Below are positions 1 through 64,000 of a stretch of DNA of 64,000 nt, one piece after another (the stretch's first letter is position 1; the number at the start of each line of letters is the position of its first letter). Origin of the DNA: Desulfoscipio geothermicus DSM 3669 (lineage in GTDB: Bacteria; Bacillota; Desulfotomaculia; Desulfotomaculales; Desulfallaceae); the NCBI RefSeq assembly GCF_900115975.1, contig NZ_FOYM01000001.1, forward strand, positions 186,001 to 250,000, written 5' to 3'. Both the position numbers and the translations under genes were made by a program. The notes under the pieces were generated by a model. It was not told where the DNA came from, did no database searches, and saw nothing but the letters and a program-made list of their open reading frames with translations.

Positions 1-43
1 CAATGGTGCCATCATAAATTATCACTATGCGATCTATGTTCAT
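1..43 (-). CDS. 5' end of an unidentified gene running off the left edge
   Basis: An ATG at 41-43 (minus strand) follows an AGGGGAG ribosome-binding site with good spacing and opens a frame of 14 codons, beginning MNIDRIVIIYDG, that continues past the edge. It lies just after the thiolase stop and is probably the next gene of the same operon. The product cannot be named from so few residues. Confidence 0.4.
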   Translation of the reverse strand, partial: MNIDRIVIIYDGTI

Positions 44-102
44 GCGAATTCTCCCCTTTACAGCGAACCCTAAAACCGAAGCTCACTATTCAAACAACAA
101 TT

Positions 103-1287
103 TCAGGAAGCGTTTTCAACTATCATTGCGGCACCCTGGCCACCGCCAATGCATAAAGTTGCCAGACCGTACTTGCTATTTCTTCGTTTCATTTCATAAA
201 GAAGGGTTACCAGTATCCTTGCTCCACTTGCCCCAATGGGGTGTCCAAGCGCAATAGCCCCACCGTTTACATTAGTTCTATCAACAGGCAACTCAAGCTC
301 TTTCATGACCGAAATGGCCTGACTGGCAAAAGCTTCATTTGCCTCAATTAAATCCATGTCTGAAATAGTTAATCCAGCTTTAGCTAATGCCTTCCGACTG
401 GCGGGGATAGGACCTGTTCCCATGTAGGCAGGATCGACACCTGCAACGGCGGAAGATTTAATTATTGCCATGGGCTTAACATTTAGCTCTTTGGCCTTCT
501 CGGCAGACATTACCACAACTGCGGCAGCTCCATCATTGATACCGGAAGCATTTCCCGCTGTAACCGTACCTCCTTTTTTAAAGGCGGGCGGAAGTTTGGA
601 CAATGCTTCCATGGACGTACCGCGACGGGGAAATTCGTCAGTATTAAACATTACCGGGTCGCCTTTTTTTTGCGGAAGAGGCACGGGAACAATTTCGTCC
701 TTAAACTTTCCTTCGTCTATGGCCGCTATTGCTTTTTGTTGACTGTTTAAAGCGAAAGCATCTTGCTCCTCCCTGGTAATACCATACCTTTCAGCTATAT
801 TTTCAGCAGTAATTCCCATGTGGTAATTGCCAAAAGCACACCATAAACCGTCTTTAATCATCAAGTCAACCAAATTCCCATCGCCCATACGGTAACCCCA
901 ACGGGCCTTTTCCACCAGGTACGGTGCCGCGCTCATATTTTCGATACCACCGGCTACTACTATATCCGCCTCGCCAAGGGCAATTAAACTGGCGGCAGTA
1001 GAAACCGATTTAAGTCCCGAGCCACAGACAATATTTAAGGTCCATGCCGGAATTTCTTGTGGTATGCCTGCTTTAACAGAAGCTTGCCGGGCTATGTTTT
1101 GCCCAAGCCCACCTTGCAGGACATTACCCATTATGACTTCATTCACTTGACTACCTTCAATGCCCGCCCGCCGGAGACTTTCCTTTATCACCAGCGAGCC
1201 CAAATCCACCGGTGAAATGTTCTGCAAGCTACCACTGTACTTGCCGACCGCTGTGCGAACAGCACTAACAATCGCCACATCTTTCAT
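103..1287 (-). CDS. acetyl-CoA C-acetyltransferase (thiolase)
   Basis: Thiolase of about 394 residues that condenses or cleaves acyl-CoA and acetyl-CoA in the cytoplasm. The nucleophilic cysteine is in [10 protein letters not shown], the active-site histidine in [14 protein letters not shown] and the second cysteine in [10 protein letters not shown], so all catalytic positions of the AtoB/PhaA family are present and the length is normal. I chose the ATG giving [12 protein letters not shown] because it follows an AGGGGG site and matches the family N-terminus; a longer frame adds nine residues without a ribosome-binding site. It is the last complete gene of the minus-strand run that begins with the HMG-CoA-lyase-like gene, which suggests it does the terminal acetoacetyl-CoA or 3-ketoacyl-CoA thiolysis of that pathway. 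Substrate chain length cannot be read from the sequence. Confidence 0.93.
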
Positions 1288-1304
1288 AAACCAGCCCCCT
1301 TTTT

Positions 1305-1628
1305 TTATTGCCATATAAGTTTGATGTTTTTATACTCGTCAACCAGTTGCCAAGGATAACTGCCACTCTTTAATTCACCTAGACCTACCATTCCTTTTTC
1401 CAAATCTTCAACCGTGGGTAAATTAAGTATGAGTTCATCCGGCCTAGCCCCCACCAGGAACCCCATTTCTTCCCAAATATCCACATCAATTACATCTCCC
1501 AGGGCATAATGCCAATTATGTGATAGAACGATCATTACGCCTTCTGTACTTAAACCCTGCTCAAGCAGCCTCAGGACCGCTTGAAGAATGTAGTTTTTAT
1601 CAAGTTTTACCTGTGCAGTGTTATTCAT
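1305..1628 (-). CDS. 107-aa protein of unknown function in the ThDP/radical SAM operon
   Basis: A soluble protein of 107 residues with no signal peptide, membrane segment or cysteine motif. I do not recognise the family. It has one conspicuous stretch, [16 protein letters not shown], and a helical N-terminal part ([15 protein letters not shown]). It starts after a GGAGAG ribosome-binding site, follows the radical SAM gene by about 18 bases and precedes the thiolase closely, so it is surely co-transcribed with both. A small accessory subunit of either neighbour is possible, but that is inference from position only. Confidence 0.7.
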
Positions 1629-1646
1629 AAAGCCACTCTCCTTATT

Positions 1647-2885
1647 CTACCAACCACACTCTTCACCGATTAATAAATCCAAGGGGTGTACCGCTAAAGG
1701 CATTTCAGCTGCTCGCTGACATAAAACATTACGGAGACCGGCATCTTGAAGAATTGCCAGTGAATTCTCTGTTTCATCCTCGGATATGTATGCTAAGTCC
1801 CTTTTCCTAAAAGCCGCTTGATATTCAATTAAATTTACTGCTACATCAGGATTTATTGCAGCTAATTTCTTACCAATTTGATAAAGCTCTTCAGCCGTTG
1901 ATAAATCTTTATGGAAAGGAATCCCCACTACAGTAAATAACTTATCTGCACATTGCTCTATAATGTACCGCACAACTTGCCAGGCATTACCTAGATACCT
2001 GGCCGCAACAGTTTTATCTTTTAAACCGGTTAACTTTTTAAAACTTCCCACTGTAACACCCTTTAAATCGGGAGAAATATCCGTTACGCCTGCATCAATT
2101 AGTTCATCCACATAATCATTGCTTAATATAGAAGCATTGGTATCAAGCTGTATCCTTGTACCATCAGATGCATACATGGATACTTTCTTAACAAATTCCA
2201 CTAACCACCTGCGATTTAAAGTTGCCTCTCCCCCCGATATACCAATGCGATTAATCCCGGAGCCGTTTTTCTTTGCCGAGAGCTGTTGTAACAATTGATC
2301 GGGTGTTGTAGGTCTACCAATTGAACTAAATGTTATATCCCAATTATGACAGGCCGCGCAGTTCATATTACACCCGTGCATAAAAAACGAGGTTTCGTTA
2401 ATTCCCTGCAGGTCAGCCATTTGGTGCAAATTTTTATTAAATATGGAAGCAATTCTCTGGGGTGGATATTTAATTATGACCGAATTGTCAGTGATAACTT
2501 CCATGCCGTCTTTAACCGGAGTTACACAACTCGGTTTAAGTACCCCATCCACCAGTACGGAACATTCACCACATCCCCCGGTACGGCAAGGGGCATGTAT
2601 GCCTTCTTCATGTTCGTGATGATGATTTATTTTATAGCCATTTAATTCCAATGTTTTAAGTATCGTAATCTGTCCGGGCACTTCGCATTGCACTCCGTCA
2701 ATGGTTAAACGCACCGGTCTTCTGTTTTCTTTTGTTTCCTTTAATTCACGGGCATTGTTGGGGCAGCCTATCACGCATGCACCACAACCGGTGCATTTAC
2801 TATCCCAGCTACAAGTGAAGTATTTACAAAAGCCACAGTCTATACAATTAGAATTGCTTTGAGCCACATGCAATATTGCTGCCAT
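1647..2885 (-). CDS. radical SAM protein with fused 4Fe-4S and 2Fe-2S ferredoxin domains (activase-like)
   Basis: Three iron-sulfur modules follow one another in 412 residues. Residues about 14-45 are a cysteine-rich 4Fe-4S ferredoxin segment (CTGCGACVIGCP). Residues about 57-135 are a plant-type 2Fe-2S domain (CRTGGCGECSVLVDG, with a later SCVTP cysteine). From about 165 there is a radical SAM core with the CX3CX2C cluster motif HGCNMNCAACHNWDITF and the GISGGEATL glycine-rich loop. The radical SAM part resembles pyruvate-formate-lyase-activating and AmmeMemoRadiSam proteins (CxxCxNWDI). No glycyl radical enzyme is present anywhere in the window, so the usual activase partner is missing and the true substrate is unknown. 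It sits between the ThDP enzyme gene, with a hairpin in the spacer, and the 107-aa gene. Confidence 0.85.
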   Translation of the reverse strand: MAAILHVAQSNSNCIDCGFCKYFTCSWDSKCTGCGACVIGCPNNARELKETKENRRPVRLTIDGVQCEVPGQITILKTLELNGYKINHHHEHEEGIHAPCRTGGCGECSVLVDGVLKPSCVTPVKDGMEVITDNSVIIKYPPQRIASIFNKNLHQMADLQGINETSFFMHGCNMNCAACHNWDITFSSIGRPTTPDQLLQQLSAKKNGSGINRIGISGGEATLNRRWLVEFVKKVSMYASDGTRIQLDTNASILSNDYVDELIDAGVTDISPDLKGVTVGSFKKLTGLKDKTVAARYLGNAWQVVRYIIEQCADKLFTVVGIPFHKDLSTAEELYQIGKKLAAINPDVAVNLIEYQAAFRKRDLAYISEDETENSLAILQDAGLRNVLCQRAAEMPLAVHPLDLLIGEECGW

Positions 2886-2910
2886 TATTTTTTCACTTCT
2901 TCCTTCTTAG

Positions 2911-2944
2911 CTATGCCCCCCGATATTTAAAGAGGGGGGCATAG
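2911..2944. terminator. intercistronic GC-rich hairpin after the ThDP gene
   Basis: A perfect 11-bp inverted repeat (CTATGCCCCCC with GGGGGGCATAG) lies between the ThDP gene stop and the radical SAM start. No T-run follows on the minus strand, so it looks more like an RNA-stabilising or attenuating hairpin that lowers downstream expression than a full terminator. Confidence 0.6.
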
Positions 2945-2956
2945 TGTATTTATAAA

Positions 2957-4987
2957 TCAAGGTTTCATTTCATCTTCAGTGAGGGGCTCCCAGGGATCGG
3001 CAGTGGTCATCTTCGGCAAATCAACCAGACCATCAAACTTACCGGGTTTACCCCAAATAGCCCGACGCGCCCGCTTACCGCGCTGCGGCAGGTCACACCA
3101 GGGCAGGTGGGCATACATTAAGCAATATACCGGTGAGGTAACAGCCTTGTTAACGAGATGTATATCCATGAAGCAGTTTAACACAGCCGGTTGCCCTTTT
3201 TCCGCAGCCTGGAAGCAACGGTCCAGGGCGGCAGTGAAGTTTTCGTGCCTATCTACCATTTCACCGTAACAACCCAGTTCCTGGGCAATCTTATCCCATC
3301 TTACCCTGGGTTTGCGCTCTTGACCCAGCTGCACCGCTCCGTTCCACTCAGTTCCCATGCGGTCTTGTTCACCAAGGTTATCCCAATTTGGGCCGTACCA
3401 GGGATATTTCATACCCGGCATCCAACCGTTATTCTCTGTGACCAAATATACAATGGGAAGTTTATAACGGGCAGCCGTCTCAATTTCCAGCCCGGCATTA
3501 CCCATGCCTGAGTCACCCATCAGTGCCAAAACCGGAGTTTTGTCACCAATTTCCATTTGCGCAAATGCTGTGCCAATGGCCATAGCAACCCCGTGGCCGA
3601 CGCCGGCCTGTTCCGAAGAACTCAGCACTTGAGCGGGACGTACTGCCTTAATATAGGGCATTACAAAGTCAGACATGGTATAGCCGTCAATCATGATACG
3701 GACTTTGCTTTCGTACTTTTCTTCCAGGTAGTCCGCAATGGCCTGGGAAAGGTATCCATGATGCATGCAATTTTCTTTCTGGTATTTCGGGTGCTCAAAT
3801 CCGTAATACATGGCTTTGTCACGGCGCCGCTTTTCAGCATCCGCCCTGGCCTGCTGGATTTTTTTCAGCCACTCATCCCGGCCCGGCGGCGGCTGCAGGT
3901 TGTTGGCCTTAATGTAATCAATCATCTGCTGGGCCACTACCTTGGGACTGCCAACTATGGCCGTACTGGTGGGCACGTAGGTCCAAATCTGGTTTGTGGT
4001 TTCACTGATCTGGATGGTCTCCGGCCATCCTCCGCCATAACCGTCAAAGAACCCGACCTTAACCCCTACGGGCAGCATTAGTTCAATTTCATTGCGGAAC
4101 GGAGGCAACCCGCGATAATAGTAATCGTGTTTCTCGGAAACAACCGCCCGGCCAATTCTCCTGGTGGTAAACGGTATTTTCGCCAGCGTAACCAGCTCGG
4201 TAAGCTCTTTGGAGGCGTCGGCCCAGGTGGCGCCGTCGCCGAAAATCATGAACGGCTTCTCAACCTCATATAGCCGTTTTACCGCCCTGGCTATATCCTC
4301 GGGATTTCCGCCGCTGGTTAATGGCTTGGTGGTATCTTCCCCACGCCATTCGGGAATCCAGGTGGCATGGTCGCCCCAAAGGCCCCACCAAACCTTATTT
4401 TTCACTTCATCTTGTGTAAAGAGGCAGCTAATACCCATTTCCATCACTACAGGCCCCTTGGGAGCAGCCTGGGCATCTTTAAAGGCACGCGTAAAGAATT
4501 GCTTGACCGTATTCGGATATGTTATACGCTGGGCCCACTTGGAGATACTCCCCATGAGCTCCGTGGCATAACTCTCCTGTATAGTGTTGTACAGTTTATC
4601 ATGCTCAATTTCGTGACCGCCGCAGATAAAAATTATCGGGGAGTTACTGAGATTAGCCTGCTGCACGGCGCTGACGGCATTAGCGACGCCCGGACCTACA
4701 GTGGCATAACACACTGCCGGCTTGCCGCTGACCTGGGAATATGCTTCACCGCAGTAAACTGCATTCTGCTCATGCAGAAAAGTTACAGTCTTTATGCCTA
4801 TACGGCTAATAGCGTCAACAATGTGCCATATATGGCCGCCGGGTACGCCAAAAGCTATTGTAACACCGTGATCTTTCAAAACTTCTGCGGCATGCACACC
4901 GGCATTCGGGTATAATTCCCGTGTACCCAATTTGTAGTCCAGCTTCTTTTGAGCTTCTTTATCAAATTCAATCCCTATTTTACTCAC
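2957..4987 (-). CDS. thiamine-diphosphate-dependent enzyme (acetolactate synthase / 2-hydroxyacyl-CoA lyase superfamily)
   Basis: This 676-residue protein has the three-domain layout of ThDP carboligases and decarboxylases. The N-terminal Pyr domain contains FGVPGGH and the catalytic glutamate in FLHEQNAVYCGEAYSQ, followed by the VGPGVANAV strand. The C-terminal PP domain contains SSSEQAGVGHGVAMAIG and the Mg-ThDP motif GDSGMGNAG...TENNGW. It is about 100 residues longer than acetolactate synthase; the extra length includes an arginine- and lysine-rich linker near residues 395-415. The GTG start follows GGGAGG. Family knowledge allows 2-hydroxyacyl-CoA lyase or carboligase, 2-oxoacid decarboxylase or synthase activity. 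The flanking lyase and B12 mutase make a CoA-thioester carboligase or lyase attractive, but this is inference. A half copy is at 14243-15152. Confidence 0.85.
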   Translation of the reverse strand: MSKIGIEFDKEAQKKLDYKLGTRELYPNAGVHAAEVLKDHGVTIAFGVPGGHIWHIVDAISRIGIKTVTFLHEQNAVYCGEAYSQVSGKPAVCYATVGPGVANAVSAVQQANLSNSPIIFICGGHEIEHDKLYNTIQESYATELMGSISKWAQRITYPNTVKQFFTRAFKDAQAAPKGPVVMEMGISCLFTQDEVKNKVWWGLWGDHATWIPEWRGEDTTKPLTSGGNPEDIARAVKRLYEVEKPFMIFGDGATWADASKELTELVTLAKIPFTTRRIGRAVVSEKHDYYYRGLPPFRNEIELMLPVGVKVGFFDGYGGGWPETIQISETTNQIWTYVPTSTAIVGSPKVVAQQMIDYIKANNLQPPPGRDEWLKKIQQARADAEKRRRDKAMYYGFEHPKYQKENCMHHGYLSQAIADYLEEKYESKVRIMIDGYTMSDFVMPYIKAVRPAQVLSSSEQAGVGHGVAMAIGTAFAQMEIGDKTPVLALMGDSGMGNAGLEIETAARYKLPIVYLVTENNGWMPGMKYPWYGPNWDNLGEQDRMGTEWNGAVQLGQERKPRVRWDKIAQELGCYGEMVDRHENFTAALDRCFQAAEKGQPAVLNCFMDIHLVNKAVTSPVYCLMYAHLPWCDLPQRGKRARRAIWGKPGKFDGLVDLPKMTTADPWEPLTEDEMKP

Positions 4988-5059
4988 TTCGGCATTAACC
5001 TCCCTTAATAAAATACAAGTAAGCTATTACTAACACCCCATTTCTTTCGCTGCTATTTT

Positions 5060-5080
5060 CATTTGCAATATCGAGGCAAT
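5060..5080 (-). promoter_or_regulatory. weak sigma54-like element before the ThDP gene
   Basis: The minus strand reads TTGCCTCGATATTGCAA, with a good -12 TTGCA. The -24 GG is TG, so it misses an invariant base. The intergenic stretch 4988-5143 is otherwise AT-rich and featureless. It may be an internal promoter or chance. Confidence 0.25.
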
Positions 5081-5143
5081 TAATAATGATAACCCCCTTT
5101 CAGATTTATTGCAGCGAAAAATTGAAATTTAGTTAATCAATTA

Positions 5144-6184
5144 TTACCGATCAGGGTGAGCCCAAGGCTGAGCATTAAAAGGTGGGACGCTTTTACCCCA
5201 ATCAACACGCCCCTTGGGAATGCGCCCTGTTTTAGTGGTATAAGGACGTAATTCTCGACCTACAACATGCTCCAGTATGCGACCCAATTCAAGAACTCTA
5301 TCAACATCCACTCCGGTATCTATCCCCATCTCGTCAAACATTACTACAAGGTCCTCGGTAGAACCGTTGCCTGTAATATCACTTGGGGTATATAGCCAGC
5401 CAGTTCCAATATTGGGAACGCCGTCTACGATATAGGAAGGCTGTCCTCCCAACTGGCCCAAAGAAGCTTCAAATTCAGTAACACCAGCTAACAAAGCGGC
5501 GAGATAATTGGGCAGTCCCATCCCCCTGGAATCATGAAAATGCGCGCGGTGCACATCTTCATTGGGAAACTTTTCTTTCAACTTACGATAAAATTCATAA
5601 ACGCGATCCGGTGACGCTTCGCCGGTTGTATCGCATGGAGTCGCACTGGCACAACCCATTTCCAGTCCTCTTTCAATTAGCTCAAAGGTTTTTTCCATGG
5701 GAACAGGCCCGGTAATGGGACATCCAAAGACACAGGCGATAGCCATATCAAGTTTGATATCAACGCTATTACACATCTTGGCCCATTTTGGAATTTGCTC
5801 AAAGAACTTCTCCACCGGCCGATTGGCATTACGCATACAGTGCGCATCCGTAGTGGAAATGGTAAACGCCAGAATATCCGGCCCATAACCATTCTCTTTT
5901 GCCTGCACCGCACGTTCAAAGGCCTTATCAGTCATACCATAGCACTTGTATTCAACCCCAGGTTTACGTTTGATTCGTTTTAAAACTTCTTCTGCATCTT
6001 TAGCCTGAGGTAGATACTTGGGGTGACTGAAATTAGTAACCTCAACAACACCAAAACCGGCTTCCGTACAAGCATCGATAAAAAATACCTTTGTTTCAGT
6101 AGGGATAAAATGCCTCTCATGTTGAAAACCGTCTCTTGCTAACAGCTCTGTCATCCTAACTTTCTTTGGGAATTCTAATTTCAT
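5144..6184 (-). CDS. HMG-CoA lyase-like TIM-barrel lyase lacking the catalytic cysteine
   Basis: A DRE-TIM metallolyase of about 346 residues. The barrel start LARDGFQHE matches the RDGLQNE metal and substrate loop of HMG-CoA lyase, and HFHDSRGMGLPNYLAAL carries the metal-binding histidines. The C-terminal flexible loop normally reads GGCPYAxGASGN; here it reads GGQPSYIVDG, followed later by GNGSTEDLVVM, so the mobile catalytic cysteine is replaced by glutamine. The fold and divalent-metal chemistry (retro-aldol or Claisen cleavage of a 3-hydroxyacyl-CoA or related compound) are likely, but the substrate is probably not HMG-CoA. The ATG giving MKLEFPKK has the best AGGAGG spacing. It is the first gene behind a sigma54-type promoter and is followed by the ThDP gene. 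Confidence 0.85.
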   Translation of the reverse strand: MKLEFPKKVRMTELLARDGFQHERHFIPTETKVFFIDACTEAGFGVVEVTNFSHPKYLPQAKDAEEVLKRIKRKPGVEYKCYGMTDKAFERAVQAKENGYGPDILAFTISTTDAHCMRNANRPVEKFFEQIPKWAKMCNSVDIKLDMAIACVFGCPITGPVPMEKTFELIERGLEMGCASATPCDTTGEASPDRVYEFYRKLKEKFPNEDVHRAHFHDSRGMGLPNYLAALLAGVTEFEASLGQLGGQPSYIVDGVPNIGTGWLYTPSDITGNGSTEDLVVMFDEMGIDTGVDVDRVLELGRILEHVVGRELRPYTTKTGRIPKGRVDWGKSVPPFNAQPWAHPDR

Positions 6185-6318
6185 GATCATACCTCCTTAC
6201 AGGCTCTCAGCTTTTTTCCTTTGAGAAACTTGAGGCCATTCCAAAGTTATTAAAGATCCTTCCAGCATTTTTACCTGGTGATTAAATATTAAAAATTTTC
6301 TTAATTTTAAATATATGT

Positions 6319-6338
6319 CTCGCAAAATCTATGCCTGT
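6319..6338 (-). promoter_or_regulatory. sigma54 (-24/-12) promoter of the lyase/ThDP operon
   Basis: The minus strand reads AGGCATAGATTTTGCG: GG and GC separated by exactly 10 nt, with GGCA and TTTGC matching the RpoN consensus. It lies about 130 bp upstream of the lyase start inside the 6185-6521 gap. The same AGGCATA..TTTTGCG wording recurs at 22155-22170. Confidence 0.72.
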
Positions 6339-6392
6339 AAAATTAGCTAACTTCAATACTTTTTTTTCTGTCACAAAGGTTAATTAAAATAA

Positions 6393-6403
6393 TTGTTGCG
6401 TTA
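6393..6403. promoter_or_regulatory. candidate upstream activator motif TTGTTGCGTTA
   Basis: An 11-mer, TTGTTGCGTTA, followed by AC, that is identical to one at 28219-28229 in front of the 3-hydroxyacyl-CoA dehydrogenase. Both lie upstream of sigma54-type promoters, so this may be an enhancer site for the activator at 26256-28205. Confidence 0.35.
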
Positions 6404-6509
6404 ACTCCCAATTCAATATACGAATTAAAATTAAGCATCTACTGCTTAGCCATAATATCTACCATTCAACCCAGCGTACAAACCATTAATTACCTGAAAC
6501 GTATCACTT

Positions 6510-6532
6510 TTGCACATTGTTTCATGTTGCAA
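6510..6532. promoter_or_regulatory. imperfect palindrome, possible activator site
   Basis: TTGCACAT...ATGTTGCAA forms an imperfect inverted repeat about 175 bp upstream of the sigma54 element, a typical distance for an enhancer. It overlaps the 3' end of the DUF362 gene. Confidence 0.3.
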
Positions 6533-7703
6533 TAACCATGTGTTCCTTAAAGCTGTTGTAACAATCATTAATAGAGGGGGGACAGCCTTTAATTTTTACA
6601 GCGTTAATAATGTGTTTATTGGCATTAATAGCACATTTACCTAATAAGAAAACATTTTTGGAACCAGGCGAAACCTTGACGTCCCTGGACATGCGTATTT
6701 CCACCTTGTCAAATTTTTGCCCGGGAACTTCACGGAAAAACATGTGCAAAGCCATTGCAATACCGAAGCCACAACTGGAACACAAAGATTGACCCGGTGC
6801 GGGTATGGACACTCCTTGTATTCCGTGTAATTTTAAAATTTGTTCGGGCCATGGCTCGTCCCATCGAGTTTCCAGGTGAATGCTCTCAAGGGGTTCGCCT
6901 TTTATATCCAAATTATCAATATCCAAAGATCCACCAGTAATATCCGCATATTCTCGTAAATGCCCTACATCATGTGGCGCAAACCCTAAAATTGTTGCTC
7001 CCACTACATCAACTGACAGTGGGTCATTACCTGCCAATACTATTCCCACCTGTTGCCAGTCTGAACTAACTGGCCCGTTATTCACGGTGTAAATACCATC
7101 AACAATATTTAATTGGGGTTGAATATAAGAACCCAAAAGAGCTATATACCTTTCCAGATTTAAATCATGAAAGCTTTTTTTGCTTTTAAAGCTTAATACA
7201 CCCTTAAGATTTTTGATACTCAGGCTAACCTTGGTCTGGTTATGCGTTTTTAAAACCGGCACATTTATAATGTAATCAGACTCCAGTACAGGTAAAGATA
7301 TATCAACTTTTTTTCCTTCAAATGTCACACTTTCAAAAGGATACTGGTAAAAATCCATTAACTTAACTTCATAACGTTTAGCCAGTTCAGTAATGCCGGA
7401 ATAATTAAAAGCTGTAGCGGTATCTACCCCCAGGTCCGGCAGAAGTACAGAACCTTCACCGATGCAAATATCAGTACAGCCGAAATCTTTTAAAAACAAA
7501 ATTAACTCTTCAAGGATTACCGTGTTTGTGACCACTCCTTTTAGTAAGTTTTTGTAAACTTTACCGCCAAGCACCACATTTGGTTTAATCATCACCTTGT
7601 GATATGGTTTTAAGTCTTTAATACCTTCACATAAAGAAATTGCCTTTTCTACCGCCTTTTTACCAGGAGTATAGCGCACTACTGCAACACGGTTTTTTTC
7701 CAT
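6522..7703 (-). CDS. DUF362 domain protein
   Basis: About 393 residues matching the DUF362 family by its N-terminal layout: a VVRYTPGKKAVEKAI start, MIKPNVVLG, the IGEGS strand, the NVPVLKTHNQTKVSLSIKNLKG core and the GNDPLSVDVVGATILGF block. The C-terminal part has CSSCGF and further scattered cysteines (GKCAIN, KGCPPS), which suggests a metal or Fe-S site. DUF362 proteins are of unknown biochemistry and often accompany anaerobic redox enzymes. The start used (MEKNRVAVV) follows GGGGGTGG; the longer frame would overlap the upstream metallo-beta-lactamase gene. Its tight linkage to that gene suggests co-transcription. Confidence 0.8.
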   Translation of the reverse strand: MEKNRVAVVRYTPGKKAVEKAISLCEGIKDLKPYHKVMIKPNVVLGGKVYKNLLKGVVTNTVILEELILFLKDFGCTDICIGEGSVLLPDLGVDTATAFNYSGITELAKRYEVKLMDFYQYPFESVTFEGKKVDISLPVLESDYIINVPVLKTHNQTKVSLSIKNLKGVLSFKSKKSFHDLNLERYIALLGSYIQPQLNIVDGIYTVNNGPVSSDWQQVGIVLAGNDPLSVDVVGATILGFAPHDVGHLREYADITGGSLDIDNLDIKGEPLESIHLETRWDEPWPEQILKLHGIQGVSIPAPGQSLCSSCGFGIAMALHMFFREVPGQKFDKVEIRMSRDVKVSPGSKNVFLLGKCAINANKHIINAVKIKGCPPSINDCYNSFKEHMVIAT

Positions 7704-7723
7704 AATCCACCCCCTGCGTATCT

Positions 7724-8695
7724 TTAAGATAACTCCCAATAAACTATGTTTTTACGTCTTTGACAGCTAACGCAACCTTCAGTATAAAGATACTTAAGAT
7801 GGGCCAGCACATCCGCAAGGGCAAGTCTCTTATGTCCCATATCAAGAGCACTACCCCATAAATCGTTTACCAATTCCCACGCACTTTTTTGACCTGATCT
7901 GAGGTATTGTATTAACCTCCTATTCCTTTCTAACCTGTAGCTTTTAATTTCATCACACCTTTCCGCAACATTTTCAAATGCTTCCCCGTGTGCAGGAAGA
8001 ATCAGTTTGGGATTTAAGTTTCTTATTATGTCCAATGAAGCAAAGTAATCCTGTAAGGGATTACCCTCTGTCCACCAAAAATTACCAATATGTGTTGTCG
8101 TATCCTTTAAAATATGGTCTCCTGCCAATAAAACCGACTTTTCATGAATATATAAACAAACATGTCCGGGCGTATGCCCAGGTGTCCATATAATTTGAAT
8201 TTTTTTACCTGAGAGCGGTAGCATCTCTCCACCGCATAACCAAAAGTCCGGTGATATATTTGTAATGTATTGTGTAAAATCGGTAAAATCTTGTTTTATT
8301 AAATCGATTTCTCTTTCAGAGGTGCCATTTTCTTTAAACCATATAGCCCCTTCTTCTTCGGTAATTAAATTCAGCAATTGTACATTTATCAATTTTTGTT
8401 CTTCTGCGTGCAAGTATATAGCCGCACCGGTAAACTCGCGCAATTTACTTGCCAGGCCATAATGATCCACATGCGCATGGGTAATCACCACCCCGCAAAG
8501 AGTGTTCAACTCCAACCCAAGACATTTCATGGCTTGCTCCAATTGATCCAAACAATCATCATGCAAAATTCCCGCATCAACAAGTAAAACATCATTTCCG
8601 TCTACTATTAGATAGCAATTAACTGTTGAAACCGAAAGGGGGATTGTAAATTCAACTAGGAATATGTCTTTCACCACTTCCCTGGGACAACCCAT
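7724..8695 (-). CDS. metallo-beta-lactamase-fold hydrolase
   Basis: A 323-residue protein with the dinuclear-metal motif THAHVDHYGL near residue 72, then TPGHTPGHVC, LLAGDHIL and a C-terminal LPAHGE histidine, so all usual ligands are present. The remaining C-terminal part (about residues 255-323) resembles a helical or winged-helix tail seen in LACTB2-like members. A thioesterase or glyoxalase-II-like role on a CoA thioester is plausible but unproven. The ATG follows AGGAGAAG. It lies 20 bases upstream of the DUF362 start and downstream of a terminator closing the dehydratase pair. Confidence 0.85.
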   Translation of the reverse strand: MGCPREVVKDIFLVEFTIPLSVSTVNCYLIVDGNDVLLVDAGILHDDCLDQLEQAMKCLGLELNTLCGVVITHAHVDHYGLASKLREFTGAAIYLHAEEQKLINVQLLNLITEEEGAIWFKENGTSEREIDLIKQDFTDFTQYITNISPDFWLCGGEMLPLSGKKIQIIWTPGHTPGHVCLYIHEKSVLLAGDHILKDTTTHIGNFWWTEGNPLQDYFASLDIIRNLNPKLILPAHGEAFENVAERCDEIKSYRLERNRRLIQYLRSGQKSAWELVNDLWGSALDMGHKRLALADVLAHLKYLYTEGCVSCQRRKNIVYWELS

Positions 8696-8800
8696 TACTC
8701 TTCTCCTTTGACTAAAAAATTTTTAGTGGAAGAATAACTGTTATTGTTGATATTTAAGCAAGATTAGTTCCAAAGATAAACAAAACATGTTCTCCAGCTT

Positions 8801-8835
8801 AAAAAAGTGGTTGAGGCACGTAACCCCAACCACTT
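8801..8835 (-). terminator. intrinsic terminator of the first dehydratase pair
   Basis: On the minus strand AAGTGGTTG pairs with CAACCACTT and is followed by six T, directly downstream of the 8884-10113 gene. Confidence 0.85.
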
Positions 8836-8883
8836 GACCTTATTAAGGTTAACTTATATTTATAAAACATAGTTTCTTGTGTA

Positions 8884-10113
8884 TTATTGATTAGCTTCCA
8901 ACAATTCCAAAAATGCTTGAATACGATTCTCTATCATAGCAGGAGCAAAAGCCCTGGAGTCACAATGATCGGATTCCAACGTTAACGTGGGAATACCTAG
9001 CTCTTTTTTCATTTTATTTGCCAGATGCAAAGTACTTCCATTTAAGACATTGCAGCTGCGGATAACATGATTAACATAACCGTCTATTTGGAATTCTCTC
9101 AGAATTTCCCGTAAAAGCTTAACCCTGCTATCCATGTCAATATTAAACATATGGGTCAAATGCCGCTTGGCAAGGCTTTCCAAAGGTTGGGCACAGTCAA
9201 GGCGTTGCCCCCAAACGCGACCGTAATTGTAAAGTTCCACTACAAATACAGCTCCTGCACTTTGGAATCGATCAAACAGCTCCATATGATGCCATAAAGG
9301 CATGACATCCCATAACAATCGAAAACGCTCTTGAGAAACTATACCTATTTTATTGCTAACCCGATTATTTACCTCTTTTGCCACTTCCCTTAAAAATTCC
9401 ACAGCAATCGGTGTACCTGATAGTGTCACTAACACAAAGAGGTTACCCAACATATCAGTACAAGAAATAGGAGCAGGGCGGTTTTTACGACTTTCATTAA
9501 TTTCTATCCAAAGCCTTGCCGCCTCATCACCAAGGAAAATTGCTTCTTGTAAACGCCAAGTGTTAAGTTCACAGTGAGTAATGTTTTCGATAACTTTTAT
9601 AAGCTCATGCAATTGACTAATGGCATATTCTAAACGGTGAAATTCCGGTGCAAATTTTTTATTTAATGTACCAAACGGCAAATCCCATACAAAAAGGGGA
9701 CAATTGAAGTAACGGGAAAGTACTTCAAACCATTTTACATGAGTCGTACAAAGGTTGCGGGACGCAACCAATAAATCTGGTTTTGGAAGCCCACCAAGAT
9801 AAGTACAGTTACTTAGTACGTGACCTATGTCAGAACGAAAATAGGAACAAAGATCACTTATATACCCCGCTTTCTCAGCATAATATTGCAAATCTTGACT
9901 AATTTGTTTTACCGCACAGGCCGCTGCATAATTTTCAGGGAAAACCGGTACTAAATCCATAGCATGAAAAAGTTCCACAGGAGCAATCCCACTGGACCAA
10001 ACTATTTTTTTCCCTTGAGCCTTGGCTTCATGGATATCTTTATAGTATTTCTTAACTAATTGCGAAAGCTTTTGCGAACTTTTTAGCGCCTTAGAAGTTT
10101 TTGGGGCAGTCAT
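8884..10113 (-). CDS. 2-hydroxyacyl-CoA dehydratase / benzoyl-CoA reductase family subunit (HgdB/HadB-like)
   Basis: A 409-residue member of the HGD-D (FldB/FldC, dehydratase D-component) family. The diagnostic N-terminal segment is WSSGIAPVELFHAMDLVPVFPEN. Conserved cysteines that could ligate a 4Fe-4S cluster lie in SDLCSYFRSDIG, RNLCTTHVKW and IRSCNVLNG. Length matches HadB-type subunits. These enzymes use one-electron ketyl-radical chemistry to dehydrate 2-hydroxyacyl-CoA or to reduce aryl-CoA, after ATP-driven electron injection by an activase. No activase gene is adjacent; the nearest pair is at 17712-19379. The gene overlaps the partner subunit gene by 23 bases, which indicates translational coupling. 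Confidence 0.88.
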   Translation of the reverse strand: MTAPKTSKALKSSQKLSQLVKKYYKDIHEAKAQGKKIVWSSGIAPVELFHAMDLVPVFPENYAAACAVKQISQDLQYYAEKAGYISDLCSYFRSDIGHVLSNCTYLGGLPKPDLLVASRNLCTTHVKWFEVLSRYFNCPLFVWDLPFGTLNKKFAPEFHRLEYAISQLHELIKVIENITHCELNTWRLQEAIFLGDEAARLWIEINESRKNRPAPISCTDMLGNLFVLVTLSGTPIAVEFLREVAKEVNNRVSNKIGIVSQERFRLLWDVMPLWHHMELFDRFQSAGAVFVVELYNYGRVWGQRLDCAQPLESLAKRHLTHMFNIDMDSRVKLLREILREFQIDGYVNHVIRSCNVLNGSTLHLANKMKKELGIPTLTLESDHCDSRAFAPAMIENRIQAFLELLEANQ

Positions 10114-11266
10114 TACTGAACCCCCTTGATTTTCGTTTTGTTACCATCTCTAAAAAAGCCTGCATACGTGTACGTAATGCCTCAATTGCAGTTTCATTGT
10201 CAATCCCTAAGACTAACACCGGATATCCTGCAGCTTTTAGTCTGCGTTCAAGCTCAGGTTGTTCTATCCAGTGACAATCGCAAAATTTCTTCAACATCAA
10301 AACTACCCCGTCCACTTGACTGGCTTTAGCGTTTTCCAGAATGTTCTGCCAACGAATCTGGGACGGATATTTACATGGGCAGTTTATCTTACCTAAATAT
10401 TTCTGTGCTAAAACACTAACCGGGTCTTTACTATCTGATGGAATTAATCCTACATTCCCGCGCAAGCCATAACACAGGTCGTCACTTACCACCAGTGCAC
10501 CGTAATTTTCCAGCAAAGCTATTTGTTCTAAGTTATCAATCACACTACCACTGACCAGTAAGCGCACCCGCCCCTCCAATTCCGGTCTTTTTTCCGATAA
10601 AGATTGTAATAAATTATTAATTGCAGAAATGACTTTTTCAGGGGGGGTAGTGAAGGCTGCCATTAATACTTTGTGGTATTCTAGCCCTGTTAAGGTTGCT
10701 GATATGCGGGCATCCGATGCCTTGCGGAGCAAACCTCTAAGAACGTTATAATTTTTTATAGCCATATTTATTTGGTCTGTGCCAATTTCCTTACCTGACA
10801 TCTCTGCTAATTTCGCTATAAACATTTTTAATTCGTCATAATAGAATTGCCGGGCAGGGATAATATCTGTACGCATTGGTACAATTAAATTATGATAAAA
10901 AGTTATATTTGTTGTAACTCGAAATACATCAAAAATTTCTCGCATTCTATCACAGGTTTGAGGGATAATAAGTCCGGAAAGGAAGTCAAATTCACCCTGT
11001 AATGCTCTCTCCAACGCTCCGGATACAACGCTGCAACAAGCAGACGGTAAATAGGCATACGCTTTTGTAATCGGCCTGGTGCTCCCCGACAAACGAAAAG
11101 GAACATATCCGGCAGACATAATAATTTCTACCGGCACATAACTACACATATACCCTATAAACTTTTCTCGGTTATATTGCCGGCAATTTCCGACGCCAGA
11201 TGCAGTATCGTTAATTTCCCTGAACATATTAGTTACCAAATTCAGTTCTGACACAATGTTATACAC
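10091..11266 (-). CDS. 2-hydroxyacyl-CoA dehydratase family second subunit (HadC/HgdA-like)
   Basis: A 391-residue paralogue in the same superfamily. It has the partner-subunit start GYMCSYVPVEIIMSAGYVPFRL, the LPSACCSVVSGALERAL cysteine segment, IIPQTCDRMREI, and KKFCDCHWIEQPEL toward the C-terminus, all candidate Fe-S ligands or active-site residues. The annotated start is GTG; a second GTG four codons later is equally possible because the ribosome-binding site is poor. With the next gene it forms a heterodimeric dehydratase or reductase. It is similar in layout to the pair at 19475-21995 but clearly divergent, so the two pairs probably act on different substrates. Confidence 0.86.
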   Translation of the reverse strand: MYNIVSELNLVTNMFREINDTASGVGNCRQYNREKFIGYMCSYVPVEIIMSAGYVPFRLSGSTRPITKAYAYLPSACCSVVSGALERALQGEFDFLSGLIIPQTCDRMREIFDVFRVTTNITFYHNLIVPMRTDIIPARQFYYDELKMFIAKLAEMSGKEIGTDQINMAIKNYNVLRGLLRKASDARISATLTGLEYHKVLMAAFTTPPEKVISAINNLLQSLSEKRPELEGRVRLLVSGSVIDNLEQIALLENYGALVVSDDLCYGLRGNVGLIPSDSKDPVSVLAQKYLGKINCPCKYPSQIRWQNILENAKASQVDGVVLMLKKFCDCHWIEQPELERRLKAAGYPVLVLGIDNETAIEALRTRMQAFLEMVTKRKSRGFSNDCPKNF

Positions 11267-11462
11267 CCCATAAAATAATTTTATTAGATTTTCCCAATAT
11301 CATATGCCCTTTAAAATAAAAAGTAGGCGCTACCCCCGCACCGGCAGTATAATTCATTTCGGTGACTACTTTATGTCCTATAATTACTTTCTTATTAATT
11401 AATTCAATGTTAACATCGTCCGGATTAACATTTGCCAATTTCAATAATTTACATGCCCTGCA
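11259..11462 (-). pseudogene. truncated OB-fold / zinc-ribbon (DUF35) protein remnant
   Basis: The encoded NKKVIIGHKVVTEMNYTAGA segment matches the C-terminal OB-fold end of the intact protein at 12633-13040 (GKKVKVGHRVIPPTNYTAGE). Upstream only a CRAC half zinc-ribbon remains in frame, preceded by a stop, so the middle of the gene has been deleted. It overlaps the start of the dehydratase subunit gene. Confidence 0.65.
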
Positions 11463-11501
11463 TCACGGTAATCCCTGGGTATAAAATAATCCTCCTGTAT
11501 T

Positions 11502-11660
11502 TTACCATTCAAAGCCTTCTTTTTTTCTTATCTCCCTGTAGTAATCCATCGTTTCAATAAAGGCATCTATTTTTGCGGTAGGAGCGGACTCGCTAAATTT
11601 ATGATAGGAATATCTAGCTATAAGTTCCAGGGAATTATTAACCCCTTCCCGTTCCGACTT
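11502..11660 (-). pseudogene. internally deleted second copy of the reductase B-type subunit
   Basis: The minus strand encodes LELIARYSYHKFSESAPTAK joined directly to IDAFIETMDYYREIRKK, ending in a TAA stop. In the intact gene at 20643-21995 these two segments are separated by about 90 residues; the junction falls at a shared Ala-Lys. The rest of the gene is absent. This is a clean deletion remnant of a duplicated operon. Confidence 0.85.
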
Positions 11661-11791
11661 GCAGCCGGTCAACCCGGAGCAGCAGGAGAGGGGGCAGGTT
11701 TAATTTATTTTGAAAAATATAATCATAAACCTGACCCATTAATCATGTTGGCCTACTGACATAAATGACATGGAAAAATAAACATTCATTA

Positions 11792-12559
11792 CTATTTCGG
11801 CTGCATCCGGATGGCTCCGTCCAGGCGAATGGTGGCACCGTTCAGCATGGGGTTTCCGACAATTTGCTGCACAAGCATGGCAAATTCAGATGGCCTTCCG
11901 AGACGGGGCGGAAAAGGAGTCATCTTCCCGAGAGCTTCGCGGGCAGCTTCGGGCAGGCTGTCGAACATGGGGGTTTCAAAGAGCCCCGGGGCTATACCCA
12001 TAACACGGATTCCGTGCGCAGCGAACTCCCGTGCTATGGGTAAGATCATCCCAACCACCCCTCCCTTGGAGGCGCTGTACGCCGCCTGGCCGATCTGCCC
12101 TTCAAAGGCGGCCACAGAGGCTGTGTTAATAATAACTCCCCTTTCACCGTCCCGGTTTGGAATATTTTGCACCATCTTCTCGACGGCCAAGCGAATCACG
12201 TTGAATGTCCCGATCAGGTTGACCTGGATCACTTTATTAAAATTCTCCAGTGGCATTGGGCCGTTTTTTCCCAATACTTTTTGGGCAACAGCGATGCCGG
12301 CGCAGTTAACGACGATTTGAATACTTCCGAACTTTTCCACGGCCAGATTTATGGCATTTTTCACGCTGTCATCACTTGCGACATCGGTTTTGACAAAGAT
12401 CACACTGTCGCCCAGTTCACCGGCCAATTTATTACCGTTTTTTTCCGCCATGTCCAGTATGACCGCTTTAGCGCCGTGCTCAACAAAATTCCGAACCGTG
12501 GCTTCACCCAGCCCTGAGGCTCCCCCTGTGACCACTGCAACCGAATCTTTTATTTCCAT
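11792..12559 (-). CDS. short-chain dehydrogenase (17-beta-HSD10 / 3-hydroxyacyl-CoA dehydrogenase type)
   Basis: A classical SDR of 255 residues. It has [13 protein letters not shown] for NAD binding, NCAGIA, and the catalytic Ser and YxxxK in [21 protein letters not shown]. The sequence style ([25 protein letters not shown]) is that of type-10 HSD and 2-methyl-3-hydroxybutyryl-CoA dehydrogenases, and also of BbsC/D-like subunits. It would oxidise a 3-hydroxyacyl-CoA with NAD+. It is followed upstream by a DUF35 protein and an SCP-x-type thiolase, a trio equivalent in type to the bbs beta-oxidation genes of anaerobic toluene degradation. This block is more GC-rich than the flanking genes. Confidence 0.9.
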
Positions 12560-12632
12560 AAATTTATCCTCCTATCCATTGGTTTTACGAAAATTCCTTG
12601 TTTATTAATTCATGTACGGTTTTTGCAGCCAC

Positions 12633-13040
12633 CTATTCAAGCAAAAAGGTGACGGCCACCCCTTCGCCGGCGGTATAGTTTGTGGGAGGAATAACCCTGT
12701 GCCCCACTTTGACTTTTTTCCCGGTGATATCTTCCACCGTATTTGCGGGGTCGAGACCATCTACATTACCCATCAACCACGGTCCCTCTTCCAGTTCCGC
12801 CAGGGCCACGATATAGGGTGCCTTGAACCCCTCCGGGGCCACCCTGATCACGGTGAATGTCCTGATCTCGCCTCTCCCGCTCAACTGCGCCACTTCCACG
12901 TCCGTGCCGCCGCATTCCGCGCAGCAGATCTTCGGGGGCACGGTATAAGAACCGCAATTTTTACACTTCAACCCCAAAAGTTTACCGGCTTTTAACCCTT
13001 CGTAATATTGCCTGTGCGTCAGCGGATAGGTCATTTTCAA
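12633..13040 (-). CDS. Zn-ribbon / OB-fold protein (DUF35), thiolase partner
   Basis: A 135-residue protein with an N-terminal helix, a rubredoxin-like zinc ribbon (KCKNCGSYTVPPKICCAECG) and a C-terminal OB fold ending NYTAGEGVAVTFLLE. Members of this family form complexes with SCP-x-type thiolases, for example BbsA with BbsB, and the adjacent gene upstream is exactly such a thiolase. It likely helps bind CoA or the substrate. A degenerate second copy lies at 11259-11462. Confidence 0.9.
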   Translation of the reverse strand: MKMTYPLTHRQYYEGLKAGKLLGLKCKNCGSYTVPPKICCAECGGTDVEVAQLSGRGEIRTFTVIRVAPEGFKAPYIVALAELEEGPWLMGNVDGLDPANTVEDITGKKVKVGHRVIPPTNYTAGEGVAVTFLLE

Positions 13041-13046
13041 TCCCCC

Positions 13047-14213
13047 TTAAATGCCGTAAATTATATTCACCACGGTGGCAAAGTCCCCGCCCAGGGTATC
13101 GGTCATACCGACCCTGGCGCCCTTTACCTGCCGGTCGCCGCACTCACCCCGCAGCTGCTTGACTATCTCGTAAGCCTGGGCGGCGCCTGTGGCGCCGATG
13201 GGGTGCCCCTTGGCCTTCAGACCGCCGGAAGGGTTGATCGGGATGCGACCGCCAATGGCGGTTTCACCTTTTTCCACGGCTTCACTTCCCTTACCGAATG
13301 CAAAGAAGCCCAACCCTTCACTGGCTACTATTTCCGCAATTGTGAAACAGTCGTGTAATTCACAGACATCTATATCCGCAGGGGTCAGGCCGGCCATCTT
13401 ATATGCTTGCGCAGCTGCGGCCTCCCTGGCCCTGATCCTGGTGATGTCCTTCTGCCGGTACAGGGGGCCGTTGGAAGCCTGGCCCACCCCCAGAATGTAT
13501 ACCGGCTTGTCCGTCAGCCTCTTCGCCACTTCTTCGGAAGCGAGGACGATGGCGGCCGCCCCGTCGGAAAAGGGACAGCAATCGAAAAGCTGGAGAGGGT
13601 CGGCCACTATGAAACTGTTGAGCACCGTTTCCACGGTTATTTCTTTTTGAAACTGGGCCAGAGGGTTTTTTACCCCGTTTTTGTGATTCTTAACGGCTAC
13701 CATAGCCATACGCTCCTTGAGTTTCTCCAGGGAGATACCGTATTTATTGGCATATAGCCGCGCAACCATGGCAAATGCGCCCGGAAAGGTGATACCGTTA
13801 AACCCTTCGTATTTGCTGTCCGAACCCATGGCAAAAGTCCGCGTGGCCAGGGGCGTGCCCATGGCCGTTGCCCTTTCCGTGCCACCCGCCAGGACAATAT
13901 CATAAAACCCGGAGGCCACCCACATGAACGCATCCCTGATCGCCACGCTGGCCGAGGCGCAGGCTCCCTCTACCCGGGTAGCCGGGGCATCCATGGGCAT
14001 GCCCAGTTCAGCGGCACACATCGGTGCCATGTTCATCTGACCTTCTTCAAAATCCCCCAGCCCATTACCCAAAAAAAGGGCCTGAATATCCTTTGCCCTT
14101 ATATTTGACTCATTGATTGCTTCCATTGCTGCATCTGAGAACATCTCAACCTGACTTTTATCCGAAGAACCAAATTTAGTCATCCCCACGCCTACTACAG
14201 CAACTCTTCGCAT
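13047..14213 (-). CDS. SCP-x / acetyl-CoA acetyltransferase-type thiolase
   Basis: A 388-residue thiolase of the sterol-carrier-protein-x branch. The active cysteine is in VEGACASASVAIRD, a second active-site segment is HDCFTIAEIV, and the C-terminal histidine is in NPSGGLKAKGHPIGATG. The usual C-terminal CxG cysteine is not seen: the end reads TLGGDFATVVNI, as in this subfamily. It pairs with the DUF35 protein 6 bases downstream and probably cleaves a branched or aryl 3-oxoacyl-CoA, as BbsAB cleaves benzoylsuccinyl-CoA. The substrate remains unknown. Confidence 0.9.
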   Translation of the reverse strand: MRRVAVVGVGMTKFGSSDKSQVEMFSDAAMEAINESNIRAKDIQALFLGNGLGDFEEGQMNMAPMCAAELGMPMDAPATRVEGACASASVAIRDAFMWVASGFYDIVLAGGTERATAMGTPLATRTFAMGSDSKYEGFNGITFPGAFAMVARLYANKYGISLEKLKERMAMVAVKNHKNGVKNPLAQFQKEITVETVLNSFIVADPLQLFDCCPFSDGAAAIVLASEEVAKRLTDKPVYILGVGQASNGPLYRQKDITRIRAREAAAAQAYKMAGLTPADIDVCELHDCFTIAEIVASEGLGFFAFGKGSEAVEKGETAIGGRIPINPSGGLKAKGHPIGATGAAQAYEIVKQLRGECGDRQVKGARVGMTDTLGGDFATVVNIIYGI

Positions 14214-14242
14214 TGTTTATGCCCCCCCAATCACATAGAATT

Positions 14243-15152
14243 TTAAGGTTTCATTTTTTCTTCTTCAGTAAGCGGCTCCCAGTGATCATGGTGTGTCATC
14301 TCCGGCAGATCCACTAATCCATCAAATTTGCCGGGTTTACCCCAAATAGCTCTACGTGCCCGCTTGCCGCGCGGCGGGAGATCTACCCAGGGCAGGTGAG
14401 CAAACATCAGGCAATAGACCGGTCCGGTCATAGCAGAGTTAATCAGATCAATATCCATTACGCAGTGCAATACAGCCGGTTGTCCCTTCTCTGCAGCCTG
14501 AAAACAGCGGTCCTGAGCAGCAGTAAAGTTTTCGTGCCTATCCACTATCTCACCGTAACAATTCAGGTCCCGAGCGATTTTGTCAAATCTTATTCTGGGT
14601 TCGCGTTCTCCGGCCAGCCCGCCATAGCCCTGCTTTATTCCCAGCCACTCAGCTCCCGTACGGTCTTGCTCACCAAGGTTCTCCCAATTCGGGCCATACC
14701 AGTGATACTTCATTCCTGCTATCCAGCCGTTATTTTCTGTCACCAGGTAAACAATGGGGAGCTTATGGCGAGCAGCCGTATCAATCTCCATACCTGCATT
14801 ACACATGCCGGAGTCGCCCATCAGTGCCAAAATAGGAGTTTTATCTCCCTTTTCCAGCTGGGCAAAAGCCGCACCCATGGCCATAGCAACCCCATGACCG
14901 ACACCGGCCTGTTCAGATGAACTTAGAATTTGGGCGGGACGTACAGCCTTAAGATAGGGCATCACAAAATCTGACATGGTATAGCCGTCAATCATGATGC
15001 GGACCTTGCTCTCATATTTTTCTTCCAGGTAATCAGCGATAGCCCGGGAAAGATAACCATAGTGCATACAATTTTCTTTTTGGTATTTCGGATGTTCAAA
15101 TCCGTAATACATGGCTTTGTCACGGCGCCGCTTTTCAGCAGCCGCCCTGCCC
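14243..15152 (-). pseudogene. C-terminal half of a second ThDP enzyme gene
   Basis: The 289-residue frame aligns along its full length with residues about 393-676 of the intact ThDP enzyme at 2957-4987; long stretches such as IMIDGYTMSDFVMPY are identical. It keeps GDSGM and TENNGW but has no Pyr domain and therefore no catalytic glutamate. Nucleotide similarity extends upstream of the ATG through the KRRRDKA segment to about 15152 and then stops abruptly, and there is no ribosome-binding site. It is best read as a deletion remnant. An alternative, a free PP-domain subunit pairing with another Pyr subunit, is less likely. Confidence 0.82.
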
Positions 15153-15331
15153 GGTTCCTATACGGCTGGCACGGACAAGTTTGGCAAATTGATCGTAGGA
15201 CATATTATCATAAAAAGTAATGGCATCTCTGGTAAAAAGATTTGTCACCGGTGTATCAGGTCTTATTCCATCAGCCACCGCGTCATAAAGGCTTAATTGA
15301 ATTCGCAATTTGCTGGTTACATATCCTGGTT
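15153..15331 (-). pseudogene. orphan reading-frame fragment joined to the ThDP remnant
   Basis: Between the crotonase stop and the ThDP remnant the minus strand has one open frame of about 60 codons without a start, including LSLYDAVADGIRPDTPVT and YDNMSYDQFAKLVR. I do not recognise it. It ends out of frame with the ThDP sequence, so the join at about 15152 is a non-functional deletion junction. Confidence 0.45.
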
Positions 15332-16114
15332 TTATTTACCAAGAAAAATTGGTTTGCGCTTTTCCCTAAAAGCTTTTAACCCTTCCTTGTGATCTGCGGT
15401 TTGCATACAGAGCCCTTGTGAGTATGCTTCATATTCAAGGGCACTTCGTAAATCCATCCAGAGGCTGCGGTTCATTAATACTTTTGTAAGACCTATTGCA
15501 CGGGACGGCCCTTTAGCTATCTCTTTAGCCATGTCCATTACGGTTTTATTTAAATCCTCCGGAGGCACAACCTGATTTATTAAACCAAGGCGTTCAGCTT
15601 CCTCAGCACTTAGCTTTTTGCCAGTTAACACAAGTTCCTTCGCCTTAGGAAGGCCGAGTATTCGTGGAAGAAAATAAGTTCCTCCGGCATCAGGGACCAA
15701 TCCTACAGGTAAAAAGGCCTCTGAAAATATTGCTTCATTGGAAGCCACGATTAAATCTGAAGCTAAGCTTAAATTACAACCCGCCCCTACCGCAAAGCCG
15801 TTTACAGCAGAAATAACTATTTTTTCAATCTCTACAATTTTTAGAATTATTCCATTAATCTTTTGCAGGTATGCCTTACCCTGCATTGCATCCATTCCTT
15901 CTGACATGGCTTTTATGTCGCCTCCAGCGGAAAAAGCCTTACCACTGCCTGTTAATATAATTACTTTACATTGGTCATCCCTTGAAATATCCTCCAATAA
16001 CTGATGCAGTTCCTCAATCATTTCAAAGGTTAACGAATTCATAGCATCAGGGCGGTTCAAGGTTATCGTAGTTATTCCGCTCTCGGAAAAAACAAGAATG
16101 TTCTCAAAACTCAA
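15332..16114 (-). CDS. enoyl-CoA hydratase/isomerase family protein (PaaG-like)
   Basis: A 260-residue crotonase with the oxyanion-hole segments SGKAFSAGGDIKAM and VGAGCNLSLASD. The two glutamates used for water addition in true hydratases are not conserved: the first reads Asn (GAGCNL) and the second falls in SEAFLPVGLVPD. The aspartate in LVPDAGGTYFLPR is typical of PaaG and isomerase-type members. An enoyl-CoA isomerase, or ring or double-bond shifting activity, is therefore more likely than simple hydration. It lies downstream of the BtrH-domain gene on the same strand, separated by an AT-rich 100-bp spacer. Confidence 0.85.
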   Translation of the reverse strand: MSFENILVFSESGITTITLNRPDAMNSLTFEMIEELHQLLEDISRDDQCKVIILTGSGKAFSAGGDIKAMSEGMDAMQGKAYLQKINGIILKIVEIEKIVISAVNGFAVGAGCNLSLASDLIVASNEAIFSEAFLPVGLVPDAGGTYFLPRILGLPKAKELVLTGKKLSAEEAERLGLINQVVPPEDLNKTVMDMAKEIAKGPSRAIGLTKVLMNRSLWMDLRSALEYEAYSQGLCMQTADHKEGLKAFREKRKPIFLGK

Positions 16115-16213
16115 TACAGCACCTCCCCAAACATTGTAATGGCTTATATCTAACTAATGAATATATATATATAATAATGAATGCTTCATCAAACATAGCA
16201 TTAAATATTCAAA

Positions 16214-17212
16214 TTATGTTAAATCATTGGTTCCAAATAATAGTCCATGCACGTCTTGAAAGAATACCTTTTCATTTTTAAAAATATCCATAGCTAAAGA
16301 TGCTGCCTGTTCCAATCTCATTAGGCCGTTTTCACTCATATCTTTAAAAATAAAAGCCAACTCAGTCCATTTTGAAGCAATTTCAGCCATTCTGGTATCG
16401 GCATTGATTTCCTTTAATATTGGTAGAATTTCTTTTGCTTCTTCAAGATACTCAGCATAAAGTGCCCTAAAACCTCCACCGCCAGTGCCGCGCCTCTCTA
16501 TAACCTGATACGCATACTTTGCACACCATGAAAAATCTTTTAAATTTCGCCATAGCGGAATTTCTTTAATAAATTCCTCCATACCGGAAACCCCTTCCTT
16601 TGATGATTGGGGCAACAACATTTTTCGACAGTTTAAAGCAAGAGCTAACTTAATTGAACCTGATAAATCTTGTAAAGTAAAGAAGGGAACTTCGCTCCAG
16701 TAGTTATAAAGCGGATAAGGGACTTCTTTTGAACTCATGGCTTTAGCCAAGGAAGGAATAGATGTTTCTTGCAGTTCCTTTCTTTCGGTATCTACTAATA
16801 ATGCAACCCCCCGTTTGGTGTTATACCCTACAAGAACTACGGTATGTCCCCCAAAATGGGTATTGGTATGATAATAATCCAGATAATATAAGTCTGTTAG
16901 GATTAAGACCGGAACATTCTTATCAATCCATGTTATCATTTTTTCCCAGGGAAAATCTTCATCTTTGTGCCAGCGGAAATTTACCCCAAGATTTTTAAAA
17001 AAGTATGACTCTAAGGAACGACACCGTCCGTGAAAAATAATACTAGGTGAAAATTGTTCATTACGATGATAGAAAAAACCCAAGCCCGAACCTAATCCAA
17101 AACACATTGCTTCACTTAAGTTATGGCCATAGTATCTGGCTATATTAAATAAGGAGGTAGAACCACAGTGAACACCTGAAAAATATTTAAAATTATCTAT
17201 AATTTTACTCAT
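16214..17212 (-). CDS. BtrH N-terminal / DUF4872-type protein
   Basis: A protein of about 332 residues. The N-terminus, with GVHCGSTSLFNIARYYG, and the later GGHTVVLVGYNT give a papain-like Cys...His arrangement as in the BtrH N-terminal domain, where it moves acyl groups from a carrier protein in butirosin synthesis. The C-terminal half is helical and matches the general layout of the DUF4872 partner domain. ATG after AGGAGG is used. An acyl-transferase or amide-forming role is conceivable. Its presence inside a catabolic CoA island is unusual, and no carrier protein is nearby. Confidence 0.7.
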   Translation of the reverse strand: MSKIIDNFKYFSGVHCGSTSLFNIARYYGHNLSEAMCFGLGSGLGFFYHRNEQFSPSIIFHGRCRSLESYFFKNLGVNFRWHKDEDFPWEKMITWIDKNVPVLILTDLYYLDYYHTNTHFGGHTVVLVGYNTKRGVALLVDTERKELQETSIPSLAKAMSSKEVPYPLYNYWSEVPFFTLQDLSGSIKLALALNCRKMLLPQSSKEGVSGMEEFIKEIPLWRNLKDFSWCAKYAYQVIERRGTGGGGFRALYAEYLEEAKEILPILKEINADTRMAEIASKWTELAFIFKDMSENGLMRLEQAASLAMDIFKNEKVFFQDVHGLLFGTNDLT

Positions 17213-17239
17213 AGATAAACCTCCTCGTCTCATTTCACA

Positions 17240-17398
17240 TTAACGATAACCAAGATTAATTGTTAGAATCAATGGTAAATAACACATACCAAAACCTTCA
17301 CGATAAGCCGTTTTCCGGATTAACCTTTGTACTGTATATTCATTTCCCCAATCCAGTTCTAGACCATCAGCAAACCAGGATTTTATGGGCAAGGTCAT
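17240..17398 (-). pseudogene. remnant of an aldehyde ferredoxin oxidoreductase
   Basis: A 52-codon frame contains SWFADGLELDWGNEYTV and IRKTAYREGFG, a close match to the family segment around (D)GLELxWGN...IAYREGFG of tungsten-containing AOR. Homology stops right after GFG, and no other part of the roughly 600-residue enzyme is present. Confidence 0.65.
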
Positions 17399-17711
17399 AT
17401 AAGATTTACTTGCGCGTTTCTATCGCTTCAGGATCACTTGTGTGGATACACTAAAAATTAAGTCGGTTGCACCAATGGTTTTCAATCTTAAGGTGTTCGC
17501 AAGCTACTTGGATAAATTGTGAGCTTATCGCTGCCGATAAAAACTTTTATTCAACCTCAGCCAGAGGCCAATAATTTTTCGAAATTTTCAGCAATATTTA
17601 AATACATAAACCCTTTAGAAACTAGTTGATAAAATTAATATTCATATTATATTACCAATAAAAGGTAACTTTACAAAAAAACACCCTAACAGAAATAATA
17701 GGTTGTATATC
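17399..17711. other. non-coding gap, AT-rich
   Basis: Beyond the AOR remnant I see only short frames with stops and no promoter matching consensus. It may be further decayed AOR sequence. Confidence 0.4.
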
Positions 17712-18497
17712 TTATGTAAATACCACTTCCTTTTCAGCAGCCATTAGTGCAGCACCAATAGCACCGCTAATAAATGGTTCATCTGGTACTAAAAGGTCTT
17801 TTCCTATGATTTTCTGAAGCATCTTAACCAGTCCTAAGTCTTTAGCACCCCCGCCGGTGATAGCACATTTTTCTTCAATTTTTACCTTTTGTATCATGCT
17901 GTATATCTTAATAGCCATTGACTGATGAAGACCTGCAATAATATCCTCTTTTTTGATACCTTCAGCTATGCGTGAAATTGCCTCTGTTTCTGCGAAAACC
18001 GAACAACTAGTACTGAATCTGACCGGATTAGTTGATGTAATTGAAAAATTTCCTAAATCATTTATGTTTACTCTTAAAACTTTTGAAATTATTAGCAAAA
18101 TTCTTCCACTTCCAGCCGCACATCTATCGTTAATTACACAATCTGCAACTCTTCCTTTTTCTGTTACTTTTATAACTCTAGTTGATTGGTCACCCACTTC
18201 AATTACAATTCTCACGGAAGGGAGAAGGTAATTCATGCCCCGGCTCTGGCAAGCTACTTCTGTATTTTTTATGTGAGGGTAAGTTATGAAAGATGCCCCT
18301 AAACCAGTTGTTCCTATAATATTTAATTTATCATAGGTTAAACCAGCTTTCTCCAGTGCTTCTTTAAGAACATTATTTGCAGCATTATAAAAGCTCCCTC
18401 TATTTGGCATAATGCTATAAGACAAAACCTTATCATTATCCATTATCACAGCTTTAGCCATTACTGATCCGATATCTAATCCTGCTTTGTAAAACAT
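17712..18497 (-). CDS. ATPase activator subunit, BadF/BadG/BcrA/BcrD family (degenerate DxGxQ)
   Basis: An ASKHA-fold protein of about 261 residues. It has the phosphate-1 motif AGLDIGSVMAKAV and the cluster-bridging cysteines in INDRCAAGSGR and STSCSVFAETEA. The second phosphate motif, normally DIGGQD, reads EVGDQSTRV here, so one conserved part is altered. It forms a tandem with the next activase, as in the hetero-dimeric ATPase parts of class I benzoyl-CoA reductases (BcrA/BcrD, BzdP/BzdQ). The ATG after AGAGGGG was chosen. It would inject low-potential electrons into the dehydratase or reductase subunits. Confidence 0.85.
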   Translation of the reverse strand: MFYKAGLDIGSVMAKAVIMDNDKVLSYSIMPNRGSFYNAANNVLKEALEKAGLTYDKLNIIGTTGLGASFITYPHIKNTEVACQSRGMNYLLPSVRIVIEVGDQSTRVIKVTEKGRVADCVINDRCAAGSGRILLIISKVLRVNINDLGNFSITSTNPVRFSTSCSVFAETEAISRIAEGIKKEDIIAGLHQSMAIKIYSMIQKVKIEEKCAITGGGAKDLGLVKMLQKIIGKDLLVPDEPFISGAIGAALMAAEKEVVFT

Positions 18498-18524
18498 ATA
18501 AAGCACCCCTCTATTTTTGCTCCA

Positions 18525-19379
18525 TTAATCAGCCTCATCGAAAAAAGTAACTGCTTCGAGCTTTCTTTCTTTTTTAATATGTGCCAATTTTTCTTCACCG
18601 GCTTTTGTAACCATTTCTTGAGCTATTATAGATGCCCCTAATGCACCGGTTATTAATGGTTCCGGAGGTGTTAGCATTGAAAAACCAATCCGTTTTTCTA
18701 AATATTTGCATAAACCGATATTCTTGGCTCCTCCTCCGGTAATAACCACATCTTTTTCTATTTTTATTTTACCAACCATTGAATAGATTCTTCCGGCAAG
18801 AGCCTTATGAAGACCAGCCAATATATCTTCAATAGATACTCCCTCCGAAAGGCGTAGTAAAATTTCTTGTTCGGCAAAAATAGTACAGGTTTTACTTATT
18901 CCTGCCGGGTCATTAGACCGTAAAGAGATTTCTCCTATATCCTCTAACTTTAAGCCTAATGTTTCCGAGATTACCTCCAGGAACCTTCCCGTTCCAGCTG
19001 CGCATTTGTCATTCATGATAAAATTGCGTATTTTCCCGTTGACTACTTTGATTCCTTTACAATCCTGTCCGCCAATATCAATGACTGTCCTTACATTAGG
19101 AAACAGCCAACTTACCCCCCGCATATGGCAAGTGATCTCGCTTACCTGAGCATCAGCAAAAGGCACATTTATCCTGCCGTAACCGGTAGCTACGATAAAA
19201 TCAATTTGATCAAAGGTAACATCTGCATTATTAAGTGCCTTTTTGATTACTTCGTGAGCTAATCTGCGGTGTTCGGCTCCGGTAGGCTGAATAATTATTG
19301 CGCGTATCTCTTCTTCTTGTTTTATTACGACCTTTGTAATAGTTGAGCCAATATCAATACCTGCAAATATCACTTTCAT
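18525..19379 (-). CDS. ATPase activator subunit, HgdC / BcrD-like
   Basis: A 284-residue canonical activase with FAGIDIGSTITKVVI, DIGGQDCKGIKV, the 4Fe-4S cysteines in MNDKCAAGTGRFLEV and SKTCTIFAEQEI, and ITGGGAKNIG. All nucleotide and cluster motifs are intact, unlike its neighbour, so the pair may be functionally asymmetric. The enzyme couples ATP hydrolysis to one-electron transfer. It is separated from the upstream catalytic subunits by a 15-bp hairpin, which may set lower expression of the ATPase than of the catalytic part. Confidence 0.9.
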   Translation of the reverse strand: MKVIFAGIDIGSTITKVVIKQEEEIRAIIIQPTGAEHRRLAHEVIKKALNNADVTFDQIDFIVATGYGRINVPFADAQVSEITCHMRGVSWLFPNVRTVIDIGGQDCKGIKVVNGKIRNFIMNDKCAAGTGRFLEVISETLGLKLEDIGEISLRSNDPAGISKTCTIFAEQEILLRLSEGVSIEDILAGLHKALAGRIYSMVGKIKIEKDVVITGGGAKNIGLCKYLEKRIGFSMLTPPEPLITGALGASIIAQEMVTKAGEEKLAHIKKERKLEAVTFFDEAD

Positions 19380-19429
19380 CCCTTCTTTTTACTTTATATA
19401 ATTTTGCTTACAAAATAACTGTTTATAAA

Positions 19430-19469
19430 ACTTAGTTAAGTTGTTAAATATTTGACAACTTAACTAAGT
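19430..19469. terminator. 15-bp perfect hairpin between catalytic and activase genes
   Basis: ACTTAGTTAAGTTGT pairs perfectly with ACAACTTAACTAAGT around a 10-nt loop. Only a weak T-rich tail (TTTATAAAC) follows on the minus strand, so partial termination or transcript protection is likely. Confidence 0.7.
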
Positions 19470-19474
19470 GAATA

Positions 19475-20626
19475 TTAATTTATACTCTCTGCAAAAGCCT
19501 GGAACCTTGTTCTTAAAGGCTCCAAAGCGGTAGTGGAATAATCCTGCTCAATAACCAATACCGGCAGCCCCATCTCTTCAAAATAATCTCTAACTTCCGA
19601 AATTTCATAGCCGTGTATATCACAATTGCGAATTATATTCATATAAACGCCGTTAACATTCCAATCTTTTATCATCTTTTTTAAATAGGAAAATCTATTA
19701 TCAAGGTCTTCCATGCGGGTATTCTTGGTATCCCTAAAAGTTCGCGGGCAAACGATTTTATCAAGGTAACGAATAGCAAGTCCGTCAAAAGGATCTTCGG
19801 TTTCATCTACATCAATCCAAAAACTTCTGGTACCAATAGCTGTATCATCTATTACTATGTTTAACCCGCAATCTTCGATAAGTTTTGTAAACGCAATATT
19901 ATCTATAAGTGAGCCCCAAATGAGTATTCTGCCTTTCTTTTTCTTTGGCCCTTCAGCCCTTCCCTTGACTTCTTCAATAACTTCTTCCAGTAACACGTTT
20001 CCTTCTTCAGGAGGGATGCACATTATGGCTATCATAACCTGTAACATTTCGGAACCAGATACGAGGGGGGGATCCTGCTTGTTTAATTCATACAACTGGC
20101 GTACCAGAGACCTTTGCTTATTATGAAGTGTAACAGCTTCTTTGATCATGGCTGCTGTTGCTTTTTTGCCAGCCGTTTTTTCTAACTCCTCTTTTAAGTA
20201 AAATAGCTGTTTTTTGAAAAACTCTATGGCTGCAGCGTGGTTGGTATGGGGAATATCCAAATAAAAAGAACACGGGCTTTTAAGATAGGACCGCCAAACA
20301 TAACTTACTCTTTCCGCCCCGTCACATGCATGCGCCCCTATAAAGGCATCAAGGTAATCATACCTTCCCTTCATAGCAACATCCAAAACACTTCGATAAA
20401 AAGCACACATTACTGTTGGCAGGTAGGTGTCAGCTTCGGTCAACGGCTCATCCATCTCTCCCATAATTCTAATAGGCATGTAACCCAAAGAAGTCATTAT
20501 TTCGAGGGGAGGGTAGCAACAAAGATATCCTGCAATTTTTTTACCTTCTGCCTTTAATTCTTTTGCTCTCTTTTCACGATCCTGGTAGATTTGTTCCGCC
20601 CGGGCCAGACCTTTAATTACAGTCAT
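19475..20626 (-). CDS. benzoyl-CoA reductase / 2-hydroxyacyl-CoA dehydratase subunit (BcrC/BzdN-like)
   Basis: About 383 residues of the dehydratase D superfamily. The start GYLCCYPPLEIMTSLGYMPIRI, the LPTVMCAFYRSVLDVAMKG segment, AHACDGAERVSYVWR and IRNCDIHGYEI contain the candidate cluster cysteines. With the 450-residue partner and two tandem ATPases the gene set has the composition and subunit sizes of a BzdNOPQ-type class I reductase, but 2-hydroxyacyl-CoA dehydratases have similar parts, so aryl-CoA reduction is not proven. ATG after GGGAGG was chosen. It closely follows the partner gene. Confidence 0.87.
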   Translation of the reverse strand: MTVIKGLARAEQIYQDREKRAKELKAEGKKIAGYLCCYPPLEIMTSLGYMPIRIMGEMDEPLTEADTYLPTVMCAFYRSVLDVAMKGRYDYLDAFIGAHACDGAERVSYVWRSYLKSPCSFYLDIPHTNHAAAIEFFKKQLFYLKEELEKTAGKKATAAMIKEAVTLHNKQRSLVRQLYELNKQDPPLVSGSEMLQVMIAIMCIPPEEGNVLLEEVIEEVKGRAEGPKKKKGRILIWGSLIDNIAFTKLIEDCGLNIVIDDTAIGTRSFWIDVDETEDPFDGLAIRYLDKIVCPRTFRDTKNTRMEDLDNRFSYLKKMIKDWNVNGVYMNIIRNCDIHGYEISEVRDYFEEMGLPVLVIEQDYSTTALEPLRTRFQAFAESIN

Positions 20627-20642
20627 GAATACACCTCCCAAT

Positions 20643-21995
20643 TTACCATCCAAAACCTTCTTTTCTTCTTATTTCTCTGTAATAATCCATAGTTTCAATA
20701 AATGCATCTATTTTGGCATGCGCCTCTTCTTCATTAAACACCCTTAAATCAACAATATCTCCTTCAACAACTACAGAAGGCACTTTAAATTTTTCCATAA
20801 GTAGGTTGCGCAAATGCATCAAAGTATAGGTAGCTGGCCGACAAGACATCAAAGGATGACAGAATAAACCGTCAACTTTATACTCTTCAACCCACTTAAG
20901 ATAAGGTGCTGTGAAGATTGTAGGATCCATACAATACTTTTTTGCTGTAGGAGCAGATTCGTTAAATTTATGATAGGAATATCTGGCTATTAATTCCAAA
21001 GGATCAGTGATACCTTCCCGCTCAGACTCTGGCAATGGACTTGGCGCATGATAATTCCAGCTTTCAATAACAAAAGCGATCCCATGTTTTTCAGCAAATT
21101 CATCAAATAAACCAAGGGTATGCCACGGCGGTAATTCACTGAACGCCATGCGGTATTTCTCATTGGGTATAGCGCCTATTTTGTTATCAACTTTGTATTT
21201 TACTTCTTCATACACTCTTTTATAAAATTCCAGCGCCTCCGGGTCATCAGGTAAATATAAATGCGGTATCATAAGAGCCCAAAAGTCTGTATTAACCGCA
21301 GGAGATGGAACTGATTTTCTTAAGATATCCACTTCGTGTGCCAGTTGGTGTGTCTTGAATATTGTATCTAACCTTTCGCTAAGATTGTCCCAATCCATTT
21401 TTTTGCCTAAAAGCTTTTCTAAAAAAGATACAAATTCCCTTAATTCTTGCACCATGAATTTTATATTTTCCTCTTTATTCCCTGCCAAATAATATTCTGC
21501 TACTCCTGTTTGAGGGAATTCCAATGTCCAAACCGGCACATTCATATATCGGCCTAAACTTTGAAACCACTTGTATCTAGCATCACAGACAGCCCCACAA
21601 GCTAACAAAAAAAGTGGCTTAGGCATACCTCCACCAGGTGCATCTTGCGGTATAACAAAATTATTTTCTTGCAACCTACGCGTATAACCTATACAGTTTC
21701 TGGCATAGCCACAAGTGGTATTTGGAATACCATCACTTTCTGCATAATCCAAATAGGGTTCTGCCCGCCTTACTGAAGCACAGAAGGCACCATAATTTTC
21801 CGGATAACAAAGTTCAACACCCATCGCTTTTGCGATTGTACCCCCCAACCACCAGTCAACCATGGACCATGCAATGGGCTTACCCTCTTCCGCAGCCGTG
21901 CGCGCACTGGCAAGTATTTTTTTCCCAAAATTCCCAGCCTCTCTTGCAGTTTGCAAAGTTTTGGCTGATGATTTTTTTTTCTTCTTATCTCCCAT
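20643..21995 (-). CDS. benzoyl-CoA reductase / 2-hydroxyacyl-CoA dehydratase subunit (BcrB/BzdO-like)
   Basis: A 450-residue large subunit with a lysine-rich start, WSMVDWWLGGTIAKAMGVEL, and cysteines in NTTCGYARNCIGYTRR, LLACGAVCDARYKWFQ and PLMSCRPATYTLMHLR. Segments such as LPPWHTLGLFDEFAEKHGI and FVIESWNYHAP are reminiscent of BzdO/BadE-type subunits, and the length fits them better than HadB (about 408). It is the first gene behind the sigma54 element at 22155-22170. A deleted second copy survives at 11502-11660. Confidence 0.87.
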   Translation of the reverse strand: MGDKKKKKSSAKTLQTAREAGNFGKKILASARTAAEEGKPIAWSMVDWWLGGTIAKAMGVELCYPENYGAFCASVRRAEPYLDYAESDGIPNTTCGYARNCIGYTRRLQENNFVIPQDAPGGGMPKPLFLLACGAVCDARYKWFQSLGRYMNVPVWTLEFPQTGVAEYYLAGNKEENIKFMVQELREFVSFLEKLLGKKMDWDNLSERLDTIFKTHQLAHEVDILRKSVPSPAVNTDFWALMIPHLYLPDDPEALEFYKRVYEEVKYKVDNKIGAIPNEKYRMAFSELPPWHTLGLFDEFAEKHGIAFVIESWNYHAPSPLPESEREGITDPLELIARYSYHKFNESAPTAKKYCMDPTIFTAPYLKWVEEYKVDGLFCHPLMSCRPATYTLMHLRNLLMEKFKVPSVVVEGDIVDLRVFNEEEAHAKIDAFIETMDYYREIRRKEGFGW

Positions 21996-22152
21996 TTTTT
22001 AACCTCCCGATGTTTCACTTCCACACTAACTTTACACCAAAGTTTATTGCAGCCTGAAAATGATTTAAGTTCCGCCCTTCCGCAGGCCTAAAACGATTAG
22101 TTCATTAAAAAATGGAATTAGGTTTATAAATATTTTAAATTTTCTATAAACA

Positions 22153-22172
22153 CACGCAAAAATTATGCCTAA
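22153..22172 (-). promoter_or_regulatory. sigma54 (-24/-12) promoter of the reductase operon
   Basis: The minus strand reads TTAGGCATAATTTTTGCGTG: GG-N10-GC with GGCA and TTTGC. It is located about 160 bp before the first catalytic subunit gene. The rest of 21996-22421 is AT-rich with nothing else recognisable. Confidence 0.72.
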
Positions 22173-22421
22173 CATTACAACTTTAATAATAAGACCAATT
22201 TATCAAAGGGTTTAAAACTGTAGAATCACGAATTATTACAACAGCCGCTCCCACTCCTGGATATTTCATTTCCCACACTGCCCCCGTTTGATTTGTTCTA
22301 TAACTCGGTTAACTAATAAAAAACTTCATAACCCAATCCTTAATGCAGGCTTCATAAGTTTTTTGTCAAAACTTTCAGGATATTAATTTGGACATGAGGT
22401 ATGTTTTTATGATACATTAAT

Positions 22422-22670
22422 TTATAACAAATTTTTTTGAAAAAAATTAAGCGTTATATCCCAGGCTTTTTTTAATCCCCAGTAGGTAAAGTTATGATCT
22501 TCTTTATCGAACACATGCAGTGCAAATTTTTTCTTTAAACGAGAAAGCTCCTGAGCCATGTTATAAGCGTGATTATAGGTACAACCGAATCTTTTTTACC
22601 ATGTACTATTAAAATCGGTGCCATCATCTTATTGACAAATCTGATTGGTGAGCGTATATCATATTCGACT
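22422..22670 (-). pseudogene. C-terminal remnant of an alpha/beta hydrolase
   Basis: The minus strand encodes SPIRFVNKMMAPILIVHGKK followed by DSVVPI, then after a frameshift HAYNMAQELSRLKKKF and HVFDKEDHNFTYWG. This is the Asp-loop and His-loop end of a prolyl-oligopeptidase or esterase-type hydrolase. The N-terminal two thirds are absent and the frame is broken. Confidence 0.7.
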
Positions 22671-22759
22671 TTATAATTTCAAAGGAGTTGCTCGCAGGAA
22701 CATTCGTTCCTACGTCATAAAGCAGCAAAATCTATTTTTAAAGGAGGTGTGTAGAAAAA

Positions 22760-22993
22760 TTGAAGGAATATGAATTTGAAATGCTGGCTAAAAAAACATT
22801 AGTTAAAGTAATACCAGGGTGTCTAAATGAATTAGAAGAACAAGGCTTGTCAAACATATCAGAAATTTCAACGGAACAATTAATTTCCATAGCAGGAATA
22901 TCTGCAGGGATTTCGTCAAGTTATGCCATAACTTTTGCCAAGGAACTAATCAAAGAAGTATTACTTCAAAAGAATATTATAGAAAAAGAATAA
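22760..22993 (+). CDS. 77-aa protein of unknown function, helix-hairpin-helix-like
   Basis: A TTG start follows a strong AAAGGAGGTG site, and the gene is the only plus-strand gene in the first 26 kb. The sequence is helical; LNELEEQGLSNISEISTEQL followed by ISIAGISAGISSSYA has the rhythm of a helix-hairpin-helix domain, but I cannot assign a family. It sits between the reductase operon (divergent) and the MaoC gene (convergent) and could be a small regulator. Function is unknown. Confidence 0.65.
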   Translation: MKEYEFEMLAKKTLVKVIPGCLNELEEQGLSNISEISTEQLISIAGISAGISSSYAITFAKELIKEVLLQKNIIEKE

Positions 22994-23003
22994 AAAAATA
23001 AAT

Positions 23004-23042
23004 CTAATGCAGGTATAAGCATTAAACTCATACCTGCATTAG
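23004..23042. terminator. bidirectional terminator hairpin
   Basis: CTAATGCAGGTAT pairs with ATACCTGCATTAG. On the minus strand a T-rich run (ATTTATTTTTTTA) follows, so it ends the mutase/MaoC operon. Confidence 0.8.
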
Positions 23043-23062
23043 CCCACACTTTAAGTCTGGAC

Positions 23063-23473
23063 TTAATCTTTTAGCATCACAATTGCTTCACCAACAATTA
23101 CTTTTTTATCATTTTGGTTCTTACATACCGTACTTAGTTTTATTTGTTTTTTCTCATCTTCCTTTTCTAATACCTCTACCTGGGCGGTAATGGTATCGCC
23201 AATAAAAACAGGACTACGGAAACTCAGGCTTTGGGATAGATAAATAGTTCCAGGGCCTGGAAGTTGCATTCCCAATATTGCTGAAATTAAGCCCGCTGTT
23301 AACATGCCGTGCGCAATACGATTTTTGAACATTGTTTTTTCGGCGTAAACACTATTAAAATGAACAGGGTTAAAATCACCACTTACAGCTCCGTAAAGGG
23401 TAATGTCTGTTTCAGTTATTGTTTTAGTAAAAGACGCCTTATCACCAACTTTTATTGAATCATACCTGCTCAA
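23063..23473 (-). CDS. MaoC-family (R)-specific enoyl-CoA hydratase (PhaJ-like)
   Basis: A 136-residue single hot-dog domain with the hydratase-2 catalytic Asp/His pair in SGDFNPVHFN and the HGMLTAGLISAILG helix. It reversibly hydrates trans-2-enoyl-CoA to the (R)-3-hydroxyacyl-CoA. Its position right after the mutase small subunit suggests that it handles the rearranged acyl-CoA or its enoyl derivative. Length is that of PhaJ. Confidence 0.9.
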   Translation of the reverse strand: MSRYDSIKVGDKASFTKTITETDITLYGAVSGDFNPVHFNSVYAEKTMFKNRIAHGMLTAGLISAILGMQLPGPGTIYLSQSLSFRSPVFIGDTITAQVEVLEKEDEKKQIKLSTVCKNQNDKKVIVGEAIVMLKD

Positions 23474-23528
23474 AATCTTACCCCCTCTGCAGCCTTATGA
23501 CATCCGGCTTGGTTAAGAAAACTTACTT

Positions 23529-23939
23529 TTAATTTGCCTTGGCAAGAATAGGCTCCCGCATACCATTAATTATTTCCTCTCTTGTTGCTCCGCTGGGATA
23601 TACACCATCAAAGCCCATTTCTTTTAACTTTGGTATATCCTTGGGTGGAATTACGCCACCTATAAAGAAAGCTATTTGCTTATCTAAATCCTGGTCCTTG
23701 GCTAGATCCATAAGTATTTTACCTACACCTAAATGACCGCCCGACAAAGAGCTCACTCCAACAGCATCTACGTCCTCTTCTATAGCAATTTTTATTGCTT
23801 CTTCAGGAGATGCGTTACCTAAATAGACTATCTCCATACCCGCGTCTCTAAGCATACCGCAAACCGTTAGAATCCCTCTGTTATGAGTTTCCGGGCCCAA
23901 ACAACACATGAGGACTTTTATCCTTCTTTTTTCTTGCAT
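23529..23939 (-). CDS. B12-binding small subunit of acyl-CoA mutase
   Basis: A 136-residue stand-alone cobalamin-binding domain like HcmB, IcmB or the C-terminal part of methylmalonyl-CoA mutase. The axial-ligand motif normally DxHxxG (DGHDRG) reads ETHNRG here: the histidine is kept but the hydrogen-bonding aspartate is glutamate. GVSSLSGGH and GGVIPPKD, which line the nucleotide tail, are conserved. It forms the holo-mutase with the product of the 24166-25932 gene, from which it is separated by a 152-bp mobile repeat. Confidence 0.92.
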   Translation of the reverse strand: MQEKRRIKVLMCCLGPETHNRGILTVCGMLRDAGMEIVYLGNASPEEAIKIAIEEDVDAVGVSSLSGGHLGVGKILMDLAKDQDLDKQIAFFIGGVIPPKDIPKLKEMGFDGVYPSGATREEIINGMREPILAKAN

Positions 23940-24017
23940 TTAATCTCCCCCAGTCAAATAATCTGATGTCCTTATATTAAGTAAATATTAAGTAAATAGA
24001 ATTAACTAATTTACTAT

Positions 24018-24169
24018 CTAGCACTACAGCATAATATTACTTATTTCATTATGCCCGCTACGCCACAGGGACGGTTCCATCGTCTTCCCTTCGGCCCTTC
24101 GCTGCGCTTCGGGGACGCTCGAACCGTCCCCATGGCTCCGCTAACTTTTAAATTACGCTGTAGTGCTAG
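24018..24169. repeat. 152-bp MITE-like element with terminal inverted repeats (copy A1)
   Basis: The ends CTAGCACTACAGCATAAT and ATTACGCTGTAGTGCTAG are inverted repeats matching at 17 of 18 positions. Inside is a nested palindrome GGGACGGTTC...GAACCGTCCC around TTCCCTTCGGCCCTTCGCTG. A second copy lies at 33440-33597. The right end supplies the stop codon of the mutase gene. Confidence 0.85.
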
Positions 24170-25932
24170 AAAAAGCTGGGTTTTGACCACAAACCAAATG
24201 CTTTTTTGAAAACCTTCCATTGTTCTCCCACAGTGCAACCGGCTCTGGCGCATTCGAGCGTATAGGGTACGACATTAACTCCTTTTTTACAAGCATCTTC
24301 TAAGGCCCTCAAAGCACTTTCTACCTTTTGCGAATCCCTTTGAGCTTTGAATTCTTTTAGCCTCCTAATTTGTCTTTGCTCCGCATCTTCCGGGTACCGG
24401 AATGCCTCGAAATCCTCCCCGCGAGAGCTTTTTTGCCAATTGTGAGCAACTATTTTTATCGCACCGTTTTCAATCCTTTTATGCTCGTTGTAAAAATAAT
24501 GATAAATTTTTTGCAGCAAAAAACCGCTGCTTACCGCTTCGACATAACCACCTTGTTCTTCGATTTCGGCTATTTCAGAGAGAATTTTTTGTTCTATTTC
24601 GTTTGTTAACGCCTCAATATAGAAAGAGCCACCCAACGGGTCAACTACTGCAGTAACGCCCGTTTCATTTTCCAAAATCTGTTGGTTGCGCAGGGATAGC
24701 AATGATGCTTCTTCGGAAGGAATGGCGTATGCTTCATCATAAGAATCCACATGCAGGGATTGAGCGCCACCCAGCACAGCAGCTAAAGCTTCATAAGCAG
24801 ACCTGATTATATTATTTAACGGCTCTTCCCTAACCAAGCTTATCCCGGAAGTTTGCACATGACACCGCATCCACATGGACCGGGGTTTTTTAGCCTGGTA
24901 TTTATATTTCATGATCTTGTACCATAGCCTACGCACTGCCCGTAACCTACAGATCTCTTCGAAGAAGTCCATGGCCGGAGACCAGAAAAATGCCAACCTT
25001 TCCCCTATCCAATCAACATCATGACCTCTCCTGATCATTTCATCCAAAATTTCCATGGCATGCGCTAGAGCGACAGCCATTTCAGTAACTCCCGAAGTTC
25101 CAAACTCCCGCAAGTTGTACCCGTTAAGGGTAATGAAATTCCAGCGGGGTACATGCTGCCTGATAAATTCTATGTTATCACATTCAATTCGGAAGCAATC
25201 CCGGGGCGGTATATATTCGGAAGCGTTACGAACTAACTCTTCCAGGGTCATATCGTTTTGCACGCTGCCTCGCAGCTGATCCCAGGAAGTTCCCCTACGC
25301 TCGGCTAAAACTAAATACATAGGGAATAATATGGCTGTATTAGACGGGTAATGGGTCACTATGGATGTGGTTTCTTTTCCTATATCTATACCATCAAACA
25401 ACAATTCCCAGTCATTTGCACAATCAATACAGGCCCCGCATGACCCAACTTGCCCTCTTGACATGGGGTCATCTGAATCGTACATTTGAATAGTGGGCAT
25501 ATCAAAAAGAAGATTTAAGCCCGTGGCTCCGTGTTGCAATAAAAATTTCATTCTAGCATTAGTATCCTCAGGCCCACCAAAGCCCACTAACTGTCGCTGG
25601 GTAAATGTCCTGCCCCGGTACATATTAGCGTGAATACCCCTGGCAAAGGGTTCCTGCCCAGAAAAACCTATATCTTCCATATAATCAACATCGGCTACGC
25701 TCAGAGGTGTATAAAGTAATTCCCTTGGTAATTCAGAACCTAATACTGTACGCGGAATTACATGCCAGTTTTCCCGGTCCTCCTTTCGGAGAATACTTTC
25801 CTTCCAAACATTAAATTCATGGCTTAACTTTTCTAAAGCCTCGGGATTGTAAAGAGAAGTACGCTTCCTTCCAGTTAAGCTTTCCTGCAAAATCCCTCTG
25901 GTGGTTTTCTTTTTGGCAACCTCTTCTGGCAT
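24166..25932 (-). CDS. coenzyme B12-dependent acyl-CoA mutase, large subunit (methylmalonyl-CoA mutase family, divergent)
   Basis: A 588-residue protein, the length of HcmA/IcmA-type large subunits. Family landmarks include FARGIHANMYRGR, the GSVQNDM strand, LAFFWSPAMDFFEEI and ADPLGGSFYIEAL-like VVDPLGGSFYIEAL. Aligning by eye to the P. shermanii enzyme, Tyr89 is Leu (TQRQLVGF), Ala116 is Leu (LNLLFDMPT), Arg207 is kept (LVRNAS) and Tyr75 is His. This fits neither the isobutyryl (Phe/Gln) nor the 2-hydroxyisobutyryl (Ile/Asp/Gln) type, nor standard methylmalonyl mutase. A 1,2-rearrangement is near certain; the substrate is open. The stop codon lies in the flanking repeat. Confidence 0.92.
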   Translation of the reverse strand: MPEEVAKKKTTRGILQESLTGRKRTSLYNPEALEKLSHEFNVWKESILRKEDRENWHVIPRTVLGSELPRELLYTPLSVADVDYMEDIGFSGQEPFARGIHANMYRGRTFTQRQLVGFGGPEDTNARMKFLLQHGATGLNLLFDMPTIQMYDSDDPMSRGQVGSCGACIDCANDWELLFDGIDIGKETTSIVTHYPSNTAILFPMYLVLAERRGTSWDQLRGSVQNDMTLEELVRNASEYIPPRDCFRIECDNIEFIRQHVPRWNFITLNGYNLREFGTSGVTEMAVALAHAMEILDEMIRRGHDVDWIGERLAFFWSPAMDFFEEICRLRAVRRLWYKIMKYKYQAKKPRSMWMRCHVQTSGISLVREEPLNNIIRSAYEALAAVLGGAQSLHVDSYDEAYAIPSEEASLLSLRNQQILENETGVTAVVDPLGGSFYIEALTNEIEQKILSEIAEIEEQGGYVEAVSSGFLLQKIYHYFYNEHKRIENGAIKIVAHNWQKSSRGEDFEAFRYPEDAEQRQIRRLKEFKAQRDSQKVESALRALEDACKKGVNVVPYTLECARAGCTVGEQWKVFKKAFGLWSKPSFF

Positions 25933-26204
25933 ATGTCCACACCCTTCCTAAAATTACGTGATTTTTCAGTCATTTAATCAAGCCAGTATTAAATATTCAT
26001 TAAAAGATTCCTCATAAATGCATCGTTTTTACCTCTTAAAGTTTCCTTTCCTACCTTTCTTTTTCCCGAATTAGCGCTTTAATGCAGCCTTCGCCAAAAA
26101 TTGTTTTTCTTCCCAATTGGCTTGTTCCTCCTTCCAACGTTTAGTATAATGATAAGCAAATAATTTTTAATAAATATTGAAAATTATGAATTTTGCATAA
26201 TTAA

Positions 26205-26224
26205 ACATGCAAAAAAAGTGCCTG
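26205..26224 (-). promoter_or_regulatory. sigma54 (-24/-12) promoter of the mutase operon
   Basis: The minus strand reads CAGGCACTTTTTTTGCATG: GGCAC, 10 nt between GG and GC, and TTTGCA, the closest match to consensus in the window. It fires away from the activator gene toward the mutase, which starts about 270 bp downstream. The rest of the 25933-26255 gap has no other clear feature. Confidence 0.8.
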
Positions 26225-26255
26225 ATTAAAATATTTCCCCAAAGGAGGTGATAGA

Positions 26256-28205
26256 GTGCCAAAGAAAATATGGCAAAAAGTAATTAATAACGGAGACTTT
26301 AACTTATTAAAGAATAAGCCACTAATTTTAAAATCATGGAAAAGAAGCGTGCAGTTTGGAATTGTTCCCTATAACATAAATAATAGGGATGATGAGTTAT
26401 CGCATACTGCTTTTAAAGAATTGCGAGATAAATATGGCGAATTAATATTTATTGCTACTCCAATAATTACCAACCTATACTTTACGTTAAAAGGCACGAA
26501 TACAGCTATATACCTGATCGAAAAAGATGGCTATATACTTAAGGCAATTGGAGACAACGAAATATTAAATGAATTAACCAAAATAAGATTAGTGGAAGGT
26601 GCAAACTGGCATGAAAAAAGTAAAGGGACAAATGGCATTGGCACCGCACTTATAGAACAAAAACCTGTAAGCATCCATGCGGAAGAGCATTTTTGTGAGC
26701 CATTCCATCACTTAAGTTGCTTTGCAGCCCCAATTTTTGACACAAACAAAAATCTTATTGCTTTATTGGATGTTACATTATTAGCAAAGCAAGCTCATCC
26801 TCACCTAATGGCACTAGTTATCGCAGCTGCAAAAGCCATTGAAACACAACTCTATGCTAATGACTTAAAAAAACGACTGTTAAATAGCGTAAAACAATCT
26901 AATCTCATCCTTAACAACATAGATTATGGAATTTTTTGGGTAAACCAGCTTGGTTACATTACTTATTTGAATTCTATATGCAGCAATAAACTTGGTGTTG
27001 ATGCCTCCGATTTAATTGGACGTCATATCGAAGATGTTTTTAATTTGCCGGCTTCATTCAAGGAAATGATTAGTGACAACGTCAAATTTCTGGATCGTTC
27101 AGGCCAAATTAAAATAGATTTTCAAGGTAATACTCTTTGGTGCCAGCTTAAACCTTTAGTAGGGCCATTAGGTGAAAAGCTTGGAATTGCCTTTAGTTTG
27201 TCTCCTAAAACCTCAACTATTACTGTGGTTAAACCCCGCAAACAAAAGAACGAGATTACCTTTGAAGACATAATAGGCAATAGTAATTCAATGAAAGAAT
27301 CCATTAGATTGGCCATGCAAGCAGCTACTACCAATTTAACTATTCTAATAACTGGTGAAACGGGAACAGGTAAAGAAGTTTTTGCCCGGGCTATCCATAA
27401 CGAGAGTCATTATAATAAAGGCCCTTTTATTGCAATAAACTGCGGAGCAATACCTGAAACACTTATCGAGAGTGAGCTTTTTGGATATGAAGATGGGGCT
27501 TTTACAGGTGCCAAAAAAGGAGGCCGTCCTGGAAAATTTGAACTAGCCAATAATGGGACCATTTTTTTAGATGAAATAGGTGAAATGCCTTTATATATTC
27601 AAGTTAAGCTATTACGTGTATTACAAGAAAGAGAAATTGTCAGGGTAGGGGGAGTGAAAACTATACCCATTGATGTTAGGGTAATAGCTGCTACAAATAA
27701 AGACCTTGAATCTGAAATAAAACAAGGACAGTTTCGCCAAGATTTATATTATAGATTAAATGTGATAAATATAAAAATTCCTCCACTCAGAGAGCGAAGG
27801 GAAGATATACTACCGTTGGCAAACCATTTCCTATCTAAGGCTCCAATGAAATGTAGTATTTCGCCACCTGCTGAATCGATATTATGTAAATATTTTTGGC
27901 CGGGTAATGTCAGAGAGCTTGAAAATATTATCGTAAGAGCAGCTAGTTTTTGCATAAGCGGAATAATCACTCCAAGTAACTTACCCAATGAAATAAAGCG
28001 AAAAACTCAATCAAGCAACAGCCATATCCTAACAACTGGCAAGTCATTTAACCTAAAAAATTTGGAATCCCTAACTATCGTGGAAATATTAAAACAATCT
28101 AAAGGAAATTGTACTCTTGCGGCTAAACGTTTAGGAATAAGTCGTACAACACTTTATAGAAAATTAAAAGCTTTGGGCATTCAAAAAGAAGAGTTTCAAA
28201 ATTAA
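26256..28205 (+). CDS. sigma54-dependent transcriptional activator (AcoR-like, GAF-PAS-AAA-Fis)
   Basis: A 649-residue enhancer-binding protein. The N-terminal third is a GAF-type sensor as in AcoR ([16 protein letters not shown]...[12 protein letters not shown]), followed by a PAS domain (about 215-320). The AAA+ motor begins with Walker [17 protein letters not shown], contains the sigma54-contacting loop as GAFTGA and Walker B IFLDEIGE. The C-terminus is a Fis helix-turn-helix ([20 protein letters not shown]). GTG start after AAAGGAGGTGA. It is divergent from the mutase operon and central to four sigma54-type promoters, so it most likely switches on the whole island in response to a small acyl or aromatic inducer sensed by GAF. 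Confidence 0.95.
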
Positions 28206-28210
28206 ACATC

Positions 28211-28230
28211 GTAACTTTTTGTTGCGTTAC
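28211..28230. promoter_or_regulatory. inverted repeat, candidate activator-binding site
   Basis: GTAAC-N10-GTTAC just after the activator stop. It contains the TTGTTGCGTTA 11-mer also found at 6393-6403 and lies about 200 bp upstream of the sigma54 element at 28424. Confidence 0.4.
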
Positions 28231-28423
28231 AAGAATTAAATGGTCAATATCCTAACCTGAAAGGTAATAATTACCCTATCAATGGAAAATTAAGTTGCCT
28301 TTTTCAAAAATTGTGTTATAAAAGGTTAAACCGCCTTAATTAGCTCCTTATTTACAATTAATACAACCCCAAATAGGTCTGTATAAAAATAAGCCGCTAC
28401 TTCCTCTTGCAAGTACTTGCTAA

Positions 28424-28441
28424 CTGGCTTGAATAATGCAT
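28424..28441 (+). promoter_or_regulatory. sigma54 (-24/-12) promoter of the dehydrogenase gene
   Basis: CTGGCTTGAATAATGCAT: TGGC, 10 nt from GG to GC, then TGCA. It ends about 50 bp before the 3-hydroxyacyl-CoA dehydrogenase start. Confidence 0.65.
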
Positions 28442-28491
28442 GTAAAATGAGCAAAATTTAAATTTTTATATAAAAGAGGGGGTTTGTATTA

Positions 28492-29343
28492 ATGAACATA
28501 CAAAAAGTCTTTGTAGTCGGCGCAGGGCAAATGGGCAGCGGTATTGCACAAGTAGCAGCTGCCACCGGGTATAGTGTAAAATTAAATGATTTGCATGACG
28601 ACCTGGTAAATAAAGGACTTAAAGTTATTGAAAAAAACCTGGATAGAAACTTATCAAAAGGACGTATCAGTGAAGAAGAAAAACAAAAAATCTTTAGTAG
28701 ATTACAAAAATCAACCAGCCTGAAAGATGCGCATGACGCTGATATAGTTATAGAAGCTGCAGTTGAAAATATAACAATTAAAACCGGCATCTTTAAAGAG
28801 CTTGATCACATTTGCCCCACCCAAACCATTTTAGCTACCAATACATCTTCTTTGCCTATTACAGAAATAGCGGCAGCTACCCAAAGACCTGATAAGGTTG
28901 TGGGCATGCATTTTATGAATCCGGTGCCGGTAATAAAGTTAGTGGAAATTATTAGAGGATTGGCTACCTCTAGTGATACATTTAATATCGTAAAGGAAAT
29001 GTCCGAACAAATGGGCAAAATACCAGTGGAAGTAAATGACGCTCCGGGTTTTGTCAGTAACCGGGTTTTATGCCCTATGATTAATGAGGCTATATACACA
29101 GTTTATGAGGGAATAGCTACTCCAGAAGCGGTGGATCAGGTAATGAAATTGGGAATGAATCATCCCATGGGTCCGCTTGAATTAGCTGATTTGATAGGAT
29201 TGGATACAGTCCTTTATATTATGGAAATTTTGCATCAAGGTTTTGGCGACTCCAAATATAGGCCATGCCCTCTGCTTCGCAAATATGTTGCTGCAGGTTG
29301 GCTGGGAAGAAAATCAGGAAAAGGGTTCTATAATTATTCTTAA
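28492..29343 (+). CDS. 3-hydroxybutyryl-CoA dehydrogenase
   Basis: A 283-residue NAD-dependent L-3-hydroxyacyl-CoA dehydrogenase of normal length. It has a Rossmann start VFVVGAGQMGSGIAQVAA, ATNTSSLPITEIA, the catalytic HFMNPVPVIKLVEI, and NDAPGFVSNRVL leading into the C-terminal helical domain (GPLELADLIGLDT). It oxidises (S)-3-hydroxybutyryl-CoA to acetoacetyl-CoA in the cytoplasm. Start ATG after GAGGGGG. It is a single gene with its own sigma54-type promoter and a terminator, and would feed the thiolase at 103-1287. Confidence 0.95.
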   Translation: MNIQKVFVVGAGQMGSGIAQVAAATGYSVKLNDLHDDLVNKGLKVIEKNLDRNLSKGRISEEEKQKIFSRLQKSTSLKDAHDADIVIEAAVENITIKTGIFKELDHICPTQTILATNTSSLPITEIAAATQRPDKVVGMHFMNPVPVIKLVEIIRGLATSSDTFNIVKEMSEQMGKIPVEVNDAPGFVSNRVLCPMINEAIYTVYEGIATPEAVDQVMKLGMNHPMGPLELADLIGLDTVLYIMEILHQGFGDSKYRPCPLLRKYVAAGWLGRKSGKGFYNYS

Positions 29344-29372
29344 TACTTTTATTTAAAAGATTTATTTTATAA

Positions 29373-29425
29373 AAACAAAGCACTCTTTTTGATATATTAA
29401 GTAATCTTAAAGAAGTGCTTTGTTT
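29373..29425 (+). terminator. intrinsic terminator
   Basis: AAACAAAGCACT pairs with AGTGCTTTGTTT downstream of the dehydrogenase gene; T-rich on both sides. Confidence 0.75.
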
Positions 29426-29480
29426 GGTTTATCTCTAATAAAGTTAATACACACAAAAAAAACAGGACGAGGGTAATTAC

Positions 29481-30698
29481 ATGCAGATAAATAAAAACTT
29501 TAATGATAATTTACTGACACCTAAAGCAGAACTGCAAAAAAGAATTGAAAAGCTTCAGCTGGAGCTAAGACAATATGACCTAGATGGGGCACTAATCATT
29601 CAAAGCACTGATCTTGTATATTTTACTGGAACATATCAAAATGCCCATCTTTATATACCGGTTGAAGGTAGACCTATTATCATGGTACGCAGGAATATCG
29701 ATAGGATGAAAACCGATTCAAAACTTGATGTGCCAATTATTCCTTTTAAAAGCATGTCAGAAATAATACATTTTATTAAACAACATAACCTGCCATTGCC
29801 AAAAAGACTTGGACTTGAAATGGACGTTCTTCCTGTCTCATCTTTTTTACGTTACCAAAAGATTTTTTTGGATACTGAATTTTTTGATTGCACACATATA
29901 ATTCGTAAACTACGCGCCATCAAATCTTCTTTTGAAATTTCCAGGATCAAGGAAACTTCAAAAATGATGGACAAAATTTTTAGATCCCTTTTTGAAATTA
30001 TAAGGCCTGGCTTAAGTGAATTTGATTTAGTTGGGGAAATAGAAAGTGTAGCTCGCCGTGAAGGTCACCAAGGTTTAATAAGGGTCCGTGGTTTCAACGC
30101 AGAATTTTATTTTGGGCAATTGCTTACCGGAGTGAATTCAGCAATAACCAGCTATTTTGATGGCCCTATAAATGGTGTAGGATTATACCCCGAAGTACCA
30201 TTTGGTCCGGGAGGGAAAATTATTCAGCGTAATGAACCAATATTATTTGATTATGTAGGAGCAAAAAGTGGCTATATTACAGATATGACAAGAACATTCG
30301 TAATAGGTTCGATTGATAGCAAATTAGATAAATCTTATCAGGTTGCAAAAGAAATTCAACAAGCGATAATACAAGAAGCAAAGCCCGGTTTACCTGCAAA
30401 AATGCTCTATGATTTAGCTTATAAAATAGCCAAAAAATACAACCTAATCGACCATTTTATGGGTGCACCATATCCCGTATCTTTTATAGGTCATGGTATT
30501 GGCTTGGAATTAAATGAATTGCCAGTTTTAGCAAAGGGAATAGAAGAGCCTTTACAAGAAGGAATGGTTTTTGCCATTGAGCCCAAGTTTGTATTCCCAG
30601 GTATTGCGGGTGTAGGATTAGAAAATACTTTTATATTAAATAAATCGGGTTTGGAAAAACTTAGTTCGTTCCCAGATGATAAAATTATTAATATTTAA
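29481..30698 (+). CDS. Xaa-Pro peptidase family (M24) protein
   Basis: A 405-residue two-domain protein: creatinase-like N-domain (about 20-165) and pita-bread M24 domain. The metal ligands are visible in FDYVGAKSGYITDMTRTF (two Asp), FIGHGIGLELNE (His), FAIEPKFV (Glu) and GVGLENTF (Glu). It would cleave X-Pro peptides or act as a related hydrolase. Plus strand, ATG after a GACGAGGG site. There is no obvious functional link to the CoA genes; it may belong to the accessory island by insertion. Confidence 0.88.
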   Translation: MQINKNFNDNLLTPKAELQKRIEKLQLELRQYDLDGALIIQSTDLVYFTGTYQNAHLYIPVEGRPIIMVRRNIDRMKTDSKLDVPIIPFKSMSEIIHFIKQHNLPLPKRLGLEMDVLPVSSFLRYQKIFLDTEFFDCTHIIRKLRAIKSSFEISRIKETSKMMDKIFRSLFEIIRPGLSEFDLVGEIESVARREGHQGLIRVRGFNAEFYFGQLLTGVNSAITSYFDGPINGVGLYPEVPFGPGGKIIQRNEPILFDYVGAKSGYITDMTRTFVIGSIDSKLDKSYQVAKEIQQAIIQEAKPGLPAKMLYDLAYKIAKKYNLIDHFMGAPYPVSFIGHGIGLELNELPVLAKGIEEPLQEGMVFAIEPKFVFPGIAGVGLENTFILNKSGLEKLSSFPDDKIINI

Positions 30699-30701
30699 GG
30701 T

Positions 30702-30833
30702 AGTGTAAATACTTATGTGGACTATTTTAGCCTAAACAATGAATTTAGCAAATTTTTGGATCGAATGGTTGATCGAAAGACTGATCCATATACGAAAGCC
30801 CAAAAATTTATAAACAAATTCTTAGATAAATAA
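30702..30833 (+). pseudogene. short orphan coding remnant
   Basis: A frame of 43 codons without a start ends FLDRMVDRKTDPYTKAQKFI before a TAA. The RKxDPYTxA pattern recalls the C-terminus of MeaB/ArgK-type mutase chaperones, but the match is short. The remainder of 30834-31026 is AT-rich with only a hairpin. Confidence 0.3.
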
Positions 30834-30935
30834 GATTTAACTATATAAAATGTTAGCTTACAAAACATTTAACAAGCAAATCATAATGCCTGTGAAAGTA
30901 TATGCAACATGGGTATATTTGTATTAAACGATAAA

Positions 30936-30967
30936 CCGACGGGGCATCACAATTAAGGCCCCGTTGG
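30936..30967. terminator. hairpin downstream of the MBL gene
   Basis: CCGACGGGGC pairs with GCCCCGTTGG (one G-U pair), 60 bp beyond the MBL stop on the minus strand; no T-run. Confidence 0.4.
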
Positions 30968-31026
30968 TAACCGGACTTAACTCTAAAAAGGTTAAGTATA
31001 TTATATTAAAATCCTAATAATAAAAC

Positions 31027-32016
31027 CTAACATTTTACTTTATTGAGATATTGTAAAATACCTCCCGCAGACATTCTAATCATATTTACCTGAAATTCCC
31101 AATCCTGCTCTGTTAAAATACCCGTCTTTTCTAAATTTTTTTTCGGTCCCAATAAGCCCTTCCGTATATACTGTTCCATTTCGAGCTGCAGGTTTTCTAG
31201 ATTTTTTTGCTCATTATTTTTTTCATCTGCACCTTTTTGCTCGCTATAACTTCTACCCATTTCCATAAATACACTAAGCTGCCCTAAAATATTTTCTATC
31301 AACAATTGGGATGGCCGTCCCACACCAAAGTGAGTAAAGTATATTTGTTCAATTTTACTCGTTGCCACCCTGTAGAGCGATTTAAACATTAACTCTCCGT
31401 TAAAATCCGGCGCCGGGGTTGCTGGACGTAAAACTGGCCGCTCCAGCAACCGGGAAAGCTTCGGGGAAAAAACTCCTAAAGCATCACCACTAAAGACTCC
31501 TCTAGTTCTTGTGTCGTAATAGCAAACATGATTTTTTGCATGCCCCGGGGTTTCCCACACTTCTATTTTTCTATCTCCCAAATCAATTACATCACCCTCG
31601 AGAACATTAATAACCCTTTCCTCTGCCACCGGTATAACTTCGCCATATTGTTCCATCTTTTCTTTACCCCAAAAATTATAGGCTCCGGCAATTAACCTGG
31701 AAGGGTTAATCATGTGCCTGGCTCCCTTGGGGTGAAGGACCACCCGGGCTTCATTGAAATATTTTGCCACCACACCCAATCCTCCGGCATGATCCAGGTG
31801 AATATGCGTTACAGCTATATATTTTAGTTGCTCTGGTTTTATCCCCAGAAGTTTGACTGCTTCCATAATAGCTCCGGCTGAACTAGCTGGTCCTGTTTCC
31901 AGCAGCATCCAGCCGTCTTTCCCCCGCACAAAATACCCGGCAGTCCTACCTTCATAGCCGCACTCTTTTAAATCAACCTGGAAAATATCTCCGCTCAGTT
32001 CAATAATATCAGCCAT
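31027..32016 (-). CDS. metallo-beta-lactamase-fold hydrolase
   Basis: A 329-residue protein with THIHLDHAGGLG near residue 70, HPKGARHM, TPGHAKNHVCYYDT and SGDALG, plus a late YFTHFG histidine, so a complete binuclear site. The C-terminal 80 residues are charged and helical. A glyoxalase-II-like or thioesterase role is possible. It is monocistronic, with a decayed SDR gene upstream on the same strand. Confidence 0.85.
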   Translation of the reverse strand: MADIIELSGDIFQVDLKECGYEGRTAGYFVRGKDGWMLLETGPASSAGAIMEAVKLLGIKPEQLKYIAVTHIHLDHAGGLGVVAKYFNEARVVLHPKGARHMINPSRLIAGAYNFWGKEKMEQYGEVIPVAEERVINVLEGDVIDLGDRKIEVWETPGHAKNHVCYYDTRTRGVFSGDALGVFSPKLSRLLERPVLRPATPAPDFNGELMFKSLYRVATSKIEQIYFTHFGVGRPSQLLIENILGQLSVFMEMGRSYSEQKGADEKNNEQKNLENLQLEMEQYIRKGLLGPKKNLEKTGILTEQDWEFQVNMIRMSAGGILQYLNKVKC

Positions 32017-32131
32017 CTACATTCAGCTCCCATCACAGTAGTGTTAAGCTAAATCTTTCAACAATCTTTACTATCCCTTAGAATTTTATTTACCCCTATT
32101 ATCTTACAATTCTATCTTTGCGTAAATTACT

Positions 32132-32391
32132 TTAGAAATCTACGGAAATCGGGCTGTCGTTTTTTTGCACTGCTTCCTTAACTGGATCAAAAACTGGATC
32201 AAAATCGGTTACATTAAATACGGGCTGCGCAGCAATCCTCCTTTCCTTTTGATTAACGGTACTGTTTCTTGACTACTAACGGGTTAACATCTCCTACTAT
32301 CACCGTTGCTCCATGACGGGCCAAATAAAGGCTGCTCTCCCATACCTTCTCCCCCTCCAGTTACAACAGCCACTTTTCCCTTTAAATCCAT
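32132..32391 (-). pseudogene. frameshifted and truncated short-chain dehydrogenase
   Basis: It starts MDLKGKVAVVTGGGEGMG, a textbook SDR nucleotide-binding start, then needs a frame change to continue SSLYLARHGATVIVGDVNP, and another to read VFNVTDFDPVFDPVKEAV before a stop. The catalytic half is missing. Confidence 0.75.
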
Positions 32392-32648
32392 TCATTAATA
32401 TGAATCAAGCAAGAATTATACCCTAAAAGAAAAGTTTATTAATTTCCTTATTTTAATTACTCAAATTCATAAAAGAATTGTTATGTTAAGATTTCTATAA
32501 ATCTGCAATAAAATTGATTTATATGGGTGCATTAAAATCCGACTCCGGTTACTGTAAGGTTAAAGGATTGAGCAGGTACCTGATGAAAGCACTTTCCGCC
32601 AACTGTTGGCCAAATTTGAACAAACACGGAGTAACTTTCCCTGTATGG
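32392..32648. other. non-coding gap at the AT-rich/GC-rich boundary
   Basis: I see no gene or recognisable RNA motif here. Base composition shifts from AT-rich on the left to GC-rich on the right around this point, which may mark the border of the accessory island. Confidence 0.4.
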
Positions 32649-32649
32649 T

Positions 32650-32673
32650 AACCGGCAGCGCCCGCTGCCGGTT
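32650..32673. terminator. hairpin abutting the ABC ATPase stop
   Basis: AACCGGCAGCG pairs with CGCTGCCGGTT. The T-rich tail is on the plus strand, so its effect on the minus-strand gene is uncertain. Confidence 0.45.
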
Positions 32674-33422
32674 TATTTTATATACTCATTGATTTGCCTG
32701 CTTTTTTGCAGCGGGCGAAGCAGATGCCGCACCACGGGAAGTGTAACTTTCCCGGCCAGTATTTCCTTAAGGGCGCCCTTGTAAACCGGCTGTCCCCGGT
32801 CAATAACCGCCACATTGTCGGTCAGATGGGGAATTTCGTTAAAGTCGTGGGTCACGAAAACAGCGGTGGCGCCGGTATTGGCCAGCAATGCGCCCAGTTC
32901 TTCCAGTAAATCTATCCGGGTGGGGAAATCAAGGGCCGAAAAGGGCTCGTCCAAAAAAATAATTTCCGGTTCCAGTACGAAAGCCCGGGCCAGACTGACC
33001 CGCTGCGCCTCGCCGCCGGAAAGGTGCAGCGGCCTGCGGTGGCGCAACTCGGCTATACCCAGCCGGTCCAACCAGTAATCCACCCGGCGCTCCGCCTCCG
33101 AGCCGCTGACGCCCCGGAACTTCAATCCCTGGGCCACGTTATCAAATACAGTGGTATTTAAAAGTAAGGGTTCCTGAAACACTACGGCCATACGGCGTCG
33201 GAAAGCCAGAAGGTTTTTGGCGGTCACCCTTTCCCCCCGGAAAAAAATTTCCCCGGCCGTTGGTTGTTCCAGCAATGCCAGCACCTTCAAAAAGGTGCTT
33301 TTGCCGGCCCCGTTGGGACCGATTACCGCCAGCCTCTCCCCCTGCGCCAGCCCGAGATCATTCACGCGCAAAATCGGCTTTTTATCCCTGACCACCAGTA
33401 TATCTTTAAGTCTCAGCATCAT
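32673..33422 (-). CDS. ABC transporter ATP-binding protein, tungstate/molybdate type (TupC-like)
   Basis: An ATPase of about 249 residues. It has Walker A IGPNGAGKSTFLKVL, Q-loop VVFQEPLLL, signature LHLSGGEAQRVSLARA, Walker B IIFLDEPFSALD and switch HDFNE. The sequence style is that of TupC/WtpC-type oxyanion importers. ATG-ATG after AGGAGG is used; the seven codons added by the longer frame lie in the ribosome-binding site. No permease or binding protein is present on either side: upstream is the repeat element at 33440-33597. It is therefore an orphan, perhaps separated from its partners by the insertion or deletion. Confidence 0.85.
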   Translation of the reverse strand: MMLRLKDILVVRDKKPILRVNDLGLAQGERLAVIGPNGAGKSTFLKVLALLEQPTAGEIFFRGERVTAKNLLAFRRRMAVVFQEPLLLNTTVFDNVAQGLKFRGVSGSEAERRVDYWLDRLGIAELRHRRPLHLSGGEAQRVSLARAFVLEPEIIFLDEPFSALDFPTRIDLLEELGALLANTGATAVFVTHDFNEIPHLTDNVAVIDRGQPVYKGALKEILAGKVTLPVVRHLLRPLQKSRQINEYIK

Positions 33423-33439
33423 TAAGGCGGTTCCTCCTA

Positions 33440-33597
33440 TCACTACAGCGTAATATTGCTTATTTCGCTGTGTCCGCTACGCCACGGGGACGGTTCCATC
33501 GTCTTCCCTTCGGCCCTTCGCTGCGCTTCGGGGACGCTCGAACCGTCCCCATGGCTCCATGGCGGGTCCTCCTATTATCACAGTAAATTACGGCTGC
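33440..33597. repeat. MITE-like element, second copy (A2)
   Basis: About 115 bp are nearly identical to 24018-24140, including CACTACAGCGTAATATT, CTACGCCACGGGGACGGTTC and GAACCGTCCCCATGGCTCC. The right end has diverged (TTATCACAGTAAATTACG). It lies immediately upstream of the ATPase ribosome-binding site. The gap from 33598 to 33789 holds nothing I can identify. Confidence 0.8.
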
Positions 33598-33789
33598 CAA
33601 ATTCAACCCAGCGATTTTATGATAATCGTTACTAAGCTATCACTTGATATTTTACAACATTCAGTCACATAACGAAAGTATGTTTGTCGCAAAAATCAAC
33701 CTCGCCAAAAGCCCCGTGCACCTTATATACCTATCCGCAAACAAAGACTTTATAGCGTTTTCCCACAGAAAATATTTTTGCAACATTTA

Positions 33790-33818
33790 TTGTCAGCAAG
33801 CGCATCCCATGTTAATAT
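33790..33818 (+). promoter_or_regulatory. sigma70-type promoter of the chromate transporter gene
   Basis: TTGTCA, 17-nt spacer, TAATAT. The predicted start point falls a few bases into the palindrome that follows. Confidence 0.65.
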
Positions 33819-33821
33819 ATA

Positions 33822-33862
33822 CCTAGCATCACTATATGCATAGTGCATATAGTGATGCTAGG
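33822..33862. promoter_or_regulatory. perfect 19-bp palindrome at the transcription start
   Basis: CCTAGCATCACTATATGCA, three bases, then its exact reverse complement, running into the GGAGGT ribosome-binding site. It has no T-tail, so it is not a terminator. It could be a repressor operator over the start site or a 5'-UTR hairpin that hides the ribosome-binding site. Confidence 0.7.
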
Positions 33863-33874
33863 AGGTAACAAAAA

Positions 33875-35134
33875 ATGGGTGACAGTAATCTTCAGGCGAA
33901 AGATCAACCGGCCGCCGCCAAAACGGGCCGCATTGTTCCCCTGGCTGATATCGGTTTTACATTTTTCCGCATCGGCATCACCTCCTTCAGCCTGGCGGCC
34001 CTGGGCGAGGCCAAGCGGTGGCTGGTGGAGGAAAAAAACTGGTTTACCGACGAGGATTACCTGCAGGGAGTGGGATTTTCCCAGTTATTGCCCGGTGCCC
34101 CGGCGGTCAGCTTGATGATGTACCTGGGCTACCGGCTGCGCGGTTTCTGGGGCTCTCTGGTCGCCGCAACCGGCTACATGATTCCGGCTTTCTTTTTGAT
34201 GCTTTTGCTGGGTTATTTGTACGCCCGGTATAACCAGTACCCGGTTGTAAAAGACTTATTTACGGGATTGAGCGCCCTGGTGGTGGGCCTGGTGCTGAAC
34301 ACGGTGCTGAGCCTGTGGCAATCCGGCGTGAAAAGCAAGCAAAACTGGATTCTGGCGCTGGGCGGATTCGCCATGATTTATCTGGCCAAACTGAGCATTT
34401 ACTGGATTCTCCTTGCCGCCACCGTCACCAGCATCTTCTTTGTTTACCTGCACATCCACTCCACCTGGTGGGCGGATAAGATGGCTGCGGACGGTTCCAG
34501 CCGGGACCGGGCTTTCACCCCACAGCCCGTCAGCTGGCGCTCTTACGGCTTCACCGCCGGTTTTGTAGCGGCGGCGGTTGCGGTGAACACGCTGGTTATA
34601 TCGACTTTGCCGGTGTTCCGGGACCTGGGGGTCACCTTCATGCAGCTGGGCGGGCTGGTGTTCGGCAGCGGCTATGCAATGCTGCCCTTCATCCAAGAAA
34701 CAGCCGTCAGCCAATTTGGCTGGATTACTTCCCACGACTTTACCATCGCCCTGGCCCTCAGCCTGGTCACCCCCGGCCCGCTGACCAAGATAGCCACCTT
34801 TATCGGCTTCAAGGCCGCCGGCCTGGCCGGGGCGCTGGTGGCCACCGTGAATATTTACCTGCCCACCTTCGGCATCATCAACCTGACCGCCGACTTTTAC
34901 CGGCGCGCCGGGCAGGTGACCAATATCCGTCTGGTCATCAGGGGCGTGGTGGCGGCGTTTATCGGCACGCTGTGGGCGGTGGTGATCAGGCTTTCCACCG
35001 ATATTATCGTTGACTTCCCCACCATGTTCATGGCTGCGGGAGCGGTGGTAATGCAGCGATTTACCCCAATCGACACCCTGTGGATCATCCTGGGTGGCGC
35101 AGTGGTTTCGGTTGTATTGTTCTCGATATTTTAA
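33875..35134 (+). CDS. chrA: chromate transporter family (ChrA) protein, two-domain
   Basis: A 419-residue membrane protein containing both chromate-transport halves. The first has SFSLAALGEAKRWLVEE and QLLPGAPAVSLMMYLGYRLRG; the second has FGSGYAMLPFIQE and SLVTPGPLTKIATFIGF, the repeated GxGxxxxP-type pattern. About ten to twelve hydrophobic segments are visible. The family exports chromate or carries related oxyanions such as sulfate. ATG after GGAGGT. Regulation is probably through the palindrome at 33822-33862. It is monocistronic, with a terminator. Confidence 0.9.
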   Translation: MGDSNLQAKDQPAAAKTGRIVPLADIGFTFFRIGITSFSLAALGEAKRWLVEEKNWFTDEDYLQGVGFSQLLPGAPAVSLMMYLGYRLRGFWGSLVAATGYMIPAFFLMLLLGYLYARYNQYPVVKDLFTGLSALVVGLVLNTVLSLWQSGVKSKQNWILALGGFAMIYLAKLSIYWILLAATVTSIFFVYLHIHSTWWADKMAADGSSRDRAFTPQPVSWRSYGFTAGFVAAAVAVNTLVISTLPVFRDLGVTFMQLGGLVFGSGYAMLPFIQETAVSQFGWITSHDFTIALALSLVTPGPLTKIATFIGFKAAGLAGALVATVNIYLPTFGIINLTADFYRRAGQVTNIRLVIRGVVAAFIGTLWAVVIRLSTDIIVDFPTMFMAAGAVVMQRFTPIDTLWIILGGAVVSVVLFSIF

Positions 35135-35191
35135 GCGTGATATTGCTAATGTGCTCCGTGCCACCTTTGCTTCGGGCCGAATTTCGCATAA

Positions 35192-35230
35192 AAAAAGCCG
35201 GTATTCTTAATTGTAGAATATCGGCTTTTT
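35192..35230 (+). terminator. intrinsic terminator of chrA
   Basis: AAAAAGCCGGTATTC pairs with GAATATCGGCTTTTT, with T-runs on both strands. Confidence 0.9.
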
Positions 35231-35317
35231 TACCTTTAGCATGTTGACTTATAAACCAATTAATTGTATTATTTATATATATTATTTGCTTAATATTAGC
35301 CCAAGGAGGTGTTTGCA

Positions 35318-35767
35318 GTGACGATCAGTGAATCCCCAAGAGCCAACTTCATATGCTCACGTAATACGGTAGACGGCGTATACCCGCCGCTGATTCTGGC
35401 TTTGCAGGCCAAAAGGGCGGGGGCTGAAACAATGATATTCTTTACATTCGACGGTATAGATGTTATACGCAAAGACGGCGTTAATAAAATAAAATATTAC
35501 CCCAAAGGAATAATGGGCGTCTTGCCGGGTGTCCCGGCCGCTTCGACAAGAATAATGACCAAGCTGGCTGAAGACCGCGCCGGCGTACCCAATATTGAAA
35601 CGCTCATGGAAATGTGTCAACTGGAAGGAGTAAAATTTCAGGCCTGCCTCATGACCATGCAAATGATGAATTTAACCCCGGAGGATCTGATTGACGGAGT
35701 CGAAGTATCCGATGCCGCGGGTTATATCAAAACTGCTTTAAAATCAGAAGTCAACCTTTTCATGTGA
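35318..35767 (+). CDS. DsrE/DsrF-like family protein
   Basis: About 149 residues of the DsrE fold: an N-terminal strand, a loop for sulfur or nucleotide (NTVDGVYPPLILALQAKRAG), then AETMIFFTFDGID, and LMEMCQLEGVKFQACLMTMQM with two cysteines where sulfur-relay family members have theirs. It probably binds or transfers sulfur in the cytoplasm. GTG start with ideal spacing from AAGGAGG; the three extra upstream codons lie inside that site. It is monocistronic between two terminator-like elements. Confidence 0.8.
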   Translation: MTISESPRANFICSRNTVDGVYPPLILALQAKRAGAETMIFFTFDGIDVIRKDGVNKIKYYPKGIMGVLPGVPAASTRIMTKLAEDRAGVPNIETLMEMCQLEGVKFQACLMTMQMMNLTPEDLIDGVEVSDAAGYIKTALKSEVNLFM

Positions 35768-35782
35768 CAAAGAACCGGGTTA

Positions 35783-35857
35783 AAAAAGCAAAAAGGGGGA
35801 CAGGCTCTTTTTTCGCTTTTTGAAAAAAGTGCCAGTCCCCTTTTTTGCCTCTTTTTA
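35783..35857. repeat. GGGGACAGGC palindromic element (copy B1), also a terminator
   Basis: AAAAAGGGGGACAGGCTC...GTGCCAGTCCCCTTTTTT inverted repeat flanked by GCAAAAA and TTTTTGC. A near-identical element is at 46151-46220. Between convergent genes it would end transcription both ways. It resembles REP-type palindromes. Confidence 0.75.
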
Positions 35858-35862
35858 GTTTA

Positions 35863-36684
35863 TTATGCGCTCACCCGGGGGCAGCGGCAGGCCGCCCCTT
35901 GTAAATCCTGCATGAAAACGGCCAGTTCTTCCGGCCGCAGGGATTGCGGGCCGTCGGAAAGAGCGTTTTCCGGATTGGGGTGCACCTCCAGCATCAGCCC
36001 GTCGGCCCCGGCGGCCAGGGCGGCCCGGGCCACGGGCAGCACCAGTTCCCGGCGGCCGGTGCCGTGGCTGGGGTCGGCCACCAGGGGCAGGTGGGAAAGG
36101 TATTTCACCGCCGCCACGGCGTTGATGTCAAAGGTGTTGCGGGTGTAGGTTTCAAAGCCCCTGATACCCCGCTCGCACAGGATAACCTCCCGGTTGCCTT
36201 CGGCCAGTATATATTCAGCCGCCAGCAGCCATTCCTCCAGGGTGGCGGAAAGGCCCCTTTTCAGCAGCACCGGAAAATTAACCCGGCCCACTTCTTTTAG
36301 CAGTTCAAAGTTTTGCATGTTCCGGCTGCCAATCTGGATGATATCGGCATAGCGGCACACTTCCGGCAAATGGCGCACGTCCGTCAACTCGGTAATCACC
36401 GGCAAGCCGGCCACTCGTCCGGCATCGGCCAGGATGCGCAGGCCGTCCTTGCCCAGGCCCTGGAAGGAGTACGGCGAGGTACGGGGCTTGTAGGCACCGC
36501 CCCGCAGGATATGCACCCCCATCCGCTTGAGCCGGCAGGCCAGTTTGACCAGCATTTCCTCATCTTCCACGGCGCAGGGGCCGGCGATCACCGCCGGCGC
36601 GCCGGCACCGATCCGGCAATCCCCCACCCGCACTACGGTATTTTCCCGCTTGTTTTCCCTGCTTACCAGTTTATAGGGCGGCAA
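35863..36684 (-). CDS. aroF: 3-deoxy-7-phosphoheptulonate (DAHP) synthase, type I-beta, without regulatory domain
   Basis: A 273-residue TIM barrel with AVIAGPCAVE, the RGGAYKPRTSPYSFQG motif, QIGSRNMQNF and PSHGTGRRELV, the DAHP/KDO8P synthase hallmarks. It condenses PEP with erythrose 4-phosphate, the first shikimate step. Many I-beta enzymes carry an N-terminal ferredoxin-like or C-terminal chorismate mutase domain for feedback control; neither is here. The TTG start follows GGGAGGT and overlaps the trpA stop, so it is the last gene of the trp operon and follows tryptophan-dependent attenuation. Confidence 0.92.
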   Translation of the reverse strand: MPPYKLVSRENKRENTVVRVGDCRIGAGAPAVIAGPCAVEDEEMLVKLACRLKRMGVHILRGGAYKPRTSPYSFQGLGKDGLRILADAGRVAGLPVITELTDVRHLPEVCRYADIIQIGSRNMQNFELLKEVGRVNFPVLLKRGLSATLEEWLLAAEYILAEGNREVILCERGIRGFETYTRNTFDINAVAAVKYLSHLPLVADPSHGTGRRELVLPVARAALAAGADGLMLEVHPNPENALSDGPQSLRPEELAVFMQDLQGAACRCPRVSA

Positions 36685-37498
36685 CGCCTTGCACCTCCCG
36701 CGCGGTAAGAGCCTCTTTCAATTCCCGGACCTGCTCGCAAACCGCTTTAATCAATCCGGGTGTACCGGCCTTTTGGGCCACAGTATTCACCAGGGCGCTG
36801 CCCACCACCACGGCATCGCAGTGCCGGGCTACGGCGGCGGCCTGGGCGGGGCGGGATATGCCGAACCCCACGGCCACGGGCAATGGGGTAACGCTGCGCA
36901 CCCCGTCAGTCATGGCAGCCAGGTCGGTCATGATGCTTTCCCGCTCCCCGGTCACCCCGGTCACCGAAACGCAGTAGATAAACCCGCGGGCCCGCCCGGT
37001 AATCACCGGCAGTCGCCGGGCAGGGGTGTTGGGGGTGACCAACGGGATCAGGTCAATTTGATTATCGCCGGCAGCCTCCAAAAGCGGACCGGATTCCTCG
37101 GGCGGCAGGTCGGGCACAATCAGCCCGTTTGCCCCGGCCCGGGCCGCGTCAGCGGCAAACCGCCCCGGCCCGTACTGGTACACCGGGTTATAATAGGTCA
37201 TCAGTACCAGCGGGATGTCACTGCGCCGCCGGATTTGTTCCACCGCACGGATGATGCCGCGCACCGTTACCCCGCCGGCCAAAGCCCGCTGAGAGGCCGC
37301 CTGGATGGCCGGTCCATCCGCCACCGGGTCGGAAAAAGGCACCCCCAGTTCCAACACGTCGGCCCCGGCTTCGCCCATGGCCACCGCCAGTTCCACGGTG
37401 GTGGCCAGGTCCGGGTCGCCGGCTGTAATATAGGCAATCAGCCCCTTTTCCCCCCGGGCCAAAACTTCGCGCAACCTCTTTTCTATTTTATTCATCAA
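36671..37498 (-). CDS. trpA: tryptophan synthase alpha subunit
   Basis: 275 residues. Catalytic Glu in [20 protein letters not shown] and Asp in [30 protein letters not shown] and [10 protein letters not shown] follow in the family order. It cleaves indole-3-glycerol phosphate to indole, which is passed to TrpB. The start overlaps trpB by 11 bases, and the end overlaps aroF. Confidence 0.97.
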
Positions 37499-38690
37499 GG
37501 GACACCCCCATTTCTTTAGCCACGGTATGCACGTCCTTATCCCCGCGCCCCGACAGGTTCACCAGGATAATGCTTTCCCGGGAAAGCTGCGGGGCCAGGC
37601 GCACCGCCTCCGCCAGGGCGTGGGCGCTTTCCAGGGCGGGGATGATGCCCTCGGTGCGGCACAGTATTTTAAATGCATCCAGTGCCTCCCGGTCGGTGGC
37701 GGCAACGTAACGGGCCCGGCCCGCTTCCATAAGATGGCTGTGTTCCGGCCCCACGCCGGGATAATCCAGCCCGGCGGAGATGGAATGCACCGGGGCCACC
37801 TGGCCGTCGTCATCCTGCAACAGATAGCTCAGGGAGCCGTGCAGCACCCCCGGCCGGCCACAGCTCAAGGTGGCGGCGTGCAGCGGCGTGTCCAGGCCGT
37901 GCCCGGCGGCTTCCACGCCTATCAAGACCACTTCCTCATCGTCCAGGAAGGGGTGGAACATGCCCATGGCGTTGCTGCCGCCGCCCACGCAGGCGATCAC
38001 GTAATCAGGCAGGCGGCCGGCCTGTTCCTGAATCTGCCGCCGGGCCTCTTCGCCGATCACCCGCTGAAAATCCCGCACAATCACGGGATAAGGATGGGGG
38101 CCCGCCACCGAGCCCACCAGGTAGTAGGTGGTGGCAATATTGGTCACCCAGTCCCGCATGGCCTCGTTCATGGCGTCCTTCAGCGTTTTGCTGCCCGAGG
38201 TCACCGGCACCACCTGGGCGCCCAAAAGGCGCATGCGAAACACGTTCAGGGACTGGCGGCGGATGTCTTCCTCCCCCATGTAAATGGCGCACTCCAGCCC
38301 GAACATGGCCGCCACCGTGGCCGTGGCCACCCCGTGCTGCCCCGCGCCGGTTTCCGCGATGATGCGCCGCTTGCCCATCCGCCGCGCCAGCAGCACCTGG
38401 CCCATGGTATTGTTGATTTTATGCGCCCCGGTGTGGTTCAAATCTTCCCGTTTCAGGTAAACCCGGGCCCCGCCCAAAAATTCCGACAGCCCCCGGGCGA
38501 AATACAGCGGGGAAGGCCGGCCTACGTAATGCGCCAGGTAATATTGCAATTCCTCCCGGAATCGATCATCTTGTTTGGCCTGTGCATAGGCCGCGTCTAA
38601 TTCCTCCAGGGCGGGCATCAGGGTCTCGGGTACGAATCTGCCCCCGAACCGGCCGAAATACCCCCGCTCATCGGGTACTGTCATGGTCAT
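37488..38690 (-). CDS. trpB: tryptophan synthase beta subunit
   Basis: 400 residues, PLP-dependent. The PLP lysine is in HTGAHKINN, the phosphate loop is GGGSNAMG, and [12 protein letters not shown] with [12 protein letters not shown] are canonical TrpB1. It joins indole and serine to tryptophan. Start after GGGGGT, overlapping the trpF stop by about 20 bases. Confidence 0.97.
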
Positions 38691-39315
38691 ATATTAAAAC
38701 CCCCTTGGCCTGAGCAATGAACTCTTGTATTTTATATACATCCTTGCGCCCGCCGGTCTCCACCCCGCCGGAAACGTCCACCGCGTAGGGCCTGACGGAC
38801 CGCACCGCCTCCCGCACGTTGGCGGCGGTCAGCCCACCTGCCAGCACCAGCGGTTTTGGACAATCCATACCTTGCAATATACTCCAGTCAAAAACCTCTC
38901 CGGTTCCTCCGTAGCAACCCTCCCGGTAAGTATCGAACAAAAAGGCGTCGGCCCGGTAGCCGCTGAGTTCGGGCGCCGGCCGGCCGCGCCCCACCCGCAG
39001 CGCCCTGATCACCGGCAGGGCAATATCAATATGGTAATCGGGCGGCTCATCGCCGCAAAGCTGCACGGCGGTCAGCCCGCAAAAGGCGGCGATAGCCGCC
39101 ACTTCAGCGGGCAACGCGTTGACAAACACCCCCACTCGGCCCACAAAGGGCGGTAACTGCCGGGTAATATGCCGCGCTTCTTCGGGCGTGACACGGCGGC
39201 GGCTGGGCGCGAAAACAAAACCCAGGACGTCCGCTCCGGCCTCCACCGCCGCCAGGGCGGTGGCCGCGTCGGTGATGCCGCAGATTTTCACCCGTACAAT
39301 CCGGCCTGTTTTCAC
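38668..39315 (-). CDS. trpF: phosphoribosylanthranilate isomerase
   Basis: 215 residues. It has [12 protein letters not shown] with the catalytic cysteine, [30 protein letters not shown] and DVSGGVE with the general-acid aspartate. It performs an Amadori rearrangement in tryptophan synthesis. The start overlaps the trpC stop by four bases. Confidence 0.96.
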
Positions 39316-40136
39316 GCGCTGACCGCCTCCCGAGGCCGCGCGGCGGCTCCCCGGAGTTGGCGAACGCCTTCCCGCGGATCGCCGGCGGCCATCAAAGTTT
39401 CGCCCACCAACACCGCGTTCACCCCGCAGGCCCCCAGCATCTCCACATCGGCCCGGGTTTTGACGCCACTCTCGCTGACCACGACAACCCCGGGGTTATT
39501 TATATATTTAATTAATTCCAGCGTGGTATTGAGGTCCACCTGGAAAGTGCGCAGGTCGCGGTTGTTGACACCGACCACCGAGGCCCCGGCTTCCATGGCC
39601 CGCCCGATTTCCTCCGGGGTGCGGGTCTCCACCAGCGCCTCCATGCCCAGGGAGCGGGCCAGGGCGATAAACTCACCCAGCATACCGCCGGTAAGCACCC
39701 CGGCCAGCAGCAGCACGGCATCCGCACCTAAAAGTCTTGCTTCGTACACCTGGTACTCATCTATAATAAAATCCTTCCGCAGCAGCGGCTGTCCGGTCAT
39801 CTCCCGCGCCGCCGCCAGGTATTCCGGCGCCCCGCCGAAAAATTCCCGGTCCGTCAGCACTGAGACGGCGTCCGCCCCGGCCTCCCGGTAAGCTGACACT
39901 ATTTGCGCAAGATCAAAATCTCCCTTGATGGTCCCCCGGGAGGGAGAGCGCCTTTTTACCTCGGCGATTAGCGCCACTTCCCCGGACCGGCGCAACGCGG
40001 CTGCAAAATCGCGGGCCGGCGTAATAACGGTTTCCTTGAGGCGTGCCTTGATTTCCGGAAGCGGTAGTTGCCGCCGGCAGTCCACAATCTCGGCCCGTTT
40101 GTGCCGCAGTATTTTTTCCAGGATGTTTTTGCTCAT
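39312..40136 (-). CDS. trpC: indole-3-glycerol phosphate synthase
   Basis: About 274 residues. It has IAEVKRRSPSRG with the catalytic lysine, LLRKDFIIDEYQ, ALVETRTPEE, GVNNRDLRTF and VSESGV, all standard. The ATG overlaps the trpD stop (ATGA); the nine codons upstream in the longer frame lie within trpD. Confidence 0.96.
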   Translation of the reverse strand: MSKNILEKILRHKRAEIVDCRRQLPLPEIKARLKETVITPARDFAAALRRSGEVALIAEVKRRSPSRGTIKGDFDLAQIVSAYREAGADAVSVLTDREFFGGAPEYLAAAREMTGQPLLRKDFIIDEYQVYEARLLGADAVLLLAGVLTGGMLGEFIALARSLGMEALVETRTPEEIGRAMEAGASVVGVNNRDLRTFQVDLNTTLELIKYINNPGVVVVSESGVKTRADVEMLGACGVNAVLVGETLMAAGDPREGVRQLRGAAARPREAVSA

Positions 40137-41170
40137 AACCCGGCCACCCTGGCTTTTCGGCACCCGGCGGTAAACCGGACCAAGGCCTGCAGCCTGGCCC
40201 GGGCCAGTCCCTGGTCGATGCTCCGGGCGGCCAGTTCCACCCCGGCAGCGAAATCATGCGCCACCCCGGCCGCCATGAGCCCCAGGGCGGCGTTCATCAG
40301 TACCGCGTCCCGGCGCGGGCCCCGCTCGCCATCCAGAATACTCCGCACAATATGCGCGTTGTCCTCCGGGGTTCCGCCGGCCAAATCCTCCACCCCGGCG
40401 TGCGCAAAGCCGTACTGCCCGGGGTCCAAGGTGTATTCCGTTATATTTCCGTCCTTTATCTCACAAACCAGAGCCGGCCCCGCCGGGGACACCTCATCCA
40501 GCCCGCCGGCACCGTGCACCACGTAGGCCCGCTCCGCCTCCAGCCGCAGCAGCACCTCGGCCAGCACCCGCACCAGGTCCGGGCTGTAAACCCCCAGCAC
40601 CTGGGCCCGGGCCCCCGCCGGGTTGGTCAGCGGCCCCAGGATATTGAATACCGTCCTGAAACCCAGTTCCCGCCGCGGCCCGGCGGCAAACTTCATAGCC
40701 CCGTGCAAGGCCGGGGCATACAGGAAGGCCATCCCCACCCGCTCCAGACAGGCCGCCGCCTCATCCGGTTCCAGATCCAGGTTGACCCCCAACGCCTCCA
40801 GCACATCGGCGCTGCCGCAGCGGCTGGACACTGATCGGTTGCCGTGTTTGGCCACCTTGACCCCTGCCCCCGCCAGCACCAGCGCGGCAGCAGTGGAAAT
40901 GTTAAACGTGTTGGCCCCGTCACCGCCGGTACCGCAGGTGTCCACCAGCAGGGGATGCCTGCTGCATACCGGGGTGGCCTTGCTGCGCATCACCCGGGCA
41001 AAGCCGGTTATCTCCGCAATGGTTTCCCCCTTGAGCTTCAGCGCAGTGAGGAACCCGGCAATCTGGGCCGGCGTCGCCCGGCCCTCCATAATCTGTTCCA
41101 TGGCCTGCATGGCCTCGGCCTCGGTAAGGTTCTCCCCGGCTACTACCTTGTTCAATAAATCCTTGATCAC
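40133..41170 (-). CDS. trpD: anthranilate phosphoribosyltransferase
   Basis: 345 residues with CGTGGDGANTFNISTAAA (PRPP loop), KHGNRSVSSRCGSADVLEALG, and RRELGFRTVFNILGPLTNP. It adds phosphoribosyl to anthranilate. It is separated from trpG by a 67-bp spacer without clear signals. Confidence 0.97.
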   Translation of the reverse strand: MIKDLLNKVVAGENLTEAEAMQAMEQIMEGRATPAQIAGFLTALKLKGETIAEITGFARVMRSKATPVCSRHPLLVDTCGTGGDGANTFNISTAAALVLAGAGVKVAKHGNRSVSSRCGSADVLEALGVNLDLEPDEAAACLERVGMAFLYAPALHGAMKFAAGPRRELGFRTVFNILGPLTNPAGARAQVLGVYSPDLVRVLAEVLLRLEAERAYVVHGAGGLDEVSPAGPALVCEIKDGNITEYTLDPGQYGFAHAGVEDLAGGTPEDNAHIVRSILDGERGPRRDAVLMNAALGLMAAGVAHDFAAGVELAARSIDQGLARARLQALVRFTAGCRKARVAGL

Positions 41171-41237
41171 TCTGCTTTCCTCCTCTCAGCTCTTAAAAAT
41201 ACACATCCATATATAATAATATTATAGTTAGTTTAAA

Positions 41238-41813
41238 CTAGTGTAAGTCTGACCCCCTGAGGAAGTTGGCGAGGAGGTCCAGGCCGTGTTCGCTGAGCAT
41301 GGATTCGGGGTGGAACTGTACCCCCTCCACCGGCAGTTCCCGGTGCCGCAGGCCCATGATCTCCCCCTCGTCCGTCCAGGCGCTCACTTCCAGACAGGCG
41401 GGCAGAGACTCCCTTTCCACCACCAGGGAGTGGTAGCGCACCGCTTTAAACGGCGAGGGCAGGCCGGCAAATATGGATTTCCCGTCGTGGTGCACCAGGG
41501 AAATCTTGCCATGCATGGGGGCCCTGGCCCGAACCACCCGGCCGCCATAGGCCTGGCCGATGGCCTGCAGCCCCAGGCACACGCCAAACACGGGCAGCCG
41601 GCCGGCGCATTTTTGCACCGCCTCCAGAAGCACCCCCGCGTCATCCGGCGTGCCCGGCCCCGGCGACAAGAACAGGTAATCGGGGCGCAGGTCGATTATT
41701 TCCGTAACGGTGACCCGATCGTTGCGCCGCACCGCCACCGTTTCCCCCAGCACGGCCAGGTACTGCACCAGGTTATAGGTGAAGGAATCGTAATTATCGA
41801 TCATTAGCAGCAC
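41238..41813 (-). CDS. trpG: anthranilate synthase glutamine amidotransferase component
   Basis: About 191 residues: class I amidotransferase with MIDNYDSFTYNLVQYL, the LSPGPGTPDD loop, the nucleophile in VFGVCLGLQAIGQAYGG and His-Glu in VQFHPESML. The GTG nine bases after GAGGAGG is the likely start; the six codons upstream overlap this site. It is preceded by its own TRAP-type array and terminator, so its translation and transcription can be cut independently of trpE. Confidence 0.95.
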   Translation of the reverse strand: MLLMIDNYDSFTYNLVQYLAVLGETVAVRRNDRVTVTEIIDLRPDYLFLSPGPGTPDDAGVLLEAVQKCAGRLPVFGVCLGLQAIGQAYGGRVVRARAPMHGKISLVHHDGKSIFAGLPSPFKAVRYHSLVVERESLPACLEVSAWTDEGEIMGLRHRELPVEGVQFHPESMLSEHGLDLLANFLRGSDLH

Positions 41814-41840
41814 GTATTTCAACCTCCTCAATAAAAACGC

Positions 41841-41869
41841 AAAAAACCGGCACTCAAATGAGCGCCGGT
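41841..41869 (-). terminator. attenuator terminator before trpG
   Basis: On the minus strand ACCGGCGCTC-ATTT-GAGTGCCGGT followed by six T. The 5' arm (CGCTCA) can alternatively pair with TGAGTG at the end of the triplet array (41887-41892), giving a simple antiterminator that TRAP binding would block. Confidence 0.85.
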
Positions 41870-41888
41870 ATAGAAATCCGGTAAATCA

Positions 41889-41943
41889 CTCATCTCAGCT
41901 CACCCTGGAAAACACTCCACTCAAACTAAACTCAACTAGCCTC
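41889..41943 (-). promoter_or_regulatory. TRAP-type (G/U)AG triplet array before trpG
   Basis: On the minus strand GAG or TAG occurs with first bases at 41943, 41938, 41933, 41928, 41922, 41917, 41901, 41896 and 41891. A CAG sits in register at 41907 and one register position is degenerate. That is eleven positions spaced about 5 nt, matching the eleven-subunit TRAP ring. Confidence 0.8.
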
Positions 41944-41980
41944 AAAAAATTATACAGTTATTGTATTAACTATACTACGT

Positions 41981-43459
41981 TTAACAGCACCTGTCAATAA
42001 CCCTCTTTTCTTCCACCCCCAGCGTGCTGAACATGGCCCGGGCCTTGCTGGCTATTTCCCGGCTTTCCCGCAGCGGGTCTGAATCGGCCACAATTCCCGC
42101 CCCGGCCTGTATGTAGGCCGTATTCCCCTTGATGACCAGGGTGCGGATGGCGATGGCGGTGTCCATGTTTCCGTTGAAGCCCAGGTAACCCACGGCGCCG
42201 GCATATACCCCCCGCCGGCAGGGCTCCAGTTCGTCGATAATCTCCATGGCCCGCACCTTGGGCGCGCCGCTCACCGTACCGGCAGGGAAACAGGCCGCCA
42301 GCGCGTCCAGGGCGTCGGCGCCGGGCGCCAGATCGCCTTCAACCCGGGATACTATGTGCATAACATGCGAGAAATACTCAATGTCCATAAACCTGGGGAC
42401 CTGCACGGTGCCCGGCACGCACACCCTGCCGAGGTCATTGCGCCCCAGGTCCACCAGCATCAGGTGCTCGGCCCGCTCCTTTTCATCCGCCAGAAGCTCG
42501 TCGGCCAACCGTCCGTCCTCCGCCGGGCTGTCTCCCCGGGGGCGCGTACCCGCTATAGGGCAGGTGGTTACCCGCCCGTTCTCCATCCGTACCAGCATCT
42601 CCGGGGAAGAACCGATCACCTTGATATCCCCCAGGTTCAGGTAGTACATGTATGGCGAGGGGTTTACGCTCCTGAGCCGGCGGTAGACCGCAAAGTCATC
42701 CCCGTGAAACCCCACGGCGAAACGCCTGGACAGTACCACCTGGATAATTTCGCCGGAGCGGATGTACTCCAGGGCCCGCCCCACCCGCTGTCTGAATTCG
42801 TGCTCCGGTAAATCCGCCATTATCGCACCCCGCAAGCTAAATTGGCTTGAAACAGGCAGGGGCTTACGCAGGGCCGCCCGCATGGTTTCCAGCTTCCGCG
42901 CCGCCCGCTCGTATAACACCGCCGGGTCGGTTCCGTCCTGCGGGATATTCACCACAAAGGTGACATTATGCCGGACGTGGTCAAAAATGACAACCGTACC
43001 GGGGAAAAACTGCAGGCAGTCGGGCATATGCAATTCATCAGCGGGCGTGCCGGGTAAATCTTCCAGCGAACGCACCGCATCGTAGGCGACAAAACCCACC
43101 GCGCCACCGTAAAAGCGGGGCAATTGCGTCATCTCCGGCACCCGAAAAGAGCTCAGCAATTTGCCCAGGGTTTCCAGGGGCGGTCCGTCCGCCACCCTGA
43201 CCACCCCGCCGCAATGGGCCACCTCCCCCCGCCCGTCCCGGGACCGGAAAGTCAGCAGCGGGTCCAGGGCAATAAAAGAATAACGGCCCAGGTACCGTCC
43301 CCCCTCCACGCTTTCCAGCAGGCATGACGGCCCCCGGCCCGCCAGCTTGAGGAACAAGGTAATGGGGGTTTCGGTATCCGCGTGGCACTCGGTAAACACG
43401 GGCACGAGGTTGTACTGCCGGGACAGAGAAAGATACTCCTGCAATTCGGGATACAACAT
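41981..43459 (-). CDS. trpE: anthranilate synthase component I
   Basis: About 492 residues. It has the N-terminal feedback motif SCLLESVEG, then the chorismate-binding domain with SGEIIQVVLSRRF, CPIAGTRPRG, LVDLGRNDLGRV, HIVSRVEG, FPAGTVSGAPKVRAMEII and the C-terminal IQAGAGIVADS. The Ser-rich motif suggests tryptophan inhibition. The ATG eight bases after GGGAG is preferred; a GTG three codons earlier abuts the site. It is the first gene of the operon, expressed from the promoter at 43764-43792 through a TRAP-type leader. The 41944-41980 spacer is short. Confidence 0.96.
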   Translation of the reverse strand: MLYPELQEYLSLSRQYNLVPVFTECHADTETPITLFLKLAGRGPSCLLESVEGGRYLGRYSFIALDPLLTFRSRDGRGEVAHCGGVVRVADGPPLETLGKLLSSFRVPEMTQLPRFYGGAVGFVAYDAVRSLEDLPGTPADELHMPDCLQFFPGTVVIFDHVRHNVTFVVNIPQDGTDPAVLYERAARKLETMRAALRKPLPVSSQFSLRGAIMADLPEHEFRQRVGRALEYIRSGEIIQVVLSRRFAVGFHGDDFAVYRRLRSVNPSPYMYYLNLGDIKVIGSSPEMLVRMENGRVTTCPIAGTRPRGDSPAEDGRLADELLADEKERAEHLMLVDLGRNDLGRVCVPGTVQVPRFMDIEYFSHVMHIVSRVEGDLAPGADALDALAACFPAGTVSGAPKVRAMEIIDELEPCRRGVYAGAVGYLGFNGNMDTAIAIRTLVIKGNTAYIQAGAGIVADSDPLRESREIASKARAMFSTLGVEEKRVIDRCC

Positions 43460-43485
43460 ATTGGCCACTCCCTTTGCAAAAAATC

Positions 43486-43511
43486 AAAAAACGGCACTCA
43501 AATGAGTGCCG
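43486..43511 (-). terminator. attenuator terminator before trpE
   Basis: On the minus strand CGGCACTC-ATTT-GAGTGCCG followed by six T, 30 bp before trpE. Nearly the same hairpin precedes trpG, so the leader has been duplicated. Confidence 0.88.
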
Positions 43512-43524
43512 CATCAGCATGCGC

Positions 43525-43551
43525 CTATCATCACTCACCTAAGCTCATCTA
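43525..43551 (-). promoter_or_regulatory. TRAP-type array before trpE, promoter-distal half
   Basis: Minus-strand TAG, GAG, TAG, GAG with first bases at 43551, 43546, 43541 and 43536 (5-nt steps) plus a TAG at 43527. It is separated from the promoter-proximal half by the inserted repeat. Confidence 0.72.
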
Positions 43552-43552
43552 A

Positions 43553-43710
43553 AAGAGGTTGTTTGAAAAGTCCGCGCAGGATCCACGTCGAATTTCTGCG
43601 TTGGCTCGGCTTTTCCGGTGCTCACGTATTACGTATACGCTCCGCTCCTCAAGGCCTTCGCCGCCTTGAAATTCTCGTGTCTATCGTGCTCCTTTTCAAA
43701 CACACTTTAA
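43553..43710. repeat. inverted-repeat element inserted in the trpE leader (copy C1)
   Basis: The ends GAGGTTGTTTGAAAAG and CTTTTCAAACACACTT are imperfect inverted repeats. Inside are CGCGCAGGATCCACGTCG and the hairpin TCAAGGCCTTCGCCGCCTTGA-type stem. The larger relative at 44468-44838 is in opposite orientation. It splits the TRAP-type array exactly between triplets. Confidence 0.8.
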
Positions 43711-43712
43711 AA

Positions 43713-43736
43713 CTAAAACTCCGCTCAACTAAACTA
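43713..43736 (-). promoter_or_regulatory. TRAP-type array before trpE, promoter-proximal half
   Basis: Minus-strand TAG, TAG, GAG, GAG, TAG with first bases at 43736, 43731, 43726, 43721 and 43715. Together with the other half this gives 9-10 triplets. Confidence 0.72.
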
Positions 43737-43763
43737 ATGACCATATTGCTTTTTGACAAATAT

Positions 43764-43792
43764 ATTATAAACTAGTCATATAAATGTTTCAA
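43764..43792 (-). promoter_or_regulatory. sigma70-type promoter of the trp operon
   Basis: On the minus strand TTGAAA, 17-nt spacer, TATAAT. The transcript would begin about 20 bases before the first triplet of the TRAP-type array. Confidence 0.82.
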
Positions 43793-43857
43793 CAGTGAAT
43801 TACCGTTACGGCAAAAAAACGTACCGGTCAAGTATTAAATCGTACAGGAGGGGTTAG

Positions 43858-44121
43858 ATGCACCTGTTCAATGTCATGGAAACGCTGGTTATGGATGTAA
43901 TTGATGAAACGGTCAAACAAAAAAAGTTATGCGACTGCCCAAGATGCCGGCTCGACACCGCCGCCATCGCTCTGAACAATTTACCGCCCGTTTACGTGGT
44001 TACGGCGGAAGGGCAAAGCATTAAATCAAACTTTTCTCAATACCGCATTGACGCCATGCGAATGGTTGCCAAGGCCGTTGAAGTGGTTAAACACCAGCCG
44101 CATCATAAAGCCGGAGCATAA
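43858..44121 (+). CDS. ComFB family protein
   Basis: An 87-residue protein starting HLFNVMETLVMDVIDE with the family zinc-like motif LCDCPRCRLDTAAIALNNLPPVYV. ComFB proteins are small helical dimers linked to late competence and, in some lineages, second-messenger signalling. The TAGATG context has a GGAGGGG ribosome-binding site. It is followed four bases later by the DUF1294 gene and is divergent from the trp promoter. Confidence 0.85.
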   Translation: MHLFNVMETLVMDVIDETVKQKKLCDCPRCRLDTAAIALNNLPPVYVVTAEGQSIKSNFSQYRIDAMRMVAKAVEVVKHQPHHKAGA

Positions 44122-44124
44122 ACC

Positions 44125-44382
44125 ATGTTTCTGGCCTATCTCGTATTGATCAACGGCATTTCTTTTTTTCTGTTCGGCCTGGATAAACGCCGGGCCCGGC
44201 GCAAACATTACCGGGTAGCCGAAAGGACGCTGTTTCTGGCGGCCTGGGCGGGCGGCTCCGCGGGGGCGCTGGCTGGCATGTACCTGTTTCGCCACAAAAC
44301 CCGGCGGCCCAAATTCACCCTGGGTATACCGCTGGTTTTGCTGCTTCAGACAACGCCGGCCGCCCTTTTGTTGCGCCTTTAA
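44125..44382 (+). CDS. DUF1294 membrane protein
   Basis: 85 residues with two to three hydrophobic stretches (FLAYLVLINGISFFLFGLDK; the tail GIPLVLLLQTTPAALLL) and the DUF1294 signature RVAERTLFLAAWAGGSAGAL with FRHKTRRPKF. Inner-membrane protein of unknown function, common in Firmicutes. Co-transcribed with comFB. Confidence 0.88.
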   Translation: MFLAYLVLINGISFFLFGLDKRRARRKHYRVAERTLFLAAWAGGSAGALAGMYLFRHKTRRPKFTLGIPLVLLLQTTPAALLLRL

Positions 44383-44467
44383 CCGCGCTGCTTTTGCCTT
44401 ACCGGTAAAATATTTTTTCGTCAGCCTGCAAAATAACTTTTTCCGTCCCCGGTAACAATAATAATAC

Positions 44468-44838
44468 TTAAAGTGTTTGTTCGAAAAGGAACACGATAGA
44501 CACGAGATTTCAAGGCGGCGAAGGCCTTGAGGAGCGGAGCGACTAGTGCCTTCGGCACTAGTATCATTGAAAGCGTGCAGCTTTGACATAAAAGTCCAAT
44601 GTAGGCTTAGAAATTATCCGCATGTTATGAAATAGGACTTTTATATCGCTGCACTTGAAACAATACGTGAGCACCGGAAAAGCCGAGCCAACGCAGTTGG
44701 AAAGGCGCGCTATAATCAGTTCCCTTAGTGCGCGCCTTTCTGTACTTTAGTCCCTAGCCCTTGCCATAAATATGGCAAGGATTTAGTCCTAAAGGTGAAA
44801 TTCGACGTGGATCTCGCGCGGACTTTTCGAACAACCTC
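44468..44838. repeat. larger copy of the trpE-leader element (C2) with two extra structured inserts
   Basis: Reverse orientation relative to 43553-43710. It shares the ends, CACGATAGACACGAGA, AAGGCGGCGAAGGCCTTGAG, GTGAGCACCGGAAAAGCCGA and ATTCGACGTGGATC. Compared with C1 it has two inserts: about 44548-44669 (with hairpins ACTAGTGCC/GGCACTAGT and AAAAGTCC/GGACTTTT) and about 44698-44800 (GGAAAGGCGCGC/GCGCGCCTTTC). No protein-coding frame is visible. The gap 44383-44467 before it is unremarkable. Confidence 0.8.
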
Positions 44839-44896
44839 TTAAAGTACAAGATAAAAGGGCTGATGAAAAATTATTCACCGTAGTTTAATACTTCTA

Positions 44897-46111
44897 GTGC
44901 TGATTTTGTTCTGGCCGGCAGCGGCAACAGCCGGGGACGACAACCATGACTATGCCCATATGCCCGGCCGGGTGTATAAAATAATGTGCGACGGTGAACT
45001 GGTGACCAAATGTTCCAGGCGGCCGTTTCCGGGCGACGAGGTTTACCAGCCTGACGGCGCCCGTTACCGGGTGGTCCGCTGCCGGGGAAAATATGCCGAA
45101 GCGGTTTCCCTGGGCCGGGATAAAAGGCTGCTGGCGCTGATGGATTTTTACCGTTCCACTCAGGCCGTGCCCGCAGCGGCTCAAAATTGGACCGAACGCC
45201 CGGTGGCCATCTACCATACGCACACCGACGAATCTTACGTGCCTTCGGACGGCCGAGCCTCCATTCCCTTTAACGGGGGCATTTACGATGTCGGGGAGTC
45301 ATTCAAAAACAAGTTGCTAAAAAAAGAAGTTAGAACCAAGCTGGATAAGACCCCCCATGACCCGCACGACAAGAACGCCTACTACCGTTCCCGGCGCACG
45401 GCCTTCAAATTGCTGAAAAAAACCCCCGTGGCCATGTTTGACATTCACCGGGACGGGGTTGACGACCCCGATTTTTACCGGAAAAGAATAAACGGTGAAC
45501 CGGTAACCCAACTGCGCCTGGTCGTGGGCCGGCAAAACCCCAAAATGCAGGCCAACCTGGATTTCGCCAAGCGATTGATGGCTTACGCCAACGAAAAGTA
45601 CCCGGGTCTGGTCATGGAGATTTACAAGGCCCATGGAAACTATAACCAGGACCTGCTTTCCACCGCCCTGCTCATCGAGGCGGGCACCTATACTAACTAT
45701 AAGGAAAATGCGGAAGAGGGCATTGCCCTGCTAGCAGACATCACACCGGTGGTGCTGGGACTCAATGTTCCCCCGGACGGCACGGCCATTCAGCCGGTCG
45801 GAGAGCGGGCGCTGTGGAAAACCGCGGTGTTTTTAATCATGCTGATACTGGTGGGGGGGGCGGTTTTTGTCGCCGTCAACGCCGGCCCGGAAGAACTGGA
45901 GAGATTTACCCGCCAAATAACCGGAAAAGTACCGGTAAAAAGAATTAAACCCCACCTGGCGGCGGGAAGCGCAAGGTTGGAAGCTTTTCTTGGCAAAACA
46001 GCGGACCTGAGCCGCCAATTGCGTGTTTTTCTTATGGAAAAAATACTCCCCTCATTAGCCTCTGGTGCCAAATTATTGCGCGATTACTTCAACAAGAGAA
46101 AAATTCGCTGA
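44897..46111 (+). CDS. spoIIP: stage II sporulation protein P
   Basis: About 404 residues of the SpoIIP amidase/endopeptidase that degrades septal peptidoglycan during engulfment. YHTHTDESYVPSDG, IYDVGESFKNKL and FDIHRDGVDD contain the metal-site residues. A C-terminal membrane segment (TAVFLIMLILVGGAVFVAV) and basic tail follow. The signal-like start is odd: in frame one can read IIHRSLILLVLILFWPAAATA upstream of the GTG at 44897, but the only ATG with a ribosome-binding site (44863) is one base out of frame across an A5 run. Either a GTG start gives a short signal, or there is a one-base indel. Confidence 0.9.
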   Translation: MLILFWPAAATAGDDNHDYAHMPGRVYKIMCDGELVTKCSRRPFPGDEVYQPDGARYRVVRCRGKYAEAVSLGRDKRLLALMDFYRSTQAVPAAAQNWTERPVAIYHTHTDESYVPSDGRASIPFNGGIYDVGESFKNKLLKKEVRTKLDKTPHDPHDKNAYYRSRRTAFKLLKKTPVAMFDIHRDGVDDPDFYRKRINGEPVTQLRLVVGRQNPKMQANLDFAKRLMAYANEKYPGLVMEIYKAHGNYNQDLLSTALLIEAGTYTNYKENAEEGIALLADITPVVLGLNVPPDGTAIQPVGERALWKTAVFLIMLILVGGAVFVAVNAGPEELERFTRQITGKVPVKRIKPHLAAGSARLEAFLGKTADLSRQLRVFLMEKILPSLASGAKLLRDYFNKRKIR

Positions 46112-46150
46112 CAAAGACTATAAGACACAGCCTGAAAATGCCCCGGAATT

Positions 46151-46220
46151 AAAAAGCAAAAAGGGGACAGGCACCTTTTTCAAAAAGCGAAAAAGGAGCC
46201 TGTCCCCTTTTTGCTTTTTA
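46151..46220. repeat. GGGGACAGGC palindromic element (copy B2), also a terminator
   Basis: AAAAAGGGGACAGGCACC...GGAGCCTGTCCCCTTTTT with outer AAAAAGC and GCTTTTT. Closely similar to 35783-35857. It lies just downstream of spoIIP; the remainder to 46405 holds only the lgt leader. Confidence 0.8.
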
Positions 46221-46405
46221 CATTTATTTTTTCTTCTCTTTGTTTTTTTCTTCGGCAAATTCCCTGGTCAGGGGATTGGCAAATTCATAGCCGAAACTCT
46301 CTTTGTTCCCCTTCTTGAATTTATCCTTATCCACCCGGTATGATAAAATATATAAGAACGGTAATAACAGCATAACATTTTCCAAAAGACCGGAGGTTTT
46401 ATGAA

Positions 46406-47179
46406 ATGATCGACCCTGTTGCAATAAGTCTTGGCCCCTTGCAAATCAGGTGGTACGGCATCATCATGGCCACCGCTTTTTTGGTGGGCATCTTTCTGGC
46501 TTACCGCCGCGCCCAGCAGAATAATATCGATCCCAACCATATTTTGAATATGATCACCTTGATTATACCGGCGTCCATTATCGGCGCCAGGCTTTATTAT
46601 GTTATATTTACCTGGGAAAATTACCGCGCCAACCCCTGGGAGGCGCTGGCCATCTGGCATGGCGGGCTGGCCATCCACGGCGGCATTACCGGGGGCTTGC
46701 TGGCCGGCCTGTTTTACGTGTACCGCTACGGCATTCCCGTCTGGAAAACCGCCGATATCATTGCGCCCAGCTTAATCCTGGGACAGGCCATCGGGCGCTG
46801 GGGCAATTTTATCAACCAGGAAGCCCACGGTGGACCGGTTACCGAGCAATTCATCAACCTTTTCCCGGCGTTTATCAAAAACCAGATGTTCATCGAAGGA
46901 CGGTATTACCACCCTACCTTTCTGTATGAGTCAATCTGGGACTTTGCGGTATTTCTTACCCTTGTCTGGCGCTGGCCCCGTAAAAAAGCCGAGGGTGAAA
47001 TAGCTTTTCTTTACCTGATCCTTTATTCCACGGGACGGTTTTTTATCGAGGCCCTGCGCACGGACAGCCTGATGCTCGGCCCGTTCCGGGTGGCCCAACT
47101 AGTCAGCATAGCCTTGATACTGGTGGGCATCGCGGGAATTTTCCGCCTGCGTCAAAACCAACAGCGGCAAAGAAAGTAA
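46406..47179 (+). CDS. lgt: phosphatidylglycerol-prolipoprotein diacylglyceryl transferase
   Basis: A 257-residue, seven-helix membrane enzyme that adds diacylglyceryl to the lipobox cysteine of prolipoproteins. It has IRWYGIIMATAFLVG, IPASIIGARLYYV, the HGGLAIHGGITGG signature with the key histidine, IGRWGNFINQEAHG and the C-terminal RFFIEALRTDSL. Start after GGAGGT. Confidence 0.96.
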   Translation: MIDPVAISLGPLQIRWYGIIMATAFLVGIFLAYRRAQQNNIDPNHILNMITLIIPASIIGARLYYVIFTWENYRANPWEALAIWHGGLAIHGGITGGLLAGLFYVYRYGIPVWKTADIIAPSLILGQAIGRWGNFINQEAHGGPVTEQFINLFPAFIKNQMFIEGRYYHPTFLYESIWDFAVFLTLVWRWPRKKAEGEIAFLYLILYSTGRFFIEALRTDSLMLGPFRVAQLVSIALILVGIAGIFRLRQNQQRQRK

Positions 47180-47328
47180 ATTCCGCAATAAAACTTTGTT
47201 TTATGTAAACTTGCCATGTATAAAAAAACGCAATTTAATTAAAAATTAACAGGAATTTGCAGGAAATCCTTTCTTTATGCAGAAACTTTAGATGTTCTAT
47301 TCAATATTTTTTAAGGAGGTTGTGCGAT

Positions 47329-48816
47329 GTGCTAGAAAGAGAACAGTGGGGCACGCGAGCGGGATTCGTATTGGCAGCTGTGGGTTCGGCCATCGGCCTG
47401 GGGAACATCTGGCGTTTTCCCTACATGACTTATGAAAACGGGGGCGGCGCGTTTCTAATCCCCTATTTTTTCGCTCTGTTGACCGCCGGCATTCCCTTGA
47501 TTATCTTGGAATTCGGTCTCGGTCACAAGTTTCGTGGATCGGCGCCGCTGGCGCTGGCCAAAGCACGTCCCGGCTTTGAGTGGCTCGGCTGGGGCCAGGT
47601 ATTTATCGCTTTCTTTATTTCCGTTTATTATGTGGGCGTGGTGGCATGGAGTCTGAACTACGTAGGGTATTCATTCAATATGGCCTGGGGCGACGACGCC
47701 AACGCGTTTTTCTTTGAAAAATACCTCGGCCTGTCCGGCGGCGCCTTTGATTTCGGCGGCATCAAGACATACATTCTGGCGGCGCTGGTGCTTGCCTGGA
47801 TAATTAACTTCGTTGTATTGTACAGCGGGGTCAAAAAGGGTATCGAACTGGCCAACAAAATTTTCATTCCAGTTCTTATTGCAATGATCCTTATTATCGC
47901 CGTGCGCGGCCTGACTCTGCCCGGGGCTGTTTCCGGCCTGAATTACCTGTTCCAGCCCGATTTCAGCAAAATACTGGATTACAAGGTCTGGGTGGCCGCA
48001 TACGGGCAAATTTTCTTTACTTTAAGTATCGGTTTTGCCATCATGATCGCTTATTCCAGTTACCTGCCCAAGAAAAGCGACATCGTCAACAACGGCTTCA
48101 TCACCGCACTGGGTAACTGCGGCTTCAGCCTGTTGGCCGGTATTGCCGTGTTTAGCATCGTGGGCTGGATGGCGCAAATTTCCGGCAAGCCCTTTGAAGA
48201 AGTGGTCACCGCCAGTGTTGGTCTGGCCTTCGTGGCTTTCCCCACGGCCATTTCCAACATGCCCACCGCGCCGCAGTTGTTCGGGGTGCTCTTCTTCCTG
48301 TCCCTGGTTTTTGCCGGCCTTTCGTCGCATATATCCATCAACGAGGCCGCCATATCCGCATTAATGGACAAATTGAATGCGCCCCGCAAAAAAGTGGTTA
48401 CGGTGTACTGCCTGGTAGCCGGCCTGATCAGCCTGTATATGGCCACCGGCGCCGGCCTGTATTTCCTGGATATCGTGGACCACTTCACCAACCAGATCGG
48501 CATTGCCTTCTGCGGTTTGATCGAAGTTATATTGATAGCCTGGTTCTTCAACGTCAACTCCATCAAAGAACACATCAATCCCATTTCCGACTTCCAGGTG
48601 GGCGGCTGGTGGGTATTCTGCCTGAAATTCATCACCCCGGTGGTGCTGGGCTACGTAGCCCTGTCCAACCTGTGGGGGGACCTGAAAGCGCCTTACGGCG
48701 GCTACCCGCTTTCCGCGGTGGTCATGCTGGGCTGGAGCGTAATCGCCATCACCATTGTGGGCGGCTATATATTACGGGCCTCCGGCTGGCGCAACCGCGA
48801 ACTGCTCAATGACTAG
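47329..48816 (+). CDS. sodium:neurotransmitter symporter family (SNF/NSS) transporter
   Basis: About 495 residues and 11-12 transmembrane segments of LeuT fold. The start W-GTRAGFVLAAVGSAIGLGN and IWRFPYMTYENGGGAFLIPY hold the Na+ and substrate sites in TM1, and later segments SLVFAGLSSHISINEA are also conserved. It imports an amino acid with sodium. The GTG eight bases after AAGGAGG is the start; a longer in-frame extension lacks a site. The 32-residue gene 35 bp downstream is its MetS-type partner. Confidence 0.93.
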   Translation: MLEREQWGTRAGFVLAAVGSAIGLGNIWRFPYMTYENGGGAFLIPYFFALLTAGIPLIILEFGLGHKFRGSAPLALAKARPGFEWLGWGQVFIAFFISVYYVGVVAWSLNYVGYSFNMAWGDDANAFFFEKYLGLSGGAFDFGGIKTYILAALVLAWIINFVVLYSGVKKGIELANKIFIPVLIAMILIIAVRGLTLPGAVSGLNYLFQPDFSKILDYKVWVAAYGQIFFTLSIGFAIMIAYSSYLPKKSDIVNNGFITALGNCGFSLLAGIAVFSIVGWMAQISGKPFEEVVTASVGLAFVAFPTAISNMPTAPQLFGVLFFLSLVFAGLSSHISINEAAISALMDKLNAPRKKVVTVYCLVAGLISLYMATGAGLYFLDIVDHFTNQIGIAFCGLIEVILIAWFFNVNSIKEHINPISDFQVGGWWVFCLKFITPVVLGYVALSNLWGDLKAPYGGYPLSAVVMLGWSVIAITIVGGYILRASGWRNRELLND

Positions 48817-48851
48817 CGCCACAACTATTTTTATCCGGGGAGGTTGAATAT

Positions 48852-48950
48852 ATGACCGGTAGCGCAATCGCTATGATGCTGTTCGGTATGGCAGTTCTCT
48901 GGGGCGGCACCATTGTGTGCATCAGTATAGCGTTAAGGAAAAGGTACTAA
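48852..48950 (+). CDS. 32-aa MetS-like small transporter subunit
   Basis: A short gene with a GGGGAGG ribosome-binding site, encoding one hydrophobic helix (AIAMMLFGMAVLWGGTIVCI) ending LRKRY. This matches the methionine/alanine importer small subunit (MetS of MetPS) that accompanies NSS transporters. It is co-transcribed with the transporter gene. Confidence 0.85.
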   Translation: MTGSAIAMMLFGMAVLWGGTIVCISIALRKRY

Positions 48951-49103
48951 ATCGAGCAGGAGGGGGCGGCAAGCCCCCGACTTCTCGCATGCGGGTCCGC
49001 ACTAGGCGGTTCCCAAAGGTTGACGAAGTTTCAGATAACGAATAAGCAAACTCTTAAGCCCTTGCGCCTTCCAATAGGAGGTGTCAAGGGCGTTATTTTT
49101 GCG
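48951..49103. other. intergenic region with an unexplained GC-rich stretch
   Basis: It contains GGGGGCGGCAAGCCCCC and CATGCGGGTCCGCACTAGG, which look like the end of a mobile element or structured RNA remnant. I cannot identify it. Confidence 0.25.
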
Positions 49104-50234
49104 TTACACTTCGACCTGCAATTCGCTGATGGGTACGGCCAGGCCGTATATTTTTTCCTCGCCGTCCACCTCAGCGTGGTAGCGGGCAAAGACAACCCCA
49201 ATTACTTCGCCGTTCCTGTTGAACACCGGGCTGCCGCTGTTGCCGGGGTAAATGGGAGCGTCTATGGAAAACACCGGCTCCGGCCTGTCCCGCAACCTCA
49301 AGTAACCGTCCACCCGGCCCTCCACCACCACGTTGTTCAAACCCAGCGGGTTGCCGACCACTCTCACGTCGTCATTCCGGCCCGGCAGGTAATCCAAATC
49401 CACGGGCACCACCGGCAGTTCCTTTGCGTCCTCCCGGGCCGCCAGTTTAATCACCGCCAGATCGAACTCGGGCTTCGAAGACCAGCTTTCCGCCCGGTAG
49501 ATGCCGCCGTCGGGGAAAGTTATGGTCATGTTCAAAGCGTTGTCGATGACGTGGTGGTTGGTAACCACCAGACCGTCGGCCCGGATGTTGAAACCGGTGC
49601 CCGAACTGCGCCGGGCCATAACAGAGGCGCCCGGACGCTTAGAAATCACGTCGATCTGCACCACCGCCTGCTGCAGGTGTTGGACGTCGATGTCCCTTTG
49701 CAACTGCAGCGACCGGCCCACCAGTTCGGCCAGCGGGAACTGCAGCACGGGCCACGAGGCGGCCAGAGCCAGGCCCAGGAAGGCCACCACCGTGATCAGG
49801 GCCACCAGGCGCAGCGCCACTGACTTGCGCGGCGGCTCCTCCCCGTCTCCCTCTTCAGCCTCGTCCGCGTCTTTATCTTCTTCGTCTTCAAACTGTTTCA
49901 GGTACTCCAGGTCGTAGTCTTCCGGGTAGTCCTTTTTCGGGTCATCTTCGTAGCCTTCTTCCAGGTACTCGTCGTAATCCTCGTACTCGTCGTCATCCTC
50001 CAAATAGTCGAATCCGTCGTCATATTGGTCGCCGTATTCATCTTCCCGGGAGCCTTCTACAGAACCGGCGCCGGATTCGACCCTATCGCCGCCGGAAGGG
50101 CGGGTGCCGCCACCCGGTTCCCGGTTCGGGATTTCCTCTTCCTGCCGGTACCGGTCATTCCCGGAAGAGATGCTTTTCACTCCATCTTCGGTGCCGTCTC
50201 GATTGTCCCGGCCTGGTTCACGGTCTTGCTGCAT
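49104..50234 (-). CDS. membrane-anchored HtrA/DegS-like serine protease
   Basis: 376 residues. The N-terminal 130 are extremely acidic and low complexity (Asp/Glu/Tyr-rich), then one transmembrane segment (LVALITVVAFLGLALAA), then a trypsin-like domain with the triad His in VVTNHHVI, Asp in EFDLAVIKL and Ser in PGNSGSPVF. There is no PDZ domain after the protease; the protein ends at SELQVEV. It is probably an envelope quality-control protease facing outside, with the acidic part inside. Start ATG after GAGAGG. Confidence 0.88.
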   Translation of the reverse strand: MQQDREPGRDNRDGTEDGVKSISSGNDRYRQEEEIPNREPGGGTRPSGGDRVESGAGSVEGSREDEYGDQYDDGFDYLEDDDEYEDYDEYLEEGYEDDPKKDYPEDYDLEYLKQFEDEEDKDADEAEEGDGEEPPRKSVALRLVALITVVAFLGLALAASWPVLQFPLAELVGRSLQLQRDIDVQHLQQAVVQIDVISKRPGASVMARRSSGTGFNIRADGLVVTNHHVIDNALNMTITFPDGGIYRAESWSSKPEFDLAVIKLAAREDAKELPVVPVDLDYLPGRNDDVRVVGNPLGLNNVVVEGRVDGYLRLRDRPEPVFSIDAPIYPGNSGSPVFNRNGEVIGVVFARYHAEVDGEEKIYGLAVPISELQVEV

Positions 50235-50320
50235 AATCGGGCCTCTCCTGTCATGGTATACTGCTTTCCTTGTATATTATTTGTCCAAAACAGCCCGTTT
50301 ACCTTCACCGGGGGGCTATT

Positions 50321-50677
50321 TTTATGCGCCTTTCCGGCGGACGGAAACACCGGGTGCCGGCCGGGCATAGACGACATAATAAGTTTTTTTTCGCCGGACT
50401 GCCGGGTGAGACAGTGGCGGACATCAAAGATACCCTGGGGCATCAGGAGAATGTCAGTTACACCCTGCCCGGCCGGGAGTGCCTTTACAACATTATGGTC
50501 ATGGAGGAGCGGCACACAGTCATCGGTCTCGGCGCCGGGGCGGGCTCCAAGTACCTGCTGCCGGACGGGCTGCTTTTGAACCGGTACAACCCCAGGGACC
50601 CCTGGCTTTACATTGACCGCCTGGAAGAAATCATGACTAAAAAAGAAACATGGCTGGCCGCCCTGGGCTCCGGTTAG
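50321..50677 (+). pseudogene. internally deleted HemZ-like coproporphyrinogen oxidase remnant
   Basis: The frame has a short central piece (FFAGLPGETVADIKD) joined directly to the C-terminal block VSYTLPGRECLYNIMVMEE, HTVIGLGAGAGSKYLLP and RYNPRDPWLYIDRLEEI, which is typical of the HemZ/HemN-like radical SAM C-terminus. The radical SAM cluster motif and most of the barrel are missing, so this cannot be functional. Confidence 0.75.
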
Positions 50678-50761
50678 AATAAGATGACTTGCTGTTTGTT
50701 GGTGTTCGTTCCTCATCGTAAGGCTTCATTATGTAGTCAACATGTAGTCAACCGCATTGCC

Positions 50762-50899
50762 ATGAAGGAAATGCCCAAAACGGCATGACAGGAAGCAATA
50801 GTAGGTGCCGGCGGGCCGCTGGTGGGAACTGCCGGTTCTCTGGTATGCGCTTTGGCGTACTGGATTACAGGAAAGCGCGCGTTTAGGGAACTGATTTAG
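50762..50899 (+). pseudogene. M50 (site-2 protease-like) fragment with nonsense codon
   Basis: MKEMPKTA-stop-QEAIVGAGGPLVG and SLVCALAYWITGKRAF match the GP(L/I)xGTxGS membrane helix of YwhC-type M50 proteases. One TGA interrupts it and both ends of the gene are missing. Confidence 0.6.
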
Positions 50900-50912
50900 G
50901 GCGCGCTTTTTT
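50872..50912 (+). terminator. intrinsic terminator
   Basis: AAAGCGCGC pairs with GCGCGCTTT followed by further T; it closes the M50 remnant. Confidence 0.75.
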
Positions 50913-50923
50913 ATCGGGTGTTA

Positions 50924-52266
50924 TTATAGGTTGGAAAAAAGCATTTTTCGGTCTTTTAACAAAATAATCAATGCAAAAAGAAAGGCTAATACATCTGCAA
51001 TAGGAAATGACATCCAAACGCCTTCCAATCCGTATAAATGTGGGAGTGTTAAAACGATGGGAATAAGGAACAAAAGTTGTCTTGACATCGATAACATTAA
51101 AGATGTTTTGGCTTTTCCCAATGCCTGATAAAGTCCTCCGGTGACTATTTGAAAGCCGATGATTGGTGCTAACAAGAAAATCAATCTTAGAGCATTCGTA
51201 CCGTTGGCAAGTACACTATCATCATTAGAGAAAATGTTGATCAATAACTCTGGAATTCCCATCGTTACGACCCAAACAATAGAGGCTATGACAGTTGATA
51301 CGACTAACCCCAGTTTGACGGTTTGCGTAACCCTTCCCTGTAATTTAGCGCCATAATTATAGCCAATGATCGGCTGCATTCCTTGCACAATCCCAACAAT
51401 AGGCATATAGGCAAAAGCCATTATCCGGTTAATAATACCAAAAACGGCAATATGAATTTCGCCACCAAAGTCAACAGCATCCAGTTAACAGAAACCACCA
51501 TCAAGCTGGAGGATGACATCATAATAAAAGAAGGCAAGCCAATTAAAATAATCTCTTTAACCACTTTAAAGTCCGGTATAAAACCAATCCATTTTAATGT
51601 TAGGGAGCTTTTGCCACCTATAAAATACTTTAACAGCCATGTTGCAGCAATGAATTGTGCAATGACAGTCGCCGTGGCTGAGCCTTTTATTCCCATATCT
51701 AAACCGAAGATGAAAATAGGATTAAGGATCATATTAATAACTGCTGACATAACCATGGTCAGCATGGCAATCTTCGCATTGCCTTCTGAACGAACGACGT
51801 TATTGGTAGCCATTGCAAAGGTTACGAATACAGAACCCAACAATATAATAGATAAGAAATCTTTAGCATAGGGTAAAATGTTTTTAGTGGCACCAAATAT
51901 CACTAATAATGGTTCTAAGAACAAAAATGCCGTGGCAGTCATAAGCATACTAAAGAACACGATGAGCCAAATAATATGATTAAAAACCCTATTTGCTTCC
52001 CCTAGCGCATTAGCTCCCAAGCGACGCGAAATAATAGAAGCTCCACCAATGCCAAATGTACCGGCTAATGCACCCATAATCATTTGAATAGGAAAGGCAA
52101 TGGATAAAGCTGCTACTCCTAATGTGCCAACCCCTCTCGCTACAAATATGGCATCAACAATATTATATAAGGACATGACAAACATGCCGATAAATGCTGG
52201 AACAGATAGATTAATCATTAGACTAGATATTTTTTCTATCCCTAATCTTGTGCTTTGCTGCTTCAT
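50924..52266 (-). pseudogene. MATE-family multidrug efflux transporter, frameshifted
   Basis: Reading 52266 to about 51450 gives the N-terminal MATE half (LSVPAFIGMFVMSLYNIVD, ALSIAFPIQMIMGALAG). The frame then shifts by one base near 51450-51465, where NWMLLT should continue as FGGEIHIAVFGIINRIMAF. The second half (50924-51421) has VGIVQGMQPIIGYNYGA and ends normally. The protein is otherwise complete (about 445 residues), so this is a single recent frameshift or a sequencing error. It is co-directional with the marR gene just upstream. Confidence 0.85.
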
Positions 52267-52269
52267 CGG

Positions 52270-52749
52270 TTACCTTCTTTCTAATTCATTAAAATAATCA
52301 ACTGCATTATCCGCGACTCTTTTTAGCATCTCTAATAACAGCTCTTTTTCCTCCTGGGAAAACCCCTTTGTTATTACATCAGTCCATGTTTTTAGGATTG
52401 CTTTTACTTCTTGCTTAATTTTGATTGCTTCTCCAGTCAGATACACAAGGTTTACTCGCCGGTCCTCTTCTCTGGGTTGCCGCCTGACAAAGCCAACACA
52501 TTCGAGTTTTTGGATCGCCCGTGCAGTCGTTGCTTTATCCATACGCAATTGATGGGCAAGGGTATCCTGAGAAACCCCATCTTTTTGATAGAGGAGCAGT
52601 AAAAATTTTACCTGTCCGTGGCCGATGCCATATTTTTGATATTTTCGTTCTAAATACATTTGGCCATACCGCTCGATAATGGAAACCCATTTACCCACAG
52701 ACTTAATTTGTTCCGACATATTTACCCCCTTCCGGCCTTCAATTAGCAA
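52270..52749 (-). CDS. MarR family transcriptional regulator
   Basis: 159 residues, winged helix with HGQVKFLLLLYQKDGVSQDT and LRMDKATTARAIQKLECVGF as the DNA-binding part and the usual helical dimer ends. It lies four bases before the MATE gene and behind two identical-type palindromes, so it most likely represses its own operon and releases on binding a toxic compound. Confidence 0.92.
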   Translation of the reverse strand: MLIEGRKGVNMSEQIKSVGKWVSIIERYGQMYLERKYQKYGIGHGQVKFLLLLYQKDGVSQDTLAHQLRMDKATTARAIQKLECVGFVRRQPREEDRRVNLVYLTGEAIKIKQEVKAILKTWTDVITKGFSQEEKELLLEMLKRVADNAVDYFNELERR

Positions 52750-52763
52750 TATGGGAAAATGAT

Positions 52764-52781
52764 TAGTTGTTGACGCAACTA
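52764..52781. promoter_or_regulatory. MarR operator 1
   Basis: TAGTTGTTGACGCAACTA, palindromic TAGTTG-N6-CAACTA, 15 bp before the marR start. Confidence 0.7.
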
Positions 52782-52801
52782 TTATAATTATACAACACTA
52801 A

Positions 52802-52819
52802 TAGTTGTTTATGCAACTA
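52802..52819. promoter_or_regulatory. MarR operator 2
   Basis: TAGTTGTTTATGCAACTA, the same TAGTTG-N6-CAACTA palindrome, 38 bp from the first. A TATAAT-like box lies between the two sites. Confidence 0.7.
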
Positions 52820-53236
52820 TACTACATGTAAACTGACGTATTGGGCGGAACTGCGATGCCGCCGTTCCAGCACCTTTACGGCCTGGTCCATGGTTTCCTG
52901 CACCTTTTCCCTGGAAACAGCGCTTCCTTCCAAGTTATTCACATATGTGCCGAACATGTTTTGCCAGGACCGAATGGGGATATATACATTGGCTTCATTC
53001 TGGGGCCCCAACATGGAGTCGCCCCTGGCCACCACACCCACCACCAGGAATGGTGTGCTGCCGATACTCACCTTATTCCCCACGGGCTCGGAGCAGCCGA
53101 AAATTTCGTCCGCCAGCGCCTCGTCCAGCACGGATACCTTTCGGCCAATCAAATCTTTTTTGCTTAAAGCCGACACAGATCCTCTCTTCCAGCTATGCCA
53201 GTGGTTTCTGCGCGATTCGTCCCACCAATTCGGCAA
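52817..53236 (-). pseudogene. fragment of a MacB-type ABC transporter permease
   Basis: GRKVSVLDEALADEIFG, VGNKVSIGSTPFLVVGVVAR and ANVYIPIRSWQNMFG match the periplasmic core domain of MacB-like permeases. The membrane helices on both sides are missing and the upstream frame is not MacB-like, so it is an internal remnant ending at the marR operators. Confidence 0.7.
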
Positions 53237-53376
53237 CCGAAAGCAACCGCCAAATCCCGTTACCGGCGCTCCGATACATCACTTGCGAGGAACAACCCGC
53301 CCCGCGCCGAACATATTATTTTTAGAGTAGACCCCTATGCCACTAGACGAGACACAAGCAGAGGGATGAAAACGGC

Positions 53377-53404
53377 AAAAAAAAGACCCCCCAAAAAGGG
53401 GGGA
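53377..53404 (-). terminator. intrinsic terminator
   Basis: CCCCCC-TTTTT-GGGGGG followed by T8 on the minus strand, 80 bp after the secreted-protein gene. Confidence 0.85.
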
Positions 53405-53484
53405 TAATTGTTAGGCGGAAATTTCAATATATCTATTTCGACATAATATTACTTTTTCCTGCAAATCGATGCAAAAATTTTACG

Positions 53485-53883
53485 TTATTGGCTTTGGGCT
53501 GCGCCCTGCTGCTGCCAGAATCCCGGGCCGCCGCCAAAGCCGCCCCGCATGCCCATACCGGGCCCGTAACCATAGCCGCCGCCCATCCTGCCGGCTCCCC
53601 AGCCGGGGCCGCCGCCCGGGCAAAGAAAACCGTTTTGCTGGTGAAATTTATACACCTGGTCAAAATGTTCCTTCCACACTTTGCCCTGATCCTCGGTGAT
53701 TACGCCGTTCTGCACCATCTGGTCCACATAGGCATTCTTCCAGTTCATTCTTTGCTCAAACCAGTTCATCCTTTGCTCCAGCCAGCTGTTGTCCGCCTGG
53801 CTGTCCGTGGAAGCCGCGAAGGCCGGAATGGCCACCAGGCCGGCCACCAAAACCAATAACACCGCCACAATGATTTTTTTCAT
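53485..53883 (-). CDS. secreted Gly/Met-rich small protein (DUF2680-like)
   Basis: 132 residues. A clear signal peptide (KKIIVAVLLVLVAGLVAIPA, cleavage after AFA), then a helical part with a repeat WLEQRMNWFEQRMNW and VQNGVITEDQGKVWKEHFDQ, then a Gly/Met/Tyr-rich low-complexity tail (GRMGGGYGYGPGMGMRGGFG). It resembles DUF2680 or Spy-like envelope proteins of Firmicutes. Function is unknown; possibly chaperone-like or metal-binding. Confidence 0.82.
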   Translation of the reverse strand: MKKIIVAVLLVLVAGLVAIPAFAASTDSQADNSWLEQRMNWFEQRMNWKNAYVDQMVQNGVITEDQGKVWKEHFDQVYKFHQQNGFLCPGGGPGWGAGRMGGGYGYGPGMGMRGGFGGGPGFWQQQGAAQSQ

Positions 53884-54070
53884 TATGCATCCCTCCTTTA
53901 ATTGCTATATTAACCCGTAAATGTGGCAAACACCCGGTGCCAATGTTAAGATAATGTTAAAACTGTGGTTATTGATGGAAACGTAATTTATAAGATATAA
54001 TTTATTAAATATACCGGATAAATGATGACAACATATTCGTAAAATTGTCTTTATTGAAAGGAAATTGTTT

Positions 54071-56110
54071 ATGACTGTTCCACAGAGCGCAGACAATGTC
54101 ATATTTGCCCTGGACATCGGCACAAGGACCGTTATCGGCCTTGTCGGGTGCATGGAGGGGAAAAATTTCAAAATTATCGCCCAGGAATGTATCGAACACG
54201 AGGGACGTGCCATGTATGACGGACAGATCCACGATATCCCCAGGGTAGCCGAAGTGGTTACCGCCGTCAAATCCCGCCTGGAGCGCAAAACCGGCCTGGC
54301 GCTGGATAAAGTGGCAGTGGCCGCGGCCGGCCGTTCCCTAAAAACCGTACGCTGCCGGGTGGAAATGGAACACGACATAAACCGGGAAATCGAACCTCTG
54401 GACATCCGCGGGCTGGAACTGGCGGCTCTGCGCCAGGCCCACCGGGAACTGGAGCGCGGCCGGGAGGACGAAGGCGCCCCTGATTATTACTGCGTCGGGC
54501 ACTGTGTGATCACCTACCTGCTCGACGACCTGCCCGTATCCAACCTCCTGGGACACATGGGAGACCGGATAGGCGCTGAGATAGTGGCCACATTCCTGCC
54601 GACAACCGTGGTCAACAGTCTGTATGCCGTTTTACACCGGGTTAACCTGGAACCCGTCCACCTGACCCTGGAACCCATCGCTGCCATTGATGTGGCCATC
54701 CCGGAAAATTACCGGCTGCTCAACCTGGCCCTGGTCGATATCGGCGCCGGCACCTCGGACATCGCCATCACCCGTGACGGCAGCATTATTGCCTACGGCA
54801 TGGTGCCCCAGGCCGGCGACGAAATCACCGAACCCATCGTTGAAAACTTGCTGGTGGAGTTTAACGAGGCGGAAAAGATCAAGCGCCTGATCGGCTCCGA
54901 AGAAAACATAACCTATACGGACATCATCGGCGTGACCGGCACGGTTCCCCGGGAAAAGTTAATACAGGTTATCGACCCGGTCCTGGACAGGCTGGCCGAT
55001 GCCATCGGCGCCTGCATTCTGGAATTAAACGGCGGCACACCGCCCAAGTCTGTTTTTTGCATCGGCGGCGGAGCCCGGATTCCCGCCTTAACTGAAAAAC
55101 TGGCCGAACGCTTACAGCTGGATAATGGGCGGGTGGTGATCCGGGACAGAAGCTTTGTGCAAAATTTAGTTCACGAAAACAATGATTTGCTGGCCGGCCC
55201 GGAAGGGGTGACGGTGGTGGGTATCGCCACGGTGGCCCTGACCAGGTTGGGCTATGAATTTATGCAGGTCAAGATAAACGGCCGCGGTTATAAACTCTTT
55301 AATTCCAGGAACATCACCGTGTCCCAGGCCCTGGGGCTGATAAAGTACGATCCCCGCCACCTGATTGCCAAAAACGGCCGGGACCTGAAATTCTTCTTAA
55401 ATGACCAGCCGCATACCGTGTTCGGCGGCCTGGGACAGCCGGCCCGCATACTGCTTAACGGGCAGGAAGCCAATTTACAAAGTACCGTGCAGGACGGTGA
55501 CGAAATCCTGGTCATCAAGGCCGTCCCCGGACCGGACGCTTGTGCCCGGGTGGCTGATTTTCTACCGGAGCAAAGAAAACTTATCATCCAGTTAAACGGC
55601 CGGAACGTGGAATGGACGGCGCGTCCCCTGCTGAACGGGCGAGAAGCCGACCCCGCCACAGGGCTGCAAACCGGCGACCGCCTGGTTATCACACAAACCC
55701 CCACGGTGGAGAAAATCGCCGGCCTTTGCGGGATCAACCCCGCCAGCCGCCAAGTTATGATCAACGGGCGCCGGGCCACGGCCCAAGACGCACTGAACAA
55801 CGGAGACAATGTGGAAATACTGGCGATTACGCCCCTGGAAAAAGACGACCAGCCGCCCCCCACAGGCAGCAAAGGCAACATACCCGGCATAACATTGACC
55901 GTCAACGGAAAAGAAATCAACCTGCCGGTGCCAAAAGCCATTTTTGTCGATGTTTTTAATTACATTGACATAGATACCAGCAAACCCCGGGGCATGCTGG
56001 TTATGACAATCAACGGTAAAAGGGCCCAGTACACCGATCCCGTCCGGGACGGCGACCGCATCGACATTTACTGGGATCAAAATGAAGAAAAGACAGGTTG
56101 CCTTTCATGA
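54071..56110 (+). CDS. FtsA/PilM-like ASKHA protein with C-terminal beta-grasp-like repeats
   Basis: About 679 residues. Residues 10-400 are an FtsA-type actin fold: IFALDIGTRTVIGLVG, LALVDIGAGTSDIAITRDG, SVFCIGGGARIPALT. The second part has at least four repeats of the pattern xxNGxxAxxxxxxxxGDxxxI, for example ILLNGQEANLQSTVQDGDEI, PLLNGREADPATGLQTGDRL, VMINGRRATAQDALNNGDNV and MTINGKRAQYTDPVRDGDRI, which look like ubiquitin- or SLBB-like strands. The classical FtsA C-terminal membrane helix is not obvious. It may act at the envelope or septum. ATG after AAAGGAAA. Confidence 0.85.
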   Translation: MTVPQSADNVIFALDIGTRTVIGLVGCMEGKNFKIIAQECIEHEGRAMYDGQIHDIPRVAEVVTAVKSRLERKTGLALDKVAVAAAGRSLKTVRCRVEMEHDINREIEPLDIRGLELAALRQAHRELERGREDEGAPDYYCVGHCVITYLLDDLPVSNLLGHMGDRIGAEIVATFLPTTVVNSLYAVLHRVNLEPVHLTLEPIAAIDVAIPENYRLLNLALVDIGAGTSDIAITRDGSIIAYGMVPQAGDEITEPIVENLLVEFNEAEKIKRLIGSEENITYTDIIGVTGTVPREKLIQVIDPVLDRLADAIGACILELNGGTPPKSVFCIGGGARIPALTEKLAERLQLDNGRVVIRDRSFVQNLVHENNDLLAGPEGVTVVGIATVALTRLGYEFMQVKINGRGYKLFNSRNITVSQALGLIKYDPRHLIAKNGRDLKFFLNDQPHTVFGGLGQPARILLNGQEANLQSTVQDGDEILVIKAVPGPDACARVADFLPEQRKLIIQLNGRNVEWTARPLLNGREADPATGLQTGDRLVITQTPTVEKIAGLCGINPASRQVMINGRRATAQDALNNGDNVEILAITPLEKDDQPPPTGSKGNIPGITLTVNGKEINLPVPKAIFVDVFNYIDIDTSKPRGMLVMTINGKRAQYTDPVRDGDRIDIYWDQNEEKTGCLS

Positions 56111-56128
56111 TAAGCAGCCTGTCTTATT
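56092..56128. terminator. bidirectional terminator between convergent genes
   Basis: GACAGGTTGC pairs with GCAGCCTGTC (one G-U pair), T-rich on the plus side. Confidence 0.7.
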
Positions 56129-57170
56129 ATTTGCCGATATGCTGTTCCTGTACCAGTTCCAAAAAGGATTGCACCACCTGCGGGTCAAACTGTGTACCGG
56201 CATTGCGCTTTATTTCCCGAATGGCCTTTTCCATGGGAAACGCCTTGCGGTAACTGCGGTCCGAAGTCATGGCGTCAAAGGAATCCGCCACCGCCAGTAC
56301 CCTGCTTAACAGCGGAATCTGGTCTTTTTTCAGCTTGCCGGGATAACCGTTGCCGTCGTAGCGTTCGTGGTGATGCCTGATGACCCGCAATATTTCCTTC
56401 ATGTTTTGCATCGAACCAAGAATCTTCACACCTATATCCGGGTGTTTTTTTATTATCTCGAACTCTGCCCCGGTAAGGCGACCGGGCTTGGTAAGAATAG
56501 CCTCGGGCACCCCTATTTTACCCACGTCATGTAACAACCCGCACAGATAAGCCATATTGGCCACTTCCGCATCCAACCCCAGGTTGAAACAGATTTGCTG
56601 GGCGTATTCAGCCACCTTTTCCGAATGCCAGCGCGTGTAGTTGTCCCGGGCGGCGATGGCGTTGGCAAAGGCCCTGATGGTTTCCATGTGCTGGTTGATC
56701 AACTGGGAATTAGCTTCCCCCAGCATGCGATTTATTTTTTCCAGTTCCCTCTTTGTTTGCCGGTATGGCGTCAAGTCATAATAAACCCCGCACGCACCGA
56801 TGATGCTGCCGTCCCGGTCCCGCAACAGACCGGTCCAGACACGGCAAACGGCTCCCCTGGTAACCTGGTTGGTCCGCAACTCAATCTCCTTGACCAAAGG
56901 CCGGCCCGTTTCCAGGGTTTCCAGCAGGGGGTCGAGGTAGTTGCCCTGCCGGTCTTTCTTCCTACCTTGAAAAAAAACGTCCGTCAACTTTCTGTTGATC
57001 AGCTCTAAATTACGGACGGCGTAGTGCCGCTTCAGGTTTTCATTATAACCGACTATCACTCCGTCATTGTCCACCACCAGCACGCCGGATGGTGAAGCCG
57101 ATATGATCAACTTTTGCAGGTCCTCGAGAACCATGAATTCATTTATGCGATTGCCCGCTTCGGTTATCAA
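56127..57170 (-). CDS. PAS / HD-GYP domain protein
   Basis: 347 residues. An N-terminal PAS sensor ([20 protein letters not shown]) with a PAC-like end ([13 protein letters not shown]), then an HD-GYP phosphodiesterase domain: [27 protein letters not shown] and [17 protein letters not shown], with the GYP motif intact. It should hydrolyse cyclic di-GMP in response to a PAS signal. Confidence 0.93.
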
Positions 57171-57391
57171 TAAATTACACCTCTGGTTCTATCTGGGCGG
57201 TAAGTTTAATGATTTTTCCACAACCCGAGATTTATAATATCATTCAACAGAAAAAAAACAAAATCCTCTTAGTTTTATTTGATTTTTTTACATATATGTC
57301 CACGGTGCGCCAACCTTGCCCTGATGACCATTTTATGGTAAGCTGCTGGTATGAGAATTTTCCCGAAAATACTCCAGGGGGAGAACTTAAA

Positions 57392-59692
57392 TTGACAAAA
57401 ACCGCGAAAAATAAGCCGCCCAGAACCGGCAGTCCCGGTTTTGTGTTCGACATCGCCGGACTGGCCCTTATCGCGCTGTCCCTGATCGGCCTGACCACTG
57501 TTTTCACCAGTACCGTCGGGGCCATCGGCACTGTGGGATTATTGATAAAAAAAGGTTTGCGCATAATGACCGGCTCCGGTTATATTGTCTTTTTGTTATT
57601 ACTGATTCCCACGGGCATCAAACTGATGCTCCGGGGCAAGTGGCGGGTCAATGCCCGCTTTTGGGGTTTTTTTATCCTGTTCGGCAGCCTGGAAATGTTT
57701 TTACACCGGCAGATCCCGCTGGCACAGTCATTTACCGCCGGATTGGCGGGACAGGGCGGGGGGCTATTGGGCGCCGCTTTGGGTTACGCCAGCAAATATT
57801 GTTTCGGCACCATAGGCACCTCCATACTGCTGGTTTTCCTGACCCTCGCAGGTGTAACCCTCTGTACCGGCGGGTCCCTGAAGGACTTGCTGGCAACCGT
57901 GTGGAAATGGTTGAAGTCAGCCGTATTCCGTCTGTGGCATATGATCATTAATTTCCTCTTTGTGGAAGAAGATACTTCCCGCTCGCGCGGGCGGTGTAAA
58001 AAAAACCCGAAAGAAAAAACCGGCGAACCACCGGGTCAAAGCGACCTCACGGCCCTGCCCGGAGATATTGATCAGCCGGTAATTGAGCTGGCCCGGCCCA
58101 CAGTGGCGCCGGTTGATCATGCTGACCGGCCCGGCGCGGCAAAGGAAAAACATCCGGAAACGGCAAACGAGGAGCCCGACGAGGCTCCCCCACTGCTGAA
58201 AATCACCACCGGGACGGGCGAGAAGGAATATCACCTGCCCCCGGTGACACTGCTGACCCCTTTGCAGTCATCGGGGGAAAACCAGGCCGGCAAAGATATC
58301 AACAAAAGAATCAAAACACTGGAACAAATATTGGAGAGCTTCGGCATTAAAGCCCGGGTAACCCACGTGGCGGTAGGACCCTCCATAACCAGGTACGAAC
58401 TGCAGCCGCCGCCCGGCATCAAGGTCAGTAAAATTGTCAGCCTGGCGGATGATATCGCCCTGGGCATGGCTTCCGCCGGGGTGCGCATTGAGGCGCCCAT
58501 CCCGGGCAAGGCAGCCGTGGGGATTGAAATTCCCAACGGAGAAATCGCAGCGGTTTCGCTGCGGGAATTGCTGGAGAGCAAAGAATTTGCCGGCTCATCG
58601 TCCCGCCTAACCATCGCCCTGGGCAAGGATATTGCCGGTTCCCCGGTTACGGCGGACCTGGCCAAGATGCCGCACCTGCTAATCGCCGGGGCCACCGGTT
58701 CCGGCAAGAGCGTGTGCATAAACACCTTGATCTGTAGTATTCTTTTCAAGTCTACGCCCGACGAAGTCAAATTTTTAATGGTTGACCCGAAAATGGTGGA
58801 ACTGGCTAACTACAACGGCATCCCGCACCTGGTCAGTCCGGTGGTCACCAACGCCAAAAAGGCCGCCGGAGCACTGCGCTGGGCAGTACGGGAAATGGAA
58901 TCCCGCTACGATTTGTTCGCCGCGGCGGGCGTCCGGGACATCACCCGTTACAACGCCCTGTTCGGCGAATTTGAACACGAGCCCGGCCAGAACCCCCTGC
59001 CGTATATCGTGGTGATCATCGACGAGCTGGCCGACCTGATGATGGTGGCCCCGGCGGACGTGGAGGACGCCATCTGCCGTCTGGCCCAGATGGCCCGGGC
59101 GGCGGGCATCCACCTGGTGGTGGCCACCCAGCGACCGTCGGTGGATGTAATCACCGGCTTAATTAAGGCCAATATCCCCTCCCGCATTTCTTTCGCGGTT
59201 TCCAGCCAGACTGATTCCCGGACCATCCTGGACATGGGCGGCGCGGAAAAGCTGCTGGGCAAGGGGGACATGTTGTTTTACCCGGTGGGCGCCGCCAAGC
59301 CGGTGCGGGTACAGGGCGCCTACCTTTCGGATCAGGACGTAGAAAAATTGGTTGACTTCCTCAAAGACCAGGCCCGGCCGGTTTACAACGAGGCCGTGCT
59401 GCAGGAGCAGCCCGAAGGCGATTCGGTGGAAACCGAAGACACCGACGAGTTGCTGCCCCAGGCCGCCAGGATATTTATCGAAAGCGGCACGGCGTCCATA
59501 TCCATGCTGCAGCGCCGCCTGCACGTCGGTTACGCCCGGGCGGCGCGGCTGGTGGACATCATGGAGAGGCGGGGCATCGTGGGCGGCTTCGAAGGCAGCA
59601 AGCCCCGGGCGGTGTTGATGACCATGGAGCAGTACCAGCAGGTGTTCGAAAACCAAGAAACCGCGCCGGAAGCCAAAACTGCAGCGTCTTAA
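57392..59692 (+). CDS. ftsK: DNA translocase FtsK/SpoIIIE
   Basis: About 766 residues. Four N-terminal transmembrane segments ([18 protein letters not shown] onward), a variable linker, the alpha domain [17 protein letters not shown], the RecA-like motor with Walker [18 protein letters not shown] and Walker [15 protein letters not shown], and the gamma winged helix ([11 protein letters not shown]-type [19 protein letters not shown]). It pumps chromosomal DNA through the division or sporulation septum. The TTG after GGGGGAG is taken as the start, because the 61 upstream codons do not resemble FtsK. Confidence 0.94.
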
Positions 59693-59709
59693 ACCACGCT
59701 GCAGTTTTT
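59675..59709 (+). terminator. intrinsic terminator of ftsK
   Basis: AAAACTGCAGCGT pairs with ACGCTGCAGTTTT; the stem includes the stop codon region. Confidence 0.85.
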
Positions 59710-59766
59710 ATGACCCGCCGCAAAAGCCCCTTTGTTGTTACTCCCACCGGCAGGAGGTAATTTTTT

Positions 59767-61023
59767 GTGAGCACGGCACCGAAAATTCAACTGTATAAAT
59801 TACTGCGCTCCCTGTCCCTGGCCATGGACTACCAGCGTAACGGTCTGATGCGCCACCACCAACGGGTGGCCCTGATCGCGTCCTATATAGCCCGGGAAAT
59901 GCAGCTGGAGGAAAGCGACCTCCCGCTCCTTTACTGCAGCGCCGTGATCCACGACGCCGGCACCAGCACCTTCCGGGAAAAGGCCAACCTGGAAAAATTC
60001 GAGGTGCAAAACCCCTGGGAGCACTGCCAAAAAGGGGCCGCCCTGCTGCATAACCTGCAAATCCTGGCCCCGCTGTCCGAAATAGTGCTGCACCACCATG
60101 ACCGCTGGGACGGCCAAAATCCGTCCGGGCTGGCGGGCAACGCCATCCCGCTGTTCAGCCGCATTATCTTCCTGGCCGATCGGGTGGACGTGCTTAGTCA
60201 CCAACCCGGCAACATCCTGGACCACCGGGAGCAAATCATGCAAAAAATCAGCGCCCGGGCCGGAACCATGTTTGACCCGGACCTGGTGGATATTTTCCTG
60301 CAGGTGGCCCGTAAAGAAAGTCTCTGGCTGGATCTTACATCTGAATTCATCGATATTCATCTCAGCAAACGGCTGCGCACCTGTCCCCTGGTCACGGGCC
60401 AGGATGAAATAATCGGGATCAGCCGCATCTTTGCGGAAATTATTGACGGCAAAAACCCGTTCACTTACCGGCACTCCCGGTTAGTAGCGGAGGTCGCCGC
60501 CCTTTTGGCCCGCCGGGCGGGTTTTGACCCTGTGCAACAAAAAAATATGTACGTAGCGGGCTTGCTGCATGACCTGGGCAAGTTGAGCGTGCCGGAAGAG
60601 GTTCTGGAAAAACCCGCCGGGCTTAGCAAACAGGAATTTAACATCATTAAACGTCATACTTACGTTACTTACCAGATACTGGGATTAATCGACGGCTTTG
60701 AAGAGATAAACCAGTGGGCCTCCTATCACCATGAAAAGCTGAACGGCCAGGGTTACCCGTTTCACCTGCGGGGGGAAGAACTGCCCCCGGGTTCCCGGAT
60801 CATGGCCGTGGCCGACATATTCAGCGCCCTGGTGGAAGATCGCCCTTACAGAAAAGGAATGCCCAGGCATAAAGTAGAAAAAATATTGGGCGATATGGTT
60901 GACGGGGGAAGCATTGACGGGGATGTTGTGCAGTTGTTGGCAAGTCATTACCAGGAGGCCGTATCTTTAAAAGATAAAGCTTCGGAGGGACTAAGGAGAC
61001 CACCTGATGCTGACATTAAATGA
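59767..61023 (+). CDS. dual HD / HD-GYP domain protein
   Basis: 418 residues with two HD modules in tandem. The first (residues 20-190) has HHQRVALIASYI, SAVIHDAGTS and HHHDRWDGQNPSG. The second (about 235-400) has YRHSRLVAEVAALLA, LLHDLGKLSVPEEVL and HHEKLNGQGYPFHL, a complete HD-GYP. Probably a cyclic-di-nucleotide phosphodiesterase. GTG after AGGAGG. Its stop overlaps the next gene by 17 bases. Confidence 0.9.
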   Translation: MSTAPKIQLYKLLRSLSLAMDYQRNGLMRHHQRVALIASYIAREMQLEESDLPLLYCSAVIHDAGTSTFREKANLEKFEVQNPWEHCQKGAALLHNLQILAPLSEIVLHHHDRWDGQNPSGLAGNAIPLFSRIIFLADRVDVLSHQPGNILDHREQIMQKISARAGTMFDPDLVDIFLQVARKESLWLDLTSEFIDIHLSKRLRTCPLVTGQDEIIGISRIFAEIIDGKNPFTYRHSRLVAEVAALLARRAGFDPVQQKNMYVAGLLHDLGKLSVPEEVLEKPAGLSKQEFNIIKRHTYVTYQILGLIDGFEEINQWASYHHEKLNGQGYPFHLRGEELPPGSRIMAVADIFSALVEDRPYRKGMPRHKVEKILGDMVDGGSIDGDVVQLLASHYQEAVSLKDKASEGLRRPPDADIK

Positions 61024-61546
61024 TTATAATAAATTGTATAACCTCACCGCCGGCGTCACACCGCTGCCGAAGGATTGCGGGACGCTGTGCGGCAGCATTT
61101 GCTGCCGGCCCGGCCGCCACAACGAGCTGGGCATTTACCTGTTCCCGGGTGAAGAAGCAATGTTCACCCGCCGGGAAAACTGGTTGAATTGGGAGGCCCA
61201 GGACCCGGCTGAACAGTGTTTTCCCGCATCCTGGCCCGCGCCCGTTTACTTTGTCCGCTGCACCGCCCCCTGCCCCAGGGAGTCGCGCCCCCTGGCCTGC
61301 CGTTTTTTCCCCCTGGCGCCCCACCTGCAGCGGGACGGGACCATGCTGTTGATTTATGAAACCCTGGACTTGCCCTACACCTGCCCGCTGATTGCCGGGG
61401 ATGTACCGCTGCAAGAAAAGTTTATCCACGCCACAAGGCTGGCCTGGCAAATCATGCTCGGCGACAGGCGCATCCGGGATTTGGTAGAAGAAGATTCCCG
61501 GTACCGGGAAGAAAAAAATTTACCCCTCAGGGTGGTAGAAGGCTAA
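61007..61546 (+). CDS. cysteine-rich protein of unknown function
   Basis: 179 residues, cytoplasmic. Cysteines cluster as CGTLCGSICC near residue 24, RCTAPCPRESRPLACRFFPL near residue 85 and a later YTCPLI, suggesting an Fe-S or zinc site of the YkgJ-like kind. Translationally coupled to the HD gene. I cannot assign a function. Confidence 0.75.
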   Translation: MLTLNDYNKLYNLTAGVTPLPKDCGTLCGSICCRPGRHNELGIYLFPGEEAMFTRRENWLNWEAQDPAEQCFPASWPAPVYFVRCTAPCPRESRPLACRFFPLAPHLQRDGTMLLIYETLDLPYTCPLIAGDVPLQEKFIHATRLAWQIMLGDRRIRDLVEEDSRYREEKNLPLRVVEG

Positions 61547-61804
61547 CTATATACTCTCCGTTTTATCCACCATCCTGATGATAAGCCGGGTAAGCACTTT
61601 TTTTTCGTCTTCCCCGGCCTCATTCCACAACTCGTTCAGCAACCTCTGCTCGCGGTTGCCGGGATCTATTTTATTCGCCAGAAAATCTCCAATACGGCAG
61701 GCCAGCTCATTGATATGCTCATCGGACACCCCGACAAACTCGGCGACGTTTACCGCCTGGTGCAGCATTTTTTTCCACTGGTGCCACGATACGCTCAATT
61801 CCAC
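61547..61804 (-). CDS. DUF3243 family protein
   Basis: 85 residues: SWHQWKKMLHQAVNVAEFVG, HINELACRIGDFLANKIDP and REQRLLNELWNEAGEDEKK, matching the small helical DUF3243 (YmfJ-like) family of spore-formers. Function is unknown. Convergent with the cysteine-rich gene. Confidence 0.85.
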   Translation of the reverse strand: MELSVSWHQWKKMLHQAVNVAEFVGVSDEHINELACRIGDFLANKIDPGNREQRLLNELWNEAGEDEKKVLTRLIIRMVDKTESI

Positions 61805-61906
61805 CCTAATACACCTCCAAAGTTATTTTTTCTGACCGAAGGTAAAATTATGCCTGAAACCGGTTAACGGTTATTGCTTTTTATTCCTGGTTATAAGTCA
61901 ATTTAT

Positions 61907-61956
61907 GAAAAAAAACCCTAAACCAATACATTACTAAACTGGATTGGTTCAGGGTT
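61907..61956 (-). terminator. intrinsic terminator of the CoA-transferase gene
   Basis: AACCCTAAACCAAT pairs with ATTGGTTCAGGGTT, followed by T8 on the minus strand. Confidence 0.9.
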
Positions 61957-61970
61957 GGTATCAGCCCGGG

Positions 61971-63137
61971 TTATATTATTCCGTCCCGTTTGAGGCCGGC
62001 AAGTTCTTCTTCATTTAATCCCAGCGCGCCGTAGACCGCTTCGTTATGCTGGCCCGGGGCGGGCGGAGGCAGCGGCTCTTGCTCCCGTACGCCCGGGAAA
62101 ACCAGGGGATTGCGCACCTGGCGCAGCGTCCCGCCGCCCGGGTGCGGCACGTCTATAAACAGCCCTCGCCCGCGGGCATAATCCCCGTCAATCACATCCT
62201 GCGCATTGTCCACCGGTGTCAGGCAGCAGTCCACATGTTCCGCAAACCCGCGCCATTCCTCCATCGTGCGGGAAAGAAAGATTTCCCTGACTTCCCGGTA
62301 TACCGGGTTATCTTCCGTTGCGGGAGAAAGGTGTCCCGGCACCAGGTCCTCCCGCTCCAGGGCTGCGCAAAAATTTTTCCAAAACTTGTCTTCCAGGGCG
62401 CCCAGCGCCATATAACCGTCATCCCGGGTGCGGTATACGTTATAGCAGGTCAACCGGCCGGAAAGCATCATATCCCCCCGCACCGCCGGTGTCCCGGTGG
62501 CTATTAAATTGGCCAGGTGGACGGACATCATGGAAAACAAACCGTCGGTCATGGATAAATCCAGGTAAGCCCCCCGGCCTTCCCGCTGTTTTTGCCATAG
62601 CGCCGACAATATACCGATTACGGCGAACATGCCGCCGGTGAGATCGGCCACCTGCACCCCCGGTACCACGGGCTGGGCGTCCCGGACCCCGGTAATGCCC
62701 AGCACCCCGCTGACGGACAGGTAGTTTATATCGTGCCCCGCCCGGTCACGGTAGGGCCCGTCCTGGCCGTAACCCGAAAGGGAACAGTACACTATGCCGG
62801 GGTTGACCTGCCGGGCGCTCTCATATCCCAGGCCCAGGGCGTCCATCACCCCCGGCCGGAAACCCTCAATGATAACGTTGGCCCGCCGGGCCAGGGCCAG
62901 GAAAATTTCCTTCCCCCGCTCCTTTTTCAAGTTTAGAGTAATACTTTTTTTATTCCGGTTCACCGCCAAAAAAAATACGCTGACTCCGTCAACCTGCGGG
63001 TGGAAATGGCGCATATAATCTCCGACACCCGGCTCTTCGATTTTAATCACTTCCGCCCCCAGGTCACCCAGCAACATGGTGGCGTACGGTCCCGGCAGCA
63101 ACCGGGACAGGTCAAGAACACGAATACCCTTAAGCAC
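61971..63137 (-). CDS. CaiB/BaiF family (class III) CoA transferase
   Basis: 388 residues. The N-terminus IRVLDLSRLLPGPYATMLLG and DLGAEVIKIE are diagnostic, with the catalytic aspartate in GVQVADLTGGMFAV and the SGYGQDGPYRDRAGHD segment. It transfers CoA between carboxylic acids (or is an alpha-methylacyl-CoA racemase). Although far from the island, it could activate or recycle the island's acid substrate; this link is speculation. Monocistronic. Confidence 0.93.
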   Translation of the reverse strand: MLKGIRVLDLSRLLPGPYATMLLGDLGAEVIKIEEPGVGDYMRHFHPQVDGVSVFFLAVNRNKKSITLNLKKERGKEIFLALARRANVIIEGFRPGVMDALGLGYESARQVNPGIVYCSLSGYGQDGPYRDRAGHDINYLSVSGVLGITGVRDAQPVVPGVQVADLTGGMFAVIGILSALWQKQREGRGAYLDLSMTDGLFSMMSVHLANLIATGTPAVRGDMMLSGRLTCYNVYRTRDDGYMALGALEDKFWKNFCAALEREDLVPGHLSPATEDNPVYREVREIFLSRTMEEWRGFAEHVDCCLTPVDNAQDVIDGDYARGRGLFIDVPHPGGGTLRQVRNPLVFPGVREQEPLPPPAPGQHNEAVYGALGLNEEELAGLKRDGII

Positions 63138-63288
63138 TCCATCACCTGCTTTTGTAAATTAATTTTATTTTTTGAATATTCGTCGCATTATATTGCTGTT
63201 CCTGCAATGGCTTCCCATGCTCAGGGTAATACTTAGATATCTGGGCCACTAAAATTGTCGGTTTCCGGCCCGTTGACAAACCCGGTGC

Positions 63289-63325
63289 AAAAAACCCCGA
63301 ACCGCTACCGGCGGCCCGGGGTTTT
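63289..63325 (-). terminator. intrinsic terminator
   Basis: AAAACCCC pairs with GGGGTTTT around a GC-rich loop; T-run on the minus strand, right after the transporter remnant. Confidence 0.85.
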
Positions 63326-63327
63326 CA

Positions 63328-63946
63328 TTAGTTCTTCACTGTATGCGGCAAAGGTTGCCCTTGATCGGACCCGGATTGACCAATAACCTTTCTTACGAAC
63401 AGGCCGATGGGAATCAACGCCAGCGCAAAACCCAGCGGGTAAGCAATACCGGTGGCCAATTGGAAACCTTCCGGTGCCATTAAAATATAAGTAAAGGTTA
63501 CGACGGTCATGAAAGCAGCGGGGATTGAGGCCACCCAGTGCAGTTTTCTGCTTTGTACAAGGTAAACCGCTGCCGCCCACAACATAATCATGGCCGTAGT
63601 CCGGTTGGCCCAGGCAAAATAGCGCCACAGGAAGTTAAAATCAATTCTGGTCAGCAGGAAGCCGACGCTGAACAACGGAACGGCAATCAACAGGCGTTTA
63701 TCCAGCGGCTTTTGTGTAATTTGCATGAAATCGGTGATCAACATCCGGGCGCTGCGGAATGCGGTGTCGCCGGAGGTAATTGGCAGAACAATCACACCCA
63801 GCACCGCCAGGGTACCGCCCACGGCCCCCAACATGGTGGTGGCCACATCTTTTACAACACCGGCCGGGCCGGCGAGTAAGCAAAAAGGCAATGGCTACAA
63901 TAAATCCCATACGCTGGGCCATGGAAATCAACAAAAACCAGGACAT
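63328..63946 (-). pseudogene. deletion fusion: LytS-like start joined out of frame to CstA-type transporter end
   Basis: The ATG at 63946, with an AGAGGTGAG site, opens WFLLISMAQRMGFIVAIAFL, the first helix of LytS/BtsS-type sensor kinases. After about 22 codons the homology switches, in another frame, to the C-terminal third of a CstA peptide/pyruvate transporter (LGVIVLPITSGDTAFRSARM, IDFNFLWRYFAWAN, several transmembrane segments) ending at 63328. LytS-type systems control CstA-family genes and are often adjacent, so one deletion seems to have removed everything between. Confidence 0.8.
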
Positions 63947-64000
63947 TGAAGCTACTCACCTCTGATGAATATAATTCCTTGCTTACCTGAAAAATATCGC

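Follow-up and report, generated by a model that had tools for sequence, protein, structure and literature searches.

Introduction

In Bacillus subtilis, the sites bound by the TRAP protein consist of 9-11 (G/U)AG triplets separated by spacers of 2-3 nt. At the trpEDCFBA operon the site comprises 11 continuous repeats (PMC3913778), and stable binding of B. subtilis TRAP has been reported for at least seven triplets (PMC4027176). The RNA-contact positions of the protein are K37, K56 and R58 (PMC7430163), and Glu60 has been reported as necessary for TRAP-induced termination (PMC7430163, PMC3913778). A site made of two NAG clusters and a linker, bound by one ring-like regulator, is known for HutP at the B. 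subtilis hut operon (PMC7430163). As to mobile repeats in leaders and transcripts, the pneumococcal trp leader carries a BOX repeat between two T-boxes, and from RNA-seq its authors judged that regulation continues (PMC3049150), while in Neisseria RNase III cleaves Correia elements located within transcripts (PMC10969869).

Here we analysed a stretch of 64,000 nucleotides from Desulfoscipio geothermicus DSM 3669 (the window), in which the leader of trpE resembles the B. subtilis attenuator by its 5'-proximal (G/U)AG array, its overlapping antiterminator, its terminator ahead of trpE and the presence of a TRAP gene in the genome. It differs in that a mobile element divides the site into 5 + 4 triplets, in that the terminator stem is richer in G-C pairs (6/9), and in that trpG lies within the operon under its own attenuator. 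The pneumococcal leader is alike as a mobile repeat in a trp leader that forms its own folding unit, with regulation apparently kept, but BOX sits between two complete riboswitches whereas a single protein-binding site is split here. Correia/NEMIS elements are also MITE hairpins in mRNA that possibly affect expression, but their effect comes through RNase III cutting or promoters and they split no protein-binding site. Finally, the HutP hexamer acts by preventing termination, and the gap in its site is a fixed 20-nt linker rather than a mobile element (PMC7430163). Among the papers searched, which leave out most subscription journals, none describes a mobile element inside a TRAP site or one that splits any other single protein-binding site.

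The TRAP-type site of trpE is divided by a mobile element

Read 5' to 3' on the minus strand, the trpE leader runs through a promoter, a (G/U)AG array, an antiterminator and an intrinsic terminator, which is the arrangement of a TRAP-type attenuator. The features of the locus are the following.

43764..43792, minus strand: trpE promoter TTGAAA-17-TATAAT, matching the consensus at 11/12 positions
43713..43736, minus strand: 5' half of the TRAP site, TAG TAG GAG GAG TAG = TAGttTAGttGAGcgGAGtttTAG, spacers 2,2,2,3
43708..43712, unstranded: target-site duplication TAAAA, upstream copy relative to trpE
43555..43707, unstranded: MITE-like element of 153 bp, a single long imperfect hairpin, present at about 25-30 genomic loci
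43550..43554, unstranded: target-site duplication TAAAA, trpE-proximal copy, which gives UA of triplet 6
43534..43551, minus strand: 3' half of the TRAP site, TAG GAG TAG GAG = TAGatGAGctTAGgtGAG, spacers 2,2,2
43486..43512, minus strand: intrinsic terminator (attenuator) GCGGCACTCATTTGAGTGCCG followed by a T run, together GCGGCACTCATTTGAGTGCCGTTTTTT, also conserved in relatives
41981..43468, minus strand: trpE, intact
41841..41943, minus strand: second TRAP-type attenuator, uninterrupted, upstream of trpG, with a triplet array and the terminator CCGGCGCTCATTTGAGTGCCGG

Along the minus strand the order is thus TAGttTAGttGAGcgGAGtttTAG, TTTTA, the 153-bp element, TTTTA, TAGatGAGctTAGgtGAG and the terminator. 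The 3' half overlaps the last two bases of the proximal TTTTA at one end and the antiterminator further on. The initial annotation had read five triplets, the element and then four to five triplets; we confirm five plus four, divided by the element at 43555-43707, with an additional off-register TAG at 43527-43525 downstream of the 3' half. Joining the flanks gives nine triplets with spacers 2,2,2,3,3,2,2,2. As the alignments of relatives begin at residue 3 or 4 of the annotated protein, trpE likely starts at the ATG at 43459.

Chance as the origin of the triplet array was rejected by dinucleotide shuffling: none of 20,000 shuffles reached the joined run of nine (the longest run obtained was 6), none equalled the run of five in the 5' half, and 130 of 20,000 equalled that of the 3' half. 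Across the window, regular runs of at least four triplets (spacers of 2-3 nt) are confined to both trpE halves, trpG (41943) and 25313, the last being probably due to chance.

The downstream part of the leader also behaves in silico as an attenuator. When the antiterminator is forced in the joined leader, the 3' half is predicted to pair with the 5' arm of the terminator (-27.3 kcal/mol); with the triplets held open, as in a TRAP-like state, the terminator forms instead (-21.7 kcal/mol), with a 9-bp stem (6/9 G-C pairs) followed by six T. Two hallmarks of a TRAP attenuator are found here, namely a (G/U)AG array with 2-3 nt spacers (nine when joined, 5 + 4 in place) and a terminator competing with an antiterminator that overlaps the triplets. 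Scanning against Rfam gave no relevant match, either for the window or for the leader alone.

The insertion cut a triplet that its target duplication restored

Both copies of the 5-bp duplication are identical (TAAAA, or TTTTA on the transcript strand), so that it is perfect. The target can be reconstructed as ...TAG-TTTTA^G-ATGAG, which places the insertion inside triplet 6, between its A and its G. The element boundaries had been described as falling between triplets: the insertion in fact hit within triplet 6, and the duplication rebuilt that triplet on the 3' side. The insertion, the duplication, the intact halves and attenuator, the TRAP gene and the linker position are all read from the sequence.

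The element has the attributes of a MITE. It is short (153 bp), dispersed and without coding capacity; BLAST within the same genome gave 36 matches, and 24 left ends were found; together these group into about 25-30 loci, and the other copies that align without gaps are 90-93% identical to the trpE-leader copy. Its terminal inverted repeats of 10-11 bp (GTTYGAAAAG / CTTTTCRAAC) are set slightly inward, and the final 4-6 bp at the ends do not form inverted repeats. The target duplication has a fixed length of 5 bp, and several other copies are flanked by perfect duplications (TTTAA, TTAAA, TTAAT). None of the six additional left ends examined belonged to a longer element or to a transposase-bearing copy. 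Among the other genomes of the family, 6/15 contain matches to the element, one of them of just 29 bp.

The window holds another copy:

44475..44842, unstranded: second element copy, enlarged by nested inserts, with TTTAA duplications on both sides

This copy is not alone: in many, further sequences are nested at about three fixed sites, namely modules of the GCGCGCTAAGGGAACTGA and TTTTAAGTGCAGCGACATAAAAGTCC types and a TAGGTGCCAGGTGTTGAAAGTTGAAAA palindrome. The family seems to be modular, built of repeats inside repeats.

As RNA, the element is predicted to fold with -52.1 kcal/mol (z -4.07). Its longest unbroken helix is about 11 bp and the remainder is rich in internal loops. In an alignment of eight copies, three pairs have changed on both sides; one of these is a closing-helix pair that went from C-G to U-A in both the trpE-leader copy and copy L141. 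Of the three substitutions private to the trpE-leader copy, two disrupt stem pairs. The stem here accordingly bears no mark of selection, and the insert seems to be tolerated as a side effect of how MITEs are built. The same two changes led us to reject the idea of an element specially shaped for the trpE leader, as did the observation that most other copies, as well as flipped ones, disturb the flanks equally little. We also rejected the idea that the element itself supplies usable triplets, because its eight are irregular and their longest regular run is 2.

Relatives have empty sites with a variable central linker

An uninterrupted trpE leader was found in ten genomes of the same family, and the element is absent from every one of these ten leaders. 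When aligned, these leaders hardly vary in the 3' block AGCTTAGRTGAG and in the terminator, and the 3' half is kept in 10/10 relatives. The insertion coincides with the variable part of the alignment, that is, the central linker of the relatives. Counting (G/U)AG only, their trpE sites consist of two blocks, 5' and 3', and the longest spacer, which lies centrally between them, measures 6-16 nt; some of these central spacers contain CAG or AAG. Most trpG and trpX sites share this two-block plan, and the longest spacers across the orthologous trpE, trpG and trpX sites measure 2-17 nt. Uninterrupted relatives lacking triplets on either side had been named at the outset as refuting the fold-out reading; triplets lie on both sides in the ten leaders, so this check does not refute it. 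Given the two-block sites with a variable central spacer, the element sits in a natural hinge, and this organisation of TRAP sites in the family may explain why the insert is tolerated.

The insert is predicted to fold out and keep the half-sites close

The fold of the trpE leader was computed with and without the insert. The ends GUUUGAAAAG and CUUUUCAAAC, for which pairing had been proposed, are indeed predicted to pair over 10/10 bp with P = 1.00. Between triplets 5 and 6 the mean path takes 4.8 steps when the insert is present and 7.9 in the joined leader, in silico agreement with the proposal that the stem would bring the halves together; the second refutation named at the outset, a fold that leaves them apart, is thus not borne out either. 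With shuffled inserts the path is 26 +/- 17 steps and as short as the native one in 0/120 cases, and with random fragments of the window it is 33 +/- 20 steps, 2.5% being as short. Holding the triplets open is computed to cost 15.2 kcal/mol in the presence of the insert and 14.3 kcal/mol in its absence. Moreover, the hairpin persists in the model when the triplets are held open, its closing helix remaining closed to about 45 C in this TRAP-like state and weakening at 55-65 C. We discarded the preservation of overall flank pairing as support, since 32 of 100 shuffled inserts do as well and the native value is not significant.

In the predicted free RNA, the two half-sites pair with each other whether the insert is present or absent, which opposes TRAP binding. 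They are strongly complementary through many G-U pairs, reaching about -16.6 kcal/mol by nt 75 in the joined leader. This complementarity is partly present in some relatives and would favour the terminator without TRAP.

TRAP and other candidate TRAP leaders in this genome

The genome encodes a TRAP protein (MtrB) of 76 aa (PF02081, E 8e-41). In an ungapped match to 1wap, the positions corresponding to K37, K56 and R58 of B. subtilis are Lys, Lys and Arg. At the position of Glu60 this TRAP has Arg. Help of the Glu60 type is perhaps dispensable here, as the trpE terminator combines a G-C-rich 9-bp stem with six T.

The trpG attenuator, located between trpE and trpG, is intact, in line with the earlier proposal that trpG keeps TRAP control. 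Two further candidate leaders lie elsewhere. A trpX-like ABC transporter gene (C31, upstream of 8104) is preceded by a TRAP-type leader whose terminator is separated from the gene by a 356-bp copy of the element; this leader occurs without the element in four relatives. The pabA leader (C66:20990-21238) is attenuator-like, with a terminator and a NAG array that is weak here and was read by eye, and again a copy of the element lies between the leader terminator and the gene. The pabA leaders share a conserved stretch resembling GACGACTCGGAGACC..GGGGTGAGAACCAGC. Relatives have TRAP-type arrays at both the trpX-like gene and pabA, without the element in the stretches shown.

Hence 3/4 candidate TRAP leaders (trpE, trpX, pabA) are associated with a copy, which by this post hoc count seems more than one would expect for about 30 copies in a 3.65-Mb genome. 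A preference for T/A-rich targets might simply favour terminator-proximal regions.

Discussion

The question raised by this locus is whether trpE is still controlled by TRAP. Function hinges on TRAP wrapping across the hairpin, since the halves hold 5 and 4 triplets, each below seven, the reassembled site holds 9, and stable binding has been reported for at least seven (PMC4027176). It might be that the hairpin stops continuous wrapping and that each half has too few triplets, in which case TRAP attenuation of trpE would be lost or strongly reduced: trpE would be roughly constitutive and restrained mainly by enzyme feedback inhibition, with trpG and the later genes remaining TRAP-controlled. 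The reported minimum and the lack of visible selection on the stem speak for such a loss, and the intact trpG attenuator would make it affordable at trpE, which keeps this main rival alive. Both halves could also be intact but non-functional if the insertion is relatively recent. However, the predicted geometry holds the halves adjacent, the linker of the relatives is flexible, the triplets have not decayed and the terminator is intact, and we regard the loss of control as the less likely outcome.

The remaining alternatives concern what the insert could do besides dividing the site, and we give little credit to each of them. The element offers a long hairpin within the transcript, and RNase III is known to cleave transcripts bearing MITEs (PMC10969869); RNase III or another RNase might thus cut it after transcription, separating the half-sites and altering the lifetime of the trpE mRNA rather than attenuation. 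With a longest unbroken helix of just about 11 bp, many internal loops elsewhere and attenuation decided during transcription, ahead of much processing, this is improbable. Placing 150 nt between complementary halves could mainly change folding kinetics by delaying their pairing, with consequences for TRAP access or for TRAP-independent termination. Indeed, in the computed folds the halves of the joined leader pair by nt 65-75, which would favour the terminator without TRAP, whereas with the insert the 5' triplets stay about as accessible as at the start until the 3' half is made some 150 nt later. Nevertheless, equilibrium folds reach similar pairing with or without the insert and half-to-half pairing is not universal among relatives, making a mainly kinetic effect slightly less probable than RNase cutting. 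The least probable is a promoter borne by the element that would start trpE transcription internally and bypass the 5' half: a weak match on the trpE strand (TTGAAA-17-GAGAAT, 43699-43671, 9/12) owes its TTGAAA to a C-to-T change absent from most copies, but its -10 box is poor, shuffles of the region yield 0.7 +/- 0.8 such sites, and the native promoter upstream is nearly perfect.

The linkers of related sites are flexible, the predicted fold keeps the halves close, no triplet is damaged, and the pneumococcal BOX repeat offers a precedent for an interrupted trp leader that still seems regulated (PMC3049150). On these grounds we lean, with modest confidence, towards an insert that is folded out and tolerated, trpE being still under TRAP control, perhaps in a weakened form. 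On this reading, a MITE-like element transposed into the trpE attenuator at the variable linker between the triplet blocks, and the 5-bp target duplication restored the cut triplet. In the nascent RNA the element would fold on itself, its inverted ends closing a long hairpin and leaving triplets 5 and 6 a few nucleotides apart. We infer that tryptophan-loaded TRAP wraps both half-sites (5 + 4) with the hairpin looped out, and that control of trpE is thereby retained: bound TRAP would block the antiterminator, the terminator would form and trpE would be switched off. The insertion would thus be largely neutral, possibly with weaker or slower repression.

This reading makes a sharp prediction, since each half lies under the reported minimum for TRAP binding and the folded whole lies over it. 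We put forward more tentatively the broader picture in which an element splits a site into halves that are too short, its own hairpin reassembles the site, TRAP binds across about 150 nt, and the element family, having colonised the TRAP regulon (trpE, trpX, pabA), may tune it. The trpE leader would then be a natural experiment on how much structure is tolerated within the RNA site of a ring protein, and a case of a regulatory RNA surviving a transposon.
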